Source: an uncultured Nitrospirales bacterium (GTDB taxonomy: Bacteria > Nitrospirota > Nitrospiria > Nitrospirales > UBA8639). From it: 64,000 bases of DNA. Position 1 is the stretch's first letter. Each line of letters opens with the position of its first letter. The stretch is from NCBI GenBank assembly GCA_951812745.1, contig OX638327.1, positions 1,291,914 to 1,355,913 of the forward strand. Reading direction: 5' to 3'. Positions 1-64,000 of this stretch are shown here, one piece after another. Position numbers and translations under genes: made by a program. The notes beneath the pieces were generated by a model, which worked only from the letters and a program-made list of their open reading frames with translations, did no database searches and was not told the DNA's origin.

Positions 1-229
1 CTCTGGACAGGCTGGGCCCGGCGAAGCGTTCATGCATCTCGCCAATGCCAGATTGCTCAGTTGGTGGTCTGGCTTGCATGAATGGCTACTCGGACCCAGC
101 GAGCGTACCGATTGATGCCCACAACCACAGTTTCCCCCATCGCCTGAACGGGCTGTTTCTTCTCGTTTTTCCAGACTATAAGTATTTCTTGCCGGTTGAG
201 AGCATTCCAGGCCAGCAGCAAGCTCCGGG

Positions 230-415
230 GTGCCGAGTATACTGGAGAGAAACACGAGTAAGCCGGAAAACCCTGTTGCCATCGTCGGATACAGTTACCG
301 AATGCCGGGCGGTTTCCTCACCGACGATGCCTTCTGGCGTCTGCTCAGCGAACGCGAGACCGTGCAGGAGTCGATAACCGCCCGCTACGGTCAAAGGGTG
401 CATATGCCACGGTAG
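230..415 (+). pseudogene. Polyketide synthase ketosynthase 5' stub
   Basis: A GTG-started reading frame encodes 61 residues. Around residues 13-28 it has NPVAIVGYSYRMPGG, followed by DDAFWRLL, which is the characteristic start of a type I polyketide synthase ketosynthase domain (family pattern PIAIVG..CRFPGG). The frame stops after about 45 residues of the domain, before the active-site Cys and the two His, so it cannot be active. A sulfotransferase C-terminal part begins in another frame within a few bases. The layout suggests a deletion that joined the head of a PKS gene to the tail of a sulfotransferase gene. It could also be a misassembly. The family call rests on the N-terminal motif only. 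Confidence 0.6.
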
Positions 416-456
416 GGGGCACACCGGACGACCCCCGCCGGGCGCAGATCGAGGAA

Positions 457-1233
457 ATGCTCAACGCACCCAAAATCGTCGAGCTTTTCGAGGGTGTTCA
501 CGACTTCAACGTTGACGAACCGGAGGAGGATTTCCCGATCTTGAGGATGGCCTTCGCGTCATGGACCACGACCGCCCGATTCCATATCCCGGAATTCGGT
601 CGTTGGCTGGCTGCCAGCGGTTCGCGGAATGTCTATGCCTTTCACCGTCGCACCGTTCAGCATTTTTCCTGGCGTCGCCGGCAGCGTCAGCCTGAACACC
701 AGGGGCAGTGGGTATTCAAGATGCCCTTTCATCTCATGGAGTTGGAAGCCCTGATCAAGACCTACCCGGATGCCGTGTTCATCCAGACCCACCGCGAACC
801 CTCGCAGTTCATGGGGTCCTGGAACAGCCTGGTGGAGCGGGGACGCTCCCTTTTCAGCGAGCCGTACCCGCCGCACGAACTCGGCGCCGAGCAGTTGGCC
901 TTCATGAGCGGCATGCTCGACAGGGCAGTGGATTTTCGGACAGCCCATCCCGAACTGGAGCACCGCTGGGTGGACGTGAACTACTTCGAGCTGGTCGAGG
1001 ATCCGTTTGGAGTCGTTCGCCGCATTTATCAGCACTTCGGCTGGACGCTCGAGCAGGAGGCTCTCGACGCCATGGAAGAGTGGCAATTCCAGCAGGCAGA
1101 GAAACGACGCACCGAGAAGCGGCATCGCTACGCCCTGGAGGAATACGGTCTCACGCCGGAGGCGGTCAATGCCGCATTCAAACGGTATCGGGACTTTCTC
1201 ACCACACGCGGCATTCGGACATCCCGTTCGTGA
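457..1233 (+). pseudogene. Sulfotransferase, N-terminally truncated
   Basis: The 258 residues match the central and C-terminal part of PAPS-dependent sulfotransferases of the Sulfotransfer_3 type. The stretch KMPFHLMELEALIKTYPDA followed by QTHREPSQFMGSW corresponds to the 3'-phosphate binding region (HR....S). The 5'-phosphosulfate loop normally found near the N terminus (PRSGTT/GRCGST type) is missing. The same frame stays open upstream to about 391 without an ATG, and reads AYATVGGTPDDPRRAQIEEM, which looks like natural sulfotransferase sequence. It is therefore a 5'-truncated remnant fused to a PKS stub rather than a gene with a genuine start at 457. It could still be expressed as a fragment but should lack PAPS binding. 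Confidence 0.6.
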
Positions 1234-1541
1234 TTCGGATCGACCCGAACTCGTCGAGGTCATCCGTCTAAGTGTTTATTAATCCGTTAACAGAATCAGG
1301 AAGTGCCTACACCAGAATGGTCATTCCGAGCTTGTCCTGAGCAAAGCGAAGGACCTCGCGAGGCATCGTTCGTTCAACCACTACACGCTTGGGGAAACAG
1401 ATCCTTCTCTAGGCCCTTCGCGTTGTCGCGCCGCTTTCAGATCCTGGTTCTTTTCCTCGAACGTCCTGCTGCCTGCTGATTGCATCGGCCTCCAATCTTT
1501 GGCATAGTTACGTATCGATTTCAGGCAAGCAGGAAAGCAGA
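1234..1541. repeat. Intergenic stretch with MITE relic and dispersed repeat
   Basis: No gene is seen. Positions 1272-1297 (TGTTTATTAATCCGTTAACA then GAAT) are a degraded version of the MITE terminus TGTTCAGTCATTCGTTGACAGAAT found intact at 57256. Positions 1318-1352 carry a CATTCCGAGCTTGTCCTGAG-type motif that resembles widespread bacterial intergenic repeats. The region separates the truncated sulfotransferase from the mpaB-like gene and presumably contains that gene's promoter, which I could not pick out with confidence. Confidence 0.4.
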
Positions 1542-2720
1542 ATGCAGGACATCAAGATCCCTACAGCGTATAAGGCCGGATACGAGAAAGCGGCTGCCCT
1601 CAATCCGGATCTTGCCGCGAAGTATATGGAGTACACGGTCGTCGACGATCCGGTGGCCGATGCCGTGATCGAGGCGTTGGCGCCGTTCCAGCATCGAGAA
1701 GTCGAGCGATTCATCAATGCCGGTATGGAGCGGGACGCGAAGACTCTCGCGGAAGCGCCGCGTCTGTTGCGCGACCTCTTCGAAGCACTCGAACCCCCGC
1801 CGGCGTGGTTCGATCGGGACGCGGTGCTTCCCGGCCGCCAAGCTTTCCACGACTATTCGGATCTGTTCATCCCAGCGTTCTTCGTGGCCACTGTGCAAAA
1901 CGCCACCACGTTGATCAGCAAGGCGTTCTACGCCACGGGCCGGGTCGTGAGCGGGTTCGCCCCCCGGCGAATCAAGCAGAATACCCGGCACTTTATCGAG
2001 ATCATGCTCCCGGGTGCCCTCCAGCGTTACGGAGACGGATGGAAGTTGTCCGTACGCATCCGGCTGGTGCACGCGCAGGTCAGGCGGTTGATTCGCGCCT
2101 CGGGCAATTGGGACGAGTCGGTCTACGGCGTGCCGCTCAGCCAGGCGCACATGGCGCTGGCATCGGCCAATTTCTCGGCCACGATGTTGCGACATGCAAC
2201 GAGCCTCGGAGCGGTCATGAACGCCCGGGTTCGTAACGACTTCATGCAGATCTGGCGCTATGCCTCATGGCTGATCGGTTCGCCTGAAGAGCTGCTGTTC
2301 GAAGGCGACGAGAACAAGACCAATGAGCTGTCCCGCATCGCGCATATCTGCGAGCCGCCGCCTGGTGAGGAATCCCGCGTCATCGCGAATGCGCTGGTCC
2401 AGGCCTTGCCCGTCATCGCCGGCAAGCAGGACCCCGAAGACGCGCGGAAGATGGTGGAACACTCCTACCGGGTCTCCCGCGCACTCATCGGCCACGAACT
2501 CGCCGATCAACTGGGTTTTCCCCGGCAACCGACCCGCGGGCTGCTGCCGTGGATGCGGTGGCAACGACGGGCCCATGCGTTCTCACATCGGATCTCTCCC
2601 CGCATTGCCAACAAATGGCGAGGGGAAAAATTCGTCTTTCTGCTCGACGCGTCGAAGCTCGATGACCTCAGCTACCGGTTCCCCGATCGTTTGAAGGCGG
2701 ACCAATCGACTCCATGGTAA
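1542..2720 (+). CDS. MpaB-family oxygenase (rubber-oxygenase/DUF2236-like)
   Basis: The 392-residue protein resembles the ER-bound oxygenase MpaB / latex-clearing-protein superfamily (DUF2236), haem-dependent helical enzymes that oxidise or cleave isoprenoid and other lipophilic chains. Visible signs are the helical run DLFIPAFFVATVQNATTLI near 107-125, RIRLVHAQVRRLI near 172-184 with a His (about 177) in the place expected for a haem ligand, and the following WDESVYGVPLSQAHM. There is no signal peptide. Its stop overlaps the start of the downstream sulfotransferase by 7 nt, implying translational coupling, so the two probably act on one substrate. A decayed second copy lies near 6866. The substrate is unknown; the superfamily call is good, the reaction is inference. 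Confidence 0.75.
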   Translation: MQDIKIPTAYKAGYEKAAALNPDLAAKYMEYTVVDDPVADAVIEALAPFQHREVERFINAGMERDAKTLAEAPRLLRDLFEALEPPPAWFDRDAVLPGRQAFHDYSDLFIPAFFVATVQNATTLISKAFYATGRVVSGFAPRRIKQNTRHFIEIMLPGALQRYGDGWKLSVRIRLVHAQVRRLIRASGNWDESVYGVPLSQAHMALASANFSATMLRHATSLGAVMNARVRNDFMQIWRYASWLIGSPEELLFEGDENKTNELSRIAHICEPPPGEESRVIANALVQALPVIAGKQDPEDARKMVEHSYRVSRALIGHELADQLGFPRQPTRGLLPWMRWQRRAHAFSHRISPRIANKWRGEKFVFLLDASKLDDLSYRFPDRLKADQSTPW

Positions 2721-3763
2721 CCGCCTCCCGGGCCATCACTATTCCACCGGTTTTTGTTCTGAGCACCGGACGGTGCGGCTCCACGATGGTGTCGAATCTT
2801 CTGAACCGGCACCCGCGTGTGCTCAGCCTCTCCGAGTTCATCGGCTACGTCGGGGTACGATCGCTCAGCCCTCGCCGGACCGACGGAGAGTGGATGTGGG
2901 ATCGCTACAGCGTGCAAAAGCCTCGAACCCGTCTCATGTTGCAGGGACGGTACGAGGAGCTGCTCTATCCGCTTGACGACCTCGACTCCCGGTTCTCCCA
3001 GGACGACGTACCGCCCATCCTGTGCACCACGCTCCCGCACCTCACCGAACGCTACGAGGAACTGTTCGACGAGTTGGGTCCCGTAGTGCGGGGGCAGCCC
3101 AGACAATCCCCTACCGAGCATATGCGATTTCTTTTCGAGTGGTTGTGCCAACGGTTCGGCTGCTCCACCTGGGTCGAACGTACGGGAGGGTCTCTCCTGT
3201 TTGCGTCCAGGTTGTTGCTCGAATTTCCCGATGCGCGGGTGATCCACGTGTACCGTGACGGGAGAGAAACCGCCATCTCCATGAGCCGTCACCACATCTT
3301 TCGCTTGGTCGCTGTCCACATGCTGGCCATGCGCTCTTACGGATTCGATGCTATAAAGTACTTGGCCCGGGGCAGACACTGGGAGCGGCTCAGCTTTCGG
3401 CTGGAGCCGTTGACGAGGTGGTTGCTCAATCCGGAACGGTTACCCTACGACAAGCTCACGCTTCCGTATTTCGGGGCGTTGTGGAGCGCTATGATCGAGA
3501 GGGGGGAGCACATGCTCGGTCGGTTGCCGTCCGACCGCATTCTGAACGTCAGGTTCGAGGACGTGCAGGCGGATCCGGACCGCGAGAACCGGCGGCTGAT
3601 CCGGTTTATCGACCCGGCTCTGGAAGACGAGACATGGTTGCGGGAGGTGCGCTCGATCCCGCGACAAACGCCGTCGAAATTCGCGCAACTGGTCCCTGAC
3701 GAGCAGGCCGCGCTCACCGAAGCATGTCGCCCGGGACTCGAGCGCCTTGGCTATCCGCTGTAG
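2714..3763 (+). CDS. PAPS-dependent sulfotransferase family protein
   Basis: This 349-residue protein starts with PPVFVLSTGRCGSTMVSNLL (residues 11-30), the 5'-phosphosulfate-binding loop of sulfotransferases. The 3'-phosphate region is VIHVYRDGRETAISMSRH. Length and order suit a complete single-domain enzyme. It overlaps the MpaB-like gene by 7 nt and shares clear paralogy with the sulfotransferase at 5443: both contain CTTLPHLT, the GRCGST loop and YRDGR/FRDGR-type motifs at equal spacing. It may transfer sulfate to a hydroxyl created by the neighbouring oxygenase or P450. The PAPS donor could come from cysD and cysNC at 12144-14956. The acceptor is unknown. Confidence 0.8.
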   Translation: MVTASRAITIPPVFVLSTGRCGSTMVSNLLNRHPRVLSLSEFIGYVGVRSLSPRRTDGEWMWDRYSVQKPRTRLMLQGRYEELLYPLDDLDSRFSQDDVPPILCTTLPHLTERYEELFDELGPVVRGQPRQSPTEHMRFLFEWLCQRFGCSTWVERTGGSLLFASRLLLEFPDARVIHVYRDGRETAISMSRHHIFRLVAVHMLAMRSYGFDAIKYLARGRHWERLSFRLEPLTRWLLNPERLPYDKLTLPYFGALWSAMIERGEHMLGRLPSDRILNVRFEDVQADPDRENRRLIRFIDPALEDETWLREVRSIPRQTPSKFAQLVPDEQAALTEACRPGLERLGYPL

Positions 3764-3889
3764 GGGCGCCCCCGTGTGTTTGCCGAGGCAAGTCGGGCAT
3801 GTACGCCGCAATCGTCGCACATGATGCCCGGGCACGTTCCGGACAAGACGAAAAGAAGATCGTGCTATCGCAGCTTTCTCCCTTCATAG

Positions 3890-3936
3890 TATAATTTCCC
3901 TTCATATCACGTCTCCTTAATATTGTAATAAGGAGG
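3890..3936 (+). promoter_or_regulatory. P450 leader: -10-like box and hairpin masking the Shine-Dalgarno
   Basis: A TATAAT box lies at 3890-3895, without an obvious -35 partner. Downstream, CTCCTTA at 3913-3919 is perfectly complementary to TAAGGAG at 3929-3935, leaving a 9-nt AT-rich loop. The right arm contains the ribosome binding site AGGAGG (3931-3936) placed 9 nt before the P450 ATG at 3946. A short, AU-rich hairpin covering the Shine-Dalgarno could lower or condition translation, as in simple RNA thermometers. The pairing is seen; the regulatory role is inference. Confidence 0.45.
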
Positions 3937-3945
3937 ATATTGAAA

Positions 3946-5325
3946 ATGACTGAGAGTTCCAATGGAAACGAGAAACTTCCCCCTGGGCCCAAAGGCCGCC
4001 GGTTTTCCAATCTGTGGAAGCGGTTCCGCGACACGGCCGGCCTCTTCGAAGAGTTGCAGAGGGAATATGGAGACCTCGTCTTCTACGAGCTCCCGTCCCG
4101 GAAGTGTTGCGCCATCTATGATGCTGACCTCATTCGGGAAGTCCTCGTTGTCCAGCAGTCTTCTTTTGTGAAAACTGACGTTGGCAAGAGCGTGATGAGG
4201 TGTCCAACTCTCCTGACAGCCGACGGCAACGAACACCGGCGGCGGCGAAAGCTCGTCCAGCCGTGCTTCGGCAAGAAGAACGTCGAGGCGTTCGCCGGAA
4301 TCGTGATCAAGAAAACATCCGCACTACAGAACGGCTGGCGTAACGGACAGACCATTGACATGAAGAAGGAGTTGCACCGCTTGGCGCTAAACATCGCAAC
4401 CGAGGCCTTCTTCGGAGAGGAGATGCAAGTTGCCCCTGGGCTGGTCGAGAAAATGTTGGATGCATTGAACTGGAAGATGAAGAGTTCCTTTTTGCCATTC
4501 GGCAAGCTGATCTCTCATCTACCCTTGCCACCAAACGTGCGGGCCCGACGTGCCATTGCTGCAATGGACGAAGTCATTTCCCATGTCATCCGGAAGGCTC
4601 ATAACGAGACCAAGGAAGGGACAAACGTGATTTCCCTTCTCGTCCACGCCAAGGACGAGGAAGGTATTGAGGCATCGTTTACCGACGAGGAAGTTCGGGA
4701 GGATGCCTATATCCTCTTGGCCGCCGGTCACGAGACCTGTACCAACGCACTGGCTTGGTGCCTTTCCCAGATTCTCCGGAATCCGGCAGTACGCAACCGG
4801 CTGGAGCAGGAGGTGGACGATGTCGTCGGGGGTCGCCTGCTGACCGTTGAGGACTACCGAGAATTTCCTTATGCCCGCGCGGTCTTCAACGAGACGCTCC
4901 GTCTCATGCCGCCCATCCACTACGTCGGCCGGACCGCGACGAAGGACTGCGTGATCGGCGACTACCTTATTCCCAAGGGAACGGTGGTGCAGCCGGTCCT
5001 TCGCCTGCTCCACATGAATGAAACCCACTTTCCGCAGGCTCGCGAATTCAAACCTGAGCGCTGGCTGGAGGAACCGCCGGCCGATCGTCCGAAGCACGCC
5101 TACCTTCCCTTTGGTTCCGGCTCTCGTATCTGCATCGGGTGGGAGTTCGCCATCATTCAGGGCATATTGATCCTGGCGAGTCTGGCTCAGCGCTGGCGGC
5201 TCGAGGCCGTATCACGACAGCATGCCCCCGAGGTGAATTCGATGGCGCTCTACGTCTACAGGAGCAATTTTCCGGTCACCTTGGGTGAGCGCCAGGGTGG
5301 GCGTGTTTCTCCGGTCGTGCAATGA
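3946..5325 (+). CDS. Cytochrome P450 monooxygenase
   Basis: A complete P450 of about 459 residues. It shows the proline-rich start KLPPGPKG, the oxygen-activating I-helix AAGHETCTNA (about 259-268), the K-helix ETLR (316-319), PERW, and the haem loop FGSGSRICIGWEFA with the ligand Cys at about 396. There is no N-terminal membrane anchor, so it should be soluble. The ATG at 3946 is chosen over an in-frame TTG at 3940 because AGGAGG sits 9 nt upstream of the ATG. No ferredoxin or reductase gene is adjacent, so redox partners come from elsewhere. It lies between two sulfotransferases and after an MpaB-like oxygenase. This fits a tailoring role on a lipid, terpenoid or polyketide; the substrate cannot be read from sequence. 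Confidence 0.92.
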   Translation: MTESSNGNEKLPPGPKGRRFSNLWKRFRDTAGLFEELQREYGDLVFYELPSRKCCAIYDADLIREVLVVQQSSFVKTDVGKSVMRCPTLLTADGNEHRRRRKLVQPCFGKKNVEAFAGIVIKKTSALQNGWRNGQTIDMKKELHRLALNIATEAFFGEEMQVAPGLVEKMLDALNWKMKSSFLPFGKLISHLPLPPNVRARRAIAAMDEVISHVIRKAHNETKEGTNVISLLVHAKDEEGIEASFTDEEVREDAYILLAAGHETCTNALAWCLSQILRNPAVRNRLEQEVDDVVGGRLLTVEDYREFPYARAVFNETLRLMPPIHYVGRTATKDCVIGDYLIPKGTVVQPVLRLLHMNETHFPQAREFKPERWLEEPPADRPKHAYLPFGSGSRICIGWEFAIIQGILILASLAQRWRLEAVSRQHAPEVNSMALYVYRSNFPVTLGERQGGRVSPVVQ

Positions 5326-5442
5326 CCCGGCCCGTCCCTTTCAAGAGACTGACCATGGGAACCTCCTGGCCGCATGCTTCATCAACGCAATTTCTGAACC
5401 GGAAATGCAGGCATTCAGCAATGCTTGTACGGGAGCGAGGCA

Positions 5443-6504
5443 ATGCAACACGGTAGCGGAAGAATGGCGCCCCCGGTCTTCATCGTCAGCACCGGCCGGT
5501 GCGGATCCACCATGCTGTCGGATATGGTGCGGCTGCACCCGAATATGCTGAGCGTCTCTGAATTCTTCGCGAATTTGGGTGCTGGGGCCATTCGGGGCAA
5601 AAGACTGAACGGGGAAACGGTGTTTCGGCGTATGAACGTACCCCGTCCTGCAGCACGGGCATTGCTCAAGAACGGCTTGCAGCCTGAGGAATTCCTCTAT
5701 CCGTTGGGTCCGAACGCGCGCTACGCGCCGGAGGACGTTCCACCGATCATGTGTACCACGCTGCCGCATTTGACGGACGAGCACGAGCAACTCTGGGACG
5801 AACTGGCACCGGTGATACGGGCACGCGGGCGGGACACTGCGAGTGTTCACTACCGCTTCGTCTTCGAATGGCTCGCTGAGTACTTCGGGAAAAAGGTTTG
5901 GCTTGAACGGTCCGGGGCGTCTCTTCTCCTGACGCCGGCGCTGGCGCGGCACTTCCCCGACGCGCGGTTCGTGCATATTTTCCGTGACGGCCGGGACACG
6001 GCGATGTCGATGCAAGGCCATAACCCTTTCCGGGCCCTGGCGATCAGCGCGACCACACTGAGGAAGATCGGGCTCGACCCGTTCCATCCTGCCAACTGGG
6101 CCGGAACCAGCGTGTGGATGCCCTATTTTGCAAAGTTCCGTTTCCGGTTCTTTTCGGCGGAACAGTTTCGGAAGACCAGGATCGAACTGCCGGTGTTCGG
6201 CTGGCTGTGGAGCAACATGATCGAGCGTGGCGTCCGGTACCTGAACGAGCTACCGCAGAACCGGGTTCTGTCGTTGCGCTTCGAATCGGTGCTGGCGACT
6301 CCAAAGGAGGAGATGACCCGGTTCATCGACTTCGTCGGACCCGAGTTCGCCGACTCCGAGTGGCTGGAAAAAGTCAGTGCGCTACCGCGTCCCAAACCGC
6401 CGAGTTGGTCCCGTCTCGCCCCGGATGAGCACGCGCAACTCGCCGAGGCATGCGCGCCGGGACAGAAGATCCTGGGTTACGACAACCGGGTGCCGTCGTC
6501 GTAA
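5443..6504 (+). CDS. PAPS-dependent sulfotransferase family protein (paralogue)
   Basis: A second sulfotransferase of about 353 residues with VFIVSTGRCGSTMLSDMV near the N terminus as the phosphosulfate loop and FVHIFRDGRDTAMSMQGH as the 3'-phosphate region. It shares CTTLPHLT, LWSNMIERG-type and SLRFESV segments with the protein at 2714, so the two arose by duplication and diverged. The start at 5443 is preferred over the in-frame TTG at 5425 because a GGGAGCGAGG purine stretch lies directly before it. It is separated from the P450 by 117 nt and followed by relics of cysD and of an MpaB-like gene, so this half of the cluster looks like a decaying duplicate of the first half. Confidence 0.8.
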   Translation: MQHGSGRMAPPVFIVSTGRCGSTMLSDMVRLHPNMLSVSEFFANLGAGAIRGKRLNGETVFRRMNVPRPAARALLKNGLQPEEFLYPLGPNARYAPEDVPPIMCTTLPHLTDEHEQLWDELAPVIRARGRDTASVHYRFVFEWLAEYFGKKVWLERSGASLLLTPALARHFPDARFVHIFRDGRDTAMSMQGHNPFRALAISATTLRKIGLDPFHPANWAGTSVWMPYFAKFRFRFFSAEQFRKTRIELPVFGWLWSNMIERGVRYLNELPQNRVLSLRFESVLATPKEEMTRFIDFVGPEFADSEWLEKVSALPRPKPPSWSRLAPDEHAQLAEACAPGQKILGYDNRVPSS

Positions 6505-6555
6505 CGGCATGGTCTCATTGGATCTCTACAAAAAAATCGGTTCTGAAATTCTCTC

Positions 6556-6652
6556 CTCCGGACATCCAAAATCGGAATAGCCAAAGTAGCGACCCTTGGT
6601 GAAGCAGAGCGACCTCAGCCATCTCGACGAGCTTGAGACGGAATCCATGCCA
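6556..6652 (+). pseudogene. Relic of a second cysD 5' end
   Basis: The stretch aligns closely with the upstream region and first 16 codons of intact cysD (12105-12201). Both contain TCTCGACGAGCTTGAG, preceded by CTCAG and followed by CGGAATCCAT, and both have a GGAAT/GGAAA-GCCA-ATAGCG-type leader at the same distance. Translated from a GTG at 6599 it begins [15 protein letters not shown], compared with [15 protein letters not shown] in CysD. Homology ends after about 16 codons and the frame then runs into unrelated sequence. This is a decayed duplicate fragment lying directly after a sulfotransferase gene. Confidence 0.7.
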
Positions 6653-6865
6653 AGGCCGAGTACATCACTGACGGATGCCGCGTGGCCCGAGACCTGGATT
6701 GAGTTCCGGCTTCCTATTTCGTTACCGCTAATCTCACCGCGCTTCCCCAAGATGCACACGCACGTGTAACGCTTCTACCGCATCCTCTAAAAAACCATTC
6801 GTGGACTATGCTGAAGATTTGCTCTATACTGCCCGTCTACGAGTCGTCTTCTGGGCAGCAGCACC

Positions 6866-7110
6866 ATGATACCTACCATCTATCGGGCCGGGTGCGACAG
6901 GTTACGTGTTTTGAACACCGAGTTCGCCGAGGACTATCTCAAGCACACGGTCCTGGCCAAAGCCGTTTGCCCGCCTTCCTTGACAACTCAGACCTCTTCA
7001 TGTCCACTTTTTTTCGTCGTCATCCGGCAAAACGCCGCTCCCCTGCTCAGCAAGGCGTTCCACGCGACGGGCCGGGTGGCGGCCGAGGTCACCGCTGGGT
7101 CGCAGGAATC
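6866..7110 (+). pseudogene. Decayed MpaB-family oxygenase copy
   Basis: One frame starts IPTIYRAGCDRL, then LNTEFAEDYLKHTV, then APLLSKAFHATGRV. These correspond to IPTAYKAGYEKA, LNPDLAAKYMEYTV and TTLISKAFYATGRV of the intact MpaB-like protein at 1542. A second frame supplies AFLDNSDLFMSTFF where the intact copy has AFHDYSDLFIPAFF. About 55 codons between the first and middle blocks are missing, frame changes separate the blocks, and the entire C-terminal part including the putative haem-ligand region is absent. The gene is therefore dead. It shows that the oxygenase was once duplicated like the sulfotransferase. Confidence 0.75.
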
Positions 7111-7188
7111 CGGCGCATCTGTGTCGGAATCCCCCTCTGTTCACCCGGCAACACATTTAAAAAACCACACACGTAATCGGAAACTGAC

Positions 7189-8304
7189 ATGGAACGTCAA
7201 CTAAAAGACTCTGAACGATCTCGCTGGTTCGGCTTCGCCCAGTTGGTCTTGCTACTCGGTGTGATTGCATTCGCACTGTACTTCGCGCGGGCTCCAAGTC
7301 GCGTCGTTCTTGATGTTGCGTCCGGTCCGACGAACCAAGCGGGTACACCCGCCGTCAAAGTGTTTCACCCGGTGCCCACCGAGCAGGCACTGACCGTAAA
7401 ATTGACCGGCACGGTGGGAGTGCACGACAAGGTGGCGGTACGGTCCGAAGTCACGGGCCGCGTGACGTGGGTTTCGCCGAAGTTCAGGAACGGCGGGTCG
7501 CTCGACGCGAACGAAACGTTCGTCAAGGTCGATCCAGCCGGATTCGAGCTTCAGGTCAAAGCGGCGAAAATGGCGGTTAAGAAAGCCGAGGCCCGGCTAC
7601 GGATCGAAAAGGGCCGGGCGAAAGGCAAAGCGTTTATCGCCAAGGCGGAAGCCGAACTGGGGCACGCACGGGCCGCACTGGAGCTGGCGGAACTCGAACT
7701 CAAGCGAACGGACATCTCCTTCCCGTACGCCACCCGGGTGGTGAAAGCGGATACGTCGGTAGGGGAATTGGTGGGTCCGGCCGACACCGTTATTGGTCCG
7801 GCTTCGACATTGGGCATCGTGTATCGGCCCGAGGCGCTCCAGGTGGACGCGCCGGTGGAACCCAAAGACCTGGCATACCTGAACCCGACGATCGGTCGTT
7901 CCGCACACATTCAGACACGGTCGGGGACCTACGAAGCAGAAGTCGTGCGAGTCTCGTCGATCGTGACACCCCAAACGCGCTTGGCGTCCCTGTTTTTCAA
8001 ATTCTCGAAAGACCACCCGCTGGACTCGCTGCCCCTGCCGAATACCTTTGTGGAAGTCGTGATTGCCGGGCCCTCGCATGACAACGTCTATGTCCTGCCG
8101 GAATCCGTCTTACAGGAACGCGGAAGTGTCTGGGTCGTGCACAACGGCGTCTTGACGGCCCAGAGGCCGCGGGCGATCGGACGCACGGATGCCGGCCTGG
8201 TGGTCGAGGCATTCGATGCAGGTGACGGCATCGTCGTCGGCACGCTCCCGGGTGCCAGAGAAGGACTGCCGGTCGCGGTGATGGAAGCCGCATCGTCGGG
8301 ATGA
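7189..8304 (+). CDS. RND efflux periplasmic adaptor (membrane fusion protein)
   Basis: A 371-residue HlyD/MexA-type adaptor. It has one N-terminal membrane segment (about residues 15-33), a lipoyl-like half (VRSEVTGRVTWVSPKF), an alpha-helical hairpin rich in Ala, Lys and Glu (about 120-175), and a second barrel-type part ending in VLPESVLQERGSVWVVHNG. It precedes the RND pump gene by about 70 nt and should link that pump to an outer membrane channel. No TolC-like gene is present in the window. It starts just after the mpaB relic, so export of the sulfated product of the upstream cluster is conceivable but unproven. Confidence 0.87.
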   Translation: MERQLKDSERSRWFGFAQLVLLLGVIAFALYFARAPSRVVLDVASGPTNQAGTPAVKVFHPVPTEQALTVKLTGTVGVHDKVAVRSEVTGRVTWVSPKFRNGGSLDANETFVKVDPAGFELQVKAAKMAVKKAEARLRIEKGRAKGKAFIAKAEAELGHARAALELAELELKRTDISFPYATRVVKADTSVGELVGPADTVIGPASTLGIVYRPEALQVDAPVEPKDLAYLNPTIGRSAHIQTRSGTYEAEVVRVSSIVTPQTRLASLFFKFSKDHPLDSLPLPNTFVEVVIAGPSHDNVYVLPESVLQERGSVWVVHNGVLTAQRPRAIGRTDAGLVVEAFDAGDGIVVGTLPGAREGLPVAVMEAASSG

Positions 8305-8372
8305 CGCCATTGCCCTGCAGGGACGCGCGCCAAATCGTGTAACGCCCCATTGCTCAAAAACGTGGAGTGACT

Positions 8373-11300
8373 GTGAGAAAAGGACTGATCGCGTACTTCG
8401 CCGGAAATCCCGTCGCCGCCAACCTGCTCATGCTGTTGTTGATCGTCGGCGGATTGCTGGCCGGCTCTCGACTCGCCGTCCAGCTTTTCCCCGAACTCGA
8501 TCTCCGAACAGTCAGCGTCACGGTGCAATCTCCCGGCTCGTCGCCGACAGAGGTGCAGGAAGATATCACCCGTCGCGTCGAGGAAAGCGTGATCGGGCTT
8601 CCGGGCGTGGATCGGGTCGTGAGCACCGCGACTGAAAACCTGGGCGAGATCGACGTGGAATTGGCCACCTTCGCGGATGCCGAGACCGTCCTGGACGACG
8701 TCCAGAACGCGGTGGACAGCATAGAGAATTTTCCGCCGGTCACCGCGGAACAACCGGAAGTGGAACTCAAGCGGACGGAACTGGAAGTCATGACGCTGGC
8801 CGTGTCGTCCTCAGTGGTGTCCGAGAATACATTGCGTCTTGCCGCGGAAGACCTGCGCGACAAACTGCTGGAGTTGCCGGCCGTCTCTCACGCGACGTTG
8901 TTCGGCACGCGTGACCGTGAAATCGCCATCGAGTTGAGCGAGGAGGAGTTGCGCCGCAACAACCTCTCCATCGCGCAAATGACCAAGGCAATACGGCGGG
9001 CATCCCTCAATCTGACGTTCGGTGAATTGCGCACGGCCGGCGGGAGCGTGATGCTGCATACGGTCGTCAAACGACACGTTGGCGAGGAATTCAAGGATAT
9101 TCCGCTGATCACGCATCTCGACGGCACGATCGTGACGCTCGGCGACGTGGCGGACGTTCGCGACCGGTTTGTCGACGAGGACGTCCGGACCGAGGTCGAC
9201 GGCGTGCCGGCCATCTTCGTTCGCATTGACGCGACCCAGCAACAATCGATTGTGGACATCGCCGACAACGTCAAGCGCTGGCTGGCGACCTACCAGCCTC
9301 TTCGGGACGTCACCGTCACCATATGGAATGACAAGGCGAAGCCCACCATTGACAGGATATCGAACATCGTGCGAAACGCGGTGATCGGGGCCATCCTGGT
9401 GTTCATCCTGCTGATGTTCGTCTTCGACCTGCGTGTGGCCACGTGGATCACCGTCGGCATTCCCTTGTCCTTTATCGGCTCCCTGATGTTTTTCGGTTCC
9501 GTGGACCTGACCCTGAACATGGTGACCCTGTTCGGTTTTTTCCTGATGGTCGGCCTAGTCGTGGATGACGCCGTGGTGGTGGGAGAAAGCATCGCCGCGG
9601 AACGTGAAAGCGGTAAAAGCGCGCTGGACGCCGCCATTGCCGGCGCAAAAGCCATGGTCGGCCCTATCACCATTGGGGCGGCCACGACGATGATCGCCTT
9701 CTTCCCGTTTTTCTTCATCACCCAGGGAAACTACCAGATTATGCAGGTGCTGCCGTATGTGGCGGTCTTCGTCCTCCTGGTCTCACTCATCGAGGCCTTT
9801 TTCATTCTACCCGCCCATCTGTCGCATGAGGGAAACTGGAGTCTGCCGCCGTTGAGCCACGTGAAGGACCGGGTGTGCGCCTGGCTGGAAGAGATTCGCG
9901 ACGACGTCGTCGTGCCGGCGGTGTCATGGGCCGTACGTCACGTGGCATTGACGCCGTTCTTCGGAGTGCTGATTGTGCTGGCCGGGCTGCTGCTGCTTCG
10001 CTCCGAAACCGTTCGGGTAATCGTCTTCGATGAAGCGATCAACGCCGGGGACAATGTGCAGGCCGACCTGTCCCTTCCAGTGGGGACGCCGTTCGAAGCC
10101 ACGCTCGCCACCGCCGAACGTTTCGTGAATGCCGCCCATGCCGTCAACAAACAGAGTGACGGGACGCCGGTCAATGCGGTCAGCATCGTCGTCGGCAACA
10201 TCGTAGCTCCGCGAACCAGCGAAGAAGGGGCGAACAGGAGCCACTTGGCGTCGGTCAGGGTCCATCTCAACGACCGGCCGGTCCGGACGACGTCGCCTCA
10301 GGAGATCGAACGGATGTGGCGCCGGAACATCGGTGACGTGTCGTATCTGCAGAACGTAGAATTTCATACCACGCGCGTCCGCGCCAAGCCCAACGTGGCC
10401 TATGCAATCAAACACGACGACCTGGACGTCCTGAAAAAGGCCACGGCTGAACTGAGAGCCTCAATAGCAACCATTCCCGGGATGTACGGAATCTCGGACA
10501 GTCTATCGCTCGGGAAACGGCACTTCGAAATTGAACTGACACCGGCCGGGAAGGCGGCAGGACTGACGCCGGCGGCGATAGGGGCACAGTTGCGCGCCAA
10601 TTTCCACGGCGCGGAGGTGCAGCGGATTCAGCGCGGCCACGAGGAAATCAAGGTGATGGTGCGGTACCCGCGGGAACGACGGCGAAGTTTGCGCGAACTG
10701 GCCGGTGAACGGATCACCCGGCCAAGTGTCGGACGCAACAGGCCGGGCGGCGGAGAGATTCCGTTGGCTATGGCGGCGCGTCTCACCGAAAAACGCAAAT
10801 TGGCAACGTTGACGCGGATTGACGGCAAGCAAACCGCCTTGCTCAACGCGCGTGCCGACGCGGCGGTGATCACCCCAATTCAGGCGAGACGGGCGATCAA
10901 TACGCAATTCATTCCCGGGCTGGTCGCAAAATACCCCGGTCTCAAGATTGAGGTCGATGGCGGTGCCCGGGACGAGAAAGCCCTGTTGAAAACATTGGGT
11001 CTACTGGTGCCTATAATCCTGCTGGCCATGTACGCCCTGATGGCCGCGTTCCTGCGCAGCTACTGGAAGCCCGTGATTGCGGTCGCAGGCATTCCCGTGG
11101 CGTTCAGTGGAGCGGTATTCAGTCACTGGATCCTCGGGTGGGACTTTACCGCCATGTCGCTCTTTGGCGTGATTGCCGTGGGCGGAGTCATCATGAATGA
11201 CGCATTGGTGCTGTTGGACCGTTACAATACGATTCGGCGGGATAACAGCGCGATTCCGGCGATTGCGGTTGCATCCGCGGCGGCCCGTCATCGTTTCCGG

Positions 11301-11486
11301 GCCGTGTTTCTGACCAGCCTGACCACGGTATTCGGCTTGTCGCCCTTGCTCTACGAACGTAGCGACCAGTTGGTCTTTCTGGTGCCCTTTGTCGTCAGCA
11401 TGCTGGGCGGCCTCGTCTTTTCGGGTCTGTTCGTCCTGTTTCTCTTGCCGACGTTGGTCATGATTGCCGAAGGCCGCCACGAATAG
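8373..11486 (+). CDS. RND efflux transporter (AcrB/HAE1-like)
   Basis: About 1037 residues with the standard RND layout: TM1 near the N terminus (NLLMLLLIVGGLLAGSRLAV), a first periplasmic loop, TM2-6 (about 335-480) including GLVVDDAVVVGES with the paired Asp of the proton relay, a second large loop, and a mirrored C-terminal membrane half ending GLVFSGLFVLFLLPTLV. Residues 720-820 are charged and slightly unusual. The start is one of two GTG codons (8367 or 8373); the second is chosen because GTGGAG lies just before it. Substrates could be drugs, lipids or the product of the neighbouring oxygenase and sulfotransferase genes. The adaptor gene directly upstream is its partner. Confidence 0.9.
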   Translation: MRKGLIAYFAGNPVAANLLMLLLIVGGLLAGSRLAVQLFPELDLRTVSVTVQSPGSSPTEVQEDITRRVEESVIGLPGVDRVVSTATENLGEIDVELATFADAETVLDDVQNAVDSIENFPPVTAEQPEVELKRTELEVMTLAVSSSVVSENTLRLAAEDLRDKLLELPAVSHATLFGTRDREIAIELSEEELRRNNLSIAQMTKAIRRASLNLTFGELRTAGGSVMLHTVVKRHVGEEFKDIPLITHLDGTIVTLGDVADVRDRFVDEDVRTEVDGVPAIFVRIDATQQQSIVDIADNVKRWLATYQPLRDVTVTIWNDKAKPTIDRISNIVRNAVIGAILVFILLMFVFDLRVATWITVGIPLSFIGSLMFFGSVDLTLNMVTLFGFFLMVGLVVDDAVVVGESIAAERESGKSALDAAIAGAKAMVGPITIGAATTMIAFFPFFFITQGNYQIMQVLPYVAVFVLLVSLIEAFFILPAHLSHEGNWSLPPLSHVKDRVCAWLEEIRDDVVVPAVSWAVRHVALTPFFGVLIVLAGLLLLRSETVRVIVFDEAINAGDNVQADLSLPVGTPFEATLATAERFVNAAHAVNKQSDGTPVNAVSIVVGNIVAPRTSEEGANRSHLASVRVHLNDRPVRTTSPQEIERMWRRNIGDVSYLQNVEFHTTRVRAKPNVAYAIKHDDLDVLKKATAELRASIATIPGMYGISDSLSLGKRHFEIELTPAGKAAGLTPAAIGAQLRANFHGAEVQRIQRGHEEIKVMVRYPRERRRSLRELAGERITRPSVGRNRPGGGEIPLAMAARLTEKRKLATLTRIDGKQTALLNARADAAVITPIQARRAINTQFIPGLVAKYPGLKIEVDGGARDEKALLKTLGLLVPIILLAMYALMAAFLRSYWKPVIAVAGIPVAFSGAVFSHWILGWDFTAMSLFGVIAVGGVIMNDALVLLDRYNTIRRDNSAIPAIAVASAAARHRFRAVFLTSLTTVFGLSPLLYERSDQLVFLVPFVVSMLGGLVFSGLFVLFLLPTLVMIAEGRHE

Positions 11487-11512
11487 CCACCGTCAGGTTC
11501 CATCTGCCCGTT

Positions 11513-11592
11513 GTTCACTCCCTCTCCACGCTGCGGAAGAGGGTTGGTGTGAGTTGCCTTTCAATCCGTCAACGAATGACTGAACACCTACA
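11513..11592. repeat. MITE relic with CCCTCTCC-type palindrome
   Basis: The right end, GTCAACGAATGACTGAACA followed by CCTACA (11567-11591), matches the right terminus of the intact MITE at 45476-45501. The left end, TTGTTCACT, is a rudiment of the other terminus. The inside is replaced by a CCCTCTCCACGC...GGAAGAGGG palindrome. The element is about 80 bp and is probably an internally deleted copy lying just 3' of the RND operon. Confidence 0.55.
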
Positions 11593-11617
11593 GGCATGAC
11601 AGCTTGCGACAAACAAA

Positions 11618-11977
11618 CTATTCGCTCTGAAACTGCCGGCGGAGCCTTTCGACGCGGCTCCGGTTCACGAAGAAGTCCCAGATGCCGTCCCGCGATGCCG
11701 AACGGACGTGAATGACACGGCCCGAGGGACAGAGACGGCACTCCAAGTCATCAATGTACCCGGCCCGGGTTCGGCAGGCCGCGTGGAGGTAGTCGTCCGT
11801 TGCGGTAATGATGTCGGTGCTGACTGCCTTGGAGACAAGGTTTTTCAGCCGGGCAAAAGCTGCGAGGGGATCGCCGGATACGGCGAACGGCTCGACCCGA
11901 TAAAGACTCCACGCCTCATTCAAACTGCTGACGCACCCGAATGGAAACCAAGGACAGGGCGACAGTGGTTCAGACAC
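11618..11977 (-). CDS. DUF1499 domain protein
   Basis: The 119 residues match DUF1499, a small family of unknown function. It has the start SEPLSPCPWFPFGCVSS, then DDYLHAACRTRAGYIDDLEC, then RVIHVRSASRDG and VNRSRVERLRRQF at the C terminus. The usual RVGYSDLGVNR segment is altered to RDGIWDFFVNR. There is no signal peptide or membrane segment. The gene stands alone on the minus strand between the RND genes and cysD. Nothing in the sequence connects it with either neighbour. Confidence 0.7.
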   Translation of the reverse strand: MSEPLSPCPWFPFGCVSSLNEAWSLYRVEPFAVSGDPLAAFARLKNLVSKAVSTDIITATDDYLHAACRTRAGYIDDLECRLCPSGRVIHVRSASRDGIWDFFVNRSRVERLRRQFQSE

Positions 11978-12008
11978 GGCATCGTTCTCTCAAGATGACA
12001 TTCCGGGT

Positions 12009-12028
12009 AAGGGCACGTGGAAACGTGC
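12009..12028. other. Perfect hairpin with GGAA loop
   Basis: GGGCACGT and ACGTGCCC form an 8-bp perfect stem closed by GGAA. No T-run follows on either strand, so it is not a standard terminator. It lies 32 nt upstream of the DUF1499 start (minus strand) and about 115 nt before cysD. It could be an operator or leader structure; no function can be assigned. Confidence 0.35.
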
Positions 12029-12143
12029 CCGGCGGCGTCCTGGAGCCGGCATAGTAACCGATACGAAAATTCAAAGTCGAGTCACAAGCCCTATGCCACT
12101 CTTTTCTAGACATTCGAAACCGGAAACGCCACAATAGCGCCCC

Positions 12144-13055
12144 ATGCCGAATCAGACAGGCCTCAGTCATCTCGACGAGCTTGAGGCGGAATCCATCCAC
12201 ATCATCCGCGAGGTCGCGGTCTCGTTCGCCAAGCCGGTCATGCTGTACTCGATCGGCAAGGACAGTTCGGTCATGTTGCGTCTGGCGCAGAAGGCCTTCC
12301 ATCCGGCACCGCCGCCGTTCCCCCTACTGCATGTGGATACCACCTGGAAGTTTCCCGAAATGTACGACTTCCGGGATCGCATGGCGCGCGAGACCGGCAT
12401 GGAACTCATCGTCCACGTCAACGAGGAGGGGCGCGCCCAGGGCATCGGCCCGTTCACCCATGGATCGGCGCTCCATACCGACGTGATGAAGACCCAAGCG
12501 TTGAAGCAGGCGATCGAGAAGTACGGCTTCGACGCGGCGCTCGCCGGAGCACGGCGCGACGAAGAAGCGTCGCGCGCCAAGGAACGGGTGTTCTCCCTGC
12601 GCACGCGGACCCATCGCTGGGACCCCAAGAACCAGCGCCCCGAACTCTGGCGCCTGTACAACCCCCACGTGAGCAACGGCGAGACCATGCGCGTGTTTCC
12701 GCTTTCCAACTGGACCGAACTGGACGTCTGGAACTATATCGACAGGGAACACATCCCCGTGGTCCCGCTGTATTTTGCCGCCCCGCGACCGGTGGTGCGC
12801 CGGGAGGGAACCCTGATCATGGTGGCGGACCAGCGCATGAAATTGGAACCCGGTGAAGAGCCGGAGACGAAGCAGGTGCGGTTCCGTACGCTGGGGTGCT
12901 ATCCGCTGACCGGTGGGGTCGAATCCGATGCCGACAGCGTGCCGGCGATCATCAGTGAAATGCTCTCCGCCACGGAGTCCGAGCGGCAGGGTCGCGTGAT
13001 CGACCGCGACGGGGAGGGGTCCATGGAGCGCAAGAAACAGGAAGGCTATTTTTGA
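12144..13055 (+). CDS. cysD: Sulfate adenylyltransferase subunit 2
   Basis: The 303-residue ATP sulfurylase small subunit contains the PP-loop-like [17 protein letters not shown] (about 36-52), [33 protein letters not shown] and the C-terminal [12 protein letters not shown], all diagnostic for CysD. It makes adenylyl sulfate (APS) from ATP and sulfate in complex with the GTPase CysN. Its stop codon overlaps the start of cysNC by one base (TGATG), so the two are co-translated. No sulfite or APS reductase is nearby. This points to sulfate activation for sulfation rather than only cysteine synthesis. A relic of its 5' end sits at 6556. Confidence 0.96.
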
Positions 13056-14956
13056 TGAGCCCGTCCGCGCCTTCTCAAGAGTTCCGCGCCTATGTCAATG
13101 CCCGGGAGAAACGGGACGTCCTGCGCTTCATCACCTGCGGCAGCGTGGACGACGGCAAGTCCACCCTGATCGGCCGCCTGCTCTACGAATCCAAACTCAT
13201 CTTCGAGGACCAGCTTGCCCGGGTCGAGGCCGACAGCAAGCGGCACGGCACCCTGGGCGGCGCGCTCGACCTGGCGTTGCTGGTCGACGGCCTCCAGGCG
13301 GAACGCGAGCAGGGCATCACGATCGACGTGGCCTATCGCACGTTCTCGACCGACAAACGTTCCTTCATCGTCGCCGACACACCGGGTCACGAGCAGTACA
13401 CGCGCAACATGGCGACCGGCGCGTCGACCGCCGATCTCGCAATTGTCCTCATCGACGCCCGCAAGGGCGTGATGCCGCAGACCCGCCGTCACACCACGAT
13501 CCTCTCCCTCCTCGGCATCCGTCACGTGCTCCTGGCGATCAACAAGATGGACCTCGTGTCGTGGTCCCATACCGTCCACGAAGGGATCGTAGGGGTCTAT
13601 CGTGACTTTGCGCGACAGCTCGACGTCACCGACGTTACCTGCATTCCGGTTTCGGCCTTGACCGGCGACAACGTGGTCGAACCATCCACCGTGATGAACT
13701 GGTATCACGGGCCGACGCTCCTCCAGGCCCTCGAATCGGCCGACGTGGCGACAAACCGCGGGAGCGCGCCGTTTCGCATGCCCGTGCAGTGGGTCAACCG
13801 CCCCGATGCCGGGTTCCGCGGGTTCGCGGGCACCATCGCATCGGGCCTCGTGCGTCCCGGCGATCCCGTCCTGATCTGTCCCGCGCAGAAGCCCTCGACC
13901 GTGAGTCGAATCGTGACCGCGGACGGCGATCTCACGTGCGCCAGACCCGGGCAGGCCGTCACGCTCACGCTGGCCGACGAAATCGACGTGAGCCGCGGGG
14001 ACGTGATCGCTTCGACCAACCAGCCTCCGGGCCAGAGCGACCAGTTCGCCTGTCACCTGATCTGGATGCACGAGAATGCGCTGCTGCCCAAGCGTCCCTA
14101 TCTCTTGAAGATCGGTACGTGCGTGGCGGGGGCCCAAATCACGGCCCTCAAATACACGCTCAACGTCGAGAGCCTGGAACGCGTGGCCGCCAAGACGCTT
14201 GAACTCAACGACATCGCCTACTGCAACATCAGTCTCGACCGGCAGATCGCCTTCGACGCCTACCGTGAACTCAGGGAGACGGGGGGCTTCATCCTGATCG
14301 ATCGCTACACCCATGAGACGGTGGGTGCCGGCATGATCGATTTCGCCTTGCGGCGGGCGTCCAACCTGACCCGTCAAAAGTTCACGGTCGACAAACCGAC
14401 ACGCTCGGCGCAGAAGAACCAGAAGGCCTGCGTCCTGTGGCTCACCGGTCTGTCGGGAGCGGGCAAGTCCACGACGGCCAACGCCGTGGAGCAGCGTCTC
14501 CATGCCCTGGGCCGGCACAGCTACGTCCTGGATGGCGACAACCTGCGCCACGGGCTGACCAAGGATCTCGGCTTCACCCCGGCCGACCGCGTCGAAAACG
14601 TGCGGCGCATCGCCGAGGTCGCCAAGTTATTCGTCGACGCAGGCTTGATCGTGCTCGTCTCGGTGATCTCACCCTTTCGGGATGAACGTGAGATGGCCCG
14701 CCGGATGATGGATGAAGGCGAGTTTATCGAGGTCTTCGTCGATGCGCCCCTGGAGGTCTGCGAGCAACGTGATCCCAAGGGGCTCTACAGGAAGGCCCGC
14801 GCCGGCGAGATCAAGAACTTCACCGGCATCGACAGCGCCTATGAACCGCCCGAGCAACCCGAGATCCTGTTGAAGACCGGCGAGCGTAGCGTGGACGACC
14901 TCGCGGACGAGATCATCGCGTATCTGCGATCACGGGTCGATCAGGCGGAGCCATAG
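13055..14956 (+). CDS. cysNC: Bifunctional sulfate adenylyltransferase GTPase / APS kinase
   Basis: This 633-residue fusion has an N-terminal CysN GTPase with [17 protein letters not shown] (G1), [12 protein letters not shown] (G3) and NKMD (G4), then elongation-factor-like barrels. From about residue 450 it has a CysC APS kinase with P-loop [22 protein letters not shown] and [18 protein letters not shown]. CysN stimulates APS formation; CysC phosphorylates APS to PAPS. PAPS is the donor for the sulfotransferases at 2714 and 5443. The ATG at 13055 is chosen over the in-frame TTG at 13052. Fused CysNC is common where PAPS is needed for sulfation. Confidence 0.96.
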
Positions 14957-15112
14957 GTGCGACGATTCCCTCAACACGCTCCTGCCCCATCATGGCTTGA
15001 GCCTTTCATCTCCAGGATGTTGCCTCAACGTCTCGAATTCCAACGGGAGACACCTCATGCATGATCTTGCGTCACGAAACCCGGTATGGCACTATGACGA
15101 CCTTGGTCTATC

Positions 15113-15610
15113 ATGAGCGCACTTCCTGAATTTGTCGGTACGATTCACATTTTTTTCGGACCCTACCGGGGTAACCCGATTGGGTTGTATCTTCGACAAG
15201 AGGGTGACTCCTGCTCGATCGCTCCGACCATTTATCCGTGGAACCGGGTGGTGGGCGTGGGTGAAACCGCGAATAAGGCGGCAGCGGATTTCGATGCCAA
15301 ATGGAAAGAAGGTGAGTTAGCCGCGGAAATGTACTCCGGGCCCCATTGGGAAGGAGGGATTAAACCGGAAAAACCGAAACCCCCTCCGAAACCCGCGGTT
15401 CCCAAGCCGGAAGCGGCAACACCGACCCCCTCCCCGACTGAATCGACCCGGGTCTCGGCTTCTCCTCCTCCGACTGCGGCATCCGAACACGCCGGTGTCT
15501 CTACGGCCCCGGAACCGAATACCCCGCCGGCCCAGCCTACTCCTGCCCCAAATGGGCCGGCTCCTTCAGCGCACGTTTCTCTACCGAACCAAGAGCAGCC
15601 CGCTGACTAA
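15113..15610 (+). CDS. Hypothetical protein with Pro/Ala-rich tail
   Basis: I do not recognise this 165-residue protein. Residues 1-85 look like a compact mixed fold (TIHIFFGPYRGNPIGLYLRQ, then PTIYPWNRVVGVGETANKAA, then FDAKWKEGELAAEMYSGPHW). Residues 86-165 are a low-complexity Pro, Ala, Thr and Lys tail that is probably disordered. There is no signal peptide. No strong ribosome binding site is visible. The folded part reads like a real protein and the tail like an unstructured linker, so I think it is a real gene of unknown role. Confidence 0.6.
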   Translation: MSALPEFVGTIHIFFGPYRGNPIGLYLRQEGDSCSIAPTIYPWNRVVGVGETANKAAADFDAKWKEGELAAEMYSGPHWEGGIKPEKPKPPPKPAVPKPEAATPTPSPTESTRVSASPPPTAASEHAGVSTAPEPNTPPAQPTPAPNGPAPSAHVSLPNQEQPAD

Positions 15611-15621
15611 TTGTCCTCCCC

Positions 15622-15692
15622 GTGGGTGTTCCCTCATTCGCTGACGGCGTGGGGGATTGCCCACAAGAGGGAACCCGGAAAGACGGGCCTGC
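15622..15692 (-). repeat. MITE relic
   Basis: GTGTTCCCTCATTCGCTGAC, then GATTGCCCACAAGAGGGAAC, then CCGGAAAGACGGGCC follows the order TGTTCAGTCATTCGTTGACA ... GCTGCCCACAAGAGAGGAAC-GCGGAAAGAACGGCC of the intact element at 57250. Only one end (about 70 bp) survives and it carries many substitutions, so it is an old insertion between the hypothetical gene and holB. Confidence 0.6.
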
Positions 15693-15715
15693 CTCACCCT
15701 CCCCTTTCATGGTAT

Positions 15716-16732
15716 TCAGGCGGCGTCACGGTGAATCACGTGATGAACGCGAAACAGAAAATTTTCCAGGCATAATTGGAGATTCAAATTTTGTGCGGGC
15801 GCCTGCTCCAGGGTTTGCAAGGAGTCCAGGAGATCGACCATATCCGTCGGGGTGAGTGATTTCGCGATGCGTCGAAGCGTAGAGATTTGAGACTGATGTA
15901 AGAGGAGGTCGTGTTCAGCTCCGAGGATGATGAGCAGGAGATCACGAAGTCCATGGGAGAGCCAGTCGATTACGTCTGAGAATGGTTGGGCTTTCGAGAT
16001 CTCCTCGGCTCGTTGGAGAATGGCCGTGGGATGGCCGAGGGTGTCGGATTGCCATAATTGAAAAAACTGCTCGTGCTGCCGACGCAGTTCAGCAAGATCC
16101 GCGCGCATGGCCACGCCGATCCGGTTGCCGCACACCCGAGCAAGAAATCGGGCGTCTGCGATCTCCATGGCTTGCTTCAGGGCAAGAGCCCCTTCAAATT
16201 GCGTCGCCGTTGCGGGCGAGAATCGCAGCGCCAAACAGCGAGACCGGACGGTGGCCAACAGACGCAAGGGTTGACTGGTGATCAAGATAAAAAGACTGTG
16301 TTCAGGGGGATCTTCGAGCGTTTTCAAAAACGCATTGGCGGCATTGGTGGTGAGGTGATCGGCATCGTCGATGATACAGATTTTGCGGTCGCTCAGTAGC
16401 GGCCGGTATATCATGTGGCGTTCAATCGCGCGGACCTGATCGATTTTAATTTGTGGGTTGGCTTTTTCCTGCTCGGGTTGGATGCGCAAGACATCGGGAT
16501 AGGTTCCCGAGGCAATTTGTTCACAGGCTCGACATTGGCCGCAGGAGTCCGGCTGCGACGATGAGGGAGGGGTTTCGCAGGAGAGGGCTTGCGCAAACCG
16601 CAAAGCCATGAGGCGTTTGCCGATTCCCTCGTCTCCCGAAAAGAGGTAGGCATGGCCAATGGCCCGCTGAGCCAGCGCCGTCCGAATTTTCCGTTTCGGT
16701 CCTTCCTGACCGATGACGTCTGCAAAGAGCAT
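15716..16732 (-). CDS. holB: DNA polymerase III subunit delta'
   Basis: A clamp-loader AAA+ subunit of 338 residues. It has VIGQEGPKRKIRTALAQ, the degenerate P-loop LFSGDEGIGKRLMA, a zinc module with CGQCRAC, KICIIDDADHLTTNAANAFL as the Walker B region, and LFILITSQPLRLLATVRSRC with the SRC motif. It works with HolA and DnaX to load the sliding clamp. It lies 18 nt downstream of tmk on the same strand, the usual tmk-holB pairing. The C-terminal third is less conserved, as expected for delta'. Confidence 0.9.
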   Translation of the reverse strand: MLFADVIGQEGPKRKIRTALAQRAIGHAYLFSGDEGIGKRLMALRFAQALSCETPPSSSQPDSCGQCRACEQIASGTYPDVLRIQPEQEKANPQIKIDQVRAIERHMIYRPLLSDRKICIIDDADHLTTNAANAFLKTLEDPPEHSLFILITSQPLRLLATVRSRCLALRFSPATATQFEGALALKQAMEIADARFLARVCGNRIGVAMRADLAELRRQHEQFFQLWQSDTLGHPTAILQRAEEISKAQPFSDVIDWLSHGLRDLLLIILGAEHDLLLHQSQISTLRRIAKSLTPTDMVDLLDSLQTLEQAPAQNLNLQLCLENFLFRVHHVIHRDAA

Positions 16733-16750
16733 AGGAAGCCGTCGAACGTG

Positions 16751-17530
16751 TTACACCTGCTTTAACGCAAGGCGTCGCGTCTTCAGCCCTTCTTCGAGCA
16801 GGGGGGCGACCACTGTGATCAGTTGCCGGGAAATCGCTTGGGCCGATCGGCTGGCGTTAATGGTATGGATGCGTCGCCGCGGGTGTTTGGCCAAGCTCAG
16901 AAAGCCTTTTCGCACGCGTTGATGAAAGGCCGATGTTTCATGATCCAGGCGATTCGCGTCTGTGCTTTTTAATCGTCGTTTCAATCCTTGGGAGACGGGC
17001 AGATCAAACAAAAAGGTCAGGTCGGGGGTCAAGCCCTGCGCGGCCCAACGCGTGAGCGACCGCAGCTCGCGTAAGGACAATCCTCTGCCGAACCCCTGAT
17101 ACGCCAGCGTCGAGTCGGCAAACCGATCGCAGACGATAATAGCCCCTTGCTGTAACGCCGGCAGGAGCAGATTCGCCACGTGTTGGCTTCGGGCCGCGAG
17201 GATCAAGGCGACTTCGCATTCCGGAATGAGCGGATCGACGGCCTGAAGTTTGCGGGAGGGTCGGAGAAACACCTCTCGAATCTGTTCGGCGACCGGGGTG
17301 CCGCCGGGTTCCCGTGTTTCAACAACCCAAAATCCTTGGGACCGGAGGTATTGGGCGAGGGCATGGGCTTGGGTTGATTTGCCACTTCCTTCGATCCCCT
17401 CAAACGTGACGAAGAGGCCCTTCCGACGAGAACGTGTCGACCCGGCTGCTGGCCCTTGCGATTTCCTGTGTGCCACGGTGCATCGTAATCTACCCCATTG
17501 ATATTCGCAAGAAAAGGGGTTGCGGTCCAT
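16751..17530 (-). CDS. tmk: Thymidylate kinase (dTMP kinase)
   Basis: The catalytic domain starts with KGLFVTFEGIEGSGKSTQ (P-loop), followed by ETREPGGTPVAEQIREVF and IIVCDRFADSTLAYQGFGRG. It phosphorylates dTMP to dTDP. The family is about 205-215 residues, so the true start lies near the P-loop. The ATG at 17530 gives a 37-residue unrelated leader, and a GTG at 17476 a shorter one. Longer in-frame versions up to 17773 are implausible because that part is low complexity. No convincing ribosome binding site decides between them. It forms an operon with holB downstream. Confidence 0.88.
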   Translation of the reverse strand: MDRNPFSCEYQWGRLRCTVAHRKSQGPAAGSTRSRRKGLFVTFEGIEGSGKSTQAHALAQYLRSQGFWVVETREPGGTPVAEQIREVFLRPSRKLQAVDPLIPECEVALILAARSQHVANLLLPALQQGAIIVCDRFADSTLAYQGFGRGLSLRELRSLTRWAAQGLTPDLTFLFDLPVSQGLKRRLKSTDANRLDHETSAFHQRVRKGFLSLAKHPRRRIHTINASRSAQAISRQLITVVAPLLEEGLKTRRLALKQV

Positions 17531-17718
17531 ACCCCATGTTTGTAACATTCGGGCTGAGCCCGTTGAACCGCTCGTCCGTTGGGTTTTCATTGGTCGGCAT
17601 AGACGGGGGCGTGCAGCCCTGATGAGCCTTCTGGGGCCTCCGGCCTTGCCCAACGGCTCTTTTTGACCATCCTTCTGTGTGCCGTTCCTTAGGTTGGCCT
17701 GACGCTTTGGGGGGAAAC

Positions 17719-18429
17719 GTGAGTATTTTTCACCGTCTGAATTTCTACCGATTCTCGATGTCAAGCACGACATTGAAGCGCTATTTTCTCACCGGTCTGT
17801 TGGTGGTCACTCCTATTTGGGGAACGGTGCTCATCCTCAAAACCCTTTTTGTGACGGTGGACAGCATTCTCGGCAATATGCTGGCCGAAGTGGTGACCGA
17901 AGACTACTATGTGCCGGGCTTGGGAATCTTGACGCTCCTCTTCCTGATTCTCTTCGCGGGATTCATGGGGACGAATTATATCGGAGGTCGGTTGGTGAAA
18001 CGGTGGGAAGAGTTTCTGGAACACGTGCCGATCGTCCGGGGGATTTATGCGACCCTGAAATCGATGATGGATATCCTGTCGTTTAAACAGCGGGAAAAAT
18101 ACAACAAAGTGGTCATGATTCAATTCCCTAAGGATGGGAATTACTGTTTGGCCTTTGTGACCGGCGAGACGAGGGAAGAGGTGCGAACCTTAGCGCCGGA
18201 ACCCTTGGTCCACGTGTATGTGCCGACCTCGCCCAATCCCACGTCCGGGTACTTTTTGCTGGTCCCGGAGCGCGAAGTCGTCTCCGTGGACATGAGCGTG
18301 GAAGAAGCCATGAAATTGATTGTGTCAGGGGGACTCTATTCTTCCGGTAAGACCATGAAGGTGCCGCCTCTTGATCCTCACGAACCCGCGGCCTTTCCTG
18401 AACAGAAGGTGGAAGTCAGGACAGGCTAA
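17719..18429 (+). CDS. DUF502 family membrane protein
   Basis: A DUF502 protein of about 236 residues with two N-terminal membrane segments (YFLTGLLVVTPIWGTVLIL and LTLLFLILFAGFMGTNYIGG), then VPIVRGIYATLKSMMDIL and a soluble C-terminal domain (VVMIQFPKDGNYCLAFVTGE, then VYVPTSPNPTSGYFLLV). The function of the family is unknown. A GTG at 17719 is chosen because a GGGGG-rich ribosome binding site lies just before it; an internal ATG at 17758 is the alternative. It is divergent from tmk and 41 nt upstream of glmU, so probably co-transcribed with it. Confidence 0.85.
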   Translation: MSIFHRLNFYRFSMSSTTLKRYFLTGLLVVTPIWGTVLILKTLFVTVDSILGNMLAEVVTEDYYVPGLGILTLLFLILFAGFMGTNYIGGRLVKRWEEFLEHVPIVRGIYATLKSMMDILSFKQREKYNKVVMIQFPKDGNYCLAFVTGETREEVRTLAPEPLVHVYVPTSPNPTSGYFLLVPEREVVSVDMSVEEAMKLIVSGGLYSSGKTMKVPPLDPHEPAAFPEQKVEVRTG

Positions 18430-18470
18430 CCGTCGATGGTTCTGTCACACCTCACCATGAAGAACAGTCG

Positions 18471-19952
18471 ATGAAAAAATATTCCGCGATTGTCATCGCA
18501 GCGGGCCGAGGCAAACGCATGCGATCCAAAACCGCTAAGGCGTTGCACCCCGTCGCCGGCAAGCCGCTGGTCTGGTATATGGTGTCGGTAGCCAGACGGG
18601 TCGTGGATGCGCACGTGGTGGTGATCATCGGCCATCAAGCCGACCAGGTGCGGGCGTTTCTGGAACAATCCAAATCGAAATTGGAGCCTTTCGATCTCGT
18701 CCTGCAACCTCGTCAGTTGGGGACGGGGCATGCGGTGCACCAAGCCCACGCCGCCTTGATGCCCAATGGGAAGCCCGTGTGCAAACATTGCCTCATTGTG
18801 AACGCGGATACGCCTTTGCTGAGACCAGAGACCATCGCGCAGGTATTGGCCCATCATGAACAAGAACAAGCCACCCTGACCATATTGAGTGCGGAGTTGC
18901 CTGATCCCCGAGGATATGGGCGCGTCGTCAGAGCGAAACAAGGACACGTCATCAAGGTGGTCGAGGATCGGGATGCCACTCGATCCGAGCGAGCCATTCG
19001 CGAAGTGAACGTCGGCTCCTATGTGGTCGACACGCGGTTTTTATTTCAAGCCTTGGCCGGGAGTCACTCTCAGAATGCTCAAGGCGAGTATTATCTGACC
19101 GATATCGTGGGCTTGGCCGTGGCCGAGGGCCGCCGAGTGGCAGGCCTGAAGGCCGCCGACCCCTCGGAGTGTTTAGGGGTCAATACCCGGGAACAACTCG
19201 CCTTGGCTGAACAGGCGATGCGCCAACGCATTCGGACGCAATGGCTGGAGGAAGGGGTGACCATGCTCGATCCCCAAACGACGTTTATCGATGATGGCGT
19301 CACGCTTGGTCAGGACACCGTGCTCTACCCTGGCGTGACGTTGGAAGGGCAAACGGAAGTGGGGGCCGACTGCCTGATTCGCTCCTATGCTCGGGTGACG
19401 AATAGTGTGATCGGAAATGCCGTCACCATTGAAGACCATTCAGTGGTCGATAGGGCGGTGATAGAGGATCAGGCCACGATCGGTCCGTTTGCGCACCTTC
19501 GTCCCGGTTCGATTTTGAGAACAAAGGCGAAAGTAGGAAATTTCGTTGAATTGAAAAATACGGAACTGGGCCCTGGATCCAAAGCGAATCATTTGACGTA
19601 TTTAGGGGATACCTCCGTGGGCAAACAGGTCAATATCGGGGCGGGGACGATCACGTGCAATTATGATGGGTACCGAAAAGAGCAGACGATTCTTGAGGAT
19701 GAAGTGTTCATCGGTAGTGACACGCAACTGATCGCTCCCGTCAAAGTGGGGAAGGGGGCCGTTGTGGGAGCCGGCTCGACGATTACGCAAGACGTGCCTG
19801 CCGATGCACTGGCGTTATCAAGAAGCCAACAGGTGACCCATGAAGCGTGGGCGTCCCGACGGCGAGCCTCTGATCAGAAAAAGGCATCATCCTCGGCCGC
19901 TTCAACGTCCCGCGCCTCTGCCCGCGGCAAGGAACCGGGTGGCAACGATTGA
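18471..19952 (+). CDS. glmU: Bifunctional GlcN-1-P acetyltransferase / GlcNAc-1-P uridyltransferase
   Basis: It makes UDP-GlcNAc for peptidoglycan and lipopolysaccharide. The N-terminal nucleotidyltransferase has AIVIAAGRGKRMRSKTAKAL (residues 5-24), QLGTGHAV and NADTPLL. The C-terminal half is a left-handed beta-helix of hexapeptide repeats (for example HLRPGSILRTKAKVGNFVEL, NIGAGTITCNYDGYRK). At 493 residues it exceeds the usual 450-460. The extra C-terminal tail (about 460-493) is rich in Ser, Ala, Arg and Lys and looks disordered. The reactions are well supported; the tail's role is unknown. Confidence 0.95.
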   Translation: MKKYSAIVIAAGRGKRMRSKTAKALHPVAGKPLVWYMVSVARRVVDAHVVVIIGHQADQVRAFLEQSKSKLEPFDLVLQPRQLGTGHAVHQAHAALMPNGKPVCKHCLIVNADTPLLRPETIAQVLAHHEQEQATLTILSAELPDPRGYGRVVRAKQGHVIKVVEDRDATRSERAIREVNVGSYVVDTRFLFQALAGSHSQNAQGEYYLTDIVGLAVAEGRRVAGLKAADPSECLGVNTREQLALAEQAMRQRIRTQWLEEGVTMLDPQTTFIDDGVTLGQDTVLYPGVTLEGQTEVGADCLIRSYARVTNSVIGNAVTIEDHSVVDRAVIEDQATIGPFAHLRPGSILRTKAKVGNFVELKNTELGPGSKANHLTYLGDTSVGKQVNIGAGTITCNYDGYRKEQTILEDEVFIGSDTQLIAPVKVGKGAVVGAGSTITQDVPADALALSRSQQVTHEAWASRRRASDQKKASSSAASTSRASARGKEPGGND

Positions 19953-20090
19953 CCGTGCGTGAACACTTCGTTTCGTTTTCCCTCGCGTGCCGGCCCTGTC
20001 GTCTCACAGCTTCTTGCCTCACGAAAAGGGAGGGAGAAGAGAAGACGGCGGGGCATCCGCTGAGCATGACCATGACGGAGCACGTCGTTC

Positions 20091-20924
20091 ATGGCTAACA
20101 ACACGAGCCGACTGAGCCGGCGGGGATCGATCCGGTTACAGGATCGTCCGCCCAGCCTGGTCCGGCTGGACATGACCAAGCAGGTCGGCCGCAAGCAGTA
20201 CGAGAACAAACTCGCCCGGCTGCAGGTGCGCTTGAAGGAACTCTCGTTGGCCTATCAGGCCCAGGGCCGGCGTGCGGTGATTGTGCTGGAAGGGTGGGAC
20301 GCCGCGGGCAAGGGCGGCATCATTCGGCGTCTGCACTGGCCACTTGATCCGCGTGGCCTCAAAGTGTGGCCGATTGCCGCGCCGACCCCGGATGAGCTGG
20401 AACATCACTACCTGTATCGCTTCTGGACGCGCCTGCCGAAGTCCGGGCAGATCGTCGTGTTCGACCGCTCCTGGTATGGCCGGGTGCTGGTGGAGCGAAT
20501 CGAAGGCCATGCCACGACAAGCGAGTGGCAGCGGGCGTACGCCGAGATCAATGAGTTCGAGCGCCTGCTCGACGACGACGGCATCCGTCTCGTGAAGATC
20601 TTTCTGCACATTACGCCGGAGGAACAACTCGCGCGATTCCGGGCGCGCTTCAACGATCCGCTCAAGCGCTGGAAACTCTCGAGGGAAGACCTGCGCAACC
20701 GGGCCCGGTGGGCTGACTACGAGGTGGCGATAGAAGAGATGTTCCGCAAAACCTCCACCGTCCGTCGGCCGTGGATCGTGATCCCGGCCAACAACAAACC
20801 GTACGCCCGGCTGGCAGTGATCGGCGCTATCGTCAAACGACTAGCGGATGGAGTGGACCTTGCGCCGGCGCAACTCGACCCTGGCTTTGAGCAACGGGCG
20901 CGTAAGCTACTCGGTCTCTCATAG
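20091..20924 (+). CDS. ppk2: Polyphosphate kinase 2 family protein
   Basis: A 277-residue PPK2-type nucleoside phosphotransferase that uses polyphosphate to phosphorylate nucleotides. Walker A is VLEGWDAAGKGGIIRRL, followed by WYGRVLVERIEG (lid module after FDRSWY), PLKRWKLS and WADYEVAIEEMF. Both Walker motifs are intact. The class (AMP or ADP preference) cannot be fixed by eye. It stands alone and follows glmU by 138 nt. Confidence 0.9.
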   Translation: MANNTSRLSRRGSIRLQDRPPSLVRLDMTKQVGRKQYENKLARLQVRLKELSLAYQAQGRRAVIVLEGWDAAGKGGIIRRLHWPLDPRGLKVWPIAAPTPDELEHHYLYRFWTRLPKSGQIVVFDRSWYGRVLVERIEGHATTSEWQRAYAEINEFERLLDDDGIRLVKIFLHITPEEQLARFRARFNDPLKRWKLSREDLRNRARWADYEVAIEEMFRKTSTVRRPWIVIPANNKPYARLAVIGAIVKRLADGVDLAPAQLDPGFEQRARKLLGLS

Positions 20925-21215
20925 ACCTTTATGAGAGGAGGGGGTATTTCAAAAGGAAGAAGCGCCATGCGCTTGTCCCCGACATCCTTCATCGGGGATC
21001 CAGGGGCGGGCAGGTCGGGGTAGATCGGATTAGCGAAGCGTAATCCGACATTCCCGGCGTAACCCGACGGCGAGTCATTATTGTCGTGTCAATATTTTCG
21101 TCTCGATGACGAAAAGGGTTTGACGTAACACGGTGTTCACAGTTTCAGCATTGTTTTGTAGCCCCTGCCCTGCACACTCTCAGGATAGGCCCGAGAAAGG
21201 ATTTGTTTTCGCGAC
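20925..21215. repeat. Intergenic palindromic repeat of the CGGATTA type
   Basis: Positions 21024-21050 contain CGGATTA-GCGAAGCG-TAATCCG, a short hairpin, followed by a GGCGTAACCCGAC half-copy at 21056-21068. The same element occurs at 32878, 33756 and, inverted, 33814. The rest of the gap shows no gene. Confidence 0.6.
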
Positions 21216-22793
21216 ATGATGAATCAACGGATACTGGAGTTGAGCGGTTTCGACGCCGCGATTTTTGACCTCGACGGGGTCATCACCAAGACCGCGGCCG
21301 TTCATGCTGCCGCGTGGAAACACTTGTTCGATGATTATCTCCGGACGCAAGCCGAACAAACCGGGGAGCCGTTTCACGCCTTCGATCCCATCAAAGACTA
21401 TTGCGCATACGTCGACGGCAAGCCCAGGTATGACGGCGTCACCAGTTTTTTGGCCTCCCGCGGCATCACGCTGCCCCATGGAGACCCCTCGGACCCGCCG
21501 GAACACGAGACCATCTGCGGGTTGGGAAATCGCAAGAACGTCCAGTTCCTGAAGACCCTTCACGAGAACGGGGTGGAGGTGTTTCCCTCGACCGTCGCGC
21601 TCATGCGATTCCTCAAGTCGCTGGGCAAAAAAATCGCCGTGGTTACGGCCAGCGAGAATGGCCAAGCCATCGTTCAAGCCGCGGGCGTGACGGATCTGTT
21701 CGAGGTCATGGTGGACGGCCGGGATGCCCGCGCCCTTCGCCTGCGAGGGAAACCGCACCCCGATACGTTTGTGCGAGCCGCAGAGAGTCTGGAGGTCCAG
21801 CCTCAACGGACCGTCGTGTGCGAAGATGCCTTAGCCGGTGTGGAGGCGGGACGAGCCGGAGGCTTCGGTCTGGTCGTGGGCCTCGACCGCGTCGGCCAGG
21901 CCGACGCCCTGCACACCCATGGCGGTGACGTGGTCGTCCCGGATTTGGAAGAACTCGTCGTCCGGGATGAAGCCGGGATCACGTGGCGCAGCGCCACGGC
22001 CTTGCCGTCCGCGCTGGATCGTTTCGACGACGCGCTTACCCGGTTGGGTCAACAACCGGTCGTGGTGTTTCTCGATTATGACGGCACCCTGACCCCGATC
22101 GTGGACCGGCCCGAGTTAGCCGTATTGGCTCAAGACGTACGCGAAGTCCTGGACGGCTTGAGTCGTCACTGTCCGGTCGGGATCATCAGTGGCCGGGACC
22201 GAAAAGACGTCACGAACCTCGTCAAGTTGAACTCGCTGATCTATGCCGGCAGCCATGGATTCGACATTGCCGGGCCTGAACACTTCGCCCTGTCCCATGA
22301 AGTCGGGACGCAATTTTCCGAAGCCCTCGATCACGCGGAGGACATGCTCCGGCCTCTCCTCGAACCTATTGCCGGGGCCTTGATCGAGCGGAAAAAATTT
22401 TCCATCGCGGTGCACTACCGCCTGGTCGATCCCGGCGAAGTCTCCAGGGTTGAAGAAGCCGTCACCCGGGTCATGGACGATTCTCCCGATCTCCGGCGCT
22501 CGGCAGGCAAGAAGGTCTTTGAAATGCAACCGCAGCTCGACTGGGACAAGGGGAAAGCCCTGTTGTGGTTGCTGGAAGGCATGAAATGGAAGGAGCACCA
22601 CTACCAGCCCGTGTATATCGGCGACGACCTGACGGACGAACACGCGTTTCGTGAGTTGGTGAATCATGGCCTGGGCATCGTGGTGGAACACGGCTCCCGC
22701 TTTTCCTCGGCCTCCTATTCATTGCAAGACCCCCGCGAAGTGAAAGAATTTCTCATGCGATTGAGTCGTCACCTGGACAGCCACACGCGATGA
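21216..22793 (+). CDS. Fused beta-phosphoglucomutase-like / trehalose-phosphatase protein
   Basis: Two HAD-type enzymes in one 525-residue chain. Residues 1-250 resemble beta-phosphoglucomutase: IFDLDGVITKTAAVHAAAW (motif I), VVTASENGQ, GKPHPDTFVRA and CEDALAGVEAG. Residues 275-520 resemble trehalose-6-phosphate phosphatase (OtsB): FLDYDGTLTPIVD, GIISGRDRKDV, AGSHGFDIAG and YIGDDLTDEHAF. The stop overlaps the start of a GH65 gene (ATGA). Domain order plus the GH65 neighbour match mycobacterial OtsB1, in which all three are one polypeptide. It probably converts beta-glucose 1-phosphate from the phosphorylase to glucose 6-phosphate; the phosphatase activity is inferred from motifs. Confidence 0.88.
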   Translation: MMNQRILELSGFDAAIFDLDGVITKTAAVHAAAWKHLFDDYLRTQAEQTGEPFHAFDPIKDYCAYVDGKPRYDGVTSFLASRGITLPHGDPSDPPEHETICGLGNRKNVQFLKTLHENGVEVFPSTVALMRFLKSLGKKIAVVTASENGQAIVQAAGVTDLFEVMVDGRDARALRLRGKPHPDTFVRAAESLEVQPQRTVVCEDALAGVEAGRAGGFGLVVGLDRVGQADALHTHGGDVVVPDLEELVVRDEAGITWRSATALPSALDRFDDALTRLGQQPVVVFLDYDGTLTPIVDRPELAVLAQDVREVLDGLSRHCPVGIISGRDRKDVTNLVKLNSLIYAGSHGFDIAGPEHFALSHEVGTQFSEALDHAEDMLRPLLEPIAGALIERKKFSIAVHYRLVDPGEVSRVEEAVTRVMDDSPDLRRSAGKKVFEMQPQLDWDKGKALLWLLEGMKWKEHHYQPVYIGDDLTDEHAFRELVNHGLGIVVEHGSRFSSASYSLQDPREVKEFLMRLSRHLDSHTR

Positions 22794-25180
22794 GCGATTG
22801 GGCATTGATCTACAACGGATTCGATCCCGCGAAGGAGCGCCTGCGCGAAACCCTCTGTACGCTGGGCAACGGATACTTTGCCACCCGCGGGGCGGCGCCC
22901 GAAGCCAACGCCGATGCCACGCATTACCCGGGGACCTACCTGGCCGGCGGGTACAACCGGTTGCAGACCGAGATCGAAGGCCGGACGATCGAGAATGAAG
23001 ATCTCGTGAACCTGCCGAATTGGTTGGTCCTCACCTTTCGCCAGCCCGGCGACGAGTGGTTCAACATTCAGGCCGTGGACCTGCTCTCCTACCAACAGAC
23101 CCTGGACCTGAAGGCCGGAGTCCTGCATCGGTCGTATCAATTTCAAGACCGCCAAGGACGAAAAACCACGGTGAGCAGCCGCCGGTTCGTCCACTTGGGC
23201 GTTCCGCACTTGGCCGGATTGGAGGTCGTGATCACCCCTGACAACTGGTCCGGCTCGTTGGAGATTCATACCGGCCTCGACGGACGGGTTCGCAACACCG
23301 GTGTGCCACGCTACGCGGCCCTGAACAGCCAGCACTTATCTCCCCTGGAAACCTCCGTGTTCGGCCATGACAAGATCTTCCTGTGTACGGAGACCACTCA
23401 ATCGAAAGTCCGCATCGCCCAAGCCGCGCGCACCGGGTTTTATCCCGATACGGCCTGGGCGGACCTGCCTCGAACTCCGGTGCAGAACCGGGACTACATC
23501 GGCCAGGACTGTACGATTTCCATGACCGAAGGACAGCCCCTGACCATTGAAAAAATCGCGTCGTTGTATACCTCTCGGGATCACGGCATTTCGGAATGCG
23601 GAGAAGAGGCCCGCGATGCCCTGGCGCACGCCGGCCGGTTCGACGAACTGCTCCGGTCACATACGCAGCACTGGGATCAGATCTGGCAGCAGTGCGACCT
23701 GGGCCTCCAGGGCGGAGAAGGCTCCCAACTCACGCTCCGGTTACATCTCTTTCACCTGCTGCAAACGGTTTCCTCGCATACGATCGAATTGGACGCGGGC
23801 ATGCCCGCGCGGGGATGGCACGGCGAGGCGTATCGGGGGCACATTTTCTGGGATGAACTGTATATCTTCCCGGTGTTGAACCTGCGATTCCCGGCCCTGA
23901 CCAAGGCGCTGCTATTGTACCGGCACCGGCGCCTCGAACAGGCCAGGCGGAACGCCAGGACGGCCGGGTTCAGCGGGGCGCTGTATCCCTGGCAAAGCGG
24001 CAGCAACGGCCGCGAAGAAAGCCAGATCCTGCACCTGAACCCCAAGTCCGGCCGATGGATCCCGGATAACAGTCTGCTTCAACGGCACGTGAATGCGGCC
24101 ATTGCCTATAACGTCTGGCAGTACGCCGAAGTCACCGACGACTGGGAGTTTCTTTCAACCCAGGGCGCGGAAATGTTCCTGGAGGTCGCCAGGTTTTGGG
24201 TCAGCGCCACCTCATACAATCCCGACAAGGAACGCTATGAGATTCTTCGGGTGATGGGACCCGATGAATACCACGATCAGTATCCGGACGCCGAGACCCC
24301 GGGCCTGAACAACAACGCGTATACCAATCTGATGGTGGTGTGGATCCTGTGCCGGGCACTGGAACTCCTGGACCGGCTCGAGCGGTCGAGCTGCACCGAG
24401 GTCCGCGACCGCCTGCACGTCAGCCCAACCGAGGTCGCCCTGTGGGAAGACATCAGCCGGAAGATGTTTGTTCCGTTTCACGAAGAGGGGATCCTGAGTC
24501 AATTCGAAGGCTATGACGCGTTGGCGGAATTCGAGTGGGAGCGCTACCGGCAACAATACGGGGACATTCACCGGCTGGACCGAATCCTCGAAGCCGAAGG
24601 GGATTCCACGAATCGCTACAAACTCTCCAAACAGGCCGACGTGCTGATGCTCTTTTATCTGTTCTCGCCGGAGGAACTGCGTGCCCTGTTCGACCGGCTG
24701 GGCTATCCGTTCCGCACGGACACCATGTCACGGAACGTGGAGTATTACTCGCGGCGGACGGCCCACGGGTCTTCCCTCAGCCGGGTGGTGCACGCCTGGG
24801 TCATGACGAGATCCGACCCGGAACTGGCCTGGGAACTGTTCAAGGACGCCTTGGGCGTGGACGTGTCCGATCTGCAAGCCGGCACCACCGCGGAGGGCAT
24901 CCATACGGGCGCCATGTCCGGGACGGTGGATCTGATGCAACGCGCCTATACGGGATGGGAAAGCAGGGACGGAACGCTTTCCTTCAATCCCTGCCTCCCG
25001 CCGAAAGTGGAAGCCCTTCACCTCCGGGTGAGATATCGCGGGCATTCCCTGGACGTGGCCGTGACCCAGGACGCGCTTCAACTCGCCTCGCGCCCGGGTC
25101 GCGCGGCCGAGATTCAAGTGTCCATCAAGGGCCAATCCCACACTCTCACGCCCGGGCACACCATCAAGACGATGCTGTAA
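22790..25180 (+). CDS. Glycoside hydrolase family 65 phosphorylase
   Basis: The 796-residue protein has the GH65 layout: an N-terminal beta-sandwich domain (about 1-270), then a helical (alpha/alpha)6 barrel with GHIFWDELYIFPVLNLRFP, the catalytic acid region VMGPDEYHDQYPD and LNNNAYTNLMVVWI, then the phosphate-binding part (YYSRRTAHGSSLSRVVHAW). The family phosphorolyses trehalose, kojibiose or maltose to give beta-glucose 1-phosphate and glucose. The beta-phosphoglucomutase-like domain encoded immediately upstream fits this product. Which disaccharide is used cannot be decided here; the trehalose-phosphatase neighbour favours trehalose. Confidence 0.92.
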   Translation: MSDWALIYNGFDPAKERLRETLCTLGNGYFATRGAAPEANADATHYPGTYLAGGYNRLQTEIEGRTIENEDLVNLPNWLVLTFRQPGDEWFNIQAVDLLSYQQTLDLKAGVLHRSYQFQDRQGRKTTVSSRRFVHLGVPHLAGLEVVITPDNWSGSLEIHTGLDGRVRNTGVPRYAALNSQHLSPLETSVFGHDKIFLCTETTQSKVRIAQAARTGFYPDTAWADLPRTPVQNRDYIGQDCTISMTEGQPLTIEKIASLYTSRDHGISECGEEARDALAHAGRFDELLRSHTQHWDQIWQQCDLGLQGGEGSQLTLRLHLFHLLQTVSSHTIELDAGMPARGWHGEAYRGHIFWDELYIFPVLNLRFPALTKALLLYRHRRLEQARRNARTAGFSGALYPWQSGSNGREESQILHLNPKSGRWIPDNSLLQRHVNAAIAYNVWQYAEVTDDWEFLSTQGAEMFLEVARFWVSATSYNPDKERYEILRVMGPDEYHDQYPDAETPGLNNNAYTNLMVVWILCRALELLDRLERSSCTEVRDRLHVSPTEVALWEDISRKMFVPFHEEGILSQFEGYDALAEFEWERYRQQYGDIHRLDRILEAEGDSTNRYKLSKQADVLMLFYLFSPEELRALFDRLGYPFRTDTMSRNVEYYSRRTAHGSSLSRVVHAWVMTRSDPELAWELFKDALGVDVSDLQAGTTAEGIHTGAMSGTVDLMQRAYTGWESRDGTLSFNPCLPPKVEALHLRVRYRGHSLDVAVTQDALQLASRPGRAAEIQVSIKGQSHTLTPGHTIKTML

Positions 25181-25230
25181 CGGCCGGCCCGGGCCAGGCC
25201 GCGGCCCGGGACCATGATGGTCGGAACTGC

Positions 25231-26025
25231 TTACAATCGACTCAACTCGTGCTGCGCCACGGCCGATGAGACCGCCTTCACCAACCGGTCTTTCCCGATC
25301 GGTTTCATGAGGAAATCCTTCACCCCGTCGCGGATCAGCCCCGCCAACTTTTCGGACCGGAGCACGTAGGATTGCATGTCCCGTTCCCGTTGAATCAGCA
25401 GCCATAAGAGCTTCGACGCCGCTCCGCCCAGGACCTCGACCCGTTCATGTTTGTTCCCGGCTATCCGCGCCCCCATGGCCGGATCGCCGGTGACGTCGAT
25501 CAGCAGATCCACGTTTTCGTTGCGTATCAGATTCATCGGCTCAGCCACCACCGGGATTTCGAATTCCTGCGCGAATTGTAACCCCGTGGCCCCGGGATCT
25601 TTGTCCGTGATCCCCACCACCTGCGCATCCGGCAGATGGAGGAACACGTCGAGCAGCGCCCTCCCGCCTTTGCCGGCGCCGACGATGCCGATCCGAATGG
25701 CCGAAGAGCCGGAAGCCTGATCGTCGACCATGCCCGTCAAGGCAATCAAGGGAATGTGCGGGAATTGGGATTTAAAATAATTCAGGGATCCGACACCCAA
25801 CTTCTTGTCGATATCCGTAATCACCACGTCAAGCAACAACGGATTTTCGCCTTCCTTGACCACGTCGATGGCCCGGTCTTCCGTGTCGGCCTCCAACACG
25901 TCGAACCCCGCTGTTTCCAGGGCCGTGCGCATCTCCGCGCAAATCCCGGGATCGTCCTCGATCAGCAACACGCGGCCGTTTCCCGGTTTGGAGCCGAACA
26001 TTGCAGCAGTTTTAGGTTCAGTCAT
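25231..26025 (-). CDS. Receiver-domain protein with inserted Rossmann domain
   Basis: 264 residues. Residues 18-100 are a response-regulator receiver start: VLLIEDDPG (acidic pair 24-25), VVITDID with phosphoacceptor Asp at 71, and LIALTG with the switch Thr at 97. Instead of continuing, a nucleotide-binding segment follows with IRIGIVGAGKGGRALLDVF (110-128), VVGITDKDP and VDLLIDVTGDPAMG. After it (about 228-260) comes GLIRDGVKDFLMKPIGKDRL, with Lys at 241, the missing last part of a receiver. The Rossmann domain thus appears nested between receiver strands 4 and 5. There is no DNA-binding output domain. A strong AAGGAGGG site precedes the ATG. It is a lone gene; a role in NAD(H)-linked signalling is speculation. 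Confidence 0.8.
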   Translation of the reverse strand: MTEPKTAAMFGSKPGNGRVLLIEDDPGICAEMRTALETAGFDVLEADTEDRAIDVVKEGENPLLLDVVITDIDKKLGVGSLNYFKSQFPHIPLIALTGMVDDQASGSSAIRIGIVGAGKGGRALLDVFLHLPDAQVVGITDKDPGATGLQFAQEFEIPVVAEPMNLIRNENVDLLIDVTGDPAMGARIAGNKHERVEVLGGAASKLLWLLIQRERDMQSYVLRSEKLAGLIRDGVKDFLMKPIGKDRLVKAVSSAVAQHELSRL

Positions 26026-26177
26026 AATGACCCTCCTTGATAAAAAGTCCCCTGATGACTTGACCCTTCCCGCACCGCGTCCCGTGTCGAGGGACCGGGC
26101 CTTCGGTTGTCCGCCCCCGTCGCATGCCTCGACCGTTCACGCGCGGAAAGGATCCGGTTTCGTGATCACGAAAGAAA

Positions 26178-26219
26178 ACTAAAAAAGCCCTTTGGATCCT
26201 TCACAATCCAAAGGGCTTT
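26178..26219 (-). terminator. Strong intrinsic terminator read on the minus strand, upstream of the receiver gene
   Basis: AAGCCCTTTGGAT (26185-26197) pairs perfectly with ATCCAAAGGGCTT, leaving the 8-nt loop CCTTCACA. On the minus strand the stem is followed by a T-run; on the plus strand only three T follow. It lies 150 nt upstream of the minus-strand receiver gene, yet the next gene to the right (polA) is on the plus strand. It should therefore end a minus-strand transcript that starts between 26220 and about 26475. Such a transcript could be a leader, an antisense RNA or a small RNA. Confidence 0.7.
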
Positions 26220-26474
26220 GCCTCGATCTTGTTCGCCGCAGGATATCCTGGAAACTACCCCATCACCTACCTCTCTCGTCAAGAATGTTTCTCTTCAATA
26301 CCATGATAAGCCTGTCTTCCCGAACAGTCAATAAAGAAGCTCCCTGTGCCCTGCGCTTTAGTGCATTCTCCATCGTTGGATTGATAGAATGGCGCATTGC
26401 CGAAACCACCCGGCATCCACCAATCCGTTGCACCCGGTGGTACTGCTGACGAAGACCAAGCAAGAGGCCGGCCT

Positions 26475-29288
26475 ATGATGATGACGCCAGAATCCCGAGA
26501 CGCTCCCGACCGGCACCTGTGTCTGGTGGACGGGTCCGGTTTCCTGTTCCGGGCGTTCCACGCGCTCCCGTTAATGACCCGACCGGACGGGACGCCCGTG
26601 AACGCCGTGCTCGGGTTTACCAACATGTTGCTCAAACTGCTGGACGACCTCCAGGCCACGCACGTGGCCGTGATTTTCGATTCGGCCCGGGAGTCTTTTC
26701 GCAACGGGATTTTTCCCGAGTACAAAGCCAACCGCCCTGACCCGCCCGATGAACTGATCCCCCAATTCCCATTGGTGCGCGACGCCACACGTGCCTTCAA
26801 CGTGCCATGTCTCGAAAAACCCGGGTTCGAAGCGGACGACCTGATCGCGACCTATGCGCGACGCGCTCAGGCAGACGGGTTCGAGGTCATGATCGTGTCT
26901 TCGGACAAGGACCTGATGCAATTGGTGTCCGACCGGGTGAGCATGTTCGACGCTCTCAAAAACCGGAGGATCGGCCCGGCCGAGGTGAAGGAAAAATTCG
27001 GCGTGGGCCCGGAACAGGTCGTGGACGTGCAAGCCCTGGCCGGCGATTCCACGGACAACGTCCCCGGAGTTCCCGGCATCGGGGTGAAAACCGCGGCCCA
27101 ACTCATTCACGTCTACGGCGACCTGGATTCCCTGCTCGCGAGGGCGTCCGAAATCAAACAACCGAAGCGACGCCAAAGCCTCATCGACTTCGCCGGGCAA
27201 GCCAGGCTTTCCCGGGAACTGGTGCGTTTGCGGGATGACGTGCCGTCGGACGTGACCGTATCCGAGTTACGACGCCAGAACCCGGACCCTGCCCAATTAC
27301 TCGCGTTCCTCGATGAACAGGGCTTCAGGTCGGTCAGGGCCAAGGTTCAACACCGACTGGCCTCCGGGCAAGCCACGCCCATGACCGAAGAAGCTCCGGC
27401 CGGCACCCGCTACGAGCTGGTCCAATCCGTGGAAGTCCTGCAAGACTGGGTGACCCGGGCGCGTTACGCCGGCGCCGTGGCGCTCGATACGGAAACCACG
27501 TCGCTGGATGAAAGCCGTGCGGACCTGGTCGGCATTTCCCTGTGCGTGCAACCCGGCCACGCATGCTACATCCCGCTCGCGCACCGCCTTCCCAAGCCCG
27601 TGTCCATAACGGAGGGTTCCCCTGCCGCCGGTGAGGAGGCTTCCTCTCCACAACCAAAACCGCTCGAACAAATTTCGCTCGACGCGGCCTTGGATCTCCT
27701 GCGTCCGCTCTTCGCCGATCCCTCGGTGCTGAAGATCGGCCATAACCTGAAATACGACATGGTCGTCCTACGACGATACAACGTCACCATCTCGCCGCTG
27801 GACGATACCATGCTGATGTCCTACATCCTGGACGGGGGCAGTCATGGCCACGGCATGGATGAATTGGCCGCGTTGCATTTGAACCATCGGACGATTCCGT
27901 TCAAAGACGTCACCGGCACGGGAAAATCACAAGTGACCTTTGACCTGGTTCCGCTGGACCGGGCACTGACCTATGCCGCGGAAGACGCGGACGTGACCCT
28001 GCGGCTTCACCGGTTCCTCAAACCGCGCCTGCTGGCCGAACGCATGGTAACGCCCTATGAAACCCTGGAGCGGCCCCTGGTGCCGGTCCTGGCCGACGTG
28101 GAAACCGACGGCATCCGCGTGGACCGGGAGAAACTGGAACGACTCAGCCGGGAATTCGCAGAACGCCAACGCGCGTTGGAACAGGACGTGTACCGGCTCG
28201 CGGGTCACGAATTCAACGTGGGCTCCCCGAAGCAACTGGGCGAGATCCTGTTCGACGAACTGCACTTGGAGGGCGGGCACAAGGGGAAATCCGGCGCCTA
28301 TGCCACCGGCGCCGACGTGCTGGAATCACTGGCCGCCGAGGGGCATGAACTGCCGGCCACGGTGCTGGAATGGCGACAACTCGACAAACTCAAGAGCACG
28401 TACACCGATGCCCTGGTCGAGCAGATCAATCCGCGAACGGGTCGCGTGCACACCTCCTTTGCCATGGCCGCCGCGTCCACCGGCCGCCTGTCTTCCACGA
28501 ACCCCAACCTGCAAAACATTCCCATCCGGACCGAAGACGGCCGAAAAATCCGGCACGCCTTCGTGGCCGAACCCGGACGGGTCTTGGTGTCGCTGGACTA
28601 CTCCCAAATCGAGCTGCGGCTCCTGGCCCATATCGCCGGAATCGACGTGTTGAAACAGGCGTTCCACGAAGGCCTGGACATTCATGCCCTGACCGCCGCT
28701 CAAATGTTCGGGGTCGACGCCGGCACGGTGGACCCGGCGATGCGGCGGCAAGCCAAGGCTATCAATTTCGGCATCATCTACGGGATCAGCGCGTTCGGGC
28801 TGAGCCGCCAATTGGGCATTTCCAACGAGGAAGCCGCAGCCTACATGAAAGCCTATTTCGAACGATACCCGGGTATCCAGGACTACATGACCCGGACCAA
28901 ACAGTTCTGTCGCGAACATGGATTCGTGGAAACGCTCTTCGGACGCCGGTGCCACGTGCCGGGCATCCACGACAAGAATGCCGCCCGGCGCAATTTTGCC
29001 GAACGCGCGGCGATCAACGCCCCGATCCAGGGTACCGCCGCGGACGTGCTGAAACGCGCCATGATTCACGTGCCCCCGGCATTGGCGCGGCACGGCCTCG
29101 ACACGCGAGCGCGCATGCTGTTGACGGTCCACGATGAATTGCTCTTTGAAGTCGACGACGCAATCGTTGAGCAAACGGCCGAAGTGGTGAAAACCGTCAT
29201 GGAATCGGCATGCCTGCCCGCGCTTCAACTATCGGTGCCGCTGACGGTAGACGTGGGACAGGGCCATTCATGGGGCGACGCGCACTGA
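26475..29288 (+). CDS. polA: DNA polymerase I
   Basis: A complete three-domain Pol I of about 937 residues. The 5'-3' exonuclease is residues 1-300 (VDGSGFLFRAFHALP, EADDLIATYA, GDSTDNVPGVPGIGVKTA). The proofreading 3'-5' exonuclease keeps its acidic residues (VALDTETTSLDE, GHNLKYDM, YAAEDADVTLRLH). The polymerase domain has SLDYSQIELRLLAHIAG, RRQAKAINFGIIYGIS and TVHDELLFEV. A run of about 20 Pro/Gly/Ser-rich residues interrupts the exonuclease domain (about 395-415). The ATG at 26475 has AAGAGG about 8 nt upstream, so the longer reading to 26397 is rejected. Confidence 0.96.
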   Translation: MMMTPESRDAPDRHLCLVDGSGFLFRAFHALPLMTRPDGTPVNAVLGFTNMLLKLLDDLQATHVAVIFDSARESFRNGIFPEYKANRPDPPDELIPQFPLVRDATRAFNVPCLEKPGFEADDLIATYARRAQADGFEVMIVSSDKDLMQLVSDRVSMFDALKNRRIGPAEVKEKFGVGPEQVVDVQALAGDSTDNVPGVPGIGVKTAAQLIHVYGDLDSLLARASEIKQPKRRQSLIDFAGQARLSRELVRLRDDVPSDVTVSELRRQNPDPAQLLAFLDEQGFRSVRAKVQHRLASGQATPMTEEAPAGTRYELVQSVEVLQDWVTRARYAGAVALDTETTSLDESRADLVGISLCVQPGHACYIPLAHRLPKPVSITEGSPAAGEEASSPQPKPLEQISLDAALDLLRPLFADPSVLKIGHNLKYDMVVLRRYNVTISPLDDTMLMSYILDGGSHGHGMDELAALHLNHRTIPFKDVTGTGKSQVTFDLVPLDRALTYAAEDADVTLRLHRFLKPRLLAERMVTPYETLERPLVPVLADVETDGIRVDREKLERLSREFAERQRALEQDVYRLAGHEFNVGSPKQLGEILFDELHLEGGHKGKSGAYATGADVLESLAAEGHELPATVLEWRQLDKLKSTYTDALVEQINPRTGRVHTSFAMAAASTGRLSSTNPNLQNIPIRTEDGRKIRHAFVAEPGRVLVSLDYSQIELRLLAHIAGIDVLKQAFHEGLDIHALTAAQMFGVDAGTVDPAMRRQAKAINFGIIYGISAFGLSRQLGISNEEAAAYMKAYFERYPGIQDYMTRTKQFCREHGFVETLFGRRCHVPGIHDKNAARRNFAERAAINAPIQGTAADVLKRAMIHVPPALARHGLDTRARMLLTVHDELLFEVDDAIVEQTAEVVKTVMESACLPALQLSVPLTVDVGQGHSWGDAH

Positions 29289-29347
29289 GAGCAGGAAGAA
29301 CGGAAGTTGACGCGGGAAGGTGTTTTGAACAAAAGGTAAAAAAATGA

Positions 29348-29377
29348 TTTACGTGGAAGGCGAATGCGCAGTATAGT
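29348..29377 (+). promoter_or_regulatory. Possible promoter for the Cache autotransporter gene
   Basis: The 180-nt gap after polA turns sharply AT-rich. TTTACG (29348-29353) and TATAGT (29372-29377) are spaced 18 nt and fit a weak sigma-70 promoter. A 12-bp perfect palindrome AGTAAGCTTACT followed by TTTTT lies at about 29409-29425 and could be an operator or a weak terminator. The assignment is tentative. Confidence 0.3.
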
Positions 29378-29468
29378 ACATTGTATTTTATAGTCTTATA
29401 TCAACTCAGTAAGCTTACTTTTTTCATGACCTGACTTCATGCCTTTCCCCAGCAGGAGGGAATTGAAG

Positions 29469-32027
29469 ATGAAACCCAAGATGTCGATGATGCTTGTTGT
29501 CGGCCTGTTCGTGCTGGCCGGCGTGTTTTCCGATGCGCGTCTTGCCCTGGCGCAGACGCAGGAAGCTTGTCCGCTCCCTTCCGGCGTGACTCTTCCTGAC
29601 CCACCGAGTACAACGGCGCAACAGGTGGAAGACGGCAGCGCCAGCCTGATGGACTTCGCGCTCGCCGCCAGCGATCAATTCAAGGGCTTGGGAACACTAT
29701 CTCTGGAACAAGGCCTGTACTTTGGATGTCTCATCAGGCAGGAGGGGGGGCCTTGGCGTTCCGGTTCCACCTACCTCGTACAACTGTCGCTAGACGGCAG
29801 AGACGGCAGGGTGTTCGTCCACACGAAGGACATGGCCTTGGCTGGCAGGAAGCTCAATCCCTTGATCTATGCAGCGATCCTTGACGCATTGGAAATCAAC
29901 CCGGCCGACCTGGCCAACCCTGCTACCGCCTTCCCCGCCTTGACTACCGCCATAGCCGGGAACGGTGGAGCGTTCAATGTTCCCAATGTCCCGGGCGCCT
30001 CCGGCTATGCCACTGCATTTTTGTCACCGACTACAGGGGTCCCGTTCGTCTTGCTCGCCGGATTCGATCTCACCTCCTCCCCTCACTTGGCTCAAGAAAA
30101 AATCGATTACGGCGACCCGGCCATTACTGCCAGTGAAGTGGTGGACCGCAGAACCTTGAAAGCCTTCGTCGAGGAAGCGGGGAATTATGTCCTTGATCTC
30201 CAGAGGAGCGGAGATCTGGCCGCTGCCTCGAAGATCCGGGTCGCCTTGCGAGATCCGAACGGGCCCTGGAGACACGATAACGTGTATCTCTACACGCTGG
30301 ACCTTACCAGCAACATCATCCTGTTTCACGGAGCGAATCCGGACAAATACGAGCTGCGACCTCTGGAACCGACTGTCGAAGTCCGCTTTGCCGATGGTAC
30401 CGAAGGGTTCATTCTTCCGCGGGTCCTCGACGCGGCGATAGACAACCCGAAGGAAGGCGGCTTCGTGGAGTATTTCTTCGACGATCCCACCGACCCCAAC
30501 GACAGCAACGACACCCCCAAGGTAGGCTACGCCCGCCAGTTCACCGGTGGATACATGAGGCCGGACGGAAGCGTAATTCCAGTCAACTTCATCGTCGGGT
30601 CGGGCTTTTATCAGAGTTCAGCCAACGTGGTTGCCGCGCGCCAAAACACGGTGATCAAGTCCGTGCTGCCGCAGGTCATGCGGGCCATGACCGCCAGCAC
30701 GGTGGATGCCGTCTCGGGCCGCATCCAGCAGGCCACTTCCGGTGCCCCGCCGGCCAAAGGGTTCAGCCTGGGCGGCGCCTCCACGCTTGCCGATGCCCTG
30801 CTGGCGAACGGGCGGGCCCTTGGGAACGGCTCGTTCGACCTCAGCCGGCTGCTCGCGGGCTCGTCCTTCACCCTGCCGCTCAACGCCGCGGGCACCGGGG
30901 GCAGCGGCCCGTTCGGGAACATGACGCTCTGGGGAAGCGGGGACTACCGCAACTTCTCCGGCGGCAACTCGCAGACCATGACCTACGACGGCGACGTGGT
31001 AAGCGCCAATCTCGGGGTCGATACCAGGCTGAGCGCGGACCTGCTGGCGGGGGTGTCGGTGGCGTGGGCGCGAGGAGCCGTGGATTATACGGACTCCGCG
31101 CTGACCGGCGAATCCACGAACACCCTGACGAGCATCAATCCCTACGTGGGCTGGCAGGCCCCGAGTGGCATGAACCTGTGGGCCACGGCCGGCTACGGCT
31201 GGGGCGAGGTGGAGATCGATGATCCCGCGGCGGACACGCAAGCGAGCGACCTGTCGCAGCAGATGGTCGCGGTAGGCGTGAACGGGCCGCTGGTGTCCAG
31301 CGATCAGCTCATTGAAGGCGGCACCACGAGCCTGCGGCTGAAAGGCGAAACCGCGTTCACGTGGGCCGATATCGATGGGGCCGGGACGATCGAAGCCGTG
31401 AACTTGAATGCCAGCCGGCAGCGGCTGATGTTCGAAGGACTCCACGTCCAGACACTCGCCTCGGGGGCCACCCTCACCCCCTCGGTCGAAATGGGCATGC
31501 GGTATGACGGCGGGGACGGCGACACCGGCCACAGCCTCGAGATCGGGGGCGGCCTGCGGTATGCCGATCCGGCCACGGGGCTGACCGTCGAAGGCCGGGC
31601 CCGCACCGTGCCGGTGCATAGCGGCGATTACCGGGAGTGGGGCGTGAGCGGCTTGGTGCGGCTCGACCCGGGCGCGGCAGGTATGGGGCTCGCGCTCACC
31701 GTGCAGCCGGCCTGGGGCCAGACGGCCAGCGGGGTGCAACGGTTGTGGGAGACCGGCATGACCCAAGGCTCGGCCCCAGCCAACCAGGCGGCCGGGCGCG
31801 TGAACGCACGGATCGCCTACGGCATCGGCACCACGTGGGGTGGCCAGGGCGTGCTGACGCCCTACACCGACGTGTCGCTGTCCGGGGAAGGGTCCCGGCG
31901 CCTGAGCCTCGGCGGGCAATTCAACATCGGCTCAGCGGTGAGGATGAGCCTGGAAGGCGCTCACAGCCGGCCGGCGCGCGGCCTCACCAACCACGGCGTC
32001 ATGCTGCGTAGCGACCTGAACTGGTAG
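29469..32027 (+). CDS. Autotransporter with Cache-like passenger
   Basis: About 852 residues. A Sec signal peptide (MKPKMSMMLVVGLFVLAGVF, cleavage after ALA) is followed by two Cache-like sensor units. The first is around residues 30-110 (GPWRSGSTYLVQLSLDG), the second around 220-390 (GPWRHDNVYLYTLDL, then GGFVEYFFDDP, then FIVGSGFY), with the order of an sCache_2 domain. From about residue 480 a glycine- and aromatic-rich autotransporter beta-barrel runs to the C-terminal Trp (NMTLWGSGDYRNFSGG at its start, MLRSDLNW at its end). Cache units usually sense small ligands in the periplasm, so here one may be displayed outside the cell. AGGAGG lies 11 nt before the ATG. Ligand and role are unknown. 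Confidence 0.75.
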   Translation: MKPKMSMMLVVGLFVLAGVFSDARLALAQTQEACPLPSGVTLPDPPSTTAQQVEDGSASLMDFALAASDQFKGLGTLSLEQGLYFGCLIRQEGGPWRSGSTYLVQLSLDGRDGRVFVHTKDMALAGRKLNPLIYAAILDALEINPADLANPATAFPALTTAIAGNGGAFNVPNVPGASGYATAFLSPTTGVPFVLLAGFDLTSSPHLAQEKIDYGDPAITASEVVDRRTLKAFVEEAGNYVLDLQRSGDLAAASKIRVALRDPNGPWRHDNVYLYTLDLTSNIILFHGANPDKYELRPLEPTVEVRFADGTEGFILPRVLDAAIDNPKEGGFVEYFFDDPTDPNDSNDTPKVGYARQFTGGYMRPDGSVIPVNFIVGSGFYQSSANVVAARQNTVIKSVLPQVMRAMTASTVDAVSGRIQQATSGAPPAKGFSLGGASTLADALLANGRALGNGSFDLSRLLAGSSFTLPLNAAGTGGSGPFGNMTLWGSGDYRNFSGGNSQTMTYDGDVVSANLGVDTRLSADLLAGVSVAWARGAVDYTDSALTGESTNTLTSINPYVGWQAPSGMNLWATAGYGWGEVEIDDPAADTQASDLSQQMVAVGVNGPLVSSDQLIEGGTTSLRLKGETAFTWADIDGAGTIEAVNLNASRQRLMFEGLHVQTLASGATLTPSVEMGMRYDGGDGDTGHSLEIGGGLRYADPATGLTVEGRARTVPVHSGDYREWGVSGLVRLDPGAAGMGLALTVQPAWGQTASGVQRLWETGMTQGSAPANQAAGRVNARIAYGIGTTWGGQGVLTPYTDVSLSGEGSRRLSLGGQFNIGSAVRMSLEGAHSRPARGLTNHGVMLRSDLNW

Positions 32028-32106
32028 TCGTAGCGGTATTCCCTCCGGTCGGCAAGGGCCACGGCCCTTGCCGACCGGGGTTCTCTTCTTCCATCATCCC
32101 CTGCAT

Positions 32107-32880
32107 ATGAAGATTGCCACATGGAACGTGAACTCCATCAACGTCCGGCTGCCGCACGTCACGGCCTATCTGAGCGAGGTAAGCCCGGACGTCCTGTTGC
32201 TCCAGGAATTGAAATCCACGGACGAGCGGTTCCCCTACGCCGAGATTGAAGACGTGGGCTATCACGTCGCCATCGCCGGGCAGAAAACCTTCAACGGCGT
32301 GGGGATTCTGGCGAAACAGCCCATCGACGTGGAACAGCGGGTGCTGCCCGGCGATTCGACCGATGCGCACGCCCGGTACCTCGAAGCCGTCATCGGCTCC
32401 GTGCGCGTCGCATCGCTGTATCTGCCGAACGGCAATCCCATCGACACGGACAAGTTTTCCTACAAGCTGGCGTGGATGGATCGCCTGATTGCCCACGTCC
32501 GCACCCTGCTGGCTTATGAGGAGCCGTTGGTGTTGGGCGGCGATTACAACGTCTGTCCCACGGACGACGACGTGTACGACCCCGAGGGATTCGCCAACGA
32601 CGCGCTCTGTCACCCCGAGACCCGCGCGCGGTTTCAGACCGTGTGTTACCTGGGCCTCACCGATGCGATTCACGCCCGGCATCCTCAGGTGGGCACGTAC
32701 ACGTTTTGGGATTACCAGGCCGGGTGCTGGAATAAGGACCAGGGGTTACGGATCGACCACTTGCTCCTCTCTCCGCAGGCGGCCGACCGGCTCATCGACT
32801 CCGGGGTGGACAAAGGCCCCCGCGGAAAAGAGAAACCTTCCGATCATACGCCCGTCTGGTGTGAGTTGCAGGCCCCGTAG
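32107..32880 (+). CDS. xthA: Exodeoxyribonuclease III
   Basis: A 257-residue AP endonuclease / 3' exonuclease of the ExoIII family. It shows MKIATWNVNSINVRLPHV at the start, LLLQELKSTDERFP with the metal-binding Glu, GGDYNVCP and the C-terminal RIDHLLLS and PSDHTPVW with the catalytic Asp-His. It repairs abasic sites in the cytoplasm. The ATG at 32107 matches the family start; an in-frame TTG at 32068 is rejected. Its TAG stop codon is part of a GTAGGTCGGG palindromic repeat, so the repeat landed exactly at the gene end. Confidence 0.95.
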   Translation: MKIATWNVNSINVRLPHVTAYLSEVSPDVLLLQELKSTDERFPYAEIEDVGYHVAIAGQKTFNGVGILAKQPIDVEQRVLPGDSTDAHARYLEAVIGSVRVASLYLPNGNPIDTDKFSYKLAWMDRLIAHVRTLLAYEEPLVLGGDYNVCPTDDDVYDPEGFANDALCHPETRARFQTVCYLGLTDAIHARHPQVGTYTFWDYQAGCWNKDQGLRIDHLLLSPQAADRLIDSGVDKGPRGKEKPSDHTPVWCELQAP

Positions 32881-32910
32881 GTCGGGTTAGCCGAAGGCGT
32901 AACCCGACAG
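32878..32910. repeat. Palindromic repeat of the CGGGTTA type
   Basis: TAGGTCGGGTTAGCCGAAGG followed by CGTAACCCGACA forms the hairpin CGGGTTA / TAACCCG. It overlaps the xthA stop codon. Related copies sit at 21024, 33756 and 33814. Confidence 0.7.
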
Positions 32911-32991
32911 CAGCCCTGCGGCTGTTCGGTGAGAATAGCCCTATAAAGACTCTGGAGCCCCGATCAGGTCGGGGATGACAGCAGGAGATAG

Positions 32992-33624
32992 TCAGGTAGG
33001 ACCGTCGAGGTCGGCCGAGCAGGCGACGATGGCGCCGGCTTCCTGCATGGCCTCCAAAGCTCGATCGGCATCTCCGGGTTCCACGTCGATCCCGCGCACA
33101 CCGTCCCTGAGGACCACGACGCGAAAGCCCAACCGGCAGGCATCCAGCACCGTTTGTTTGACGCAATAGTCGGTGGCCAGCCCGATCACGTACACGGTCT
33201 GCGCCCCCAAATCTTCCAGGCGCTCGTCCAACGTCGTCCCGTCAAACCCGGAATAGGCTTCCTTTTTCGGGTTGGTGGCCCCGGATACGATCAACGTTCC
33301 TGGGGGCATTTTCAAATCCGGATGGAACTGGGACCCCAATGATCCTTGCACGCAATGCGGCGGCCACGGCCCACCCTGTTGCTGAAACGAACAGTGGTCC
33401 GGCGGATGCCAATCCCGTGTGGCGACAATGCCGTACCCTTGCGCGGCAAAAAGCCGAATCCAGTCATTAGCCACGGGGACGACGTGATCCCCTTCCGGAA
33501 CCGGCAAGGCGCCTCCCGGACAAAAGTCATTCTGCAGATGAACCAACAACAAGACGGTCTTCCGGTCCGGTGTCGGCACGGCGGCACGATTCTTTCGTTC
33601 GGTTTGTGCTTTCATAAGTTTCAT
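32992..33624 (-). CDS. Nicotinamidase-like isochorismatase-family protein with altered active site
   Basis: 210 residues, overall a PncA-type amidohydrolase. Retained are the metal-site residues in TRDWHPPDH (Asp71, His73, His77) and WPPH (His90), and the nucleophile region GLATDYCVKQTVLDA with Cys154. Two of the three catalytic residues are changed. The Asp of the family motif VDVQNDF/VDLQNDF is His29 (LLLVHLQNDF), and the Lys of the SKAT.P.KEAYSGF segment is Gly115 (SGATNPKKEAYSGF). Typical nicotinamidases deamidate nicotinamide to nicotinate with an Asp-Lys-Cys triad, so this protein may be inactive or have another substrate. The rest is well conserved, arguing against simple decay. Confidence 0.85.
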   Translation of the reverse strand: MKLMKAQTERKNRAAVPTPDRKTVLLLVHLQNDFCPGGALPVPEGDHVVPVANDWIRLFAAQGYGIVATRDWHPPDHCSFQQQGGPWPPHCVQGSLGSQFHPDLKMPPGTLIVSGATNPKKEAYSGFDGTTLDERLEDLGAQTVYVIGLATDYCVKQTVLDACRLGFRVVVLRDGVRGIDVEPGDADRALEAMQEAGAIVACSADLDGPT

Positions 33625-33713
33625 GTCATGAGTCTCAGGTGGCCGAGGTCAGGGGCATCCGTGTCTGTGTTGTAGGGGACGGCCCCCGTGCCGTCCCGAA
33701 GTTGACCATCCCC

Positions 33714-33930
33714 CCTCACCCCAGCCCTCTCCCTCCAAGGGAGAGGGAGTTTTGCGTAGGTCGGATTAGCGTAGCGTAATCCGACATGGGGCCTCGATCG
33801 TTGCGCAGTTGCTTGTCGGGTTACGCCTTCGACTAACCCGACCTACGGTCTTGATGCAATTCTCCCTCCTCACCCCGGCCCCCGGATCAAGTCCGGGGCA
33901 GGCTCTCTCCCTCGTTGGGGAGAGGGGGTA
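33714..33930. repeat. Cluster of dispersed palindromic repeats between pncA-like gene and argB
   Basis: The gap carries four elements. CCCTCTCCCTCCAAGGGAGAGGG is at about 33725. A CGGATTA / TAATCCG palindrome is at 33756-33786. An inverted CGGGTTA / TAACCCG copy is at 33814-33846. A second CTCTCCCTCGTTGGGGAGAGG palindrome is at about 33903-33929, with GGCCCCCGGATCAAGTCCGG before it. The first kind recurs at 47806 and 51178. No gene is seen. The last palindrome directly abuts the argB stop and could serve as its terminator, though no T-run follows. Confidence 0.65.
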
Positions 33931-33933
33931 GAT

Positions 33934-34827
33934 TTACGCCACGATCTCCGTGCCGATTCCCTTGTCCGTGAAAATCTCCAGTAGAATGGCATGCTCGATC
34001 CGGCCGTCAATGATGTGGGCCTTGTGCACGCCGGCTTCGATGCCGGTTAAACACGCCCGCACTTTGGGCAGCATGCCTTCACTGATCGTGCCTTTCTTCA
34101 CCATGCGTTCGACGTCTTTTCTGGAGACCGTGGGCAGGTGCCGGTTGTTGGCGCCCCGAATGCCCCGCACGTCGCTGAGCATCAACAGCTTTTCCGCTTT
34201 CAACGCGCCGGCCACGGCACCGGCCACGAGGTCCGCGTTGATGTTATGCGGTTTCCCTTTGCGATCGACGCCGATAGGCGCGATAACCGGAATCAGATTC
34301 TCCTGCTGCAATTTCGTGATGATCTGCGGTTCGATGTGATCGACCTCTCCCACAAAGCCGTACTCTTCCTCCGTCTGACCGTGGGGCTCGTGGCTCAATC
34401 CCTGCGCCCAGGCTTTCGCGGAAAACGGTTTGCAGACAATGAACTGCGCGTCTTTTCCGGTGATCCCGACGGCTTTCCCCCCATGCTGATTGAGCAGCGT
34501 CACGATTTCCTTGTTGATCTTTCCGCCCAGGACCATTTCGACCACGTCCATGGTGGCTTGATCCGTGACCCGAACACCTCGTTTGAAGGTCGGCTTCATG
34601 CCCAACCGGGAAAGCATTTGATCGATTTGCGGTCCGCCTCCATGCACGATCACCGGATTGAGCCCGACGTATTTCATCAGAACCACGTCTTCGGCAAAGC
34701 CGTCTTTCAATCCATCCTGCACCATGGCCTTCCCGCCGTATTTGATGACGATGGTCTTCCCCGCAAACGTCCGTATGTACGGTAATGCTTCGACGAGGAC
34801 GTCGGCTTTCTTGATCAGTCTGTTCAT
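33934..34827 (-). CDS. argB: Acetylglutamate kinase
   Basis: The 297-residue kinase phosphorylates N-acetyl-L-glutamate in arginine synthesis. Diagnostic parts are TIVIKYGGKAM (residues 25-35), VIVHGGGPQIDQML, MVLGGKINKEIV, NINADLVAGAVAGAL and GTISEGMLPKV. It is the last gene of the trmFO-xerC-hslV-hslU-argB run, 20 nt after hslU. No other arg gene lies nearby. Confidence 0.96.
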   Translation of the reverse strand: MNRLIKKADVLVEALPYIRTFAGKTIVIKYGGKAMVQDGLKDGFAEDVVLMKYVGLNPVIVHGGGPQIDQMLSRLGMKPTFKRGVRVTDQATMDVVEMVLGGKINKEIVTLLNQHGGKAVGITGKDAQFIVCKPFSAKAWAQGLSHEPHGQTEEEYGFVGEVDHIEPQIITKLQQENLIPVIAPIGVDRKGKPHNINADLVAGAVAGALKAEKLLMLSDVRGIRGANNRHLPTVSRKDVERMVKKGTISEGMLPKVRACLTGIEAGVHKAHIIDGRIEHAILLEIFTDKGIGTEIVA

Positions 34828-34847
34828 GGTTGAGTCGACCGGCGCTT

Positions 34848-36224
34848 CTACAGAATGTACCGGCTCAGATCCTGGTCCTTGACGATCTCCTTTAAATGCT
34901 CGTTCACGTAGGGCGCGTCGATCACCACTTTTTTCTCTTGCAGTTCCTGCGCCTCAAAGGAGACTTCCTCGAGCAACCGCTCCACAATCGTAAAGAGCCG
35001 GCGCGCGCCGATGTTTTCCGTTCGATCGTTGACCTCCACGGCAATGGCCGCAATGGCTTCAATGCCTTCCCGGGTAAAGTCGAGCGTAATGCCTTCGGTT
35101 TCCATCAAGGCCTGATATTGTTTCACCAGGGCGTTTCGGGGTTCCGTCAGGATGCGCACCAAGTCACCCTTGGTCAAGGGCTCCAACTCGACGCGAATGG
35201 GGAACCGGCCTTGCAGCTCGGGAATCATATCGGCCGGCTTCGCCACGTGAAACGCCCCGGCGGCGATAAACAAAATATGGTCGGTCTTCACCGGGCCGTA
35301 CTTGGTATTGATAGTCGATCCTTCGACAATCGGCAGCAAATCCCGTTGCACCCCTTCCCGTGACACGTCGGGCCCCATGTTCTTTTCCCGACCGGCAATT
35401 TTGTCGATTTCATCCAAGAAGACGATGCCGGATTGCTCGACCCGTTCGACGGCGTCGCGCGTCACCTCGTCCATGTCAATCAGTTTTTGCGCTTCTTCCT
35501 GCGCCAGATACTTCAGGGCATCGGGAATCTTCATGACCCGGTCTTTCTTCTTCCCGGGCATCAACCCGCCCAGCATGTCGCGCAGGTGGTTTTCGAGGTC
35601 TTCCATGCCTCCGACGTTGGAGATAATCCCGACCGGCAGGCCGCGTTCCTTGATTTCGATTTCCACCGTCCGGTTGTCGAGCCGGCCTTCCCGCAATTGC
35701 TTGCGGAGCTTTTGTCGCGTGTTGTCACCCGACGCCGATTGCCCCGGCTCATCCTCCTGTCCCCCCCGGGACGGACTCGGCGGAAGCAACAGATCGAGCA
35801 CTCGATCCTCGGCCATGTCTTCGGCCTTCCGTTCGACTCGCTTCAGCGACGAACTCTTCACCAGGTTGACCGACTGTTCGGTGAGGTCGCGGATGATCGA
35901 TTCCACGTCGCGCCCGACGTACCCGACTTCGGTGAATTTCGACGCCTCGACTTTAATGAACGGGGCGTCGGCCAGTTTCGCCAGTCGCCTGGAGATTTCC
36001 GTTTTACCCACGCCCGTGGGCCCGATCATGACGATATTCTTCGGGAAAATTTCATCGCGCAATTCCGGGCTGAGCTGCTGGCGACGCCATCGATTCCGCA
36101 ACGCGATGGCCACCATCCGTTTGGCGTCACGCTGTCCGATCACGTACCGGTCGAGCACTTCGACGATTTCCCGAGGCGACAAGCTGTCGAGTTTCTGCGT
36201 TTCGGCCGGTGAGGCGTGATTCAT
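34848..36224 (-). CDS. hslU: ATP-dependent protease ATPase subunit HslU
   Basis: A 458-residue AAA+ unfoldase. Walker A is [15 protein letters not shown], Walker B is [13 protein letters not shown], pore loop region is [12 protein letters not shown], and the I-domain (about 110-240) carries a hydrophilic insert. The C terminus ends in LSRYIL, the tail that docks into HslV. It unfolds substrates for the HslV peptidase. It overlaps hslV by 4 nt (ATGA), consistent with translational coupling. Confidence 0.97.
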
Positions 36225-36763
36225 GAGGGTGCCTTCAGTTCTTCAATCACGATTTCATGATTCGTGTAGATATCGATGCCGGCGGCGATGCGCATGGCCT
36301 TATCGACGATTTCCGCCGAGGCCAAGGAGGAATTTTCCATCAGCGCTCGAGCCGCAGCCAACGCATACGGCCCGCCCGACCCGATGGCGAGAATCCCGTC
36401 TTCCGGTTCCACGACGTCCCCCGTGCCGGAAATGAGAAAGGATCGATCCGGATCCGCGACGGCCAACAGCGCTTCGAGCCGACGCAGCACGCGGTCCGTC
36501 CGCCAGTCTTTCGCCAACTCGACCGCGGCCCTGGTCAGGTTGCCCCGGTATTCTTCCAATTTCTCCTCGAATTTTTCAAATAGGGTAAACGCGTCCGCCG
36601 TGGCTCCGGCAAAGCCCGCGATCACCTGATCGTGATGGAGACGGCGGACTTTGCGGGCGTTGGCCTTCATCACCGTGGTCCCGACCGTCACCTGGCCGTC
36701 GGAGCCCATGGCCACCGTTCCATCCCGGCGCACGGACAGAATCGTGGTGGAGCGAATCTTCAT
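36221..36763 (-). CDS. hslV: ATP-dependent protease peptidase subunit HslV
   Basis: The 180-residue N-terminal-nucleophile protease contains [20 protein letters not shown], with the Thr pair that forms the active site in the mature enzyme. Here five residues (MKIRS) precede the Thr pair, so processing must remove more than the initiator Met; no later start is available. [20 protein letters not shown] follows as expected. It works with HslU in the cytoplasm and overlaps both neighbours by 4 nt. Confidence 0.96.
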
Positions 36764-37749
36764 GACGGTTTCCTCGGGGTTGCGGGCTTGGGCGCCCTGG
36801 CGTCTCCGGATCGCGGATGGGCCTGGTCGTAGACTTCCATCAACCGATCCGTGGCCAGGTGCGTGTATTTCTGCGTGGTGGCCAAGGACGCGTGCCCGAG
36901 CATTTCCTGGATGACCCGAAGGTCGGCCCCCTCATCCAATAAATGCGTGGCATAGGAATGCCGAAAGGTATGCGGGGTCACGGTCCCCACCTGCAAGCGG
37001 TCGGCGTAACGCCGGACGATTCGCTCCACGCTCCGTACCGACAAGCGGCCGCCGCGATTGTTGCGAAACACCGGACCGTCCGCGGGTTTCACCGCGAGGG
37101 TCGAGGCCGAAGCCTCATCCTTGGCCGCTGCCCGGCTCGCACGCACCGGTGTCACCGCCAGGTAGTCTTGGATCGCCTCGACCGCTACGTGGCCGATCGG
37201 CACGAGGCGCTCTTTTTTGCCCTTGCCTCTCAACCGCACCATACCTTCATCAAGGCTGAGATCACTCCAATTCACCCCCACCAGTTCGCTCACCCGCGCA
37301 CCCGTGGAATAGAGGGTTTCCAAAATAGCCTGATCCCGTGCGGTGTAAGTCCCCTCATCGGAATCAGGAGACTCGATCACCCGTTCCGCCTCGTCTTTCG
37401 TGAGGACACGGGGCAAACGTTGCCCCAGCCGTGGGGTCCGAACGTGTGCGACGGGATTGCTCGGCACCTGCCCGCGGCGGTGCAAAAATTTGAAGAGGCT
37501 GCGCAGCGTCGCGAGTTTCCGCGCCTGCGACGACTTTTTATCCCTCCGCCCGGCCAACCACACCAGAAACCGGCGAACGAGGGCCGCGTCGATCCCGGTC
37601 GGATCCGGCACCGCGTCCGTGACGGTTTTGAGAAAAGCCACGAATTGTCGCAGGTCCGATTGATAACTGCGAATCGTTTCCCGGGACACTCCACGCTCTA
37701 CGTCCAGATACGTCAGGAAAGTGCGTATTGCCGTTTCCACGTTTGCCAC
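36760..37749 (-). CDS. xerC: Tyrosine recombinase XerC
   Basis: A 329-residue chromosome dimer-resolution recombinase with an N-terminal SAM-like DNA-binding domain (about 1-95) and a catalytic domain. The active residues are visible: Arg in [15 protein letters not shown], His-x-x-Arg in [14 protein letters not shown], His in [11 protein letters not shown], and Tyr in QKYTHL. An insert of about 25 residues rich in Ala and Ser follows the catalytic Lys region. Its start overlaps the end of trmFO by 37 nt. The trmFO-xerC-hslVU order is also known from Bacillus (codY operon), supporting XerC rather than an integrase. Confidence 0.93.
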
Positions 37750-39032
37750 TCTTCAATCGCCCGTTGGCGGATCATTCGGCGCTTGAGTTCTTTGTCCCGT
37801 ACTCTTTCGGAAAGGGGGGGGAACAGGCCGAAGTTGGTATTCATGGGCTGAAAATGCCGGGCGTCGCTTGTCGTAATATAATTCACCAATGCCCCATGTG
37901 CCGTGGTCAAAGGAGGCGTCACCAACGGCAGATTGGCCAGGGCTCGACCGGCGTTGATCCCCGCCAAGCCGCCGGTCGCGGCGGATTCGACGTAACCTTC
38001 CACGCCCACGAGACAGCCCGCCAACCACGTGGTCTCGTGCAACTTCAGTTGCAACGTCTTTCGCAACAAGGCCGGTGAGTTCACAAAGGTGTTCCGATGC
38101 ACGCTGCCATAGCGGAGAAACTCCGCGCGTTCGAGACCCGGAATCATCCGAAACACGCGTTTTTGCTCCGGATAGGTCAGCTTGGTTTGAAACCCCACCA
38201 TGTTATAACACGAACCATAGCGATTTTCCGCACGTAACTGGAGCACCGCGTGCGGTTGGACGCCGGTGCGCGGATCAACCAACCCCACGGGTTTCATGGG
38301 ACCAAAGGTCAGCGTCTGCTTACCGCGTTCCGCCATGGCCTCGATGGGGAGGCACCCTTCAAAGTAGGGAACCTTTTCAAAATCCTTTGCCTGTACCTTG
38401 TCCGCCGCCACGAGTGCTTCAAAAAAGGTCGAATACGTTTCTTCGTCCATCGGACAATTCAGATAATCCGCGCCGCCCTTGTCATAGCGTGACGCCCGGA
38501 ACACTGTGTCCATGTCAATGGATTCGGCATCGATGATCGGCGAAATCGCATCGAAAAACGCCAGGTTCGTCTTGTGAGTCAGCGCGGTCAAGGCCTGCGC
38601 CAGGCTCTCGGACGTCAAGGGACCCGTGGCCACGATGCACAGGGCGTCCATGGGAATCTCTTGAATCTCTTCTCGAATGATCCGGATATTCTGGTGGGAT
38701 TCCAGGGTCCGGGTGATTTCGCGCGCGAAGATCTCGCGATCCACCGCCAGTGCCGCCCCGGCGGGCACGCGGGCTGAGTCAGCCGCCCGCAGGACCAGCG
38801 AATTCAGCAGCCGCATCTCTTCCTTCAAAATACCCGGCGCGCTGATGGGGTCCGCGGATCCCAACGAATTCGAGCACACGATTTCCGCCAACTGATCCGT
38901 CTTGTGTGCCGCGGTCCCTTGCTTGGGTCGCATCTCGTACAGCGTGACCCGCGCTCCGCGCTCCGCCGCCTGCCACGCCGCTTCCGACCCCGCCAGTCCG
39001 CCCCCTATGACCACCACGTCATCGCGCATCAT
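37713..39032 (-). CDS. trmFO: Methylenetetrahydrofolate-tRNA-(uracil-5-)-methyltransferase
   Basis: A flavoprotein of about 439 residues that makes ribothymidine-54 in tRNA with methylene-THF as carbon donor. It shows VVVIGGGLAGSEAAWQAAER (FAD loop), LYEMRP, EIVCSNSLG, GPLTSESLAQAL and TGGLAGINAGRALA. The ATG at 39032 (followed by another at 39029) fits the family start; a longer reading to 39080 adds unrelated residues. It heads the five-gene minus-strand operon. Confidence 0.95.
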   Translation of the reverse strand: MMRDDVVVIGGGLAGSEAAWQAAERGARVTLYEMRPKQGTAAHKTDQLAEIVCSNSLGSADPISAPGILKEEMRLLNSLVLRAADSARVPAGAALAVDREIFAREITRTLESHQNIRIIREEIQEIPMDALCIVATGPLTSESLAQALTALTHKTNLAFFDAISPIIDAESIDMDTVFRASRYDKGGADYLNCPMDEETYSTFFEALVAADKVQAKDFEKVPYFEGCLPIEAMAERGKQTLTFGPMKPVGLVDPRTGVQPHAVLQLRAENRYGSCYNMVGFQTKLTYPEQKRVFRMIPGLERAEFLRYGSVHRNTFVNSPALLRKTLQLKLHETTWLAGCLVGVEGYVESAATGGLAGINAGRALANLPLVTPPLTTAHGALVNYITTSDARHFQPMNTNFGLFPPLSERVRDKELKRRMIRQRAIEEWQTWKRQYALS

Positions 39033-39387
39033 GCGCTGACTCTCTCTTGCTGCTCGTGAAAAATCGAAGACGATTGACACGTTTGGAACGTGACGGTCCG
39101 CAATGAATTAATCACTTTTTTCACAGTAAAAATGGCAGGGATTCCATTCTAGGAACCTAGTAAAAACAGTGCAAGCGTCGAGAGCACAGTCTACTGCCTA
39201 CGCTCAGATGAACGGTCATTCCCGTATGTGTTCACTCATTTGTTGACAAATTTCACTCCCTCCTTCCGTCATTCCCGACAGTTTTCATCGGAAATCCAGG
39301 TTTATTTTTCTTTCAGGAGAAGGGCTCGTGCATACTCAGTCGCTCTTGAGCATGGCATTCTCTTCTATCGAAGTAAGGTGCGCCGTT
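39033..39387. repeat. Intergenic region with MITE relic
   Basis: GTCATTCCCGTATGTGTTCA (39217-39236) followed by CTCATTTGTTGACAA matches the left MITE terminus (TCATCCCTGTATGTGTTCAG then TCATTCGTTGACAA at 50914). Nothing of the inside survives. A small palindrome CTAGGAACCTAG lies near 39149. No gene is seen, and I looked specifically for a HicA partner of the HicB gene to the right without finding one. Confidence 0.5.
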
Positions 39388-39603
39388 TCACCCAAGAGTC
39401 ACCGTATCTCGAATCGCTTCAGGTGGGGTTCCTCGGAGGGCATCTTCGCGACGATCTTGCAAAATGAGGGCAATAGCATCAGCAAGACTGCTCCTTGCTT
39501 CTTCTTTTGTTTTGCCTTGTCCATTCGCCCCGGGAATTTCTGGGCAATAAGCAATAAACCATTCCTCATCTTGTTCGATGATCGCCGTAAATTCGTTAGG
39601 CAT
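39388..39603 (-). CDS. HicB-like antitoxin family protein (orphan)
   Basis: A 71-residue protein with the HicB degenerate RNase H fold pattern: FTAIIEQDEEWFIAYCPEIP, then GANGQGKTKEEARSSLADAI and ALILQDRRED. The ATG at 39603 has GGGAG 6 nt upstream and fits the family start. There is no C-terminal DNA-binding domain. No HicA-type toxin is encoded on either side: downstream is repeat sequence and upstream a structured repeat and VapBC. It may be a remnant of a lost pair or a stand-alone regulator. Confidence 0.75.
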   Translation of the reverse strand: MPNEFTAIIEQDEEWFIAYCPEIPGANGQGKTKEEARSSLADAIALILQDRREDALRGTPPEAIRDTVTLG

Positions 39604-39695
39604 CACACACTCCCATAACTCACCAGGCTGTTTGATCAATAGGTTGAACGTTAAAGAATTCTTTAGACACTGTCAATTTTCAGGTCGTTGCCGTC

Positions 39696-39907
39696 CCGCC
39701 TTCTGGCGTGGCCGAGAAGCGGAGCGGACTCCGGAGATTCGGCGAGCACTGTTTGAGCGAAGAGGTCGCTGTGTACCTCGGAGCGAGTTGCGCAGCCGCC
39801 GGAGTCCGCGAGCATCGCAGGGGCCCGGAAGGCCACGCCAGGGCGGAATGGTTTTGGGCACTTTTGCCGAAACAAAAGTGCCTCGTCGTGCGGGGGCGAA
39901 ACCCCGC
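39696..39907. repeat. 212-bp structured repeat, copy A
   Basis: Almost identical to 40691-40903. It contains four perfect inverted repeats. An outer stem CTGGCGTGGCC (39703) / GGCCACGCCAG (39831) is extended by CCGCC/GGCGG. An inner stem is GCGGACTCCGG (39724) / CCGGAGTCCGC (39799). A hairpin GGCACTTTTG-CCGAAA-CAAAAGTGCC lies at 39857-39882. A hairpin GCGGGG-GCGAAA-CCCCGC lies at 39890-39907. Nested, compensating arms of this kind suggest a folded RNA or a cruciform-forming mobile unit. ORFs through it are shadows. Confidence 0.8.
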
Positions 39908-39943
39908 ATAAAATCAATGAACGGAAAACCCGGAATGGAAGCT

Positions 39944-40327
39944 CTACTTGGCCTTTCGGGGATTCACCTGTTTAGCTAACGTCTTATCCAACGTGACCAA
40001 TTCGAGGTCTAACTGCCGGGCGAGCCATAAGAAAGAAGCGTCATACGCAGTTAACTTTTTGGCTTCAGCAAGGGTCACGACCTCTGTCATGTTGACTGCC
40101 ATGAACGTCAAAGGCAGGCGACTGACCATCTCATAACCAGCCAACAGTAATTCCCTCTTCACCGGATGCCTTCGAATCTTGGTGAGGCAAACATTCGCCA
40201 ACTCAAAGGGTAACAGGTGCGGAGCGATCAAGTCATGCTCTTCCAATTGAGTCGCGATCCGTTGGGCATCGGGTTCGGCAAACACCACGGCCGCCAAGGC
40301 TGACGTATCGATGACCTTAACGGCCAT
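39944..40327 (-). CDS. vapC: VapC-type PIN-domain ribonuclease toxin
   Basis: 127 residues with a full PIN domain: VIDTSALAAVVF (first Asp at about 7), LLPFELANVCL (Glu), LTAYDASFLWLARQLDLELV and TLDKTLA (C-terminal acidic residues). Such toxins cleave RNA, usually tRNA or rRNA. It overlaps the upstream antitoxin gene by 11 nt, the standard VapBC/FitAB arrangement. The catalytic acids are all present, so the toxin should be active. Confidence 0.9.
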   Translation of the reverse strand: MAVKVIDTSALAAVVFAEPDAQRIATQLEEHDLIAPHLLPFELANVCLTKIRRHPVKRELLLAGYEMVSRLPLTFMAVNMTEVVTLAEAKKLTAYDASFLWLARQLDLELVTLDKTLAKQVNPRKAK

Positions 40328-40553
40328 CTCGGTCTTTCCTCACGATCGTCACCGATTCCTTGGGAGTGCGTAAGCCCCGTTGCCGTAATTCTGCCAACAG
40401 ACTTTGCGGGGAAATCTTGTCCTGCTGATGCAGGCTGTCTTCCAAAATGGAAAGTAATTCCCCCTGAAGCGAACGATGGTGTTTACTGGCGCGTTGCCGC
40501 AGATGCTGCACCCATTCTTTCGGAACATTTTTGATGGAAAGATTGACGGACAT
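40317..40553 (-). CDS. vapB: FitA/VapB-type ribbon-helix-helix antitoxin
   Basis: A 78-residue protein with an Arc/FitA-like N terminus (MSVNLSIKNVPKEWVQHLRQ then RASKHHRSLQGELLSILEDS), a ribbon-helix-helix DNA-binding fold. The C-terminal part should wrap the toxin. It precedes and overlaps vapC. Two inverted repeats immediately upstream are good candidates for autoregulatory binding. AAGGAGG lies 7 nt before the ATG. Confidence 0.88.
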   Translation of the reverse strand: MSVNLSIKNVPKEWVQHLRQRASKHHRSLQGELLSILEDSLHQQDKISPQSLLAELRQRGLRTPKESVTIVRKDRDGR

Positions 40554-40566
40554 CCTTGCCTCCTTG

Positions 40567-40606
40567 TGGTTCTATTTTGGAACCATTATAGCTCCACTGG
40601 AGCTAT
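40567..40606 (-). promoter_or_regulatory. vapBC promoter with two inverted-repeat operators
   Basis: ATAGCTCCA-C-TGGAGCTAT (40588-40606) is a perfect 9-bp inverted repeat. TGGTTC-tattttg-GAACCA (40567-40585) is a second one. On the minus strand a TATAAT -10 box (40585-40590) lies at the inner edge of the first repeat. Binding of the VapB-VapC complex there would block RNA polymerase, as in FitAB. The repeats are seen; binding is inference. Confidence 0.65.
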
Positions 40607-40690
40607 CCCGCAACACCCATTCGAGAGAGGCCACATGTTTTGACAGTAAAATGCCGAGGCATGTATGAGGAAGCAATTCCTCCTCTGTCC

Positions 40691-40903
40691 CCGCCTTCTG
40701 GCGTGGCCGAGAAGCGGAGCGGACTCCGGAGATTCGGCGAGCACTGTTTGAGCGAAGAGGTCGCTGTGTACCTCGGAGCGAGTTGCGCAGCCGCCGGAGT
40801 CCGCGAGCATCGCAGGGGCCCGGAAGGCCACGCCAGGGCGGAAATGGTTTTGGGCACTTTTGCCGAAACAAAAGTGCCTCGTCGTGCGAGGGCGAAACCC
40901 CGC
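40691..40903. repeat. 213-bp structured repeat, copy B
   Basis: Same orientation as copy A at 39696 and differing by about two changes: one extra A, and a G-to-A in the last stem, which weakens GCGGGG/CCCCGC. Together the copies bracket the vapBC module at a distance of about 1 kb, as in a composite unit. Other stems are intact. The stretch 40904-41041 after it holds no other gene. Confidence 0.8.
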
Positions 40904-41041
40904 CACGTTGGTTTCTTATTGCCATCTATACCATGATGAAGTATTTTGAACTGCCTCAGCGAGACAGGAAGCGAGCAGAAAATTTCCAGACGCAAGAGTG
41001 CTCAACTTCAGCCACGATTCCTGTGCTTTAAACGTTGACGC

Positions 41042-42574
41042 ATGAGCGACAGAAAAGACATAACGGAACACTCAGGGGGAACACCGAACGTCTCGAAGCG
41101 AAGCGATCCGGAGCCGAGTGCGGGCAGACGCGATGAAGCACACGACGATCTCAGGATGTCGCCCGAACTCATGCTCGATCTTGCACGCAAGGCGGCGGAG
41201 ATTCTGGTTGAGCGCATCGAGAGCCTGCCCCAGGAAAGCGCCTGGGAAGGAGATTTCCAGCAGATCCTCGCGGACCGACTCATGGAGGACCCACCCGAGC
41301 ACGGCCGGCCGGCAACGGAGGTCCTGGAGCGGGCCGCCCGCGAGATCCTGCCGATCGCGCTGCGGCTCGACCATCCTCGTCAATTCTCATTCATCCCGAC
41401 AGCACCTACGTGGCCCGGGGTGCTCGCCGACTTCATGGCCGCCGGGTACAACGTCAACCAATGCACGTGGCTGACGTCGAGCGGCCCAAGCCAGCTTGAG
41501 TTGGTCGTCATCGACTGGTTGCGGCGCTGGATCGGCTATCCGGAGAGCGCGGGAGGACTGTTGACCAGCGGGGGTTCGGCGGCCAGCCTCGACGCGTTCG
41601 TCGCGGCGCGGGAAAGTGCAGGCTGCCCCGAGCGCGCGACCGTGTACATGAGCGACCAGAGCCATAGCGCACAAATCCGCGCGGCCAAGATCATCGGCGT
41701 TCGGCCGGAGTGCATACGGCTGCTTCCGTGCGATGAACGCTTCCGTCTGGACGTGGAGGCGCTCACGCGCGCCGTGGCCGATGACCGCGCCGCCGGGTTC
41801 AACCCCATCGCGGTGTGCGCCAACGCCGGGGCGAGCAGCACCGGGGCCATCGATCCGCTTGAAGCGATGGCGGACTACTGCGAGGCAGAAGGTATCTGGC
41901 TGCACGTGGACGCCGCGTATGGCGGCTTCGCGGTCGTGACCGAGGAGGGCAAAAGGCTTTTGCGTGGGATCGAGCGCGCCGATTCGATCGGGATGGACGC
42001 GCACAAATGGTTCTTCCAGCCGTACGAGTCGGGCTGCCTGCTGGTGAAGAACATGCGCACGATCGAGAGCGCATTCGCCGTTCACCACGATGTCCTCCAG
42101 GACACGATATGGGGCGCGAACCACCCGAACTTCTCGGATCGCGGTCTGCAGTTGAGCCGCTCGTTTCGGGCCTTGAAGGTCTGGATGTCGGTCCAGACCT
42201 TCGGGATGGCCGCATTCCGGCGGGCCGTGGCGAAGGGGATGGAATTGGCTGCTCAGGCCGAAGAGTACGTCCGGGCGAGCCCGGTCCTGGAGATGTTGAA
42301 CCCCGCGTCACTGGGAATCGTGTGCTTCCGGATCAACCCCAAGGACACCGACCTCGACGAGGAAGCCCTGGAAAAGATCAACCGGAACGTGCTCGCCCGC
42401 GTCTTTTGGGAGGACCCCGCGTTCATATCCTCGACGCTGCTCCGACAGCGGTTTTCGCTCAGGCTCTGCATCGTCAACCACACCACGACCTGGGACGACG
42501 TGCGCGAGACCCTGGAGGCCATTGAGCGGTTCGGGCGTGAGGCGTTGTCGAAGGGAGAGCATGAGAGCCAGTGA
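41042..42574 (+). CDS. PLP-dependent group II amino acid decarboxylase
   Basis: 510 residues of the aromatic-L-amino-acid / diaminobutyrate / glutamate decarboxylase family. It shows HPRQFSFIPTAPTWPGVLAD, LLTSGGSAASLDAFVAAR, VDAAYGGFAVVTEEG and SIGMDAHKWFFQPYESGC, with the Schiff-base Lys in DAHKWF. The N-terminal 45 residues are hydrophilic and atypical. The substrate cannot be decided; an aromatic amino acid is likeliest from the overall look. An aldehyde dehydrogenase follows 116 nt downstream, so a decarboxylation-then-oxidation route is possible, but no amine oxidase is nearby. Confidence 0.88.
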   Translation: MSDRKDITEHSGGTPNVSKRSDPEPSAGRRDEAHDDLRMSPELMLDLARKAAEILVERIESLPQESAWEGDFQQILADRLMEDPPEHGRPATEVLERAAREILPIALRLDHPRQFSFIPTAPTWPGVLADFMAAGYNVNQCTWLTSSGPSQLELVVIDWLRRWIGYPESAGGLLTSGGSAASLDAFVAARESAGCPERATVYMSDQSHSAQIRAAKIIGVRPECIRLLPCDERFRLDVEALTRAVADDRAAGFNPIAVCANAGASSTGAIDPLEAMADYCEAEGIWLHVDAAYGGFAVVTEEGKRLLRGIERADSIGMDAHKWFFQPYESGCLLVKNMRTIESAFAVHHDVLQDTIWGANHPNFSDRGLQLSRSFRALKVWMSVQTFGMAAFRRAVAKGMELAAQAEEYVRASPVLEMLNPASLGIVCFRINPKDTDLDEEALEKINRNVLARVFWEDPAFISSTLLRQRFSLRLCIVNHTTTWDDVRETLEAIERFGREALSKGEHESQ

Positions 42575-42690
42575 GCGAGAAATCCTGAACGGTGCCGCTA
42601 CCGCTTAGCCGGACAGATTGTCTGTCCCTCGTTGTCCGTACCAGAAGCGAAACGTGTGTATTTCCCAATCAAAAACCCGGAGGAAAGAAC

Positions 42691-44193
42691 ATGAGCACCG
42701 GCACTACGGAAATCACTCCCATGCTCCAGAGTTTTTTGTCTTCTCCGCGGAAAATCCTGATTGATGGAAAATGGGGCAATACCTTATCTGAACACACGTT
42801 TCCCACCTTTAATCCGGCCACGGGTGACGTGTTGTGCCAAGTCCCGGACGGTCAAAAAGAAGACATCGATCGCGCAGTCAAGGCCGCGCGGCACGCGTTT
42901 GAGCAAGGACCATGGCGAACGCTGACCCCGTCCGAACGAGGGAAACGCCTGTGGAGATTGGCTGATCTCATGGAACAGCGCACGGAAGAATTTGCGCAAC
43001 TGGAGTCTCTTGACAACGGCAAACCGGTGACCGTTGCCCGAGGCGCCGACGTCCCACTGGCCATTGACCTATTCCGGTACATGGCAGGTTGGGCCACGAA
43101 GATAGAGGGCAACACGATTCCGATTTCCGTCCCATATGCGCCGGGGGCGCAGTTCCATGCCTATACCTTGCGAGAACCCATCGGTGTGGTCGGACAGATA
43201 ATTCCCTGGAATTTTCCCCTGCTCATGGCGACGTGGAAGTTGGGCCCTGCCCTGGCCGCGGGGTGTACCATCGTCTTGAAGCCCGCCGAGGAAACCCCCC
43301 TCTCCGCCCTCTTGTTGGGAGAGTTGGCGTGTGAAGCCGGATTCCCGGATGGCGTCCTGAATATCGTGACCGGCTTCGGGGAAACGGCCGGAGCCGCGCT
43401 CGCCGCGCATCCCGACGTCGACAAGATCGCCTTTACGGGATCGACGGAAGTCGGCCGTTCGATCGTCCATGCCGCCGCCGGCAACCTGAAAAAAGTGACG
43501 CTTGAATTGGGAGGCAAATCTCCGATGCTCGTGTTGCCCGATGCAGACCTGGCTTCGGCGATCCCCGGTGTGTTCAATGCAACTTTCTTTAACACCGGAC
43601 AGTGCTGCGGTACCGGCACACGACTCTACGTCGAAAGCAGGATATTCGATCACGTGCTCGCAGGCCTGGCTGATCAGGCCAAACAGATTAAACTGGGATC
43701 CGGCATGGAGCCGACCACCGACATGGGCCCCCTGATTTCAGAGAACCAACACCAACGCGTCTTGGGGTATATGGAATCCGGGCTGAAGGAGGGAGCCCAA
43801 GCCATCGTCGGAGGACATCGGTATGGGGACACGGGATATTTTGTGGAGCCAACCGTACTCGTGAACACCGCGCAACACATGAAGGTCGTTCAAGAAGAAA
43901 TTTTCGGACCCGTGTTATGCGCGGAACCCTTTATCGATCTGGAAGAGGCGTTGGAAAAAGCCAATAACAGCATGTACGGGTTAACTGCCGCGGTTTGGAC
44001 CAAAGACGTGAGTCAGGCCCATCGCATTGCATCTCGGCTCAGAGCCGGACTGGTCTGGATCAACTGTCATAACATCGTATTAGACGCCGCACTTCCCTTC
44101 GGGGGATACAAACAATCGGGATGGGGGCGGGAGATGGGCCATGAAGCGATTGATCTCTACACCGAAGTGAAAGCCGTCTGCGCTCAACTCTGA
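42691..44193 (+). CDS. NAD(P)-dependent aldehyde dehydrogenase
   Basis: A 500-residue ALDH close to the betaine/phenylacetaldehyde dehydrogenase type. It has IPWNFPLLMATWKLGPALAA, FTGSTEVGRSIV, LELGGKSPMLVLPDAD with the general-base Glu, FNTGQCCGTGTRLYV with the catalytic Cys, and EEIFGPVLCAEPF. The ATG at 42691 has AGGAGG-like GGAGGAAAGAAC before it; the longer frame to 42592 is rejected. It should oxidise an aldehyde to its acid in the cytoplasm. Context suggests the aldehyde derives from the amine made by the upstream decarboxylase; this is inference. Confidence 0.92.
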   Translation: MSTGTTEITPMLQSFLSSPRKILIDGKWGNTLSEHTFPTFNPATGDVLCQVPDGQKEDIDRAVKAARHAFEQGPWRTLTPSERGKRLWRLADLMEQRTEEFAQLESLDNGKPVTVARGADVPLAIDLFRYMAGWATKIEGNTIPISVPYAPGAQFHAYTLREPIGVVGQIIPWNFPLLMATWKLGPALAAGCTIVLKPAEETPLSALLLGELACEAGFPDGVLNIVTGFGETAGAALAAHPDVDKIAFTGSTEVGRSIVHAAAGNLKKVTLELGGKSPMLVLPDADLASAIPGVFNATFFNTGQCCGTGTRLYVESRIFDHVLAGLADQAKQIKLGSGMEPTTDMGPLISENQHQRVLGYMESGLKEGAQAIVGGHRYGDTGYFVEPTVLVNTAQHMKVVQEEIFGPVLCAEPFIDLEEALEKANNSMYGLTAAVWTKDVSQAHRIASRLRAGLVWINCHNIVLDAALPFGGYKQSGWGREMGHEAIDLYTEVKAVCAQL

Positions 44194-44240
44194 CGGAACG
44201 GGAACAGATTTCGCTCGCTGGGTTAGAATTAGGCCGGATG

Positions 44241-44552
44241 CTAGGCGGTTAAGCGAGTAATCCCTGGAAACCCGTCAAATCCTTCATCGAAACTGATGAT
44301 CCGCTTGATGCCATGACGTGCCATAACGGCAAGATGGAGGGCGTCTCAGACAGACGAGCGTTCGGTGGACGGCACGATAGCTTTGGCACGCTCCACGTCC
44401 CGTCGATCGACGAGAAAAACTTCGTCCGCCATGCTTGGCAAGGTTTCAACCGCCGAAAAATGGCGCGCCGTAGGTCCGCATCTCCGCTCGGAGGCAGGGA
44501 CGTGCCTTATGCCGCCTGAAGAGGCCGCTTGGAAGAAGACGCCATGAGGCAT
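44241..44552 (-). pseudogene. PIN-domain toxin remnant with in-frame stop
   Basis: The minus-strand frame reads ARHFSAVETLPSMADEVFLV, then DRRDVERAKAIVPSTERSSV, then a TGA at 44346-44348, then [20 protein letters not shown] and [12 protein letters not shown] to a TAG at 44241. The stop replaces an Arg codon (CGA to TGA) in the conserved S.RDALH motif of PIN-domain proteins. The N-terminal part with the first catalytic Asp is not recognisable. No antitoxin gene is adjacent. It is a dead VapC-like gene with a single visible nonsense change plus 5' decay. Confidence 0.75.
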
Positions 44553-44597
44553 GTTCCCGTGATAGCGTTGGTGAGCTTGAAACGGGGATGCGGTGGA

Positions 44598-44987
44598 TCA
44601 GGAAGCGATCGTTGAGGGTGGGCGTGAAGCTTCGAGGTCGCGGGCGAGGGTAAACACAATCATCCGCTCGCCGATGTGCGTTTCGATGTCGGTGAACAGA
44701 CCCGTGACTTCCGCTCCGGTAATGGCGGTAATCTGGTTGCAGAGTCGTTCCCGTCCTTGTGAGATGAGATTCTGCCTCATGCGTTTGACCATATCTACGC
44801 CCTCGGCATTTTTCGTGAGTTGACGCTCCGCTGGAGTCAAGACGCCCTTGAGTCTCACCAAGACCATGTCGCGAAGGACAAACGCCTTCACCTCCGTCGG
44901 TCCGCGCCCCATGAATTCTTGTTCGAATTTGATGACGGCATTGCGAATGGCGATCTCAGTCTCGCTTTTGGTCGGTCCATTCTTCAT
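44598..44987 (-). CDS. DUF2294 domain protein
   Basis: 129 residues matching DUF2294: KSETEIAIRNAVIKFEQEFM, then GRGPTEVKAFVLRDMVLVRL, KGVLTPAERQLTKNAEGVDM and THIGERMIVFTLARDLE. The family is soluble and of unknown function. The ATG at 44987 fits the family; a frame extending to 45074 adds unrelated residues. It is a single gene on the minus strand. The family call is firm, the role unknown. Confidence 0.85.
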   Translation of the reverse strand: MKNGPTKSETEIAIRNAVIKFEQEFMGRGPTEVKAFVLRDMVLVRLKGVLTPAERQLTKNAEGVDMVKRMRQNLISQGRERLCNQITAITGAEVTGLFTDIETHIGERMIVFTLARDLEASRPPSTIAS

Positions 44988-45217
44988 AGGGAGGAGAACG
45001 TGTGATTGACCACTTGGGCCCAGCGGTGACCCCTGATCCGACAACGGTATAAGCCATTCCTTTGTAGAGGTCAAGGAGAGGGGGGCATCACTCCCCGATG
45101 AGATCTCCGATCAAAGCCTGTCCTCGGCTCGATCGGGGGGCGGGAACAGGCTTGAGCCCACGGGTTGACTGCACCGGCTCTGCAGAGACAGCCTCACGTC
45201 AGGAGGCCGGTCATCCC

Positions 45218-45501
45218 TGTATGTGTTCAGTAATTCGTTGACAATGTTCACCGCTTCCTTTGGGGCCCCAGCGCCCCGGCTTTGTCAGATAACCCCCTCA
45301 ATCCCCCTTATCAGGGGGACGGCAGAGCCCCGCTCTCCCCCCTGATAAGGGGGGCCAGGGGGGTTCAGTTCTTCCGCCGACCGACCGCTTCAAGAATGGA
45401 TTCAACCAGGAAGACGAGGAAGAAAAAGCTGGCCGTTCTTTCCGCGTTCCTCTCTTGTGGGCAGCCCCTTCATTCTGTCAACGAATGACTGAACATTTAC
45501 A
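45218..45501. mobile_element. MITE, copy 1 (complete)
   Basis: The 284-bp element has terminal inverted repeats TGTATGTGTTCAGTAATTCG (left) and, on the complementary strand, TGTAAATGTTCAGTCATTCG (right), both continuing TTGACA. The core has a long imperfect palindrome made of CCCCCTTATCAGGGGG and CCCCCCTGATAAGGGG. No transposase is encoded. ATCCC stands directly at each outer edge, possibly a 5-bp target duplication. Copies 2 and 3 are at 50920 and 57250. Confidence 0.85.
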
Positions 45502-45548
45502 ATCCCCATGAGGCTCCGGCCTCTCCTGCACGTGTGGCGTGCCTTTTT

Positions 45549-45983
45549 CTAAAAGGTTTTATACTCGAGCCACTTGCCGTTCAGGGTGATCTTGCAACGA
45601 TCTTCTCCCTGACTCCCTTTGACCTTTTCCATATCGAGTGAGAAATCAATGGCGCTCATGATGCCGTCGCCGAACATCTCATTGGCCATGTCCCGCAAGG
45701 CGTCACCGTACACGCCGATGACCTCGAGCAGCCGATACTTGAACGGATCACTCATGTTGGGAAAGTCCTCCCGCACCGGAAACCGGCTGAGGCTGGCGGT
45801 GGATTCCTGATCCAGGCCCAACAGTTTTCCGACGGTTGCCGCTTCCTTCGGCGTCAACCGGTGATTGCCGGTTAAGGCGGCGGCCACGAAGGTCGGATTC
45901 TTTTTCACAGCTTTCGCGACGTCGGCAATCTTGATGTTTTTCTTCAGACGTTTGGCTTTGATGGCAGCTCTCGCATCACTCAT
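45549..45983 (-). CDS. cynS: Cyanase (cyanate hydratase)
   Basis: 144 residues with the two parts of CynS: an N-terminal helical DNA-binding-like domain (KAVKKNPTFVAAALTGNHRL) and the catalytic C terminus (FPNMSDPFKYRLLEVIGVYG, then GDGIMSAIDFSLDMEKV). The catalytic Arg, Glu and Ser positions (YRLLEV, GIMSAIDF) are intact. It converts cyanate and bicarbonate to ammonia and CO2. The ATG at 45983 is chosen because AAGGAG lies 8 nt upstream; two in-frame codons earlier is too close. It is the last gene of the cyanate operon. Confidence 0.96.
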   Translation of the reverse strand: MSDARAAIKAKRLKKNIKIADVAKAVKKNPTFVAAALTGNHRLTPKEAATVGKLLGLDQESTASLSRFPVREDFPNMSDPFKYRLLEVIGVYGDALRDMANEMFGDGIMSAIDFSLDMEKVKGSQGEDRCKITLNGKWLEYKTF

Positions 45984-45998
45984 GATCATGGCTCCTTT

Positions 45999-46883
45999 CT
46001 AGTGTGAGACCGCGGGTTCATACGTGTTCGCCGCCTGATCGCGGAAGTTGATTTCGAGGGGGCCGGACCGTTTCGCGTCATCCCCGCTCTCATCCGTGTG
46101 TTCGTGCGAGGCATGGCGGACGAGAAAATGAATGATATGGTTGCGAATCTTGTAATAATGCTCGTCTTCGATAATCGTTTCCCGTGAGCGCGGCCGGGGG
46201 ATAGTCACGTCCACGATTTCCGCAATCCGTGCCGAAGGGCCGTTGGTCATGAGCATGATGCGGTCGGAGAGCAGGATGGCCTCATCCACGTCATGCGTGA
46301 CCATGAAGACCGTGTTGCGGGTGGCATTCCACATCTGTACCAATTCCTCCTGAATCACGCCCCTGGTCAACGCGTCGATTTGCGCAAACGGTTCGTCCAG
46401 CAAGAGGACCTTCGGTTCAATGGAAAACGCGCGAGCCAAGCCGACCCGTTGTTTCATGCCTCCGGACAGAGCCGTGGGTTTTTTGGTTTCGGCCCCTTGC
46501 AGGCCGACCAACGTGATGTATTTCTGGACGTGCGCTTTGATCTCCTGCGAACTCCAGGTGGGATAGGCCGAACGGACGGCCAGAGCGATGTTCTCGAAGA
46601 CCGTCATCCACGGCATCAACGCGAAACTTTGAAACACCACCATCCGATCCAATCCCGGGCCCGTGACTTCCTGCCCGTTCAGGATGGCGCCGCCTTCGGT
46701 TGGCGTTTCCAACCCGGCGATGATGTTGAGCAGCGTGCTTTTTCCGCACCCCGAATGGCCGATCACGGTGACGAATTCCCCTTTGGTAATCTTGACCGTC
46801 ACGTCTTCGAAGATACAGACCGTGCCGTTCCCGGAATGACTCGGGAAATACTTGCTCATATGATCGATAGAGAGAAAAGACAT
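45999..46883 (-). CDS. cynD: Cyanate/nitrate-type ABC transporter ATPase
   Basis: 294 residues: Walker A GHSGCGKSTLLNIIAGLE, signature LSGGMKQRVGLARAF, Walker B VLLLDEPFAQ and the H-loop MVTHDVDEA. This is the NrtD/SsuB/TauB family serving oxyanion or small organic anion uptake. About 50 extra residues at the C terminus (HEHTDESGDDAKRSG-rich) are not typical. Placement between cynB and cynS assigns it to cyanate. Only 4 nt separate it from the permease gene. Confidence 0.92.
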   Translation of the reverse strand: MSFLSIDHMSKYFPSHSGNGTVCIFEDVTVKITKGEFVTVIGHSGCGKSTLLNIIAGLETPTEGGAILNGQEVTGPGLDRMVVFQSFALMPWMTVFENIALAVRSAYPTWSSQEIKAHVQKYITLVGLQGAETKKPTALSGGMKQRVGLARAFSIEPKVLLLDEPFAQIDALTRGVIQEELVQMWNATRNTVFMVTHDVDEAILLSDRIMLMTNGPSARIAEIVDVTIPRPRSRETIIEDEHYYKIRNHIIHFLVRHASHEHTDESGDDAKRSGPLEINFRDQAANTYEPAVSH

Positions 46884-46887
46884 GTCG

Positions 46888-47775
46888 TTACTCCTGATAG
46901 GTGACCAAACCGGCTAATTTGTTAAACCCCGAATCCAGGATCACACCGACGGTCCCCACCACCAGGATGGCGAAGATGACCCCGGCAATGTCCAGGTTGT
47001 TCCATTCAATCCAACTCAGATAGCCCACGCCCAGTTCCCCGAGCAACATCTCCGCCGGCACCACGGCGACCAGCGCACTCCCGAACGAAATGCGGAGGCC
47101 GTTCACGATGGTCGGCGCGGCTCCGGGAAGAATCACCTTGTAGAGCCGCTTGAACCACGACAACTGAAGAATGGCAGCCACCTGCAAATATTCTTTTCGA
47201 AGGGTGTTCACGCCGAAGGCGGTGGTGGCCAGGGTCGGCCAGACCGCGGCCATGAATACCACCAGGATCGCCGTCCATTTCGGATCCTTGACCGTGTACA
47301 GGAGCAAGGGCATCCAGGCTAAGGGTGAGATGGGTTTCAGGATCTGAATAAACGGGTTCAGCGCGCGAAACAACATCTGGTTCAATCCCAAAATAATCCC
47401 CACCAGAATGGCCACCAGTGAGGCGGCCAGGAACCCCACGGCAAAACGCGAAACCGTATAGCCCACCAAAAACGCGATCCCGTGATCATTGGTCCCTTTA
47501 ATCACAAAGGCTTCGTTCAATTCGACCCAGGCTTTCTCCATCACCGTCAAGGGACCCGGTACCCCTTTCACCTTTTCTTTTTCCGGATTCCACACGTATT
47601 GGCCGTCGTCGGTCTGCATGATATCGCCGTTGAACTCCATGACCATCAATTCCTCGTCCGTCTTGCCCGTGGGATCGAACGGCGGACTGATGGTGGCGAT
47701 GTGCCACGCGAACAGAAAAATCCCGAGGAAAAAGATGGAGATGAAGAACGGATGCTGTGTCTGCTTGATGCTCAT
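46888..47775 (-). CDS. cynB: Cyanate/nitrate-type ABC transporter permease
   Basis: 295 residues of the NrtB/SsuC family: an N-terminal membrane helix (FFISIFFLGIFLFAWHIATI), a periplasmic segment of about 60 residues, then five or so helices with the ATPase-contact loop around ALVAVVPAEMLLGELGVGYL. The long periplasmic segment after TM1 is typical for nitrate/cyanate permeases. It lies directly before the ATPase gene on the same strand. Confidence 0.92.
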   Translation of the reverse strand: MSIKQTQHPFFISIFFLGIFLFAWHIATISPPFDPTGKTDEELMVMEFNGDIMQTDDGQYVWNPEKEKVKGVPGPLTVMEKAWVELNEAFVIKGTNDHGIAFLVGYTVSRFAVGFLAASLVAILVGIILGLNQMLFRALNPFIQILKPISPLAWMPLLLYTVKDPKWTAILVVFMAAVWPTLATTAFGVNTLRKEYLQVAAILQLSWFKRLYKVILPGAAPTIVNGLRISFGSALVAVVPAEMLLGELGVGYLSWIEWNNLDIAGVIFAILVVGTVGVILDSGFNKLAGLVTYQE

Positions 47776-47805
47776 GGTGATTCCAATCTGTGTTTATTGA
47801 GCCCA

Positions 47806-47833
47806 ACACCCTCTCCCCAGGGAGGGAGAGGGG
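47806..47833. repeat. CCCTCTCCC-type palindrome between cynB and cynA
   Basis: CACCCTCTCCCCAGGGAGGG followed by AGAGGG forms a stable hairpin just after the cynA stop and before cynB. It may lower readthrough so that the binding protein is made in excess over the membrane parts. The same type of repeat occurs at 33714 and 51178, so it is a dispersed element and not specific to this operon. Confidence 0.5.
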
Positions 47834-47834
47834 G

Positions 47835-49205
47835 CTACGCCATACTGTGAATGGGAAAACTCTTCACGTAGGCTTCCGGCTTCATAGGATCGAACGTCTT
47901 GCCCATAATGACGTGCGACGTCATGGTCTTGGCATGCGTGGGATAGCCCAGACCTTTGGACACCTTGTCGCATTCCGCCGCGAGATAGACCTGCTCCGCG
48001 ACCTTTTGATAATTCACGTCCTTTTTCAAATGGCCCCAGCGTCTCATTTGAGTCAGGATCCAGACGGCCATGGAATGCCAGGGATACGGATCGAAATCGA
48101 TGCGACTCGGAACCTTCTGAATCCCGCCCAATCCATCGGCAAACGTCCCGGTCAGCACTTGTTCCAGCACGATTCTCGGCTGGTTCAGGTAATTCGCCGG
48201 GGCAATGGCCTTGGCGATTTCCTTCCGGTTGCCCGGGTTCGACGCGTAATGAGTGGCATCGACGATCGCCCGGAACAACGCGAGGAACGTATTCGGATAC
48301 GTCTTGGCGAATTCCTGTGAGATCGCAAACGCGCAGCAGGGGTGTTTGTCCCAGATGTCCTTCGAGAGCTTGTAGATAAAACCGACGTTCTCGTACACCG
48401 CGCGTTGATTAAAGGGGTCAGGGGCCAGGTAGCCGTCCACGTTGCCCGCCTTCAGGTTGGCGACCATTTCCGGGGGCGGCACCACGCGGATTTGCACGTC
48501 CTTGTCCGGGTGCACGCCGCCGTCGGCCAGGAAGTAGCGCAACAGGTAATTGTGCATGGAATAATCAAAGGGCACACAAAAGCGAAACCCTTTCATATCC
48601 GCGGCCGTTTTCACGCCTTGATGTTTGTTGTGCAGGGTAATGGCTTGCCCATTGATATTTTCCACGGCCGGCATATAGAACGGGACTTGGGGCGACCCCG
48701 CACCGAGGGTGATGGCCAAGGGCATGGGCGAGAGCATGTGCGCGGCATCCACGTCTTTGTTGATCGCCCAATCCCGGACCATGGCCCACCCCGCGGCCCG
48801 TTTGACTTTGGCGTTCAAGCCGTGCTTGCTGTAGAACCCCATGGGCTCGGCCATGATGATCGGCGTGGCACAGGTAATGGGAATAAAGCCGATCCCGAGA
48901 TCCGTTTTTTCCGGTTTGCCCACGGGGTCCGCGGCCAATGCCTGCAACTGGGAAAGAGGAAGAAATTCGCTGATCAGGCCGAGTAACGCCGCGCTGCCGA
49001 CACCGGCCAGCAGTTGCCGTCGACTCGGACCGCTTGCCTGCAGCACGGCCTTCGTCACGGCGACTTCGAGTGTCTTGGACAGGTACTCCTCAGAAGTGAG
49101 GGGTTGTGCCTGATTGCCACTGTCGAGGGCTGCGACTTCAGATGAAACGGGCGAAACCGGATCGTAACGGTGATCGTAACGGTGATTGTGAATGCTGTGT
49201 GCCAT
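47835..49205 (-). CDS. cynA: Cyanate/nitrate-type ABC transporter binding protein, Tat-exported
   Basis: 456 residues of the NrtA family. A twin-arginine signal SRRQLLAGVGSAALLGLI is at about residues 61-78, after an unusually long, His-rich leader with the tandem HRYDHRYD. The binding domain has ITCATPIIMAEPMGFYSKHG, FCVPFDYSMHNYLLRYFLAD, LAPDPFNQRAVYENVGF and PYPWHSMAVWI. It captures cyanate or a similar anion in the periplasm. It leads the cynABDS operon; a terminator lies 64 nt upstream, so the operon's own promoter lies in that short gap. Confidence 0.92.
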   Translation of the reverse strand: MAHSIHNHRYDHRYDPVSPVSSEVAALDSGNQAQPLTSEEYLSKTLEVAVTKAVLQASGPSRRQLLAGVGSAALLGLISEFLPLSQLQALAADPVGKPEKTDLGIGFIPITCATPIIMAEPMGFYSKHGLNAKVKRAAGWAMVRDWAINKDVDAAHMLSPMPLAITLGAGSPQVPFYMPAVENINGQAITLHNKHQGVKTAADMKGFRFCVPFDYSMHNYLLRYFLADGGVHPDKDVQIRVVPPPEMVANLKAGNVDGYLAPDPFNQRAVYENVGFIYKLSKDIWDKHPCCAFAISQEFAKTYPNTFLALFRAIVDATHYASNPGNRKEIAKAIAPANYLNQPRIVLEQVLTGTFADGLGGIQKVPSRIDFDPYPWHSMAVWILTQMRRWGHLKKDVNYQKVAEQVYLAAECDKVSKGLGYPTHAKTMTSHVIMGKTFDPMKPEAYVKSFPIHSMA

Positions 49206-49268
49206 GGCTCCTCCTGGAGTTCAAAAATGTGAATGCGCCGACTGTGTTTTACACCGATCGCGAAAACG

Positions 49269-49318
49269 CAAAAAAAAAACGCCAGGCCAAGAGGTCTCAA
49301 AACTCTCAGGCCTGGCGT
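49269..49318 (-). terminator. Intrinsic terminator upstream of the cyn operon
   Basis: On the minus strand ACGCCAGGCC and GGCCTGGCGT pair in a 10-bp stem with an inner GAG/CTC, followed by a run of ten T. It ends a minus-strand transcript coming from the right, most simply that of the frameshifted exported-protein gene at 49395-49702, and insulates the cyn operon. Confidence 0.8.
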
Positions 49319-49394
49319 CATTGCCAGAACGACTTCGACTGCTTTGTCAGATTACAAGGCTTCTACCGACACCGTAGTGTCCCTATGAATAGAA

Positions 49395-49702
49395 TTAAGC
49401 AAAAACGATGCCATTTTCCCTTGCATAATTAACTATTGAATATTGTTGAAGTTTGATGGAATAGACGTCGCGCATCTTTGTCAGAGTCATGACATCTTTG
49501 TCCGAAGCCGACAATTTCGTCGGGTCTTGAACGCTGCGGAGTCGCGGGGCAACGGACGTGGTGGAAAGCTCGGGCAGGTCGCTTCGGAAATTCGTGTCAA
49601 GATACAGGCTCGTTTGCGCCCAAACGACCGACGGGGCGGCTACAGCAGCAAGCGCCGAGCAGCACCCGCGAATCAGGCAGCGGCGAGTCCGCGGCGGCTC
49701 AC
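49395..49702 (-). pseudogene. Small exported protein gene with frameshift in the signal sequence
   Basis: The minus strand from 49702 starts GTG, then SRRGLAAA, then a stop. One frame over it continues IRGCCSALAAVAAPSVVWA, then QTSLYLDTNFRSDLPELSTT, then SVQDPTKLSASDKDVMTLTK and MRDVYSIKLQQYSIVNYARE to a TAA at 49395. Joining the frames gives a signal peptide (possibly twin-arginine, SRRG) and a mature part of about 70 residues. A single missing base would explain the break. I do not recognise the family. A strong terminator follows at 49269. It lies between the TPR gene and the cyn operon. It could be functional if the frameshift is an assembly error. Confidence 0.5.
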
Positions 49703-49870
49703 GTCCGGCCTAGGGGGTCATTTCGGGGGGGCAGCCTCGGGTGCGGTACGCGCGGCTGGGAGCCGTCCGCGCAACGCGGGACATCTGGCGTTGTCTCATC
49801 ACAACACGACGCGTCGGATGCGATAGGTTTTTGGGGCCTCATGCCCAAAAGAATGCGCCAGGGTGACGCG

Positions 49871-50896
49871 TTAATCATGATACCCGCCCACAATCTTATC
49901 GATAAAATTCAGGATGGCGGTTTTCTTGGCGGGATCCTTTTCGAGTTGAAGGGCCTGTTGATAATGATCCCCCGCGATGTCGGGTTTGCGTTTGAGATCG
50001 TAGACCCGCCCGACGCCGAACGTGGCCCTCGCGTCGTTGGGATCGGCCTTGATCGCCACGCTGAAACTGTCGAGCGCCGAATCCACCTGCCCCTTGTCCA
50101 ATAACATCCATCCGACTTCCGTGGCAGCCGCGCCGAAATCCGGCTTGATCCGCAGGGCTTCCTGATATTCCCGCAGGGCAAGATCGTGCCGTCCCTTTTG
50201 GTCATAGATCCCGGCCAGCGCATAGTGCACTTCGGCGTCCTCGGGATTGAGCTTGATCGCGGTTTTATATTCACGAATGGCCGCATCGATCTTTCCCTGT
50301 TCGGCCAGCGCACAGGCTAAATTGACGTAGCCCAAGGTAGCCTCGGGTGCGAGTTTGATCAGTTCTCGATATTGGGGAATGGCCATTTCCAACTGGCCGT
50401 GGTCCTGATACGCCGCACCCAGGTTCAAGCGGGCGGCGGCATAGGTGGGATCCAATGTGACGGCTTGACGATACGCTTTGATGGCCTGATCCGTTTGGGC
50501 CATCCGTTGATAAATCTGCGCCAGAAAAAAATGGGGAAAGGGCGAGTCGGGGGACAGTTTCATCGCCGTGTGGTAACTCTTGATCGATTGCTCCGATTGA
50601 CCGGACTGCGCCAGAAACATACCGTACAGCAAATGCACGGAGCCGTCCTCCGGATACGACTCGCACAGGCGCTCAACCCATTCGCACACGTTCGCAATAT
50701 CCGCCTCCTCCTGTAACGACTTCGCATACATCTTCCACGCCAGGGCAAACTCGCCTTTCAACAGATACACGACGTTCAACGCGAAAAACGCCCTGGGTCC
50801 CGCGGTCTCACGCTGCGTCCACTGCGTCGCGGCGTCGAGCACCGCGTCCCAATCCCTTCTGAGAAAAGCTTGTTCGATGGTCTGTTCTTCGCTCAT
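49871..50896 (-). CDS. Tetratricopeptide repeat protein
   Basis: 341 residues almost wholly built of TPR units from about residue 60 onward. Repeats of the pattern (A/L)...LN.A..Y...G..D.AI..Y..A are easy to follow, for example SDSPFPHFFLAQIYQRMAQ-type, YAAARLNLGAAYQDHGQLEM and AEVHYALAGIYDQKGRHDLA. At least six units are visible. There is no signal peptide, so it is probably a cytoplasmic scaffold. Partner unknown. It is transcribed toward the small exported-protein pseudogene. Confidence 0.88.
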   Translation of the reverse strand: MSEEQTIEQAFLRRDWDAVLDAATQWTQRETAGPRAFFALNVVYLLKGEFALAWKMYAKSLQEEADIANVCEWVERLCESYPEDGSVHLLYGMFLAQSGQSEQSIKSYHTAMKLSPDSPFPHFFLAQIYQRMAQTDQAIKAYRQAVTLDPTYAAARLNLGAAYQDHGQLEMAIPQYRELIKLAPEATLGYVNLACALAEQGKIDAAIREYKTAIKLNPEDAEVHYALAGIYDQKGRHDLALREYQEALRIKPDFGAAATEVGWMLLDKGQVDSALDSFSVAIKADPNDARATFGVGRVYDLKRKPDIAGDHYQQALQLEKDPAKKTAILNFIDKIVGGYHD

Positions 50897-50919
50897 GCGT
50901 TGCCCTTTTCTGTCATCCC

Positions 50920-51165
50920 TGTATGTGTTCAGTCATTCGTTGACAATGTCTGCTTTCCCTTCCCCGCCTTTGTCAGACAACCCCCTCACTCCCCCTTCTC
51001 AGGGGGACGGCAGCGCTGACCACCAACCAACCGCTTCGCCAGATACGACGCCACGAGAAGAATGGACTCAACCAGGAATACGCGGGGGAAAAGCTGGCCC
51101 GTCTGTCCGCGTTCCCCTCTTGTGGGCAGCCCCTCATTCTGTCAACAATTGACTGAACATGTACA
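50920..51165. mobile_element. MITE, copy 2
   Basis: A 246-bp copy with left end TGTATGTGTTCAGTCATTCG and right end TCAACAATTGACTGAACATG (followed by TACA). The inner right half of the palindrome (CCCCCCTGATAAGGGG) is deleted relative to copy 1. ATCCC again flanks both ends. It lies between the TPR gene and the ThyX-like gene. No transposase. Confidence 0.82.
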
Positions 51166-51177
51166 ATCCCTGACCTA

Positions 51178-51219
51178 TCCCCCCTCACCCTGCCCTCTCC
51201 CACGTGGGGAGAGGGTTCC
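51178..51219. repeat. CCCTCTCCC-type palindrome
   Basis: CCCTCACCCTGCCCTCTCCC followed by ACGTGGGGAGAGGG forms a hairpin directly after MITE copy 2 and 47 nt beyond the 3' end of the ThyX-like gene. It could act in transcript stability or termination for that gene. Confidence 0.5.
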
Positions 51220-51265
51220 ATAAGGCTATTGTCGCATCAATGCTGCCCTGCGCGAGCCATCCGGC

Positions 51266-52759
51266 TCAGCGCGTCAGCGTATCCTCGACGTCGGGCGGGG
51301 TGGCGTCGATCAATCCGCCGAGATGAGGATACTGTTTCATGATTTGCTGTTTCATTTCCCAGGCCACCGTGCGGTAGGACCAATGGCCTTTGACCCCCGA
51401 CCGGAGCTGGCACATGTACTCCGCCTGGGCATAGTCCATTTTGAAGACGCACCGCACCCTGAACCCGAAAGGAAGCGCGTAAAGGGACGCTTCCTGATCC
51501 ATGCCCCGCAACCGTTCGATGTCCTGTCGAACCGCGTCCATGGCCAGTTGATACTCCCGATCCAGGTTGGCCTCATACAACGGAGGCGGGACTTCATAGC
51601 CGTGGACGGCGGTAAAGTTTTGTTGGATTTGCTGGCACCGACGATGCCGGTGTAGATCCCGCCATCCTCCGATATCCATCAACACGTCGAAGATGAGGGG
51701 ATAGCCGCAGCGAAATTCCTTGATCAACTCGTCATACGGCCCCCGACGGCGCAAGGCCACGTCAAGGGTTTCCTGCTTGTCCCGTTCCGACCAGTCACGC
51801 ACCAATTCCAGAATCCGGCGATACGGCGCCTGACTGACGCGATACAACACACTCGTGACCAGTTCATCCATCAAGGAATGCGGCTCGATGAGATCGACCG
51901 GCGCCACTTGATCGGCCCACGCCGACGGCTGATCCAAGCCTGCCTTGTGCAGGATTTTCTTGGCGTGCCTCGACAGATCACGATAGACCTCCGTCTGATA
52001 CTCGTTGGCCTTGGCGTGACGAGCCAACGTCGGCGCGAGCGGCTCCGCGGGTTTCCCGGTCTCGCCGCACAACTCCCCCCACACGTTCGAAGGCGCTTTC
52101 GCGCAGGCTTCCTGCAATTCTTGGCCAAGGGTCCGGAGTTCGGGAAGTTGCGCCGACAGGAACCGGGTGATCTGTTTTTCCAGCGTCCGGATACTCACCA
52201 CCTGTCCGACGTTCGTCGTGCTGGCCAGGGGCAACAGATACCGGGTGATGTCGTACACGCGCGCGGCGAGGGTCCGTCCGTAATTCGCCTCGCTCATGGA
52301 ATCGGGGCTGGGATAGCGCCGTTGCAGGTGTTCGAGCAACGGGTCGTGAAACGTGCGATAGAGATTGAACAGGCTGCCGAGAATCCCGCGATAGAACGCC
52401 TCGGGTTCGGAATCCTGGATGGTCGAGGGCACGTAACAGCCGGACACGGCGAAGTTTTGATACCGGCTGGACTTGGCCTGTCCATCCCACAGCGGTTCAT
52501 CCTCCAGACGGATGGCCGCCAGTTCGGAAATGCCTTCCAGGCACACGGTCACGTGCCCGAGGTCGGCGATCGACGCATGGCCGTAGGCGAAATAGAACTG
52601 CTCCCAGAACTTCTCGGAGGAGTGCCCATGGACCCACCGCAAACTGTCTTCAATGGAATCCGGAGAACGGCTGTACCGGGCCAGGGCATACGCCGCTTTC
52701 TCGGGCGGCATCGGCGCGAGGACAACCACCCGGCGTGCGTTTTTTTCCTCGAGGGACAT
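51266..52759 (-). CDS. Tandem-domain ThyX-like (flavin-dependent thymidylate synthase) protein
   Basis: 497 residues, about twice the usual ThyX length. The first half has KFWEQFYFAYGHASIADLGH and QAKSSRYQNF where the ThyX signature RHR..S....SxR should stand. The second half has GGWRDLHRHRRCQQIQQNF, closer to the signature, and LGGLIDATPPD at the end. Two ThyX-like domains in one chain suggest a pseudo-dimer of the normally tetrameric enzyme. Neither signature is fully canonical (second Ser replaced by Gln), so dTMP synthesis is not certain. It is a single gene on the minus strand. Confidence 0.8.
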   Translation of the reverse strand: MSLEEKNARRVVVLAPMPPEKAAYALARYSRSPDSIEDSLRWVHGHSSEKFWEQFYFAYGHASIADLGHVTVCLEGISELAAIRLEDEPLWDGQAKSSRYQNFAVSGCYVPSTIQDSEPEAFYRGILGSLFNLYRTFHDPLLEHLQRRYPSPDSMSEANYGRTLAARVYDITRYLLPLASTTNVGQVVSIRTLEKQITRFLSAQLPELRTLGQELQEACAKAPSNVWGELCGETGKPAEPLAPTLARHAKANEYQTEVYRDLSRHAKKILHKAGLDQPSAWADQVAPVDLIEPHSLMDELVTSVLYRVSQAPYRRILELVRDWSERDKQETLDVALRRRGPYDELIKEFRCGYPLIFDVLMDIGGWRDLHRHRRCQQIQQNFTAVHGYEVPPPLYEANLDREYQLAMDAVRQDIERLRGMDQEASLYALPFGFRVRCVFKMDYAQAEYMCQLRSGVKGHWSYRTVAWEMKQQIMKQYPHLGGLIDATPPDVEDTLTR

Positions 52760-53051
52760 GAATCACGTTCTTCTTCCGCTCACCGGCTTCATGCAACCCG
52801 CCGGGAGCGGTTCACTATAGTCAGGCGACCGCTCCAATCTCAAGTCGGCGCGGATTCCCCTGTCATCACCTGTTCACTACGACGTTACGGACGCCCCCTT
52901 GAAACGCGAGGCCAGGCTGGCTACACTCCGCCCCCAACGGAAGATTCGGGCCGGCACAGAGGCCGGCCCCTACGGGAAAAGCAGGAAATGATCCGGCTTG
53001 CACGGGAGCCGGCCCCTGAAGGCGCACCGGAACAACCGAAAGAGCACGGGC
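52760..53051. repeat. Divergent intergenic region with GGCCGGC palindrome
   Basis: The gap separates the minus-strand ThyX-like gene from the plus-strand transporter. GGGCCGGCACAGAGGCCGGC followed by CCCTAC (52947-52972) is a GC-rich hairpin of a type often dispersed in intergenic DNA. A CGGGAGCCGGCCCCTG partial copy follows at 53007. No other gene or clear promoter was found. Confidence 0.45.
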
Positions 53052-54416
53052 ATGCGCACACACGATCGACAATCCATCCACGGCCAATGGTCGTCCCGCC
53101 TGACCTTTATCATGGCGGCCACCGGGGCCGCCGTCGGACTCGGCAATATCTGGAAATTTCCGTACCTGACGGGCATCCACGGCGGCAGCGCCTTCGTGCT
53201 GGTGTATATGCTCTGCGTGGCCGTCCTGGGCATTCCCATGATGATGGCCGAGGTCATGCTGGGTCGCCGGGGCCGGCAGACGCCGATCAACACCATGCGA
53301 ACGCTGGCGAAGGAAGCCAACGCCGGCCAGGGCTGGCAACTCATCGGGTGGTTCGGCACCTTGGCCGGCGTCCTGATCTTGTCGTATTACAGCGTCATCG
53401 GCGGATGGACCATCGGATATATTGTCCACGCGGCCACCGGTGATTTCTCGGGCCTCAGCGGAGACGGGGCCACGAGCCTCTTTGGCGACTTCGTCGGAAA
53501 CCCATGGATTCAGGTGGCTTGGCATACGGCCTTCATGCTCATCACCATGTTCATCGTGGCCCGGGGGGTGCAGAGTGGGCTGGAAAAAGCCGTCAGCTAT
53601 CTGATGCCGGCCCTCCTGGTGCTCCTGCTCGTGCTCGTGGGCTACGCCATGACCACCGGCTACTTCATGCAAGGACTCGCCTTTTTGTTCACGCCCGACT
53701 TCAGCCATTTTTCGGGCACCAGCATGCTCACGGCCATGGGTCAGGCGTTTTTCAGTCTGAGCTTGGGCATGGGGACGATCATGGTCTACGGCTCCTATCT
53801 CCCCAAAGACATCTCCATCGCCGGCACCTCCGTGGCCGTCGCCCTCTCCGACACCATGGTGGCCCTCATCGCCGGTATGGCGATCTTTCCCATTGTCTTT
53901 GCGAATGCCCTCATACCCGGAGCCGGACCCAGTCTCATTTTTGAAACCATTCCCGTGGCTTTCGGCCACATGGCGGGGGGAACGTTTTTCGGCACGCTCT
54001 TTTTCGTCTTGCTCCTGATTGCGGCCTGGACCTCATCCATTTCATTGATCGAACCCGCGGTGACCATGATGATCGAAAAATTCAACATGACGCGCCGCAC
54101 GGCGGCCGTCTGGACCGGTCTGGTCACGTGGCTCTTGGGACTCGGCACGGCCTTTTCCTTCAACGTCTGGGCGGAGGTCAAGATGGGGGGGCTGACCTTT
54201 TTCGAACAGATCGACTTCCTCACGTCAAATCTCATGCTGCCGATCGGCGCGATCGGCATGGCCATTTTTGCCGGGTGGGTGATGTCCAAACACGTGAGCC
54301 GGGAGGAACTCGGCATGAACAGTGCGGCCGGCTATTTCATCTGGCACGCCTTGATCCGCGTCATCGCCCCGATCGCGGTCTCGATAGTCCTTCTGCACGC
54401 CATTGGCCTCTTCTGA
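53052..54416 (+). CDS. Sodium-dependent transporter of the neurotransmitter:sodium symporter family
   Basis: A 454-residue membrane protein with about 11 helices. TM1 shows the NSS signature GAAVGLGNIWKFPYLTGIHG with the unwound Gly-Asn sodium site. TM6-like MGQAFFSLSLGMGTIMVYGS and TM8-like VLLLIAAWTSSISLIEPAVT complete the second sodium site. Bacterial members (LeuT, MhsT, TnaT) import amino acids with Na+. The substrate cannot be told. The ATG at 53052 fits the cytoplasmic N terminus; a reading from 52998 adds unrelated residues. It is not linked to neighbouring metabolism. Confidence 0.93.
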   Translation: MRTHDRQSIHGQWSSRLTFIMAATGAAVGLGNIWKFPYLTGIHGGSAFVLVYMLCVAVLGIPMMMAEVMLGRRGRQTPINTMRTLAKEANAGQGWQLIGWFGTLAGVLILSYYSVIGGWTIGYIVHAATGDFSGLSGDGATSLFGDFVGNPWIQVAWHTAFMLITMFIVARGVQSGLEKAVSYLMPALLVLLLVLVGYAMTTGYFMQGLAFLFTPDFSHFSGTSMLTAMGQAFFSLSLGMGTIMVYGSYLPKDISIAGTSVAVALSDTMVALIAGMAIFPIVFANALIPGAGPSLIFETIPVAFGHMAGGTFFGTLFFVLLLIAAWTSSISLIEPAVTMMIEKFNMTRRTAAVWTGLVTWLLGLGTAFSFNVWAEVKMGGLTFFEQIDFLTSNLMLPIGAIGMAIFAGWVMSKHVSREELGMNSAAGYFIWHALIRVIAPIAVSIVLLHAIGLF

Positions 54417-54508
54417 ACGCGCGGGCGAGGGCCGGCATTCACGGGAAGCCCGAACCGAGCACGGGCCTTCCTTGCAACAACCGGTAGTTTCCCCTACTGT
54501 ACCCTCTT

Positions 54509-56107
54509 ATGTCAAAAACGCGTGTGTGGTTCTATTGTCTGCTCGCGGGCACGGCGTATTCGCTCTCGGTGTGTAATCTGATTGACGGATTTCCCTGGGG
54601 TCTGTTCGCCTGGGTCGCCCTCCTGCCCCTTCACCGGGTGCTGATCGACGCCACACCGGGCCGAGCCTTCTTGCGCGGATGGTTGACGGGTTTTCTGGCG
54701 TTTATTGGCACGATGTATTGGGTGGTGACCGCCATGCATCTCTACGGCAAAGTTCCCCTCCCCGTCAGCATCGTGCTCATGCTGGTCCTGGCGGGATATC
54801 TGGGGCTCTATGTCGGCCTGTATGCCTGGGGATTCATCCGACTGGAACAACGATGGGCCGCCGCGGCCTGGATCGCGGCGCCCTGTTTGTGGGTCTCACT
54901 GGAGTACGTGCGGACCCACGCGTTCAGCGGATTGCCCTGGGGCCTGTTGGGCTACTCCCAATTTCAATGGCTGCCGCTCATCCAGATCTCCAACGTCACC
55001 GGCGTCTACGGCGTGTCGTTTCTCATCGTACTGGTGAACGTCTCGTTGTTTCTGCTGTTCCGTTGGATGTTGTCCGATAACCCGCAGAAGCTCCCTTGGA
55101 TTCCGCTCGCCTCGGCCGTGGCGGCCGTCCTCGGGGTCTGGCTCTATGGGCTGGGGCAACTTCCTCTTCCGCCTTCGGACAACCTCACCGTCGGGGTCGT
55201 TCAAGCGAATATCGATCAAGCGCATAAATGGGACACGGCCTATCGCAAGGAAACGTTGAAACGATACCGCCGGCTCACGGAAACCGTCGGCCCCAAGTCC
55301 GATCTGATCCTTTGGCCTGAAGCGGCCACGCCCTTTATGTTCGAACAGGAGCCGGACTATCGATCGCTGGTGACCGGGATGACGCAGAAGGCCGGGGTCC
55401 CGCTCGTGTTCGGCAGTCCGGCCCTCCGGCGTCAGAGCGACGGCACCCCGTACCTGCTGAACAGCGCGTATCTTCTGAGCCCTTCAGGGGACATCACCGG
55501 CCGTTACGACAAACAGCACCTCGTCCCCTTCGGTGAATACATTCCACTGGAACGGATGCTCTTTTTCCTGGACAAACTGGTCGTCGGCATCGGCGATTTT
55601 CAGCCGGGCCCTGGCCCGACTCTGCTGTCCTTTGCACGTGGGCCGGATCGACGGCAGACCCGGTTCGGGGTCGCCATTTGCTTTGAGGTCATTTTCCCGG
55701 ATCTTGTGCGACGACTCACCCGTGAAGGCGCCGATTTTCTGGTCACGATCACCAATGACGCCTGGTTCGGTGACACCGTGGCCCCGCACCAACATTTCGG
55801 GATGGTCGTCTTCCGCGCCGTCGAAAACCGAATGGCGTTCGCCCGCGCCGCCAACACCGGCGTGTCCGGATTGATCGATCCGACCGGACGCATTCTGACG
55901 GCCACGCCCGTTTATACCGAACACTCCGTCATCGGATCGATCCCCTTGAGCACACCCTCGACGTTCTATACACAATTTGGCGACGTGTTTGCGTGGGTCT
56001 GTGTTATAATGGCCTTGTTTTTGTTATCGTTCGCTCGTTTGGTCTACAGGCCATCCGCGGTTGACACCCGCTTTTCAACGCGACGCAAAGGAGCCAGGCA
56101 TGCTTGA
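54509..56107 (+). CDS. lnt: Apolipoprotein N-acyltransferase
   Basis: 532 residues: about seven membrane helices, then a periplasmic nitrilase domain. The catalytic triad is visible as Glu in [12 protein letters not shown], Lys in [16 protein letters not shown] and Cys in [13 protein letters not shown]. It adds the third acyl chain to lipoproteins in the inner membrane, the step before Lol export; lolC and lolD are 3 kb downstream. Its end overlaps the start of prfB by 8 nt. Confidence 0.95.
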
Positions 56108-57204
56108 GGACATTCGCACCCGTTTGCACACCACCGGAGACCATATCAAAGATTTACGGAGGCGTCTTTGACCTGCCTCGACTGCTGAACGAACTGGAGG
56201 AACTCGAGCAGGAAAGCGCCCAACCCGATTTCTGGAAAAACGCGCACATCGCCACCAGGGTGGGACGGCGCAAAGCCACGATTGAACGGGACATCGCCCG
56301 CGTCGCCGATTTCGAGCAAAGGCAGACCGACCTGGAAGCCACGCTTGAACTCATCGGGGCAGAGGATGATGCCGACCTCCACGCCGAATTAACCCAGGGT
56401 ATCGAGACGCTGGAAACACTTCTGGAGCACCTGCACACGGAGCAGTTGCTGGCCGGCGAGCATGACGGGCGATCCGCCATTCTGGGGATCAACCCCGGGG
56501 CCGGCGGCACGGAATCGCAGGATTGGGCTCAAATGTTGATGCGGATGTTCGTGCGATGGGCCGAAAACAAAAAGTTCAAGGTCGGCAGCATCGACATCCA
56601 ACCCGGTGATGAAGCCGGCATCAAAAGCGCCACGCTGAGCATCGAGGGCCCGTATGCCTACGGCTACCTGAAATCGGAAGCCGGGGTGCACCGTTTGGTG
56701 CGGATCTCTCCGTTTGACGCCAACAAACGTCGCCATACGTCGTTTGTCGCCATTGCGGTGTATCCGGAACTGGATGACGACGTCGAGGTCGAGATAGACG
56801 AGAAGGACTTGAAGATCGATACGTTTCGCGCAGGCGGGGCCGGAGGACAAAACGTCAACAAAGTCGAAACCGCCATTCGCATGACGCACCTTCCCAGCGG
56901 GATCGTCGTGCAATGTCAAAACGAGCGCTCGCAGTTGCAAAACCGCATGGGCGCCATGCGCGTCATGAAAGCCAAATTGTACGAATTGGAACAACGGAAA
57001 AAGGAGTCCGAATTTCAAAACATCGTCGGCGAAAAAAAAGACATCGCCTGGGGCAGCCAGATCCGGTCGTACGTGTTCCAGCCGTATCAAATGGTCAAGG
57101 ACCACCGGACGAATCATGAATCCGGGAACATCGCGTCGGTCATGGACGGGGCTCTCGACCCCTTCATCGAAGCCTATCTGAAACAGGCCGCCGCGAGTTC
57201 ATAA
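56100..57204 (+). CDS. prfB: Peptide chain release factor 2 with programmed +1 frameshift
   Basis: The coding sequence starts at ATG 56100 ([20 protein letters not shown]), reaches an in-frame TGA at 56169-56171, and continues after a +1 slip on CTTTGAC as [20 protein letters not shown] (56158-56162) lies just before CTT, as in the E. coli prfB shift site, so RF2 autoregulates its own synthesis. The remainder has the peptidyl-tRNA hydrolysis motif [12 protein letters not shown] and the codon-recognition region [20 protein letters not shown]. It should be annotated as joined segments 56100-56168 and 56170-57204. Confidence 0.95.
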
Positions 57205-57249
57205 CGACCGGGGGGAACGTTTGTTTTTTTCATTGCGACGTATTGGAAC

Positions 57250-57520
57250 TGTAAATGTTCAGTCATTCGTTGACAGAATGAAGGGGCTGCCCACAAGAGA
57301 GGAACGCGGAAAGAACGGCCAGTTTTTCCCTCCGCGTCTTCCTGGTTGAGTCCATTCTTGAAGCGGTCGGTCGGCGGAAGAACTGAACCCCCCTGGCCCC
57401 CCTTATCAGGGGGGAGAGCAGGGCGCTACAGTCCCCCTGATAAGGGGGATTGAGGGGGTTATCTGACAAAGCCGGGGAACCGGGACACGGCGGTGGAAAT
57501 TGGCAACGATTGAGAATACG
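57250..57520. mobile_element. MITE, copy 3 (inverted, one end degraded)
   Basis: The left end TGTAAATGTTCAGTCATTCG then TTGACAGAATGAAGG is identical to the complement of the right end of copy 1. The internal palindrome with CCCCTTATCAGGGGGG and CCCCCTGATAAGGGGG is intact. The right end is degraded to GGCAACGATTGAGAATACGG. It sits between prfB and lysS and ends about 12 nt before the lysS start, so it may supply the leader of lysS. Confidence 0.8.
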
Positions 57521-57531
57521 GGAACGACCTG

Positions 57532-59019
57532 ATGGATGAATCGAACGAACAGCGCGCGCAACGCATTCACAAACTCGACGCGCTCAAGGCCATGGGGGTT
57601 CAACCTTACGGTACCCGCTTCGAGACGACGCACCGGGTCGAACGCCTCCTGGCGGCGCATGGGGCAACGGCCAAAGACGACCTCGAGCAACGGGCAATCG
57701 ACTGCCGCATCGCGGGACGCATCGTGGCGCTGCGCCGGTTCGGCAAGGCCGCGTTTGCCTCGCTCCAGGACGGCGCGCACCGGCTCCAGGTCTATTTGAA
57801 AAAAGACGTGCTGGGAGACGACGCCTTTCGCCTGTCTCAAGAATTGGATTTGGGCGATTGGATCGGGGTGGACGGCCGGCTGTTCCGCACGAAAACCGAC
57901 GAGTTGACCGTGGAAGTGCGCGCGCTGACGTTTCTGTCGAAAGGGCTGCGTCCCCTTCCTGAAAAGTGGCACGGCCTGACGGACATCGAAACCCGGTACC
58001 GGCAACGCTACGTGGACCTGATCGCCAACCCGAACGTCCATGCCGTGTTTGAAACCCGCAGCAGGCTGATCTCAGGCATCCGCAACTATCTCACCGAGCA
58101 CGGGTTCCTCGAAGTGGAAACGCCGATGATGCAGCCCATTCCCGGCGGGGCCACGGCCCGCCCGTTCGCGACGCACCACAATGCCCTCAATGCGAACCTC
58201 TACCTGCGCGTCGCGCCGGAACTCTACCTCAAACGGTTGATCGTCGGCGGATTCCAGCGCGTGTTTGAAATCAATCGCAATTTCCGCAATGAAGGCATCT
58301 CCACCATCCACAATCCGGAATTCACCATGCTGGAGTTTTACCAGGCCTACGCCGACTACCGGGATCTCATGGCGTTGACCGAAGACCTGTTCGGCACACT
58401 CGCGCGGGATCTCCTCGGCGCCGGCACGCTGGAGTACCAGGGTGACGTGATCGACTTGACTCCCCCGTGGCGCCGCCTGCCCTATTTCGAAGCCGTCGTC
58501 GAGTACAATGCCCTCGACCGGAACGTGCTCGAAGACCGGGCGGCGGCAACGGCGGCGGCCCGACGACTCGGGTTGGACGTGCCGGAGGACGCCTCACTGG
58601 TCGGAATTCTGAACCTGATGTTCGAAGAAACCGTGGAACACCGGCTCACGCAACCCACGTTCATCACGGACTACCCCACGGAGATCTCGCCGCTCTCGCG
58701 CAGGAAGGACACGGACCCGCGCCTCACCGACCGGTTCGAACTGTTCATCGCCGGACGCGAACTGGCGAACGGGTTTTCCGAGTTGAACGATCCGCTCGAC
58801 CAGCGCCAACGATTCGAAACGCAAGCCGCGCAACGGGAAGCCGGCGACGAGGAAGCGCATTACTTCGATGAAGATTTCCTGCGCGCCCTGGAATACGGGA
58901 TGCCGCCGACCGCGGGAGAGGGCATCGGCATTGATCGCCTGGTGATGTTGTTCACGAATCAAGCCTCGATCCGCGACGTCATTCTTTTTCCTCAACTTCG
59001 ACCGGAGAAACCGTTGTGA
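57532..59019 (+). CDS. lysS: Lysyl-tRNA synthetase, class II
   Basis: 495 residues with an N-terminal OB-fold for anticodon binding ([20 protein letters not shown]) and class II motifs: motif 1 around [15 protein letters not shown], motif 2 [20 protein letters not shown] and motif 3 [20 protein letters not shown]. It charges tRNA-Lys. The stop overlaps the GTG start of lolC by 4 nt, an arrangement known from other bacteria. Confidence 0.96.
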
Positions 59020-60260
59020 CCTTGCCGTATGAAATTTTCGTGGGGCTCCGGTATCTCCGGGCCAAACGTCGAACCCGGACCATTTCGCTCAATACCTTCA
59101 TTTCGATCACCGGCATTACGTTGGGTGTCGCCGCGCTCATCGGGACCCTCGGGATCATGACAGGGTTCAAGGAGGACATGCAGGCCAAGATTCTGGGGAC
59201 GACCTCGCACGTCGTGGTCCAGCCGCGAGGGAAGCAAACCCTGGCCGGCTATGCGGAACTGATTCAGCAAGTGGAGAACGTGCCTGGAGTGGTGGCGGCC
59301 ACGCCCTACATTTACCAACAAGTGCTGCTCACGTCGAAAACCGGCGTGCGCGGAGTCGTCTTGCGTGGCATTGATCCGCAGAAAGAGCCGGAGGTCACCG
59401 AAGTGACCAAGAACGTAAAATCCGGCACCGTGCAGGATCTGGCCGCTCCCGACGCCTCCGCCCAAACCGACCGGAAACCCGGCATCATCGTCGGCAAGGA
59501 ATTGGCCAGGCGTCTCGGGGTCGTCGTCGGCAGCCGAATCAACGTCGTCTCCCCCGTGGGCCCCATCAGCGCGTTGGGGATGACGCCGAAAATTCGCCCG
59601 TTTCGAGTCGTCGGCCTGTTCGAGTCGGGCATGTACGACTATGACGCCTCACTGGCCTACATCTCGCTGGAGGAGGCTCAGCGGTTTTTCAGCCTGGGCA
59701 GGACCGCAACGGGGATCGAAGTGAAGGTGGACGACGTGTTTGCCGCCGACGCCGTGGCCAAACGGATCGACGCACGACTCGGGAAGGGGTACATGGCGAG
59801 AGATTGGATGCTCCTGAACAGCAACCTGTTTTCGGCCTTACGCCTCGAAAAAACCATGATGTTTCTGTTGCTGGTCCTGATCACGCTCGTCGCGTCCTTC
59901 AACATCGTGGGCACGCTCACCATGATCGTCACCGAAAAGCAACGCGAGATCGCCATTCTGAAAGCCATGGGCGCCACGCCTCAAGCCATCATGCGCATCT
60001 TCATGTTGAACGGCGTGGTCATCGGCCTCACCGGCACGGCGATCGGCATTCCCCTGGGGTACACCTTTCTCTACCTCATCGAAAATTATTTTACCTTCGA
60101 TCAAACCGTGTATTTCCTGTCGAGCATTCCGGTCCACGTGAAGGCCCTGGACGTGTTCCTGGTTGCGTTTTCCGCCATCCTGATCAGCTTCGCCGCCACG
60201 CTGTATCCCTCGTGGCAGGCCGCCAAACTGGCGCCGGTCAGCGCCCTTCGATACGAGTAA
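59016..60260 (+). CDS. lolC: Lipoprotein-releasing ABC transporter permease (LolC/E type)
   Basis: 414 residues: an N-terminal helix after [20 protein letters not shown] ([20 protein letters not shown]), a large periplasmic domain (about 50-255), then three helices at the C terminus ([60 protein letters not shown]). This is the LolC/LolE/FtsX architecture that extracts lipoproteins from the inner membrane. Only one such permease is present, implying a homodimer. It overlaps lolD by one base. Confidence 0.93.
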
Positions 60261-60973
60261 TGTCCATGAGCCCGTCTTCCAATCCAGCGCCGCCGTTTCT
60301 GCAAGTGACCGATCTGTCCAAATCATTCGTCCTCGGAAATCAAACCGTCGAAGTCCTGAAAGGCATCAATCTCGAAGTCCGGCAAGGCGAACTCCTGGCC
60401 ATGCTGGGAGCTTCAGGCGCGGGGAAAAGCACCCTGCTCCATATTCTGGGAACCTTGGATCGACCGACGCGGGGCACGGTGTTCTATGAATCCCAGGATA
60501 TCTTCCGTTTGTCGGAACAGGAACTGGCCCGGTTTCGAAACCGGCGCATCGGGTTTGTCTTTCAATTTCATCACCTCCTGCCTGAATTCACGGCCCTGGA
60601 AAATACCTACCTCCCCAGCCTCATGCAAAAGCGACCGAAGGCCCAATGTGTCGAAGAAGCGAGTTCGCTCCTTTCGGAAGTCGGCCTGGGACACCGCTTG
60701 CATCACAAACCCGGCGAACTGTCCGGGGGTGAGCAACAGCGAGTGGCCGTGGCACGCGCGCTCATTCACAACCCGGACCTGGTCCTGGCGGATGAACCCA
60801 CGGGGAATTTGGACACCCACACCGGCGAAACCCTGTTTGCCCTGTTGCGAAAGCTCAACGAACAACGCAGGACGGCGTTCGTGATCGTCACCCACAACGA
60901 ACGCCTCTCTCGACAAGCAGATCGATCGATCCACGTGGTGGACGGACGGATCGTGAACGGGCATGGGGGGTAA
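60260..60973 (+). CDS. lolD: Lipoprotein-releasing ABC transporter ATPase
   Basis: 237 residues. Walker A is LGASGAGKSTLLHILGTLD, the signature LSGGEQQRVAVARALIHNP, Walker B DLVLADEPTGNLD, and H-loop VIVTHNERLSRQADR. FYESQDIFRLSEQELARFRN fits the MacB/LolD group. The start TAATG overlaps the lolC stop. It powers LolC for lipoprotein sorting to the outer membrane. Confidence 0.94.
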   Translation: MSMSPSSNPAPPFLQVTDLSKSFVLGNQTVEVLKGINLEVRQGELLAMLGASGAGKSTLLHILGTLDRPTRGTVFYESQDIFRLSEQELARFRNRRIGFVFQFHHLLPEFTALENTYLPSLMQKRPKAQCVEEASSLLSEVGLGHRLHHKPGELSGGEQQRVAVARALIHNPDLVLADEPTGNLDTHTGETLFALLRKLNEQRRTAFVIVTHNERLSRQADRSIHVVDGRIVNGHGG

Positions 60974-61000
60974 AATACAGCGCAGACTCCCAGGATGGCG

Positions 61001-61029
61001 TTGACGGTACCATCTATGGTACATATGTC
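61001..61029 (+). promoter_or_regulatory. HigBA promoter with inverted-repeat operator
   Basis: TTGACG (61001-61006) suits a -35 box. GTACCAT-ct-ATGGTAC (61007-61022) is a perfect 7-bp inverted repeat lying between it and a poor -10 region near 61023-61029. The toxin ATG at 61032 follows immediately, so the mRNA would have almost no leader. An operator placed within the promoter spacer suits autorepression by the antitoxin complex. Confidence 0.5.
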
Positions 61030-61031
61030 CG

Positions 61032-61394
61032 ATGACAATACCCGAGAAGGTCATCGTTGCTCGATTTTACCGACTGGCAAGCGGTCGAGAGCCGGTGCGC
61101 GAATGGCTCGGAGGACTGCCTCGGGAAGACCGCAGATTGATTGGCCGGGGCCTCATGAAGGTCGAATTTGGATGGCCGTGCGGTCCGCCGCTTTGCGCGT
61201 CGCTCGCGGGCTATCTCGGTCTGTACGAGGTACGCAGCAACGTGACGGCTAGACGCATTGCCAGAGTGTTCTTCACCGTGTCGGGGAGGAACATGGTGCT
61301 TCTACACGGTTTCATCAAGAAAACCCAAGCGATACCCGCGAAGGAGCTGAAGCTCGCGGAGCGTCGAATGAAGGAGCATAACCGCTATGGCTGA
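61032..61394 (+). CDS. higB: HigB/Gp49-like RelE-superfamily toxin
   Basis: A 120-residue protein of the phage-derived Gp49-like (HigB) group: ARFYRLASGREPVREWLGGL, then [20 protein letters not shown], then RIARVFFTVSGRNMVLLHGF and IKKTQAIPAKELKLAERRMK. These toxins cleave mRNA at the ribosome. As in HigBA pairs the toxin gene comes first. It overlaps the antitoxin gene by 8 nt. Confidence 0.85.
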   Translation: MTIPEKVIVARFYRLASGREPVREWLGGLPREDRRLIGRGLMKVEFGWPCGPPLCASLAGYLGLYEVRSNVTARRIARVFFTVSGRNMVLLHGFIKKTQAIPAKELKLAERRMKEHNRYG

Positions 61395-61680
61395 GAAGAA
61401 CCCGCACGTTGGATCAACGCTTGAAAGCTTGCTCAGGAAAGATGGTGCCTATGAAGATGCGAAGAACCATGCGATCAAGTCGGTCCTCGCCTACAAGCTA
61501 GAGCAAGCGATGAAGGCACAAAACCTGTCCAAGGCGCGCATGGCCGAGCGCATGGAAACCAGCCGCTCGCAGATTGACCGTTTGCTCGATCCAGAGAACG
61601 AAGGCGTGACACTGCATACGTTGAAATGCGCCGCGGCTGCCGTCGGGATGCGCCTTGAGCTTGAACTACGGCAACCCTAG
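61387..61680 (+). CDS. higA: HigA-like XRE-family antitoxin
   Basis: 97 residues with a helix-turn-helix: LAYKLEQAMKAQNLSKARMA then ERMETSRSQIDRLLDPENEG. The N-terminal 35 residues may contact the toxin. It should neutralise the upstream HigB-like toxin and bind the inverted repeat before the pair. It could also be read as a general XRE regulator, but the overlap with the toxin gene makes antitoxin the best call. Confidence 0.85.
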   Translation: MAEKNPHVGSTLESLLRKDGAYEDAKNHAIKSVLAYKLEQAMKAQNLSKARMAERMETSRSQIDRLLDPENEGVTLHTLKCAAAAVGMRLELELRQP

Positions 61681-61796
61681 GACGGCTTGTCACGCATCAA
61701 TCGTTCGCCTATCCTACACGCGACGGACTCACCATCCGGCGAGTCGCTAGGCAACCGTGGGGAGAAGCGCAGCCGGAAAAAAAGAAGACGGCTTCC

Positions 61797-62636
61797 ATGC
61801 GAAACAATCGACACCGGATACCCAGACCGTTGGCCCCTGTAGCACTGGCCATGCTCCTGACGCTCCCGGTCATATCGGCCCGGACCAACACGGCGTTCGC
61901 CCACGAGGGGCACTTGTTCTACATCGGCGTGACGGTCCCGGTGGAACGGGTCGATGCGTCCTACGACAAAACCGTCGACAATACCGGGGCGAGCAACCCG
62001 CGAAGGGGCCAGGTGTTTCACGACAATGATTCCGACGATACCTTCGCGTACGGAATCGGATTCTTGGCCGGCCATCGGATCCCGCTGCTCACCAAGGAGG
62101 ACGGTTATTACCTGAGCGCCGAAGTAGACCTCGCGTTTCACGGCGGCCGGGCCAAGGGACAGCTTCCGGGAGTGGGAGATTCCCCGGGACGCAATCAACC
62201 CGGGGAAAGCTGGCCGGACCGCTGGTCCTTCGAAAAGGATCGAAGCTACGGCTTCACGGTCAAGCTGGGCGGCAGCCCCGGCGTGCTGCGGTCATGGGAC
62301 ACGAGCGTCTACGTCCTCGGAGGCATCCGCCTCATCCAGGCGCAGTTTACGAATCACTATAGAGGCTGCCCGGGTCTCGTGGACTGTACCTCAACCGACC
62401 AGACTGCGTTTGTCTCGGGAACGGACAGCCGAAGCCTGGATTATACAGCCTGGACGTACGGCGCCGGCGTGGAAAAGATGCTGAACGAACACCTCGCGCT
62501 TCGCGTCGAAACGCGCTACACCCAGCACAACAGCAAACGCTGGGGCGAATTGTTCAGCGACGTGGGAGTCAGGATCCCGATGCGTCTTGACGCGGATGAT
62601 GTCGGCCTGCTGCTGAGCCTGGCGTGGTATTTCTGA
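61797..62636 (+). CDS. Outer-membrane beta-barrel protein
   Basis: 279 residues. A signal peptide (LAPVALAMLLTLPVISA, cleavage near AFA/HEGH) is followed by alternating hydrophobic strands (LFYIGVTVPVERVDASYDKT; FAYGIGFLAGHRIPLL; YYLSAEVDLAFHGG; SVYVLGGIRLIQAQF; LALRVETRYTQHNS), ending in LLLSLAWYF with a C-terminal Phe, the usual barrel assembly signal. About 8-10 strands are likely. The family is not recognised beyond OmpW/OmpA-barrel-like appearance; the role is unknown. Confidence 0.8.
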   Translation: MRNNRHRIPRPLAPVALAMLLTLPVISARTNTAFAHEGHLFYIGVTVPVERVDASYDKTVDNTGASNPRRGQVFHDNDSDDTFAYGIGFLAGHRIPLLTKEDGYYLSAEVDLAFHGGRAKGQLPGVGDSPGRNQPGESWPDRWSFEKDRSYGFTVKLGGSPGVLRSWDTSVYVLGGIRLIQAQFTNHYRGCPGLVDCTSTDQTAFVSGTDSRSLDYTAWTYGAGVEKMLNEHLALRVETRYTQHNSKRWGELFSDVGVRIPMRLDADDVGLLLSLAWYF

Positions 62637-62713
62637 AGTACGACACGATCGACCGCGACACCGGCGTCAAGTCTGCCACACCCGGCTCCCGTCGTGACCA
62701 GGGGAAATCCGGC

Positions 62714-63505
62714 TTATTGGGGAGCCGCGGTAATTCTGTCTTTGATCACGTCGAAGGTGGCTTTGGGCACGACTTGCTTGGAGACCAATTCTCCGCGAAG
62801 CCGATAGGGACGATTCGAGACGACTTGGTCGGCCAGTTCCTTGGTGAGCCCTAAAAACAAGACCAGGTCATTCGCGGAAGACGTATTGATATTAACGGGT
62901 GTCGCCGTCCCATTGAACGGCACGGCGACCGGAGGTGGAACCGGCTTGGGTGAGGATTTCTTGGCCACCACGGGTGGAGCTTCGGGGACGCGCTCTTTCG
63001 GTTTCACGATCTTGGGAGTCCTGCGTTTCACTTTGGCTTTACGGGCTTCTTCGAGCTCCTTCTGATAGCGGCGCACCGTCTCCCGCAACGCGCGGTTCTG
63101 GCTTTTCACCCCCTGATAGACGTGCTGAATTTCTTGCAGTTTGCCGACCATGGCTGCACGGTCCCTCTGCAACTCCGCCTCACGAGTCGCGAGCAGGTCT
63201 CGTTCGCTTTTTTGTCCTTCTTTGATCTGCTGAATTTCGGCACTCAACATTTCCAAATCAAAAGCCGCCTGTTCATGATCGGCTCGTAATTGTTCATTTT
63301 CTTGTTTAAGGGACTCAGACTGACTCCGGCTCTTTTCCAGTTCCATCTTGGCGGTTTCCATATCCGCCACGGCCGTTTCATATTTGCCTTTCGAGACGAC
63401 ACAGCCTCCCAGGAACAGGCCGGTCATGCAGAGGAGACTCGCCCCCCACAGGCCGTATTGCCGAACCCGTACACGCCCGATGTTCTCGTCAGTTCTTCTC
63501 AGCAT
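62714..63505 (-). CDS. Lipoprotein with coiled coil and C-terminal helix-hairpin-helix
   Basis: About 263 residues. A lipobox LFLGGC places the lipid-anchored Cys near residue 35, followed by a long heptad-rich coiled coil (about 40-155), a Lys/Pro-rich linker (about 156-200) and a C-terminal module VNINTSSANDLVLFLGLTKE then LADQVVSNRPYRLRGELV. That last part resembles the ComEA-type helix-hairpin-helix (VNINTA...L..LPGI....A..I). HhH units usually bind DNA, so a lipoprotein of this kind could hold DNA at the envelope, or the unit may serve protein contacts. The start could also be 63538. Unusual combination; function unknown. Confidence 0.75.
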   Translation of the reverse strand: MLRRTDENIGRVRVRQYGLWGASLLCMTGLFLGGCVVSKGKYETAVADMETAKMELEKSRSQSESLKQENEQLRADHEQAAFDLEMLSAEIQQIKEGQKSERDLLATREAELQRDRAAMVGKLQEIQHVYQGVKSQNRALRETVRRYQKELEEARKAKVKRRTPKIVKPKERVPEAPPVVAKKSSPKPVPPPVAVPFNGTATPVNINTSSANDLVLFLGLTKELADQVVSNRPYRLRGELVSKQVVPKATFDVIKDRITAAPQ

Positions 63506-63674
63506 CAAAACCGCGTCCGTTCGTCCGCCAAACACCATGATTTTTTTCGATCGTTGTCCATGGCATTTACTATGAAAGCACTGGTATGTTTTGTCAAGAA
63601 TTCACGTGACGAGGACTCGTCCTCGTCATCACACCATTGCCCATGGACTCACGCCTGAACCGTCGCCATCACCC

Positions 63675-64000
63675 ATGGACCAATTCGGACCGGGTTTAGC
63701 CGTTCTGCTCGGCATCTTGGAGGGACTCACGGAGTACCTCCCCATCTCGTCGACCGGCCATCTCATTCTTGTCGGGTACTGGTTGGGATTGACGGGTCCC
63801 GTGGCGGTCAGCGTCGAAATCTGTATCCAGTTGGGGGCCGTGTTGGCCGTAGTGGCCTACGAACGCACCAAAATCCTTTTCTTGCTGAGTCATGCCAACC
63901 AGGAACGGCACAGCTTACGACGCCACCTGCGCACCTCCGCCTCTTCCTGGGGCGAGTCGATCAGAACTTCCGCCGGCACCCATCACCATCTCTGGTTTCT
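63675..64000 (+). CDS. uppP: Undecaprenyl-diphosphatase (partial, 5' end)
   Basis: The window ends inside the gene. The visible 108 codons start [20 protein letters not shown] and contain [20 protein letters not shown], the first catalytic block of UppP/BacA. UppP recycles undecaprenyl pyrophosphate for cell-wall synthesis in the inner membrane. About 60 hydrophilic residues with [16 protein letters not shown] follow, unlike the compact second helix region of most UppP, so an insert may be present. Confidence 0.88.

Follow-up and report, generated by a model that had tools for sequence, protein, structure and literature searches.

A predicted receiver interrupted by a Rossmann module homologous to a kinase input half in an uncultured Nitrospirales bacterium

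The nested gene, its parts and its distribution

The window (the whole stretch of DNA analysed, 64,000 nucleotides) carries on its minus strand a complete gene for a protein of 264 amino acids (26025 to 25231), with an ATG start codon and a stop codon. A Shine-Dalgarno sequence, AAGGAGGG, is located at 26031-26038, five bases upstream of the ATG. Other genes of the window include two at 21216-25180 (plus strand) that overlap by 4 bases. The product of one (525 aa) combines a HAD hydrolase with a trehalose-phosphatase domain in a single fusion, and that of the other (796 aa) is GH65 phosphorylase-like; upstream of them, at 20091-20924, lies a PPK2 gene. A protein of 862 aa with an autotransporter β-domain is encoded at 29439-32027 (plus strand).

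As had been noticed at the level of the letters themselves, the ORF is predicted to encode a split receiver; the insert counts 122 residues. The parts of the protein are given below (RR-HMM, a regulator profile built solely from 27 stand-alone regulators; HK-HMM, a profile of the related kinases).

25231..26025, minus strand: nested receiver/Rossmann protein, 264 aa; full-length relatives 57-97% identical
25978..26025, minus strand: N-terminal tail, residues 1-16; common to stand-alone regulators (M.E.KTAAMFGG)
25732..25977, minus strand: receiver part 1, residues 17-98; β1-α1-β2-α2-β3-α3-β4; PF00072; RR-HMM 100 bits
25702..25731, minus strand: linker, residues 99-108; dN/dS 0.69
25420..25701, minus strand: Rossmann domain, residues 109-202; PF01408; HK-HMM 152 bits
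25339..25419, minus strand: signalling helix, residues 203-229; gapless alignment to HisKA-type kinases
25234..25338, minus strand: receiver part 2, residues 230-264; RR-HMM 108-143

The N-terminal tail opens with MTEPKTAAMFGS (residues 1-12, 25990-26025, minus strand). Receiver part 1 contains E23-D24, D71 and T97, and receiver part 2 consists of the end of α4, β5 with F238 and K241-P242, α5 and the C-terminal tail.

A search for other proteins with the same domain order, as proposed when the sequence was first read, showed that it recurs across genera: the nested order was identified in 14 of the 49 genomes of the family and in five of its ten genera. Full-length relatives from the same genus are present in eight further genomes (75-97% identity), five genomes of that genus being without the nested gene. 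Genome G061 carries a copy that is 57% identical, and more distant copies (39-43%) were found in G061, G097, G093, G065 and G039. An order-mate belonging to another family (G280) has a copy that is readable to residue 229 and masked beyond. No full-length match outside these groups was detected in a sample of 296 genomes of the phylum. The arrangement, carried by a family of marine Nitrospira-like bacteria, is real and conserved; an assembly or frameshift artefact is ruled out by 15 complete copies in 14 family genomes together with the part-masked copy of G280.

Among ten orthologues, dN/dS was 0.05 for the N-terminal tail, 0.17 for the first receiver part, 0.69 for the linker, 0.22 for the Rossmann domain, 0.17 for the helix and 0.14 for the second receiver part. 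Purifying selection acts on every coding part, with the linker as the sole relaxed segment and the N-terminal tail as the most constrained part. This tail, which also occurs in stand-alone regulators, is perhaps a target-binding motif. In two nested proteins (L042:1247-2119 of G061 and L046:4938-5810 of G039), its place is taken by a hydrophobic helix that probably spans the membrane and is followed by basic residues.

A receiver in two pieces and a kinase-like insert

Pfam analysis of the protein placed GFO_IDH_MocA at residues 110-176 and Response_reg at 19-115, the latter with one more stretch elsewhere. Removal of residues 103-222 in silico produced a single Response_reg match (profile 1-110/111; 55.9 vs 48.1 bits). 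The best excision, of residues 108-229, left a contiguous receiver and raised the regulator-HMM score from 124 to 139 bits; 122 residues were taken out in all seven top-scoring excisions. The RR-HMM matches the window protein twice (HMM 1-116 and 108-143), and such a two-piece match was obtained for 15 of the 15 complete nested proteins, the first piece reaching HMM ~104-116 and the second, C-terminal piece beginning at 104-108 (the masked sixteenth protein, of G280, lies outside this count). The likeness of the C-terminal tail to a receiver is not due to chance: it scores 23.5 bits, whereas the best of 2000 shuffles reached 6.3 and none attained the real score. The complete β1-β5 receiver sequence profile (PF00072) is thereby covered, in two pieces.

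The two-piece match and the gain in score on excision bear out the sequence-only reading, in which a Rossmann domain separated strands 4 and 5 of a receiver. The site can be refined, with entry in the β4-α4 loop and exit inside α4, so that the insert is placed by alignment at the start of α4. The nature of the insert was right in part: it contains a Rossmann domain, but rather than a free one it is an entire N-terminal sensor with its signalling helix, homologous to that of a sensor kinase whose gene adjoins the stand-alone regulator in relatives. The HK-HMM matches every complete nested protein once (HMM 4-127 of 344, 147-174 bits), stopping ~9-10 residues ahead of the kinase phospho-His. By these matches and the 122-residue excision, the insert is the counterpart of the entire N-terminal input half of a kinase of this type. 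HisKA and HATPase_c were absent from the nested protein on Pfam analysis, and the kinase match stops before the H-box. Residues 203-229 align with the linker helix of the kinases and the start of DHp helix 1 ('EKLAG'), and in the sequence alignment this kinase-type helix continues without a gap into receiver α4.

The 'GIVGAGKGG' motif on which a NAD(P)-type domain had been proposed is invariant in form in 16 of 16 relatives, as are GxGxGG (116-121 in the window protein) and Asp141, which closes β2 (NAD-type). From this motif, the ligand is probably NAD(H). The PF01408 match scores 32-35 bits, over the family cut-off of 24. The EKP motif is a feature of the Gfo/Idh/MocA oxidoreductase family; here VLGGAASK stands where a VLCEKP-type sequence is expected, with GGAAS in place of EKP, and Pfam detected neither a C-terminal catalytic domain nor any further domain in the 264 residues. 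The nucleotide-binding fold and GxGxxG are shared with the N-terminal domain of Gfo/Idh/MocA proteins and the Rossmann domain of acetaldehyde dehydrogenase (1nvm), whereas the EKP motif and the catalytic domain of these enzymes are not. By these features, the nested protein is predicted to be neither a kinase nor a dehydrogenase.

Structure prediction, proposed beforehand as the means of seeing whether both pieces form one receiver fold, gave a partial answer. AF2 was run twice with eight close sequences as input (mean pLDDT 57 and 59), and receiver β1-β4 and the Rossmann fold were present, with pLDDT mostly 50-80 in receiver part 1 and up to ~90 in the Rossmann domain. Residues 217-264 were largely below 50 (~30 in the C-terminal segment) and β5 was not formed with these eight close sequences; since this region is uninformative in the models, the complete receiver fold rests on sequence. 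Foldseek analysis of the second model retrieved the Rossmann domains of acetaldehyde dehydrogenase and Gfo/Idh proteins and, separately, receivers such as DivK; there was no convincing match to the whole nested protein.

Relation to a regulator-kinase gene pair

Both halves of the nested protein are homologous to neighbouring genes in many relatives of the order, one for a 144-aa single-domain regulator and the other for a Rossmann–HisKA–HATPase kinase of ~345-390 aa. The stand-alone regulators of the Nitrospirales (~144 aa, PF00072, e.g. L053:3264-3698) are ~40-53% identical to the nested protein over residues 1-103 and have in common with it both tails, the strands, the acid pair, D71, T97, the aromatic switch and K-P. 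Unlike it, they are uninterrupted, possess a canonical RMPK.NG loop and are encoded next to a Rossmann kinase. The kinases (e.g. L053:3851-4996) share the Rossmann domain and signalling helix with the nested protein, gapless and with ~45% identity, but run on into the H-box and ATPase where the nested protein runs on into receiver α4. Pfam assigned HisKA and HATPase_c to these kinases, together with a weak GFO_IDH_MocA match just below the family cut-off.

In most of the pair operons inspected, the Rossmann kinase is followed by a membrane kinase and then by a small protein. In the one operon scanned with Pfam (L053), the membrane kinase is of the dCache-HAMP-PAS type and the small protein matches Tll0287-like, a family identified in recent work as a c-haem, NO-sensor-like Cache domain (PMC12889525). 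Of the four small proteins read, two bear CXXCH (L045 and L058); the other two are truncated where their stretches end. This arrangement of regulator, Rossmann kinase, membrane kinase and Tll0287-like protein (L045:3274-8001, L050, L053, L058) is possibly a NAD and haem/NO sensing system of the Nitrospirales.

Nested and intact pair genes occur together in G093, G039 and G065. The regulator-kinase pair was not detected in the genus of the window, nor was a clear orthologue of the dCache kinase of the pair operons (best matches 28-29%). Trees built for each half placed the nested proteins near the regulator and kinase families. Unforced, they do not put all nested members in one clade; a single nested clade is compatible with the data for each half, since it was not rejected (p-AU 0.43 and 0.35), and independent origins are conceivable. 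The two receiver pieces complement each other almost exactly, and for this reason we favour a single insertion over two deletions in a tandem array.

Response regulators are normally modular: receivers are joined in series to other domains, and a separate kinase carries the sensor. What appears new here, judged by homology, is a protein whose parts correspond to two adjacent genes of related genera, a kinase input module lying inside the switch helix of a regulator and being kept there across genera. A non-exhaustive search of the open-access literature on receiver insertions and Rossmann/NAD kinases found no precedent.

Receiver active site and proposed mode of action

The window protein keeps E23-D24, D71, T97, F238 (the aromatic switch position) and K241-P242. 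The acid pair had been read as Asp24-Asp25; alignment to relatives gives E23-D24 instead, like the E-D pairs of PhoB/OmpR-type receivers, while D71, T97 and K241 are at the positions first given. By its defining residues and profile the protein is receiver-like, yet its β3-α3 loop is off the canonical pattern. The RMPK.NG loop is changed in all 16 nested proteins and shorter by two residues; in the window protein it reads DIDKKLGVG, without the conserved proline of receivers. The second acid is lost in L043 of G061 (D24G) and the phospho-Asp in L041 of G093 (D71N), the nested frame being retained in both. An altered loop in every member and two members without a phosphorylation residue indicate that phosphorylation may be dispensable; in the window protein these residues are intact, so that its main input may still be phosphorylation in the usual way. 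From these sequences, a sensor-driven switch seems at least as likely as a phosphorylation-driven one.

We know of no insert of the nested kind in the atypical or pseudo-receiver FrzS. FrzS (PMC1974792) has a receiver fold with an altered active site, as do some nested members; it is without the phospho-Asp, but D71 is retained in the majority of nested members.

The reading that we prefer, with a confidence close to even, is that of a chimeric single-domain regulator with ligand-to-α4 coupling through a kinase-derived helix. In this reading, the sensor part (Rossmann domain plus signalling helix) of a kinase of the type encoded next to the stand-alone regulators would have entered a receiver of that regulator type where α4 starts, with the kinase core (His and ATPase) left out. 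In such kinases, one expects the sensor to exert its effect via the helix that leads up to the His. The Rossmann domain would bind a dinucleotide, most likely NAD(H), and the bound state would shift or twist the long helix, as in the kinase. Because the signalling helix is continuous with α4, the shift could reach α4 and set its position and that of the α4-β5-α5 output face (T97/F238 switch), occupancy thereby replacing, or gating, phosphorylation of D71. In VanR, activation of the receiver involves movement of α4 and of the β4-α4 loop (PMC8329863), and they are likewise discussed as moving parts of receiver activation for CckA/NtrC (PMC9981736). Output would pass to a putative partner via the retained regulator surface, of which the conserved tails at both ends form part. 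A more specific proposal, which we put forward tentatively, is a natural domain-insertion switch: the sensor and helix of the partner-type kinase would have been spliced in frame into α4, and binding of a metabolite, NAD(H), would directly set the output face, so that a single protein would serve as a 'one-component receiver' in no need of a kinase.

An ordinary phosphorylated regulator, in which an unlinked kinase acts on D71 and the Rossmann domain is an effector (output) moved by α4 upon phosphorylation, with a change for example in nucleotide binding or dimerisation, is rather unlikely. The active-site residues are intact throughout the genus of the window, and the ~17 HATPase_c places in its own genome could supply a kinase, so that phosphorylation by another kinase is possible. 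However, the insert is homologous to an input module of kinases, not to an output domain; the canonical β3-α3 loop is gone in all members, and two have lost a key residue. In addition α1, the usual kinase-docking helix of receivers, agrees with the regulator consensus by no more than 41%, compared with 85% self-conservation, though other surface helices diverge similarly. A pseudo-receiver serving as scaffold or decoy, no longer switching but keeping its partner-binding surfaces as a competitor or anchor, would agree with the degenerate residues of L043 and L041, the hydrophobic N-terminal helices of L042 and L046, and the coexistence of nested and intact pair genes in three genomes. We regard it as unlikely, since absence of a detected pair leaves no competitor target in the genus of the window, where the gene is nevertheless constrained throughout.

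Packing of the C-terminal segment on the Rossmann domain, with no complete receiver formed, is very improbable. AF2 did not form β5, but at a pLDDT of ~30 the models carry no information there, and in every complete member the segment, KP motif and tail included, has homology to receiver α4-β5-α5 and is constrained. Least credible, with hardly any weight given to it, is a Gfo/Idh/MocA-type dehydrogenase under phosphorylation control: PF01408 is matched, but over the N-terminal Rossmann part only, with GGAAS for EKP and no catalytic domain behind it.

Under the preferred reading of ligand-to-α4 coupling, a small molecule may flip the switch without a kinase, as a putative function, and bacteria related to nitrite oxidisers may have an input that senses NAD(H). 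Provided that the coupling through the helix is real, the protein would be a natural counterpart of the allosteric domain insertions built by protein engineers, and would allow a direct test of whether the position of α4 alone, without phosphate, drives receiver output. No conserved neighbour gene pointing to a target was found by eye around the nested gene.

The genus of the window keeps another Rossmann kinase, of the HisKA_3 type. In the own genome of the window its gene adjoins a response regulator frame of 237 aa (G000:C1:1071160-1072558, L051), and it is the only other Rossmann kinase found there with the nested protein as query.

Follow-up and report, generated by a model that had tools for sequence, protein, structure and literature searches.

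The window analysed here, a 64,000-nucleotide stretch of a Nitrospirales genome, encodes a protein that is, judged by its sequence, an orthologue of the nicotinamidase PncA without the canonical catalytic triad. On balance, we lean towards the reading that this protein is an active nicotinamidase that would work with a Cys-His centre and feed PncB. More tentatively, and with less confidence, we propose that the Cys-Asp-Lys triad may have been replaced repeatedly among nicotinamidases, by Cys-His-Gln in Methylococcaceae, Rhodocyclus, and a gammaproteobacterium, and by Cys-His-Gly in Nitrospirales and in the PncA-PncB fusion of a Nitrospinota bacterium; the single steps of this change are reported to be nearly or fully inactive, as far as tested, and its outcome would converge on a papain-type base.

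Table 1. Positions in the window of the pncA-like gene, its active-site codons, and its conserved neighbours (Ph, P. horikoshii PncA).
Feature	Position	Strand	Evidence
PncA homologue, H29/G115/C154 type	32992..33624	minus	210-aa ORF, translation, family profile, alignment, fold match
His29, codon CAT, replaces catalytic Asp (Ph Asp10)	33538..33540	minus	alignment; coordinates counted from ORF start
Asp71, metal ligand position (Ph Asp52)	33412..33414	minus	alignment; invariant in 43 aligned copies
His73, metal ligand position (Ph His54)	33406..33408	minus	alignment; invariant in 43 aligned copies
His90, metal ligand position (Ph His71)	33355..33357	minus	alignment; invariant in 43 aligned copies
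Gly115, codon GGG, replaces catalytic Lys (Ph Lys94)	33280..33282	minus	alignment
Ala150, GLA cis-peptide/oxyanion-hole segment	33175..33177	minus	alignment; role from PMC3025910 (excerpt)
Cys154, codon TGC, nucleophile position (Ph Cys133)	33163..33165	minus	alignment
argB, upstream neighbour, conserved in family	33934..34827	minus	NCBIfam TIGR00761; synteny
hslU, hslV, xerC-type recombinase, trmFO; conserved row ahead of argB-pncA	34848..39080	minus	NCBIfam; synteny

The PncA-like gene, its active site, and its locus

The reading frame has no internal stops, and its product belongs to the Pfam class Isochorismatase (PF00857, 127.5 bits). It scores 185.9 bits against the equivalog model for PncA in NCBIfam (NF008623; cut-off 174, passed), and lies far under the NCBIfam cut-offs for BiuH and RutB, which, like YcaC, are members of the same superfamily with a Cys nucleophile; BiuH retains Asp-Lys-Cys (excerpt of PMC5806882). 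By sequence the closest solved relative was P. horikoshii PncA (1ilw, E 2.2e-59), which was also the top PDB match of the fold predicted by AlphaFold from an alignment of 43 sequences (mean pLDDT 92.5; rmsd 1.0, TM 0.96 by target length, E 1.1e-21, 51% identity). The nearest named relatives were Nitrospira or Nitrospirales MAGs, and viral contigs yielded one remote relative, 30% identical.

Residues were matched by local alignment with 1ilw, with residue roles taken from the excerpted text of PMC3025910. This alignment bore out the residue assignments of the first-pass annotation, which had reported His29 in place of the catalytic Asp and Gly115 in place of the catalytic Lys, with Cys154 and the metal ligands kept. 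Also retained were the GLA segment (148-150) and the aromatic pocket residues F34, W87, and Y124, alongside D71, H73, and H90. Compared with PncA nicotinamidase (1ilw/1im5; NF008623), the window protein thus shares the fold, the Cys nucleophile, the Asp-His-His metal site, the oxyanion segment, and the aromatic pocket, but has His and Gly where the canonical enzyme has its general-base Asp and triad Lys. The nucleophile and the metal site, loss of either of which would mark a pseudoenzyme, are both present here, and are lost only in relatives such as genus g4 and genome G019.

Within the window's family, wherever a locus extends as far as hslU-argB, the gene lay behind this pair, for Asp/Lys and His types alike, so that the His types are orthologues at one locus and not a separate paralogue. 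The recombinase in the row ahead of argB scored under the XerC equivalog cut-off and over that of the tyrosine-recombinase subfamily. The first-pass annotation had suggested looking for a second intact pncA, and no second PncA-like gene was found in the genome (one contig, 2.35 Mb) at E ≤ 0.1. The genome does encode PncB (G000:C1:409213-410553; NF006696, 621.5 bits versus 503), away from pncA. Gammaproteobacteria and Nitrospira carry members of the same protein family in PncA-PncB operons (L096 of N. defluvii, for example); however, L096 is of the Asp/Lys type, and in the window's family pncA follows argB rather than adjoining pncB.

Paired replacement at positions 29 and 115, and its origins

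Translation of 212 matching loci gave 176 distinct sequences, with the remote L117 and L118 left out; in five distinct rows the two sites were not both readable (L084, L111, L135, L136, and L194), leaving 171. Asp29/Lys115/Cys154 was present in 140 of these and His29 in 29, all 29 of which lacked Lys115, so the combination of His29 with Lys115 occurred in 0/171; these frequencies are not general, because sampling was by similarity to the window protein and partly from one class. The His29 rows comprised H/G/C (12), H/Q/C (8), H/G/W (4), and single cases of H/V/C, H/C/C, H/G/F, and H/V/W, with one further row, H/S, in which the Cys was unread. Two exceptions completed the set, L080 (Glu/Lys/Cys) and L196 from G312 (Asp/Thr/Cys), the latter a lone row in which Asp29 is kept and Thr occupies the Lys position. 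Eight one-base changes of an Asp codon alter the amino acid and just one of them would give His, yet His was found in all 29.

As the first-pass annotation had proposed checking, relatives do share the replaced residues. Where same-genus copies (76-93% identical) extend over both positions, His29 was present in 10/10, and position 115 was Gly in eight, Val in one, and Cys in one; the copy in G008, a contig-end fragment without sites 29 and 115, stands outside these ten. Two of the 14 same-genus genomes (G002 and G004) had no PncA match, in addition to the one fragment. G004 does have pncB; its missing pncA may reflect an assembly gap or nicotinate-only salvage.

A DNA-pattern survey, which misses copies of other spacing and from which L119, L122, and L124 were removed for want of a PncA match, found the H-type to be rare in the class of G059, the class of Methylococcus (2/369 genomes), and recorded it in 1/77 genomes in the phylum of G060, 1/121 in the family of G062, and 6/38 in the family of G059. 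Carriers of H/Q/C PncA included Methylococcus capsulatus str. Texas and Rhodocyclus purpureus DSM 168, named strains in which this type should be easy to test. Their PncA resembles the window protein in having His for Asp, no Lys, and an intact Cys and metal site, but has Gln rather than Gly at position 115, adjoins pncB, and has separate origins by the trees.

The H/Q/C gene abutted pncB in six Methylococcaceae genomes, Rhodocyclus, and SG8_30, and a Nitrospinota MAG (L050, 4950-6908) encoded a natural PncA-PncB fusion of 653 residues with an H/G/C PncA domain. Beyond the window's family, each of the nine distinct H-type copies found, which represent four lineages, abuts pncB or, in L050, is fused to it. 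A search for second copies covered four representative genomes (G059-G062) and G199; no second close PncA was found in the four, although G061 had two weak remote isochorismatase-fold matches, and G199 had one PncA match.

In an alignment of PncA and PncB from the operons (85 rows, columns 29, 115, and 154 removed), the H rows fell in four places. Clade tests used LG+G4, a simpler model that rejects true clades somewhat more often, and their p values are uncorrected for multiple testing. Among the operon copies (35 rows), placing all H sequences in one clade was rejected (p-AU 2.5e-5), and with it a single H-type family spread by transfer, as was placing all H/Q sequences in one (8.6e-6). Grouping Rhodocyclus with either Methylococcaceae (p 0.044) or L065 (p 0.021) was also disfavoured, while Methylococcaceae plus L065 (p 0.062), Methylococcaceae plus L050 (p 0.33), and L050 plus L065 (p 0.16) were left standing. 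Across the 31 loci of the window's family, the tree of neighbour genes rejected the H genomes as one clade, both when the truncated G022 copy was included (p 1.2e-9) and when it was left out (p 3.8e-7). Unlike the neighbour-gene trees, which do not join the H genomes, the PncA tree of this family united every H row (support 85/72; recovered in 99% of bootstrap trees), a conflict that could reflect convergence, gene transfer, or shared drift. As a cautious minimum, the His swap had at least three origins (Nitrospirales, Rhodocyclus, and the rest), and the best trees suggest five to seven. The recurrence of the paired swap in unrelated bacteria, adjoining the gene for the next enzyme of the pathway, suggests that evolution rebuilt the active site more than once rather than lost it.

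Pocket conservation, pncB, and selection

With the window-genome PncB as query, pncB was detected in 20 of 59 genomes, the window's own included, and Pfam gave the same number. Pocket comparison drew on family f1 (36 of the 59), from which G002, G004, G014, and G033 dropped out without a PncA, as did G008 (fragment) and G022 (truncated match), leaving 30 genomes. Seventeen pocket sites were identical to those of the window protein in 11/12 genomes with pncB versus 2/18 without (Fisher 1.5e-5; 2.3e-6 without G034), although the sites were picked after part of the variation had been seen, and inclusion of site 153, dropped because G017 (with pncB) has Val there, gives 10/12. A six-site core pocket gave 11/12 versus 4/18. 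In G034, the one pncB genome that differs, pncB lies next to another PncA of canonical type; in G015, among the 11, a second PncA and pncB are on separate contigs. Kinship-aware pairs were concordant in 3-4 cases and discordant in none (p 0.125-0.25), such that the link between pncB and pocket reflects few independent events.

The 11 pocket-identical pncB genomes consisted of eight H/G/C and three D/K/C genomes. All H-types with pncB were H/G/C and kept Cys and the whole pocket (8/8), compared with 3/11 H/G/C among those without, namely G009, G011, and G012, which are of this type though pncB was not detected. The seven Asp/Lys genomes without pncB kept Asp, Lys, and Cys, and had changes at Tyr124 (7/7) and Ala150 (5/7). 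Thus, where pncB is absent, the place at which the pocket changes varies from lineage to lineage. Among Asp/Lys/Cys copies, L024-L029 and L133 (g8, g9) and L023 (G034) had Tyr124 replaced by Arg, Lys, Ser, or Leu, and several had Ala150 replaced by Pro or Gly, or Cys91 by Gly or Ala.

Three lineages have an aromatic residue in place of the Cys nucleophile, all in genomes without detected pncB: Trp in g4 (L017, L018, and L020-L022; five genomes, probably one event), Phe in L014 (G019), and Tyr in L135 (the contig-end fragment in G008). The g4 and G019 genes remain at the argB locus. For same-genus copies, pairwise dN/dS was 0.06-0.16 where H/G/C occurs with pncB and 0.07-0.19 for H copies without pncB. 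It was 0.06-0.10 in g7, 0.09-0.15 in g4, whose copies lack the Cys, and 0.11-0.23 for the Asp/Lys copies of g9, with 0.02-0.13 for ArgB; several of the dS values exceeded 1 and are unreliable. That Cys-less g4 copies are under purifying selection supports a non-catalytic role in that branch.

Catalytic proposal, alternative readings, and other features of the window

In the active site that we propose, Cys154 and His29 would form the core of a rebuilt triad, and position 115, which is Gly in the window protein and Gln elsewhere, would have been vacated. Metal held by Asp71, His73, and His90 would seat the pyridine nitrogen of nicotinamide, His29 would serve as both base and acid towards Cys154, and the nicotinate produced would go to PncB, encoded elsewhere in the genome. 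Such a centre may also explain the pairing of the two replacements, since a retained Lys would have a histidine opposite it where the carboxylate used to be, an unfavourable arrangement, and so would be dropped. Charge balance would likewise explain the pairing, but not why the replacement of Asp is always His. The papain triad is Cys-His-Asn, to which a Cys-His-Gln centre in the Gln lineages would bear a formal likeness; the amide partner Gln115 is confined to the H/Q/C lineages, and the window protein has Gly there. The unchanged pocket points to the same substrate being handled by changed catalytic machinery.

In PncA, Asp has been proposed to activate the Cys thiol, with Lys in a stabilizing part, and the Asp8Glu and Lys96Gln variants of M. 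tuberculosis PncA showed very little activity or none and were less stable (excerpt of PMC3025910). OiNIC Lys104Ala retained 1.45% activity, which its authors blame on poor refolding (excerpt of PMC3581539). In BiuH, replacement of Asp36 by Ala, Asn, Gln, or Glu failed in every case, and at Lys142 only Arg was tolerated (excerpt of PMC5806882). His does not appear among the Asp variants listed in the excerpted portions of the M. tuberculosis PncA and BiuH studies. These variant data weigh against an active enzyme, as do the H/G/C copies of G009, G011, and G012 in genomes where pncB was not detected, the presence of pncB but no PncA match in G004, and the purifying selection on the Cys-less g4 copies. 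Cys-Asp-Lys is described as totally conserved in nicotinamidases, with the roles of Asp, Lys, and the metal-bound water under debate (excerpt of PMC5531466). Among the matches listed from open-licence papers, titles and the starts of abstracts contained no report of a His/Gly or His/Gln nicotinamidase. If active, the window protein would be a natural enzyme without Asp and Lys, with a bearing on those debated roles, and would mean that the triad is replaceable by paired substitution; if inactive, it would warn that nicotinamide salvage has been wrongly assigned to some genomes.

The first-pass annotation had suggested a changed reaction or a binding role, of which the second fared better. An unlikely though substantial alternative to the active nicotinamidase is a pseudoenzyme that binds nicotinamide, or partners of the NAD cycle, as a sensor, buffer, or scaffold, with Cys154 a leftover that has since disappeared from some relatives. 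The near or full inactivity of the single Asp or Lys variants in the published excerpts agrees with this, as do the aromatic replacements of Cys in g4, G019, and G008 of the same family, the persistence of the g4 and G019 genes at the argB locus, and the low dN/dS of the Cys-less g4 copies. A binding role is therefore plausible in pncB-less relatives such as g4 and G019, and possible for the window protein. However, the H-type copies in family genomes with pncB retain Cys and the entire pocket without exception, and wherever the pair has changed, Asp gave way to His, never to Asn, Ala, or Gly. Moreover, in other lineages the H-type sits on pncB, and in the four genomes searched, which showed no second close PncA, a dead enzyme would break nicotinamide use.

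A changed reaction, in which the same fold would act on another amide or ester or carry out some other Cys-His reaction, appears improbable. Isochorismatase-fold relatives do act on several amides, and two catalytic positions differ here; yet the 17 pocket sites match those of the three canonical Asp/Lys siblings in pncB-bearing genomes, and in four other lineages the same swap is found in the context of the nicotinate-using pncB, in operons or the fusion. Slow decay, whereby de novo synthesis (nadC) makes salvage dispensable and the gene is gradually being lost, is less probable still. QRPTase matches in 56/59 genomes, the window's own included (55 if G034, whose sole match is its pncB, is discounted), and the missing or fragmentary same-genus copies would fit such a course, but it is largely refuted by the low dN/dS, unbroken frame, and unchanged pocket of the same-genus copies with pncB, and by the sharing of H/Q/C among six Methylococcaceae genomes, so that the earlier view of a selective loss rather than decay held up. 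Sequencing or assembly error at both codons, which the first-pass annotation had itself raised, is effectively ruled out by His29 in all ten same-genus copies and, without Lys115, in 29 distinct sequences from many assemblies.

Two further features of the window lie near the gene. A REP-like near-palindrome (GTCGGGTTA..GCGTAACCCGAC) flanks pncA in inverted orientation (32881-32908 and 33815-33842); at ≤2 mismatches these are its only two sites in the window (4 strand matches, 0.00 expected), and genome-wide there are 76 strand matches, 30 of them exact. Additionally, an 862-residue protein encoded on the plus strand (29439-32027) between polA and xth had an autotransporter beta-domain at residues 497-693 (PF03797) and matched no NCBIfam family. 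It may be an insertion, as the polA and xth matches are too close together in same-genus L003 and L006-L010 to accommodate it.
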